DNA of 13,927 nucleotides from Candidatus Nesterenkonia stercoripullorum (lineage in GTDB: Bacteria > Actinomycetota > Actinomycetes > Actinomycetales > Micrococcaceae): assembly GCA_019114115.1 (NCBI GenBank), contig DXGD01000093.1, forward strand, positions 1 through 13,927, written 5' to 3'. Below are positions 1 to 13,927 of the stretch, piece after piece. The notes under the pieces are model-generated. The model worked only from the letters and a program-made list of their open reading frames with translations, was not told where the DNA came from and made no database searches. The position numbers and the translations under genes are program-made. Every line of letters starts with the position of its first letter. Positions within the stretch are counted from its first letter, which is position 1.

Positions 1-989
1 GCCTGCTCGCGAACATGCTGATAGGCCACCGCCACCGGGGAATCGCCTTGAAACGGAGGCCGGTTCGTGAGCAGCTCGAAGAGTACGCAGCCCGCGGAAT
101 ACAGGTCTGAGCGGTGGTCGACGACTTCGCCCCGGGCCTGCTCCGGAGAGAGGTACTGGGCGGTGCCGACGACGGCGGAGGTCTGCGTCATCGTGGAGGC
201 GGAGTCGGCCACGGCGCGGGCGATGCCGAAGTCCATGACCTTGATATTGCCCTGCTGGTCGACCATCACATTGGAGGGCTTGATATCGCGGTGGACGATC
301 CCCTTGCGGTGACTGTAGCCCAGGGCGGCGAGGATCCCGGTGAGATAGCCGGCAGCCTCACCCTCATTGAGCGGGCGGCCCAGCGCATGCTCGATCTTGT
401 CGCGCAGCGGCTGTTCTACCTCTTCAGGCTCAAGGCTCTCAGGGCCCTCGTGGACGCGTCCGGTGTCGCCGATGGCGAGGACATCCGAGTCAGTCTCGGC
501 TGAGTCGGAATTCTCGGAATCGGAAGGGCCGCTGTGCGCAGATCCCGGTGGCGGGGGCGGAACGGCTCGGGTGGCGTCGTCGTCGAAATCCGCGGACGGG
601 CCGTCCGGGTCGGTGTGCCGGGAATCAGTGTGGTCGGTCTGGCGCGGGGTTCCGTGGAGAATATGGCGCAGGGTGACGCCGTCGACGAACTCCATCACCA
701 TGTAGGGCACCTTCACCGGGTGCTGTGACGCGTCTTCAACATCTTCCTGGCCGGTGTCGTAGACCCCCACGATGTTGTGATGGTTGAGGGACGCCGAGGA
801 CTGAGCCTCACGTCGGAACCGCGTCTGGAACTGCGGGTCGCGCGCGAGGTCGGGACGAAGCATCTTGACCGCGACGCGACGATCCAGCGAGATGTCGTGG
901 CTGAGGTAGACATCGGCCATGCCTCCACGGCCGATCAGGGACTCGACGCGGTAGCGCCCGTTGAGGATACGCTCCTGGTCCTCCGTCAC
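1..989 (-). CDS. pknB: Ser/Thr protein kinase PknB, N-terminal part (cut by window edge)
   Basis: Membrane Ser/Thr kinase that controls peptidoglycan synthesis and division in actinobacteria. Only the first 329 codons are in the window, so the membrane segment and PASTA repeats expected downstream are not seen. The start is GTG at 989, overlapping the pknA stop as GTGA, with a GGAGG-type site just upstream. Visible kinase motifs are the glycine loop [10 protein letters not shown] (19-28), VAVK with Lys42, Glu61 of helix C, HRDIKPSN (Asp235), MDFGIAR (Asp253), the activation loop [20 protein letters not shown] with Thr268 and Thr270 (the positions phosphorylated in mycobacterial PknB), and [14 protein letters not shown]. 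Oddity: Lys42 to Asp235 is 193 residues against about 98 in mycobacterial PknB. The extra ~95 residues lie between VTLRHIL and [10 protein letters not shown] and are acidic and Ser/Pro-rich. The frame stays open and all catalytic residues remain, so I read it as a functional kinase with an insert. Truncation is from the window edge only. Confidence 0.95.
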
Positions 990-2983
990 AGGCCTCCACC
1001 TCCGTGGTGGATCGCGGCCCAGACGGCCCCAGACGCGATGCCGTCACCAGGGGGCTCCTCCGCGTCGGGCTCAGGCTGCGGGTCCCGCTCCGACTGTGAA
1101 GGGGGCTGCTCGGCTCCACCGGTATCCGGTGCTGAGGGCTCCTCGGGAGGGGAATTGGATTGGGTCGACTGGTCGTCACCGTTGCCGTTGCCGGCATCGT
1201 CATCCGGCGCTGGGCTGGGCGCGGAGGTCTGCTCTGGTGCCGGCGTCGTGGGGTCTTCCTCGGCAGGGGAGTCTTCAGGCGGGGCGGAGGTCTCATCCTG
1301 CGTGGGGGACGAGTCCGCGCCGTCCCCGTCGCTATCGGCATCGTCAGTCTGCGGGGAGCCTGTGCTGCCTGACCCTTCGCCGCCGGAGCCGTTCTGAGTG
1401 CTGCCGTCCTCGGGCGTCGCCTCGGCCGATTCCGCGCCGGCCGAGTAGAACAGCGTCACCGTGCTCTCCACGGGTACTTCGCCGGTCGGTGAGACGGAGG
1501 TGACGATCCCTGCCGGCTGAGCCGATTCCACCATCTCAGCCTCCGGGACGAGGTCCATCTCCTCCAGGACGCCGCTGGCTTCCTCCACGGAGAGGCCGAC
1601 GAGGTCGCCTTCGACGACGTCGACAGTATCCGACTCGGCGGTGAAGGTCTCGGTGACCGTCGGGGAGGGGTCCTCCGCCGAGCCGTTTCGGTCGGCCAGC
1701 ACCGGTAGGAGCCACGAGCCGAGGATGGCCAGCACCACCAGCGCGATGAGCGCGACCAACGGCCACCGCCATTTCGAGAAGCCCGACGTGGAGCTGTCCG
1801 ACGTGGAGGGTGTCGCCGTTTCCGCGGGAGACTTCGCGGCATTCTGCGCCCCGGCGGCCGAGGCGCCGCGTGCCAGGTCGACGTCGCCGGGCTGCAATGT
1901 CGAGGAGGGGTCCTCGGAGGACTGGTTCCCAGGGTCCTCTGCCTCGGCCTGAGCCGCCTGGTACGCGGCAGCGCGATATGCGGCGATATCCTCGGCTGGC
2001 TGTTCGGGAGTCTTGGCTGAAGGTGCTCCCCCACCGGGAGAGACCACCGACGTCGGGCTGGTGGCGGCACCGGCGGAGGTGGAGATGGCCTGGGTGGCGT
2101 CGTCGTCGGACTCCTCGGTGAGGAACTCCCGCATGGCGGGAGCAGCCTCGAGAGCGGAGTCCAGGTCATGGCGCAGGAGGGCCTCGGCGGCGTCGGCCAT
2201 CTTGGTCGCCGTGGCCGGACGGTTGCTCGGGTCCTTGGCCAGCATGCACATGATGAGGGCCCGGACTGCTTCCGGAATGCTGTCCGGCAGCGCAGGAGGC
2301 TCTTCGTTGACCTGCTTCAGCGCGATCGCGATCTGGGACTCACCGGTGAAGGGCCGCTTGCCGACGAGGGCCTCATAGCCGATGACGCCGAGGGCGTAGA
2401 TATCGGAGGAACCGGTCGCGTTCTGGCCTGTGGCCTGCTCAGGGGAGAGGTACTGCACAGTGCCCATGACCTGCCCTGTGGCAGTCAGCGGGACCTGGTC
2501 CGCGAGCCTGGCAATGCCGAAATCCGTGATCTTCACGCGCCGGGTCGGGGTGATGAGCAGGTTTCCAGGCTTCACGTCGCGGTGCACGAGCCCCTGGTCG
2601 TGGGCGACCTGCAGGGCGCGCCCGGTCTGGGCGAGGATCGAGAGGGTCTTCTCCCACGGCATGGTCTTGTCCCGCTCGAGCAGCACGGACAGCGGCTTGC
2701 CCGGCACGAGCTCCATGACGAGATAACCCGACCCGGCCTGCTCGCCGTAGTCGTAGATATCGGCGATGCCGGCGTGCTTGAGCAGGGCGGTATGCCGTGC
2801 CTCGGCGCGGAAGCGACGCAGGAACGCCTCGTCCCCGGTGTACTCCTCCTTCAGGATCTTGATCGCGACAGTGCGGCCAAGGACCTCATCGGAAGCCTTC
2901 CAGACTTCCCCCATTCCACCGATGGCGATGCGTTCGGTCAGCTTGTACCGATCGCCCATCAGAATGCCGACAGCAGGTCTCAT
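986..2983 (-). CDS. pknA: Ser/Thr protein kinase PknA-like with PASTA domain
   Basis: Second kinase of the cluster, 665 residues. The kinase domain spans about 13-275: glycine loop [10 protein letters not shown], Lys42, Glu61, HRDVKPGN (Asp136), TDFGIAR (Asp154), activation loop [18 protein letters not shown] with Thr167 and Thr169. A juxtamembrane linker (276-403) follows, then one membrane helix (about 406-430), one PASTA-like domain (454-515, starting [16 protein letters not shown]), and a low-complexity tail rich in Asp, Glu, Ser, Pro and Gly (about 517-645). Kinase is cytoplasmic, PASTA and tail outside. The start at 2983 overlaps the pbpA stop as ATGA with GGAGG almost adjacent. The N-terminus [15 protein letters not shown] aligns with mycobacterial PknA (MSPRVGVTLSGRYRL), which favours this start over Met9. 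Mycobacterial PknA is much shorter and has no PASTA domain, so the architecture is extended here. The name rests on gene order and kinase-domain likeness. Confidence 0.92.
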
Positions 2984-4428
2984 TCCTCCACCACCGCCTC
3001 AAGGAGCTCTTTCAGCTGGGGTGTGGTCAGTGATGACCCGGTCTCGTAGTCGATGCGCTCATAGGCAACGGTGACCGCGTACTGCGGATCGTCGGCCGGG
3101 GCGAAGCCGGTGACCCACGAGTTGACCATATCGGTGTCGCCGATCTCCGCAGTACCGGTCTTCGCGGCGATGTCGAACTGATCGGACTGGGCACGCACGC
3201 CCGTCCCGTCCTCCACGACGCCGGTCATCATCTCGGTGATGTCATCGGCGACGTCGGAGGACATCACGTCGTTGAGCTCCTCCGGTTCGACCTGCTCCAG
3301 CACCTGCAGATCCGTGCCACTGACCGACTCGACCAGGTTCGGCTTCATGAGTGTGCCCCCGTTGGCGATCGCGGAGGCCACCATGTTCATCTGCAGCGGG
3401 GTGGCCGTCACATCGAACTGGCCGATAGCCGAGTGGGCGAGGGAGGCGTCGGTGAGGTCATCGGGGAACCGCGACACGCCCGTCGTCACGGGGATGTCCA
3501 ACTCCGAATTCCAGCCGAATGCCTCTGCCGTCTCCTGCATGGTGTCTTCGCCGAGGTCCATGGCAGCTTCGGCGAAGGGCGTATTGCAGCTCTGCGCCAC
3601 CAGCCAGCTGAGCTCGGCCTCGGAGCGCTGCTCGCAGATCCCGCGGGAGAAGTTCTGCAGCTGGGAGGAGGACTGCGGAAGCGTGATCGAGTTCGGGTTG
3701 TCCAGCGTGGAGTCCGGTTCATAGTCCCCGGATTCCAGCATCGCCACCAGATCGACCAGCTTGAACGTGGAGCCCGGCGCGATGGCGGAATTCGTGGGCC
3801 GGTTGAAGTACGGGCTGAGCCCTTCGATATCTTCGACCTGGGCCTTGTTCTCATTGAACTGCTCGGTCGACTGAACGGCCAGCAGGTTGGTGTCGTAGCT
3901 GGGCTTGGACGCCATGGCTTTGACCTCGCCGGTGCGCACGTCGGTCACCACGATGGAGCCGCGCTGATCATCGGGGATCATGTCATAGGCCATCTGCTGG
4001 AGCTCTCCGTCAAGGGTGAGCTCCACTTGGGCGCCCTCCATGGACTGCCCGGTGAACATGGCTGTCATCCGGTCCAGGAACTGGCTGTCGGAGTGCCCGG
4101 CGAGATACTCGTTCATCGCCGACTCCAGGCCCGTGGGCGGCTCAGCGATCGAGTAGAAGCCGGTGATCCCGGAGTACAGCTCGGGCTCGTTGTAGACGCG
4201 CTGATAGTCGAAGGCGCTGCTCTCGGAGCGCACCGACTCGGCGATGCTGCGGCCATCGACTGTGATCGTCCCGCGCGGAGCACCGCGATCTTCGTAGAGC
4301 TGGCGCACATTGTTCGGATTGGCGTTGAGCTCGTCGGTCACAGCCACCTGAATGATGCTCAGCGCAGCGAACAGGGTGACGAACAGTGCCACGGAGACCA
4401 CCCATGTGTGGCGGATAGCGTTGTTCAC
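2980..4428 (-). CDS. pbpA: Class B penicillin-binding protein PbpA (transpeptidase)
   Basis: Membrane-anchored D,D-transpeptidase that cross-links peptidoglycan, the natural partner of the adjacent SEDS polymerase. It has 482 residues, close to the ~490 of mycobacterial PbpA. A short cytoplasmic N-terminus is followed by one membrane anchor (about 9-30), then a dimerisation/pedestal region with [12 protein letters not shown] (48-59). The transpeptidase domain carries all three active-site motifs: S220-T-F-K223 in APGSTFKL, S280-C-N282 in AQSCNTPF, and K423-T-G425 in AAKTGTAE. The start is GTG at 4428, overlapping the rodA stop as GTGA, with GAAGGAG seven bases upstream. The gene overlaps the pknA start by 4 bp. 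In mycobacteria PbpA is phosphorylated by PknB and needed for septation; the same role is inferred here from order and motifs. Confidence 0.95.
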
Positions 4429-5894
4429 CGGGTGTCTCCTTCCTGTGCGGGTCGGTCGTGCTGCGTCTGGTGGTCGGATGAGGCGAGGTCGCCCGCGGCC
4501 ACCGGCTGCGGTGTCGTCTGGTCCGTCAGTGCGGCATCATCGCCGCCGATCGCATGGGTCATAGGGCCGACGACGATGGGCCGCCGGGAGGAATGCGAGA
4601 TCAGCAGGATCAGCGCGACGATCAGCCAGTTCGCCAGCAGCGCGGAGCCTCCTGCCGCCAGGAACGGCGTCGCCAGCCCGGTCAGCGGGATGACCCGCGT
4701 GATCCCTCCGACCACGACGAAGACCTGCAGCACCAGCACGACGCCGAGCCCGACTGCCAGCAGCTTGCCGAAGGCGTCCCGGGTGCCGATCCCGGCACGC
4801 ATGTACCGGCTGAACAGCAGCAGGTACAGCAGCAGCAGGGCGGAGAGGCCGATGAACCCGAGCTCCTCGCCCATTGCGGCGATGATCATGTCCGAGTTCG
4901 CCAGCGCCACCTGGTTCGGCATGCCCGATCCCAGCCCGGTGCCGGTCAGCCCGCCATGGGCGAGGCCGAAGAGCCCCTGGACCACCTGATGCGAGCCGCC
5001 TATCGGACGGTCGTAGATGTCCTGGTCGAAGGCGTTGAGCCAGATCTCCACGCGCGCTGTGACGTGCGGGACCAGGCGGTACGCCAGGAAGCCGCCGACG
5101 GCGACGAACACCGCGCCGATGGCGATCCATGACACGCGCGAGGTCGCCACGTAGATCACGGCGACGAACAGCCCGAAGAACATGAGCGCATTGCCCAGGT
5201 CGTTCTGCACCACGAGCACGCCGATCGCGACGACCCAGACGATGAACATCGGTGCCAGGTCGCGCAGGCGCGGGAAGGTCATGCGGCCGAAGCGCTTGCC
5301 GGCGAGCAGGATCAGATCGCGGTTGTTCGCCAGGAACCCGGCGAAGAAGATGGCCAGGGCGATCTTCGCCAGCTCGCCCGGCTGGAACGTCGCGAACCGC
5401 AGGTCCACCCAGATCCGCGCGCCGTGCTCCTCCATCCCCAGTCCCGGGAGGATCGGCAGGAAGAGCAGGATGATGGCCGCCACCAGCGAGATATAGGTCA
5501 GCTGACGCAGCCGGCGGTGATCCTTGAGGAACCACAGCAGGGCGGCGGCACCGGCGATGGACACGACGGTCCACATGAGCTGGCGGTCAGCGACGCCGGT
5601 GAAGGACGGGGTGAAGTCGAGACGGTGGATCATCGCGATGCCCAGCCCGTTGATGGTCACCACGATGGGGAGGATGAACGGGTCGGCGTATTTCGCGCGA
5701 AGCCGCAGCACCACGTGGAACGCCAGCGTCACGGTGGCGAACACTGCCCCTTCGACGTAGTAGGACGTGGTGACCGGCTCGTCGAGAGCGGCGGCGACCA
5801 GGAACTGGGAGCCGATCGCGATGACGAGCGCGATGAGCAGCAGCACCAGTTCCATGTTCCGGCGCGGCTTGGGGGCGGCCTGGGTCTCGGTCAC
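4425..5894 (-). CDS. rodA: SEDS-family peptidoglycan glycosyltransferase RodA/FtsW
   Basis: Polytopic inner-membrane protein of the shape, elongation, division and sporulation (SEDS) family, which polymerises lipid II into glycan strands with a class B PBP. It has 489 residues with about ten or more hydrophobic segments between residues 14 and 432. Family hallmarks are GARIWVDLRFATFQPGELAK (158-177), QNDLGNALMFF (230-240), the extracytoplasmic loop RVEIWLNAFDQD (281-292) that carries the catalytic Asp region, GTGLGSG (318-324) and MGEELGFIG (341-349). A hydrophilic C-terminal tail of ~55 residues (about 433-489) is Thr/Asp-rich and could be a kinase target; that is inference. The start is GTG at 5894, overlapping the pstP stop as GTGA, with GAAGGAG upstream. 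The position beside pbpA and between phosphatase and kinases matches the actinobacterial cluster and favours RodA over FtsW. Confidence 0.94.
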   Translation of the reverse strand: MTETQAAPKPRRNMELVLLLIALVIAIGSQFLVAAALDEPVTTSYYVEGAVFATVTLAFHVVLRLRAKYADPFILPIVVTINGLGIAMIHRLDFTPSFTGVADRQLMWTVVSIAGAAALLWFLKDHRRLRQLTYISLVAAIILLFLPILPGLGMEEHGARIWVDLRFATFQPGELAKIALAIFFAGFLANNRDLILLAGKRFGRMTFPRLRDLAPMFIVWVVAIGVLVVQNDLGNALMFFGLFVAVIYVATSRVSWIAIGAVFVAVGGFLAYRLVPHVTARVEIWLNAFDQDIYDRPIGGSHQVVQGLFGLAHGGLTGTGLGSGMPNQVALANSDMIIAAMGEELGFIGLSALLLLYLLLFSRYMRAGIGTRDAFGKLLAVGLGVVLVLQVFVVVGGITRVIPLTGLATPFLAAGGSALLANWLIVALILLISHSSRRPIVVGPMTHAIGGDDAALTDQTTPQPVAAGDLASSDHQTQHDRPAQEGDTR

Positions 5895-7744
5895 TGCTCA
5901 TCTCCTTCCGGCTCGGTCGGGCTCTGCTGGTCCTGCGCGTCGTCGTTCTGGTCGTTCGTGGGGTCGTCTGTCGGCTCGTCAGTGGCGTCGGACTCGGAAT
6001 CGGCGTTCTCGTCCTGGTCCTCTTCGTCACCGGAGTCGGAGATCGTCGAGCGCAGCTGTGCGACGATCCGCTCGGCATGGTCGCGCGAGTTCGCCGCGAT
6101 CCCGCCAGACACCCGATCTTGATGATACGGGGTCAGTTCCGAGACCTCGATCCCGGAGTGTTCGTCCACCTCGGAGAGGTGCAGGGGGCCCAGCGACTGG
6201 GAGACGCCGTTGTAGATGGCGACTTCGCCGTCGTCCTCTCCCACGTAGTACTGCGTCTGGGTCCAGATATAGCCCAGGAACATCACCACGGCGACGAGGA
6301 TGGCCAGCAGCGCGACGAAGGCCGGCAGGAACCACGTCCTGCGCCGGCGCACGGACTGCACTGTGGTGAGCTCGTCCTCATCGAGGCGATACTCACCCTC
6401 GAGGGTCTCCGCTTCGTCGTCGGCGGCGGTATCGACGACGACGGGCTGACCCTCCGCCGAGGTGTCGGACACGCTGGTGGCAGTCGCCGCGGCGGGCGCT
6501 TGATCCGCCGAGCCGACGGCAGTCCCCGAGCCCCCACCCGTTCCGGATGCTGGCGCGGCGGCCGCGGCGGATCCAGTGCTCGAGGGGACCTCAGATGTCC
6601 CGGTGCCCGATTCGTCATGGCTCTCGCCCAGCAGATCGGCATGCGAGTGACGCACCGGCCGCAGCGGCTGGCCGGTCAGCAGCACAGTCATCGGAGGTTC
6701 GTCCACGCTGCGGTCGACCACGGGGATCATGCCGGTCTTCGTGGCGTCTGAGGCGGCACCCACGAGAATATGCGGGCGGGCTTCGGCGGACTGCCCGCCC
6801 ATCGCCGCCGAGAGCGGTGACAGAGCCTCGTGATCGCGGCTGTGCCCGGTCAGCGCCTCAGTATTGACCACAGGGATCAGCTCGAGCTCTCGAGTATCGT
6901 CAGCGTCCGTTTCAGCAGCTCGCTGCGCGGCCTCACCGGAACGCGACTGATAGCCCGTGGACGCCGCCGCGACGGCCGCCTCGCTCAGCGGGAGATCCCG
7001 GTTGGGTATCAGGGCCGCCTCATCGGCTTCCACGACCTCTAGGCAGACGACGGTGACATTGTCCGGAGCCCCGCCTTCGATGGTCAGGTCCACAAGATCC
7101 GAGACGACCGACTCCAGCGGCTGGGAGGACCGCAGCTTCTGCTCGATGAGCCGTTCTGAGACGACGGCATTGAGACCGTCCGAGCACAGCAGCCAGCGCT
7201 CGCCGACTTCGAGCGGGAAGGAGGTGATGTCCAGCTCGGGGGAGGCGTCCACGTCGCCGAGAACTCTCATCAGGACGTTCTTGTGCGGGTGGTACTCCGC
7301 CTCGTCGGGCTTCAGGCGGCCTTCGTCGACGAGGCGCTGGACGAAGGTGTGGTCCTTGCTGACCTGGCGGAAGCGGCCCTTCTTCAGCCGATAGGCGCGT
7401 GAGTCGCCGATATGGGCGAACTGGAGCCGGTTGTCGGTGATGAGCAAGGAGGTGATGGTGGTGCCCATGCCCGCGAGCTTGGGGTTGGCCTGGACCAGCC
7501 GGTTGAGGAAGGCGTTCGCGGTCTGGATCTCATCGGGCAGGACCGTATCGGGCTCCGCGAAGCCGTGGGTGTCCAGATGGGCCAGGTCCAGCACAGTGGA
7601 GGCGGAGGCGACGTCGCCCCCGGCATGTCCGCCCATGCCATCGGCGACGACGGCGAAGTAGCGTCCGGCGTAGCCCGAGTCGTCGTTCTTCGACCGGACC
7701 ACGCCGGTTTCAGAACGAGCCGCGAAGCGGAAGACCAATGCCAC
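5891..7744 (-). CDS. pstP: PP2C-family Ser/Thr protein phosphatase PstP
   Basis: Metal-dependent phosphatase that removes phosphate from PknA, PknB and their substrates. It has 617 residues. The N-terminal PP2C domain (about 1-240) shows RSKNDDS (17-23), VVADGMGGHAGGD with metal ligands Asp35/Gly36, AHIGDSRAYRL (110-120), LCSDGLNAVV (Asp189) and GAPDNVTVV (Asp228). It is followed by a long Ala/Ser/Thr-rich linker (about 241-466), one membrane helix after a basic RRRRT stop (about 471-493), a small extracytoplasmic domain (about 494-566), and a very acidic tail (567-617). Mycobacterial PstP is about 514 residues, so the linker and tail are enlarged here. The start is GTG at 7744, one base after the fhaB stop, with GAGG upstream; the N-terminus begins directly with the conserved phosphatase fold. 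It overlaps rodA by 4 bp. Confidence 0.95.
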   Translation of the reverse strand: MALVFRFAARSETGVVRSKNDDSGYAGRYFAVVADGMGGHAGGDVASASTVLDLAHLDTHGFAEPDTVLPDEIQTANAFLNRLVQANPKLAGMGTTITSLLITDNRLQFAHIGDSRAYRLKKGRFRQVSKDHTFVQRLVDEGRLKPDEAEYHPHKNVLMRVLGDVDASPELDITSFPLEVGERWLLCSDGLNAVVSERLIEQKLRSSQPLESVVSDLVDLTIEGGAPDNVTVVCLEVVEADEAALIPNRDLPLSEAAVAAASTGYQSRSGEAAQRAAETDADDTRELELIPVVNTEALTGHSRDHEALSPLSAAMGGQSAEARPHILVGAASDATKTGMIPVVDRSVDEPPMTVLLTGQPLRPVRHSHADLLGESHDESGTGTSEVPSSTGSAAAAAPASGTGGGSGTAVGSADQAPAAATATSVSDTSAEGQPVVVDTAADDEAETLEGEYRLDEDELTTVQSVRRRRTWFLPAFVALLAILVAVVMFLGYIWTQTQYYVGEDDGEVAIYNGVSQSLGPLHLSEVDEHSGIEVSELTPYHQDRVSGGIAANSRDHAERIVAQLRSTISDSGDEEDQDENADSESDATDEPTDDPTNDQNDDAQDQQSPTEPEGDEQ

Positions 7745-7745
7745 G

Positions 7746-8267
7746 TCAGGTCCTCAGTTCCAGGACAGTCTTGCCGATCCGGATGCGGTCACCGGGTTCC
7801 ACTGTGGAGGCCCTGGTCAGCTGCTCGTCGCCGAGCCAGGTGCCATTCGTGGAGCCGAGATCCTCCAGGAACCAGCGGGACCCCTGCGGGAAGAACCGGG
7901 CATGCTTGCCCGAGGCATAGTCGTCTTCCAGGACGAGCGAACACTCCTGGGCGCGGCCCAGCAGGATCGGCGAGGAGGCCAGCGGGAGCTCTTTGCCTTG
8001 CAGCGGACCCTGCACCACGACCAGCTTGCTGGGGCGTGGGCGGGGCACCTGGCCCGAGCTGCGACCAGTCGAGGAGGTCGCCGGCGCCGTCTCTTCGCTG
8101 GCTCGCGGTGGCGGCGGGGCGGTCTGGCGCGTGTCCTGACGTGTTCGCCGGCGCGCCTTCTTCGACACGGCCATATCGCGGCTCTGCGCACCGATGATCG
8201 AGAGGATCAGGATCCACAGCAGCAGCAGCAGGCCGAACTGGAGGCCGGTGACGGCAAGTTCGCTCAT
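7746..8267 (-). CDS. fhaB: FHA-domain membrane protein FhaB (FipA-like)
   Basis: Small phosphothreonine-binding adaptor, 173 residues. An N-terminal membrane helix (about 7-27, rich in Leu/Ile) is followed by a basic stretch KKARRRTR (36-43), a Pro/Ser/Thr-rich linker (about 44-78), and an FHA domain (about 80-173). FHA signatures are ILLGRAQ (Arg105), ASGKHARF (Ser119 and His122), DLGSTNGTW (137-145) and a closing GDRIRIGKTVLEL. The start is ATG at 8267, 16 bases after the fhaA stop; the site upstream is only a weak GGGG. The reading frame stays open further upstream, but that part is antisense-like filler inside fhaA, and the membrane helix after Met1 fits the family. In mycobacteria the homologue (FipA) links PknA/PknB phosphorylation to FtsZ and FtsQ; here that role is inferred. 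Confidence 0.93.
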   Translation of the reverse strand: MSELAVTGLQFGLLLLLWILILSIIGAQSRDMAVSKKARRRTRQDTRQTAPPPPRASEETAPATSSTGRSSGQVPRPRPSKLVVVQGPLQGKELPLASSPILLGRAQECSLVLEDDYASGKHARFFPQGSRWFLEDLGSTNGTWLGDEQLTRASTVEPGDRIRIGKTVLELRT

Positions 8268-8283
8268 ATCGCGTCGGTGCCCC

Positions 8284-9066
8284 TTACCGATCGCGCCGGA
8301 AACGCAGTCGGGCGTTCCCGAGCGAGATGAGGGCACCGTCGTAGAGCTCCTTGCGCGTCGAGCTTCCGCTGAGCTTCTCGCCGTCGACGTAGGACCCGTT
8401 GGTGGAGTCCAGGTCCCGGGCGTAGTAGTGCGGTCCTTCGCGCAGCACCTCCAGATGGCGACGGGAGATGCCGGTGTCGGCCACAGTGACGTCCGCGCTG
8501 CTGGAACGTCCGATGACGAGACTCTCGCCGTGCAGGGGGTGGTCGACGCCCTCGTGCACGATCCGTGCAGCGGCTTGCGGGGCGCTCGGGGCCGGCACTG
8601 CGGGCTGCGCGACAGTCTGGGGGATCGGAGCCGAGGCGCTGGGCCCTGCGGCAGGCCCTGAAGCGGGCTGCGCTGGGGCCGGAGCCTTGGTGTCGACGTG
8701 ACGGTCTGTCTGCGACTCAATGCTGAGCTGACCCTGCTTGAGCTCTGTGTTCTTCACGAACGTCGCCTTGACCGGTCCGACGAGCGTATAGCCCTGGGAG
8801 TCTGCGTGACGGATGATCTCATCGCACAGCTCCTCGGCAAGGGTGACTCCGTACTTCTTCGCCTCAGCGAAGTCCTGTTCGGAGAGACGGATCTTGAAGA
8901 GATTCGGAGCCAGGCTCCGGCCCTCAGAGAGGGCGTATGCCTCCCGGTCGATGTGACGGCGTACTGCTGTGGCGATCTCCACGGGGCCGAGGCTCCCTCC
9001 GCGTCCGGAGAAGGCGCCGCGGACTATTCGCTCGATACCGCGCTCGAGTCTGTCCAGTAAGCCCAT
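8284..9066 (-). CDS. fhaA: FHA-domain protein FhaA with DUF3662 N-terminal domain
   Basis: First gene of the signalling operon, 260 residues, soluble and cytoplasmic. The N-terminal DUF3662 (FhaA-type) domain occupies about 1-120 and starts MGLLDRLERGIERIVRGAF. A Pro/Ala-rich linker (about 126-167) leads to a C-terminal FHA domain (about 168-258) with LVIGRSSSADV (Arg187), ISRRHLEV (Ser201, His204) and DLDSTNGSYVDG (218-229), the residues that bind phosphothreonine. I choose ATG at 9066 rather than GTG at 9072: AAAGGAGGT at 9071-9079 sits five bases from the ATG but would overlap the GTG. In mycobacteria FhaA binds phosphorylated MviN (MurJ) and PknB, slowing peptidoglycan synthesis. That partner is outside this window, so its use here is inferred. 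Mycobacterial FhaA is much longer because of a Gln/Gly-rich linker. Confidence 0.95.
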   Translation of the reverse strand: MGLLDRLERGIERIVRGAFSGRGGSLGPVEIATAVRRHIDREAYALSEGRSLAPNLFKIRLSEQDFAEAKKYGVTLAEELCDEIIRHADSQGYTLVGPVKATFVKNTELKQGQLSIESQTDRHVDTKAPAPAQPASGPAAGPSASAPIPQTVAQPAVPAPSAPQAAARIVHEGVDHPLHGESLVIGRSSSADVTVADTGISRRHLEVLREGPHYYARDLDSTNGSYVDGEKLSGSSTRKELYDGALISLGNARLRFRRDR

Positions 9067-9070
9067 CGGC

Positions 9071-9079
9071 ACCTCCTTT
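9071..9079 (-). promoter_or_regulatory. Shine-Dalgarno site that fixes the fhaA start
   Basis: AAAGGAGGT on the minus strand, a near-perfect anti-16S match. Its GGAGG core is five bases from the ATG at 9066. The in-frame GTG at 9072 overlaps the site itself and can therefore be discarded. Confidence 0.8.
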
Positions 9080-9206
9080 ACTAGTGCTCTCGTTCCGCTC
9101 GCCCAGCCGCGCAGGTCGTCTCGTCAGGGTGACGATCCTGTGAACCTGCCGCGGAATCCGAGGTGGCGGATCCGCGTGGCCGGAACGGTGCTGCCGGGTA
9201 GTCCAA

Positions 9207-9228
9207 TGGCAGTCTGCCAAAGATTCTA
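9207..9228 (-). promoter_or_regulatory. Candidate fhaA operon promoter -10 with adjacent palindrome
   Basis: On the minus strand TAGAAT (9228-9223) matches the actinobacterial -10 form TANNNT. The perfect palindrome TGGCAG-T-CTGCCA (9207-9219) covers the place where transcription would begin, about seven bases downstream of the -10, so it could be an operator. No good -35 box is visible at normal spacing, and a palindrome with 6-bp arms is expected by chance a few times in a window this long. The implied leader to fhaA would be about 150 bases. Confidence 0.3.
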
Positions 9229-9289
9229 CTGTTTCCACCAACTCGTCACCGATCTTTGATAGATGCGCCCCGCAACGATCCAGTAACGC

Positions 9290-9366
9290 CGGGAGCGGAT
9301 TCATGCTCCCGACCAGCCGCGGAACACGCCGACCAATAATATAAATTTGAAATAAACGGGAGCATG
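9290..9366. repeat. Three-armed inverted repeat flanking an AT-rich island
   Basis: CGGGAGC (9290-9296) and CATGCTCCCG (9302-9311) form a 7-bp hairpin when GCTCCCG pairs. The same middle arm can instead pair all ten bases with CGGGAGCATG (9357-9366). Between the outer arms lies a 22-base island (9335-9356) with a single G and no C, striking in this GC-rich sequence. The arrangement could be an operator pair around a promoter, or mutually exclusive RNA stems upstream of the YceI gene. No protein or ligand can be named. Confidence 0.45.
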
Positions 9367-9465
9367 TCTGCGTTATGACCCGCGAACCCGCTGAGACCGG
9401 CCGCTCGTCGGCAGGGTCTATCAATCCTCAGCAGGTCGACCCACGACGATGACAAGGAGCACCTC

Positions 9466-10002
9466 ATGACTTCACTCACACCCGGCTCATGGACCCTCGA
9501 TGCCGCGCATTCGGATATCGGCCTGAAAGTCCGCCACGCCGGCATCTCGACAGTGCGCGCGACCTTCGCCGAGGCTGAAGGGACGCTGAGCGTCGGAGAG
9601 GACGGCGCCCTGGATGTGGAAGCCGTAGTCGACCCGGCGTCCTTCGACTCGAAGAACCCCGACCGCGATGCGCACGTCCGCAGTGCCGACTTCCTCGACG
9701 TCGAGACGTATCCCGAGGCGACCTTCCGCACGGGGCAGTTCCGCGCGGAAGGCGAGGAGTTCGAGGTCACCGGCGAGCTGACCCTGCACGGCGTCACCAA
9801 GCCGGTGACCTTCGACGTCGAGTTCGGCGGCCAGGCCGTCGATCCGTTCGGCGCGACCCGCGCGGGCCTTTCTGCGACAACGACTGTCTCCCGTAAGGAT
9901 TTCGGCCTGACCTGGAACGCGGCTCTCGAGGCCGGCGGTGTCCTGGTCTCTGACAAGGTGACGCTGACCCTCGATGTGGCCTTCGTGCTCAATGCGAGCT
10001 GA
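9466..10002 (+). CDS. YceI-family (lipocalin-like) protein
   Basis: Protein of 178 residues covering one whole YceI domain. This family forms a lipocalin-like beta barrel that binds long isoprenoid or amphiphilic molecules; the physiological role is mostly unknown. Visible signatures are SWTLDAAHSDIGLKVRHAGISTVR near the start (residues 8-31, split here only for description), DPASFDSKNPDRDAHVRSADF (57-77), FRAEGEEFEVTGELTLHGVTKPV and the closing DKVTLTLDVAFVL. There is no signal peptide, unlike periplasmic E. coli YceI, so this copy should be cytoplasmic, as in many actinobacteria. The start ATG at 9466 is preceded by AAGGAG at 9454-9459. It is transcribed divergently from the kinase operon. 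The sequence does not say whether it belongs with the exporter downstream. Confidence 0.92.
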   Translation: MTSLTPGSWTLDAAHSDIGLKVRHAGISTVRATFAEAEGTLSVGEDGALDVEAVVDPASFDSKNPDRDAHVRSADFLDVETYPEATFRTGQFRAEGEEFEVTGELTLHGVTKPVTFDVEFGGQAVDPFGATRAGLSATTTVSRKDFGLTWNAALEAGGVLVSDKVTLTLDVAFVLNAS

Positions 10003-10018
10003 TTGAGCGGGCCGTCCC

Positions 10019-10075
10019 CGGCGGGCGAGTAGGGTGGTCTGGTGCACAGATCACCTCAGAGCTGCTCGCCCGCCG
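10019..10075. terminator. Long imperfect hairpin after the YceI gene, possible terminator
   Basis: The outer arms 10019-10032 and 10062-10075 pair over 14 positions (one G-U). Inside, 10033-10040 and 10048-10055 pair over 8 positions (one G-U), leaving a 7-base loop and a 6-base bulge at 10056-10061. It begins 16 bases after the YceI stop codon. There is no U-tract after it, but many actinobacterial terminators lack one. It could also act as a 5' leader structure for the exporter gene, whose start lies 46 bases further on. Confidence 0.5.
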
Positions 10076-10086
10076 TCCGCGGACGG
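10073..10086. promoter_or_regulatory. 14-bp perfect palindrome upstream of the exporter gene
   Basis: CCGTCCGCGGACGG is fully self-complementary and shares three bases with the end of the preceding hairpin. It lies 35 bases before the exporter start. It may be an operator or part of the hairpin structure. A GC-rich palindrome of this size can also occur by chance about once in such a window. Confidence 0.3.
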
Positions 10087-10109
10087 TGCATTCGGGGTCT
10101 CTCAGGGCT

Positions 10110-10116
10110 GGGGAGG
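10110..10116 (+). promoter_or_regulatory. Shine-Dalgarno site that fixes the exporter start
   Basis: GGGGAGG lies five bases before ATG 10122. An in-frame GTG at 10086 has no such site and would add a polar 12-residue extension ahead of the first membrane segment, so ATG 10122 is preferred. Confidence 0.75.
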
Positions 10117-10121
10117 CCCTG

Positions 10122-10958
10122 ATGGAGCTTCTGCCTCTTGCTTTCGCCGCCGTGGCAGTCGTGGTGGGCGCGACGCTTCAGCGCGTCTCCGGATTCGGCG
10201 TCGGGCTGGTGGTCGCACCGACTCTGTCCGTGGTGATGGGCCCCGGGGTCGGGGTGCTGCTGACGAATATGACCACAGTGGTTTCCGGGCTGGTGATCAT
10301 GCTGGCGGTCTGGCGGCATATCGACTGGCGCCGCTTCTGGCTCATCGGCCCGATGACCGTGATCGGTGCCTTCGCCGGCGCCTGGCTTGTCGGCCAGCTG
10401 GCCACAGGGTGGCTCTCGATCATCTTGGGAACGCTGGTGGGCATCGCGCTGATATGCGCCGTCGGGCTGCCGCGCCTTCCGCTGGCGCAGGGGCCGCTGC
10501 CTGCGCTGACCAGCGGTGTGATAGGCGGGTTCTTCAATACGACCTCCGGTGTGGCGGGGCCCGTCTTCGCCGTCTATTCGCGATTGAGCAGGTGGGATCA
10601 GCGCGCCTTCGCTGCCACGCTGCAGCCGCTGTTCATCACGATGGGGCTGGCCTCGATCATCACCAAGATCACGATGGGGTCGCTGGAGGAACACTTCGAC
10701 GACGCTGCCGCGGGGGGCTTCCTGGGGCTGAGCGACTCCTGGCTGGATGCCGCTGCCTCTGTGGGCATCAGCGGAGCAGTCGCGGACCTCGGTCTGGTCT
10801 TTCTGGGGATCGTCCTGATGGTGATGCTGGGGGCGCTGCTGGGGTCACGTCTGTCGCGGGTGCTCGCGGCGCTGACCGCGCGCCGGATCGCGATGACGGT
10901 GGCGGGCCTGGGGGCTGCTGCCGCCATCGTGCGCGGGATCCTCGAGCTGCTGGGCTGA
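10122..10958 (+). CDS. TauE/SafE-family membrane transporter
   Basis: Integral membrane protein of 278 residues with about eight hydrophobic segments in two halves, the layout of the TauE/SafE family (proposed exporters of sulfite, sulfoacetate or other organic anions). Family-like features are the opening VGATLQRVSGFGVGLVVAP (residues 14-32) and the second-half repeat SGVIGGFFNTTSGVAGPVFAVY, where the G-F-N/T-S-G pattern matches the duplicated family motif. A hydrophilic loop with EEHFDD interrupts the later helices. The start is ATG 10122, chosen for the strong ribosome site just upstream. Substrate cannot be read from the sequence. It ends 7 bases from the stop of the convergent IclR gene. 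Given that neighbour an organic-acid substrate is possible, but this is only inference. Confidence 0.85.
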   Translation: MELLPLAFAAVAVVVGATLQRVSGFGVGLVVAPTLSVVMGPGVGVLLTNMTTVVSGLVIMLAVWRHIDWRRFWLIGPMTVIGAFAGAWLVGQLATGWLSIILGTLVGIALICAVGLPRLPLAQGPLPALTSGVIGGFFNTTSGVAGPVFAVYSRLSRWDQRAFAATLQPLFITMGLASIITKITMGSLEEHFDDAAAGGFLGLSDSWLDAAASVGISGAVADLGLVFLGIVLMVMLGALLGSRLSRVLAALTARRIAMTVAGLGAAAAIVRGILELLG

Positions 10959-10965
10959 GGTCAGT

Positions 10966-11781
10966 TCAGGCTGCGCTGCCCGAGGTCCCCTTCTCCCAGG
11001 CGAGGATGACCTCTTGGGCTTGGATCGCGGCCTGCTGCAGCGGCTCCAGAACACGTTCCGAGGACTGCTCGGCCGATTCCAGCCCCGCAGAGACTGAAAT
11101 GTTCATGGCGGCCAGGATTCCGCGCCGGGGGTGGATCACCGGCACGGCGATCGAGCGCAGTCCCGCTTCGAGCTCCTGGTCGACCAGTGCGTATCCGTTC
11201 TCCCGAGTAGCGCGGACTGTCTCGATGAGAGCGTCGACATCAGTGATCGTGTTGGCGGTCAGGGCCGGTCGCTCGGCGGAGGTGAAGAAGGCGCGGAGCT
11301 CTTCGTCGCTGTGCTGGCTCAGCAGCACCCGCCCCATCGAGGTCGCGTAGGCCGGCAGCGTCGTTCCTACTCCGAGGTCGATCTGCATGATCCGTCGGGT
11401 GTGGACCCGGGCGATGTAGACGATGTCCTCGCCGGCAAGGACCGCCGCGGAACAGGATTCGCCCAGCTGGGCCGCAAGATCCCGCAGAGAGGGCTGAAGG
11501 AGCTCCTTCAGCCCGTACCGGGACCAGAACCCGTAGCCCAGGCCCAGCACTTTGGGGGTCAGCTCGAAATCCCGCCCGTCGGTGTGGGCATAGCCCTGCG
11601 CCACCAGCGTGCGCAGCATGCGCCGCGCCGAGGCTCGCGAGATGCCGGTCTGACGGGCGACCTCCGAGAGCGTCATCCGCGGTCGGGCGTCTGAGAAACT
11701 CTCCAGGACTTTCAGCCCGGTGACCAGGGACTGGACGATCTCCTCGCGGGGAGGGGTCTGCGCGGTGACATCTGGCTTCAT
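10966..11781 (-). CDS. IclR-family transcriptional regulator (PcaR/PcaU type)
   Basis: Regulator of 271 residues from the ATG at 11781. The N-terminal winged helix-turn-helix (about 14-78) shows EEIVQSLVTGLKVLESF, MTLSEVARQTGISRASARRML and a wing ending FELTPKVLGLGYGFW. The C-terminal effector domain (about 85-265) contains CSAAVLAGEDIVYIARV, PAYATSMGRVLLS, YALVDQELEAGLRSIAVPV and AAMNISVS, all typical of IclR. The opening and length resemble PcaR/PcaU regulators of beta-ketoadipate genes, and it lies directly downstream of CoA-transferase genes on the same strand. The start is uncertain: in-frame GTG codons exist at 11817 and 11793 and none of the three has a well-placed ribosome site. A TANNNT box seven bases before GTG 11793 would allow a leaderless transcript (275 residues). 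The stop is 7 bases from the convergent exporter stop. Confidence 0.9.
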   Translation of the reverse strand: MKPDVTAQTPPREEIVQSLVTGLKVLESFSDARPRMTLSEVARQTGISRASARRMLRTLVAQGYAHTDGRDFELTPKVLGLGYGFWSRYGLKELLQPSLRDLAAQLGESCSAAVLAGEDIVYIARVHTRRIMQIDLGVGTTLPAYATSMGRVLLSQHSDEELRAFFTSAERPALTANTITDVDALIETVRATRENGYALVDQELEAGLRSIAVPVIHPRRGILAAMNISVSAGLESAEQSSERVLEPLQQAAIQAQEVILAWEKGTSGSAA

Positions 11782-11800
11782 CGATTCGTGCACCCTCAGA

Positions 11801-11830
11801 AGCCTATCGTGTAGCACCGTGGGAGGTCAG
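11801..11830 (-). promoter_or_regulatory. Candidate promoter for the IclR-family gene
   Basis: On the minus strand CTGACC (11830-11825, four of six to TTGACA) is 18 bases from TAGGCT (11806-11801, form TANNNT). The -10 ends seven bases before GTG 11793, the spacing of leaderless actinobacterial genes. The -35 overlaps the pcaJ stop codon. The boxes are weak and could be chance. Confidence 0.25.
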
Positions 11831-12507
11831 CGGCTTCCGTCGACGACGTCGACGTCGAGGCGGTCTTGGATCTCCATGAGACTCAGCCCGTAGGGTTCGC
11901 GCAGCACGATCCGGGAAGGTTGCTCCTGCTCGCCTGACGCCGCCCGGGGTTCGACGAGAAATACGCCGTGGTCCGTGTAGATGCGGGTGACGCACGCCAG
12001 GCCCGTGGCCGGGTAGCTCAGCTCCGGGACGATCTTCGGACTGCCGTCCTTGGCGAAGAGCGACATCATCACGAACACGGACTTGGCGCCGATGGCCAGA
12101 TCCATGGCCCCTCCGACAGCGGGTATCGCATCGGGTGCGCCAGTGGACCAATTGGCCAGATCCCCACCTGACGAGACCTGGAAGGCACCCAGAACGCACA
12201 CGTCGAGGTGGCCCCCGCGCATCATGGCGAAAGAGTCGGCGTGGTGGAAGTAACTGGTGCCCGGCAGCTCTGTCACCGGGATCTTGCCGGCGTTGATCAG
12301 ATCCCCGTCGATGTCCTCGCCATGGGCCTGCGGGCCCATGCCCAGCATGCCGTTCTCCGTGTGCAGAGTGACGCCCTGGTCCGGGGCCAGATAGTCGGAG
12401 ACTTTCGTGGGCTGGCCGATCCCCAGGTTCACATAAGCCCCTACGGGGATGTCGTGGGCGACCATTCTCGCGAGGTCCTCGCGGGAGAGCTTCTCGGCGG
12501 TGTTCAT
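11827..12507 (-). CDS. pcaJ: 3-oxoacid CoA-transferase subunit B (PcaJ-like)
   Basis: Beta subunit, 226 residues, of a family I CoA transferase that moves CoA from succinyl-CoA to a 3-oxo acid, most likely 3-oxoadipate. The catalytic glutamate is Glu51 in TLHTENGMLGMG (47-58), the attack residue of the family. Other conserved parts are VNLGIGQPT (26-34), SFAMMRGGHLDVCVLGAFQV, and GGAMDLAIGAKSVFVMM (137-153). The C-terminus ends in a short variable stretch. The start is ATG 12507, overlapping the stop of the alpha-subunit gene as ATGA, which suggests coupled synthesis of the two subunits in equal amounts. Context with an alpha subunit, a thiolase and an IclR regulator supports the pca pathway. 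The alternative is an acetoacetate-using succinyl-CoA transferase (ScoB), which has the same motifs. Confidence 0.88.
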   Translation of the reverse strand: MNTAEKLSREDLARMVAHDIPVGAYVNLGIGQPTKVSDYLAPDQGVTLHTENGMLGMGPQAHGEDIDGDLINAGKIPVTELPGTSYFHHADSFAMMRGGHLDVCVLGAFQVSSGGDLANWSTGAPDAIPAVGGAMDLAIGAKSVFVMMSLFAKDGSPKIVPELSYPATGLACVTRIYTDHGVFLVEPRAASGEQEQPSRIVLREPYGLSLMEIQDRLDVDVVDGSR

Positions 12508-13232
12508 GCTTCTGCCCCTTCAGATATCTGCACGGGGTGCCGTGCTGCCGATGCGGATGCTGGTGCCGATGCTGCGGTGAGAGGCACTACGGTGTCCACG
12601 TAGATCCCAGGGGTCACGATCGTTTCAGGGTCCAGTGCGCCCGCCTCGACGACGTCGTCGACCTCCACGATGGTGCGGGCTGCTGCAGCCGCCATGACCG
12701 GCCCGAAGTTGCGCGCGGTCTTGCGGTAGACCAGATTGCCGTGGGTATCGGCCGTGCGTGCCTTGATCAGGGCGACGTCGCCGCCCAGTGGGCTTTCGAG
12801 GACGTAGCCGCGGCCCTCGATGATCCGGGTCTCCTTGCCGCGGGCCAGTTCTGTGCCGTAGCCGGTCGGGGTGAAGAACCCTCCGATCCCGGCGCCGGCG
12901 GCCCTCATGCGTTCGGCGAGATTGCCCTGGGGGACGAGTTCCAGCTCCAGGCTGCCCGCGCGGTACGCGGCGTCGAAGTGCCACGAATCGGACTGCCTGG
13001 GGAAGGAGCAGATCACTTTGCGGACCCGGCCTTCTTTGATCAGGAGAGCCAGCCCGGCCTCGCCCTGTCCGGCGTTGTTGTTCACGACGGTCAGATCGGT
13101 GGCGCCGGCTTGAAGCAGGGCGTCGATCAGGTCCATCGGCTGGCCGGCGTTGCCGAATCCACCCATCAGGACGGTGGAGCCGTCCTCAATATCAGCTACC
13201 GCCTCTGCGGTGGTGTTCACGATGCTCGTCAT
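12504..13232 (-). CDS. pcaI: 3-oxoacid CoA-transferase subunit A (PcaI-like)
   Basis: Alpha subunit, 242 residues, partner of the overlapping beta-subunit gene. It shows the N-terminal AEAVADIEDGSTVLMGGFG (9-27), which precedes the CoA-binding GNAGQPMDLIDAL, then ICSFPRQSD (74-82), VPQGNLAERMRAAGAGIGGF (100-119), FTPTGYGTELARGKE (120-134), and SPLGGDVALIKARTADTHGN (147-166), all standard for subunit A. The last ~25 residues are Ala/Ser-rich and variable. The start ATG at 13232 has only a weak GGGA site upstream. A 94-base gap separates it from the thiolase stop, so the operon may have an extra promoter or processing site there; I see none that is clear. Substrate (3-oxoadipate or acetoacetate) is decided by context, not by residues I can identify. 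Confidence 0.88.
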   Translation of the reverse strand: MTSIVNTTAEAVADIEDGSTVLMGGFGNAGQPMDLIDALLQAGATDLTVVNNNAGQGEAGLALLIKEGRVRKVICSFPRQSDSWHFDAAYRAGSLELELVPQGNLAERMRAAGAGIGGFFTPTGYGTELARGKETRIIEGRGYVLESPLGGDVALIKARTADTHGNLVYRKTARNFGPVMAAAAARTIVEVDDVVEAGALDPETIVTPGIYVDTVVPLTAASAPASASAARHPVQISEGAEA

Positions 13233-13326
13233 CAGGGTCCCATCTCGTATGGTGCGGTCAGACGTAGGGTGCGGTGGGGCGTCTAGCGTGGTCGGGTGCA
13301 GCGTGGTCCGGCTGGTGGCTGCCGTC

Positions 13327-13927
13327 TCAGCGGGTGGCGTGGGGGTTCTCCAGGACCATGGCGAGTCCCTGGCCCACTCCGATGCACAGTGTGGCGACTC
13401 CCCAGCGCTCTCCGCTGGCTCGCAGCCGCGCGGTCAGCGTCCCGATCAGGCGGGTGCCGGAGGCGCCGAGGGGGTGGCCGATCGCGATGGCGCCGCCCCA
13501 GGCGTTGACCAGCTCCGGGTCGACGTCCCAGGCGTCAAGGCAGGCCAGGGCCTGGGCCGCGAAGGCCTCATTGAGCTCGACGGCCCCGACGTCGGACCAG
13601 CCGATGCCGGCCTTCTTCAGCGCGCGTTCGGTGGCCTCTACGGGTGCGTATCCGAAGTACTGCGGTTCGTTGGCGGCTGCGGCCCAGCCGGCCAGGCGTG
13701 CCTGCGGCTCCATGCCGGTGCGCTCGCCGAGCGCGGCAGTGCCCAGCAGCGCTGCTGAGGCGCCGTCGTTCATCGGGGAGGCGTTGCCGGCGGTGACGGT
13801 GCCATCGTGACGCCGGAAGACGGTGCGCAGGGAGCTCAGCGACTCCGGGGACACGCCTTCGCGGATGGTCTCATCGCGGGTCAGATCCACATCCGGGACC
13901 GAGACGGTCAGCTCGTCATAGTGGCCG
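13327..13927 (-). CDS. pcaF: Thiolase, C-terminal part (PcaF-like, cut by window edge)
   Basis: Only the last ~199 residues are in the window; the gene runs off the right edge, and the reading frame is open to the last base. Thiolases cleave a 3-oxoacyl-CoA with CoA; in the beta-ketoadipate pathway the products are succinyl-CoA and acetyl-CoA. Visible family motifs are TAGNASPMNDGASA, VELNEAFAAQALA, GGAIAIGHPLGASG with the catalytic His, and CIGVGQGLAMVLEN with the catalytic C-terminal Cys. The N-terminal nucleophile Cys lies outside the window. Placement just upstream of the CoA-transferase pair and an IclR regulator favours 3-oxoadipyl-CoA thiolase. A general acetyl-CoA acetyltransferase has the same motifs and remains possible. 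The truncation is the window edge, not damage. Confidence 0.88.
   Translation of the reverse strand, partial: GHYDELTVSVPDVDLTRDETIREGVSPESLSSLRTVFRRHDGTVTAGNASPMNDGASAALLGTAALGERTGMEPQARLAGWAAAANEPQYFGYAPVEATERALKKAGIGWSDVGAVELNEAFAAQALACLDAWDVDPELVNAWGGAIAIGHPLGASGTRLIGTLTARLRASGERWGVATLCIGVGQGLAMVLENPHATR

Follow-up and report, generated by a model that had tools for sequence, protein, structure and literature searches.

Why would a PknB-type Ser/Thr kinase carry some ninety additional residues in the middle of its catalytic domain, and could such a stretch work in the way in which the insert domains of animal receptor kinases do? This question is raised by the gene at the left end of the window, by which we mean the whole 13,927-nucleotide stretch analysed here, that is, the entire contig C309 of a fragmented genome assembly that is 82% complete. 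The kinase fold is recognized in the open reading frame (Pfam Pkinase, 159.5 bits), and the best matches in the PDB are PknB structures; against NCBIfam NF033483, the product scores 379.3 bits with a cut-off of 450. This gene is cut short where the contig ends, and the insert interrupts it. The C-terminal half of the protein lies off the contig, and none was found in the genome's own assembly in a search run without a positive control in that genome. In relatives, the kinase domain is followed by a membrane helix and PASTA-like sequence, as judged by eye only.

In addition to the features collected in Table 1, the cluster encodes a penicillin-binding transpeptidase and an FtsW/RodA protein, a neighbourhood similar to that in M. 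tuberculosis, with pknA, pbpA, rodA, pstP, fhaB and fhaA. The PknA-like kinase ends in a C-terminal tail of around 150 residues rich in Asp, Glu, Ser, Pro and Gly, which extends beyond its single PASTA match (window positions 986-1440).

Table 1. Features of the kinase gene, its insert and the neighbouring genes, in window coordinates
Feature	Position	Strand	Basis
PknB-type Ser/Thr kinase, N-terminal 329 residues	3..989	(-)	translation; gene truncated at left contig end
Catalytic loop HRDIKPSN, residues 233-240	270..293	(-)	translation, alignment
91-residue insert between helices D and E, residues 113-203	381..653	(-)	alignment, predicted structure
Added helix, residues 193-202	384..413	(-)	AlphaFold2; pattern in 28/28 genus sequences
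Second candidate phospho-Thr site DTGRV, residues 175-179, Thr176	453..467	(-)	motif
Block DVLAIGD, residues 169-175	465..485	(-)	genus alignment
Run of five prolines, residues 144-148	546..560	(-)	translation
Candidate phospho-Thr site DDDATRAVP, residues 136-144, Thr140	558..584	(-)	motif
Second kinase, PknA-like, one PASTA match	986..2983	(-)	profile match
DDDATQAI (DDDATQAIS), linker after PknA kinase domain, residues 293-300	2084..2107	(-)	near-copy of insert site
PP2C-type phosphatase, PstP-like	5891..7744	(-)	profile match
FhaB, candidate phospho-site reader	7755..8264	(-)	above NCBIfam cut-off
FhaA, candidate phospho-site reader	8284..9072	(-)	FhaA_N plus FHA domain

A sequence-only reading of this DNA had noted that Lys42 and Asp235 of the kinase are 193 residues apart, against about 98 in mycobacterial PknB, with intact catalytic motifs on either side of the additional block, and both observations hold. 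The two residues align with chain residues 40 and 138 of the solved M. tuberculosis PknB (PDB 1mru, 6b2p and others), which lacks the insert and in which they are 98 apart, while the kinase core, the catalytic motifs and the activation loop TQT are common to both proteins; the alignment is interrupted after residue 114 and picks up at 212. K42, HRD235 and DFG255 are invariant columns in the PknB alignment. Given that the span from the hinge to HRDIKPxN is 146 residues here and 55 in the 27 loci fetched from the family's other genera, 91 residues are extra. The limits first proposed for the block, 372 to 656, were off by no more than a few codons, the aligned boundaries being 381 and 653.

The earlier description of the block as acidic and proline-rich also stands, as the 80 residues ahead of the added helix include 21 Asp and Glu, 4 Lys and Arg and 11 Pro, with a net charge of -17. 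Its disorder, on the other hand, was predicted for part of the block and not for all of it. In an AlphaFold2 model built with 48 sequences, residues 117-187 have a pLDDT below 50 and would form a disordered arm, whereas residues 193-202 are predicted to form an added helix (block mean 82-89), placed between a helix at 107-112, before the insert, and helix E at 209-228. In a relative with a complete kinase domain, modelled from an alignment of 45 sequences, pLDDT is below 50 over residues 116-165 and a helix is predicted at 169-178 (block mean 78 for 171-180); among the rows excluded from both alignments was L044, which has masked residues. Thus, on these models, the insert would consist of an acidic, disordered arm some 70 residues long and a short added helix, located between helices D and E, which supports the earlier reading of a disordered arm next to the active-site cleft. 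A known domain was rejected, since a Pfam scan of the insert gave no family above cut-off and its sole match was sub-threshold.

These features recur throughout the genus. PknB could be recovered in 28 of 30 genus genomes, all 28 of which have the insert: a strong match in 25 genomes gave 26 loci with hinge-to-HRDIKPxN spans of 113-153 residues, and the insert is likewise present in the weaker-matching G001 (frame broken), G002 and G015, while in G008 (65% complete) and G010 (79% complete) only paralogue-like kinases were matched. In G001 (L057/L062), the PknB reading frame breaks off close to where the insert begins, which may reflect a sequencing error or a genuine disruption. The arm ahead of the helix varies from 41 to 87 residues and is acidic in 28/28 sequences, with net charges of -6 to -19; PPPP is found in half of the inserts (14/28), and a [DN][VI]Lx[LVI] pattern, the DVLxL block, in every one (28/28), this pattern and that of the added helix both having been defined after viewing the alignment. 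Thus, the insert is real, and an assembly error is ruled out by its presence in the relatives.

Outside the genus, the picture is different. All 27 loci fetched from 16 other genera of the family, which were the best-scoring of 61 sampled family genomes (32 genera), have a hinge-to-HRD span of exactly 55 residues and no insert; for the unfetched rows, absence was judged only from two half-matches adjoining each other. In a tree of the kinase minus its variable stretches, the 14 genus sequences used (of 28, with five f7g38 loci and one f19 locus left out) form one clade with support of 1.0, nested among insert-free relatives, a pattern that fits a single gain ahead of the radiation of the genus.

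Selection on the insert is purifying, which, together with its presence in 28 genus genomes, speaks against chance and misassembly. Its dN/dS ranges from 0.06 to 0.38 in 10 pairs, compared with 0 to 0.15 for the kinase and 0.03 to 0.18 for the juxtamembrane linker, the latter measured in 8 pairs, in 6 of which the insert has the higher value. Some of the underlying dS values are above 1, the added helix alone is too short for a stable dN/dS, and the kinase value of 0.15 is inflated, as it comes from a pair (L024/L059) in which one gene is frame-broken downstream.

What the arm might do is suggested by its threonines. Among the 12 translated open reading frames of the window, a strict pattern (R2), defined after viewing the inserts of the genus and of other lineages, finds only DDDATRAV in the insert and DDDATQAI in the PknA linker, and the ten PknA linkers of the genus from which a script could extract the sequence all have a threonine site of this kind. 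A looser rule, asking for an acidic residue at -3 to -1 and a hydrophobic one at +3, was written after the genus inserts had been viewed and before those of other lineages, and is therefore a forward test on the latter only. In the motif counts, from which L057 (G001, frame broken) is excluded, 27 of 28 genus inserts satisfy it, the exception being L017; for 19 representatives, 18 pass, compared with 6.3 in shuffles (0 of 3000). As a control, the acidic C-terminal tails of PknA gave 0/10 with 1.35 expected, so that acidic disordered sequence does not automatically carry such a site here. A matrix derived from the ten PknA linker sites gave a mean of 7.6 for the 19 insert representatives and 0.5 for shuffles compared at equal lengths (0 of 1000), and 6.2 against 0.6 (0 of 1000) when the window's own linker was left out. 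The matrix score is low in the subclade L005-L015, of which L006 and L008-L015 have a poorly scoring DDExTR site with no hydrophobic residue at +3, and have DTADV/DTSDV and DTGRV-like sites that agree with the looser rule.

The published acidic/+3 preference of M. tuberculosis sites points in the same direction, with 15 of 19 representatives agreeing compared with 4.8 in shuffles (0 of 2000), although over all inserts 17/28 agree and 11/28 fail. This preference is significant for PknA-dependent and not for PknB-dependent sites (PMC7164672), and the role of the +3 position in FHA binding is itself under debate (PMC4037201). The earlier proposal that the arm could be autophosphorylated and bind FHA proteins is thus supported at the level of motifs only, namely, PknA-linker-like threonine sites in excess of those in shuffles.

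An order survey with a no-insert query covered 396 genomes from 109 genera, in 18 of which the best match was weaker than 1e-80 and in one of which there was no match at the threshold; 16 of these 19, all except G061, G086 and G126, were inspected or belong to the window's genus. For the remaining genomes, a single strong match was taken to mean that no large insert is present, with spans seen only among the matches listed, and short inserts would escape. Inserts between helices D and E were found in G239, G255 and G270 (genus g54), G224 (g41), G230 (g47) and G374 (g93, two), while G387, from the same genus as G374, matched the no-insert query strongly. Others lie in the beta4-beta5 loop (G107, G142 and G319), and inspection of G031, G084, G335, G372 and G437 gave no clear PknB with an insert. 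In a class survey of 216 genomes, the five weak ones were the window's genome, G319, G629, G640 and G643, the last three of which gave only full-length paralogue-like kinases. Hence, the insert is rare in the sampled order and class and is the ordinary state within the genus; that it might be ordinary across Micrococcales, a possibility that the sequence-only reading had raised against itself, is rejected by the family loci and the order survey.

The four other lineages with helix D-E inserts fall at separate places in the tree, which has one outgroup sequence and does not give a firm number of gains, and as many as four of the lineages sampled outside the genus may each have acquired such an insert independently. 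When the looser rule was applied to the inserts of other lineages, 6 of 10 passed compared with 1.6 in shuffles (5 of 5000); counted by lineage, 4/6 passed, g93 and g59 being the two that did not, and among lineages with inserts between helices D and E the count was 3/4. The four inserts that failed are L180, L182, L190 and L166, the last of which, in the beta4-beta5 loop of the G319 kinase, is made of GSGTHST-like repeats and has no acidic threonine site.

Several known systems offer a framework for these observations. In receptor tyrosine kinases, the kinase insert domain sits between helices D and E. That of KIT (80 residues) is described as disordered and as having phosphotyrosine sites that bind SH2 proteins (PMC8307779). 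Both inserts are found in a membrane receptor kinase (a probable one in the window) and both are disordered, that of the window by prediction, but KIT has tyrosine sites and SH2 readers, whereas the window protein is a PknB-type Ser/Thr kinase, and no member of the receptor tyrosine kinase family, with candidate threonine sites and candidate FHA readers. The resemblance, which had been called a loose analogy, is closer than that in position, disorder and candidate phospho-sites; as an analogy, it is one of design and not of homology or family membership. In bacteria, the closest parallel is the juxtamembrane domain, which in M. tuberculosis PknB recruits FhaA (PMC6180346, citing Roumestand 2011) and in StkP is phosphorylated (PMC12077195). 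The juxtamembrane linkers of PknB, StkP and PknA have acidic-Thr-x-x-hydrophobic sites, as does the insert, but they follow the kinase domain, whereas the insert is within it. In the open-access literature (subscription journals being outside the search), we found no report of a kinase insert in PknB or PASTA kinases; a paper matched there concerns eukaryotic eIF2 kinases, to go by its listing.

Given that an acidic, predicted disordered arm with linker-type threonine sites occurs beside FHA genes, the simplest account would be that the kinase has, inside its own domain, a second site for recruiting partners. On this account, the insert threonines would be phosphorylated by PknB itself when active, or by PknA acting as its partner. 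Once phosphorylated, the arm, possibly anchored on the C-lobe by the added helix, would dock FhaA or FhaB, whose genes both lie in this cluster; docking would take place next to the cleft and would supplement the recruitment site of the juxtamembrane linker. We give about an even chance to the proposal of a bacterial kinase insert domain that is autophosphorylated on threonine and docks FHA proteins, phosphorylation and binding both being inferred from sequence. A point against docking is that the juxtamembrane threonine site is retained in 23 of the 24 genus sequences in which the linker was read, so that, as far as sequence goes, the insert is not needed to supply one; the same count rejects the insert site as a relocated juxtamembrane site.

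Other explanations have to be weighed against FHA docking. The acidic arm and the added helix could instead cover the cleft, or a basic substrate surface, in cis until they are phosphorylated, with no part for FHA proteins. Such autoregulation would agree with the acidity of all 28 arms, with their start directly after the hinge and with an added-helix pattern that is found in 28/28 sequences and predicted in two models, but it leaves unexplained both the resemblance of the threonine sites to those in the PknA and PknB linkers and the presence of threonine sites in the inserts of other lineages, one of them located elsewhere in the kinase. We consider it unlikely, though far from negligible. 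A harmless, low-complexity expansion of an acidic loop with no further function would account for the variable arm length, for the faster evolution of the insert relative to the kinase and, in 6/8 pairs, to the linker, and it has a precedent in the repeat-like loop of L166, which has no threonine site. Nevertheless, dN/dS is well below 1 in 10/10 pairs, conserved blocks are found in 27-28 of 28 inserts and the insert has been kept in each of the 28 genus genomes in which PknB could be found, which makes a mere spacer improbable. A further explanation, in which the conserved DVLxL block and the helix would bind a genus-specific substrate or scaffold without phosphorylation, has the merit of explaining a pattern shared by all 28 inserts for which the phospho-site idea does not account, but no such partner is known and no DVLxL-type block was seen by eye in the printed inserts of other lineages, and its probability is low as well. 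An assembly or frameshift artefact in the window contig, as might be suspected in a fragmented, incomplete genome with the gene truncated at a contig end, can be given practically no credence and is refuted by 26 other genomes of the genus in which the insert has an open frame and the same blocks (the 27th, G001, being frame-broken), several insert-bearing relatives coming from assemblies of 1-3 contigs.

If FHA docking is extended to the other lineages, kinase insert domains would have arisen repeatedly in bacterial receptor kinases, as disordered arms that lie between helices D and E, become autophosphorylated on threonine and attract FHA proteins in the way in which the insert tyrosines of receptor tyrosine kinases attract SH2 proteins. 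One such origin would lie at the base of the genus, with independent origins in as many as four of the other lineages sampled; we advance this tentatively, at somewhat below even probability. Because the length from the hinge to the catalytic loop of PknB is almost fixed in the sampled class, an insert that is genus-wide, and that has been gained elsewhere with similar threonine sites, amounts to a natural experiment on partner recruitment by PASTA kinases in cell-wall control. If the docking model is true, bacterial Ser/Thr and animal tyrosine receptor kinases would have converged, and the insert would directly test the effect of a second FHA site inside a kinase.

Two minor observations concern the inserts of other genera. 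G374, whose assembly is reported as 4% contaminated, has two PknB genes (L182 and L190) with similar helix D-E inserts, while its congener G387 (76% complete) apparently has none. Within the window's own family, the PknB-type kinases L198 and L200 (G142 and G107, genus g3) have an insert of around 35 residues in the beta4-beta5 loop, with DPDATAPMP or DPQATAPMP.
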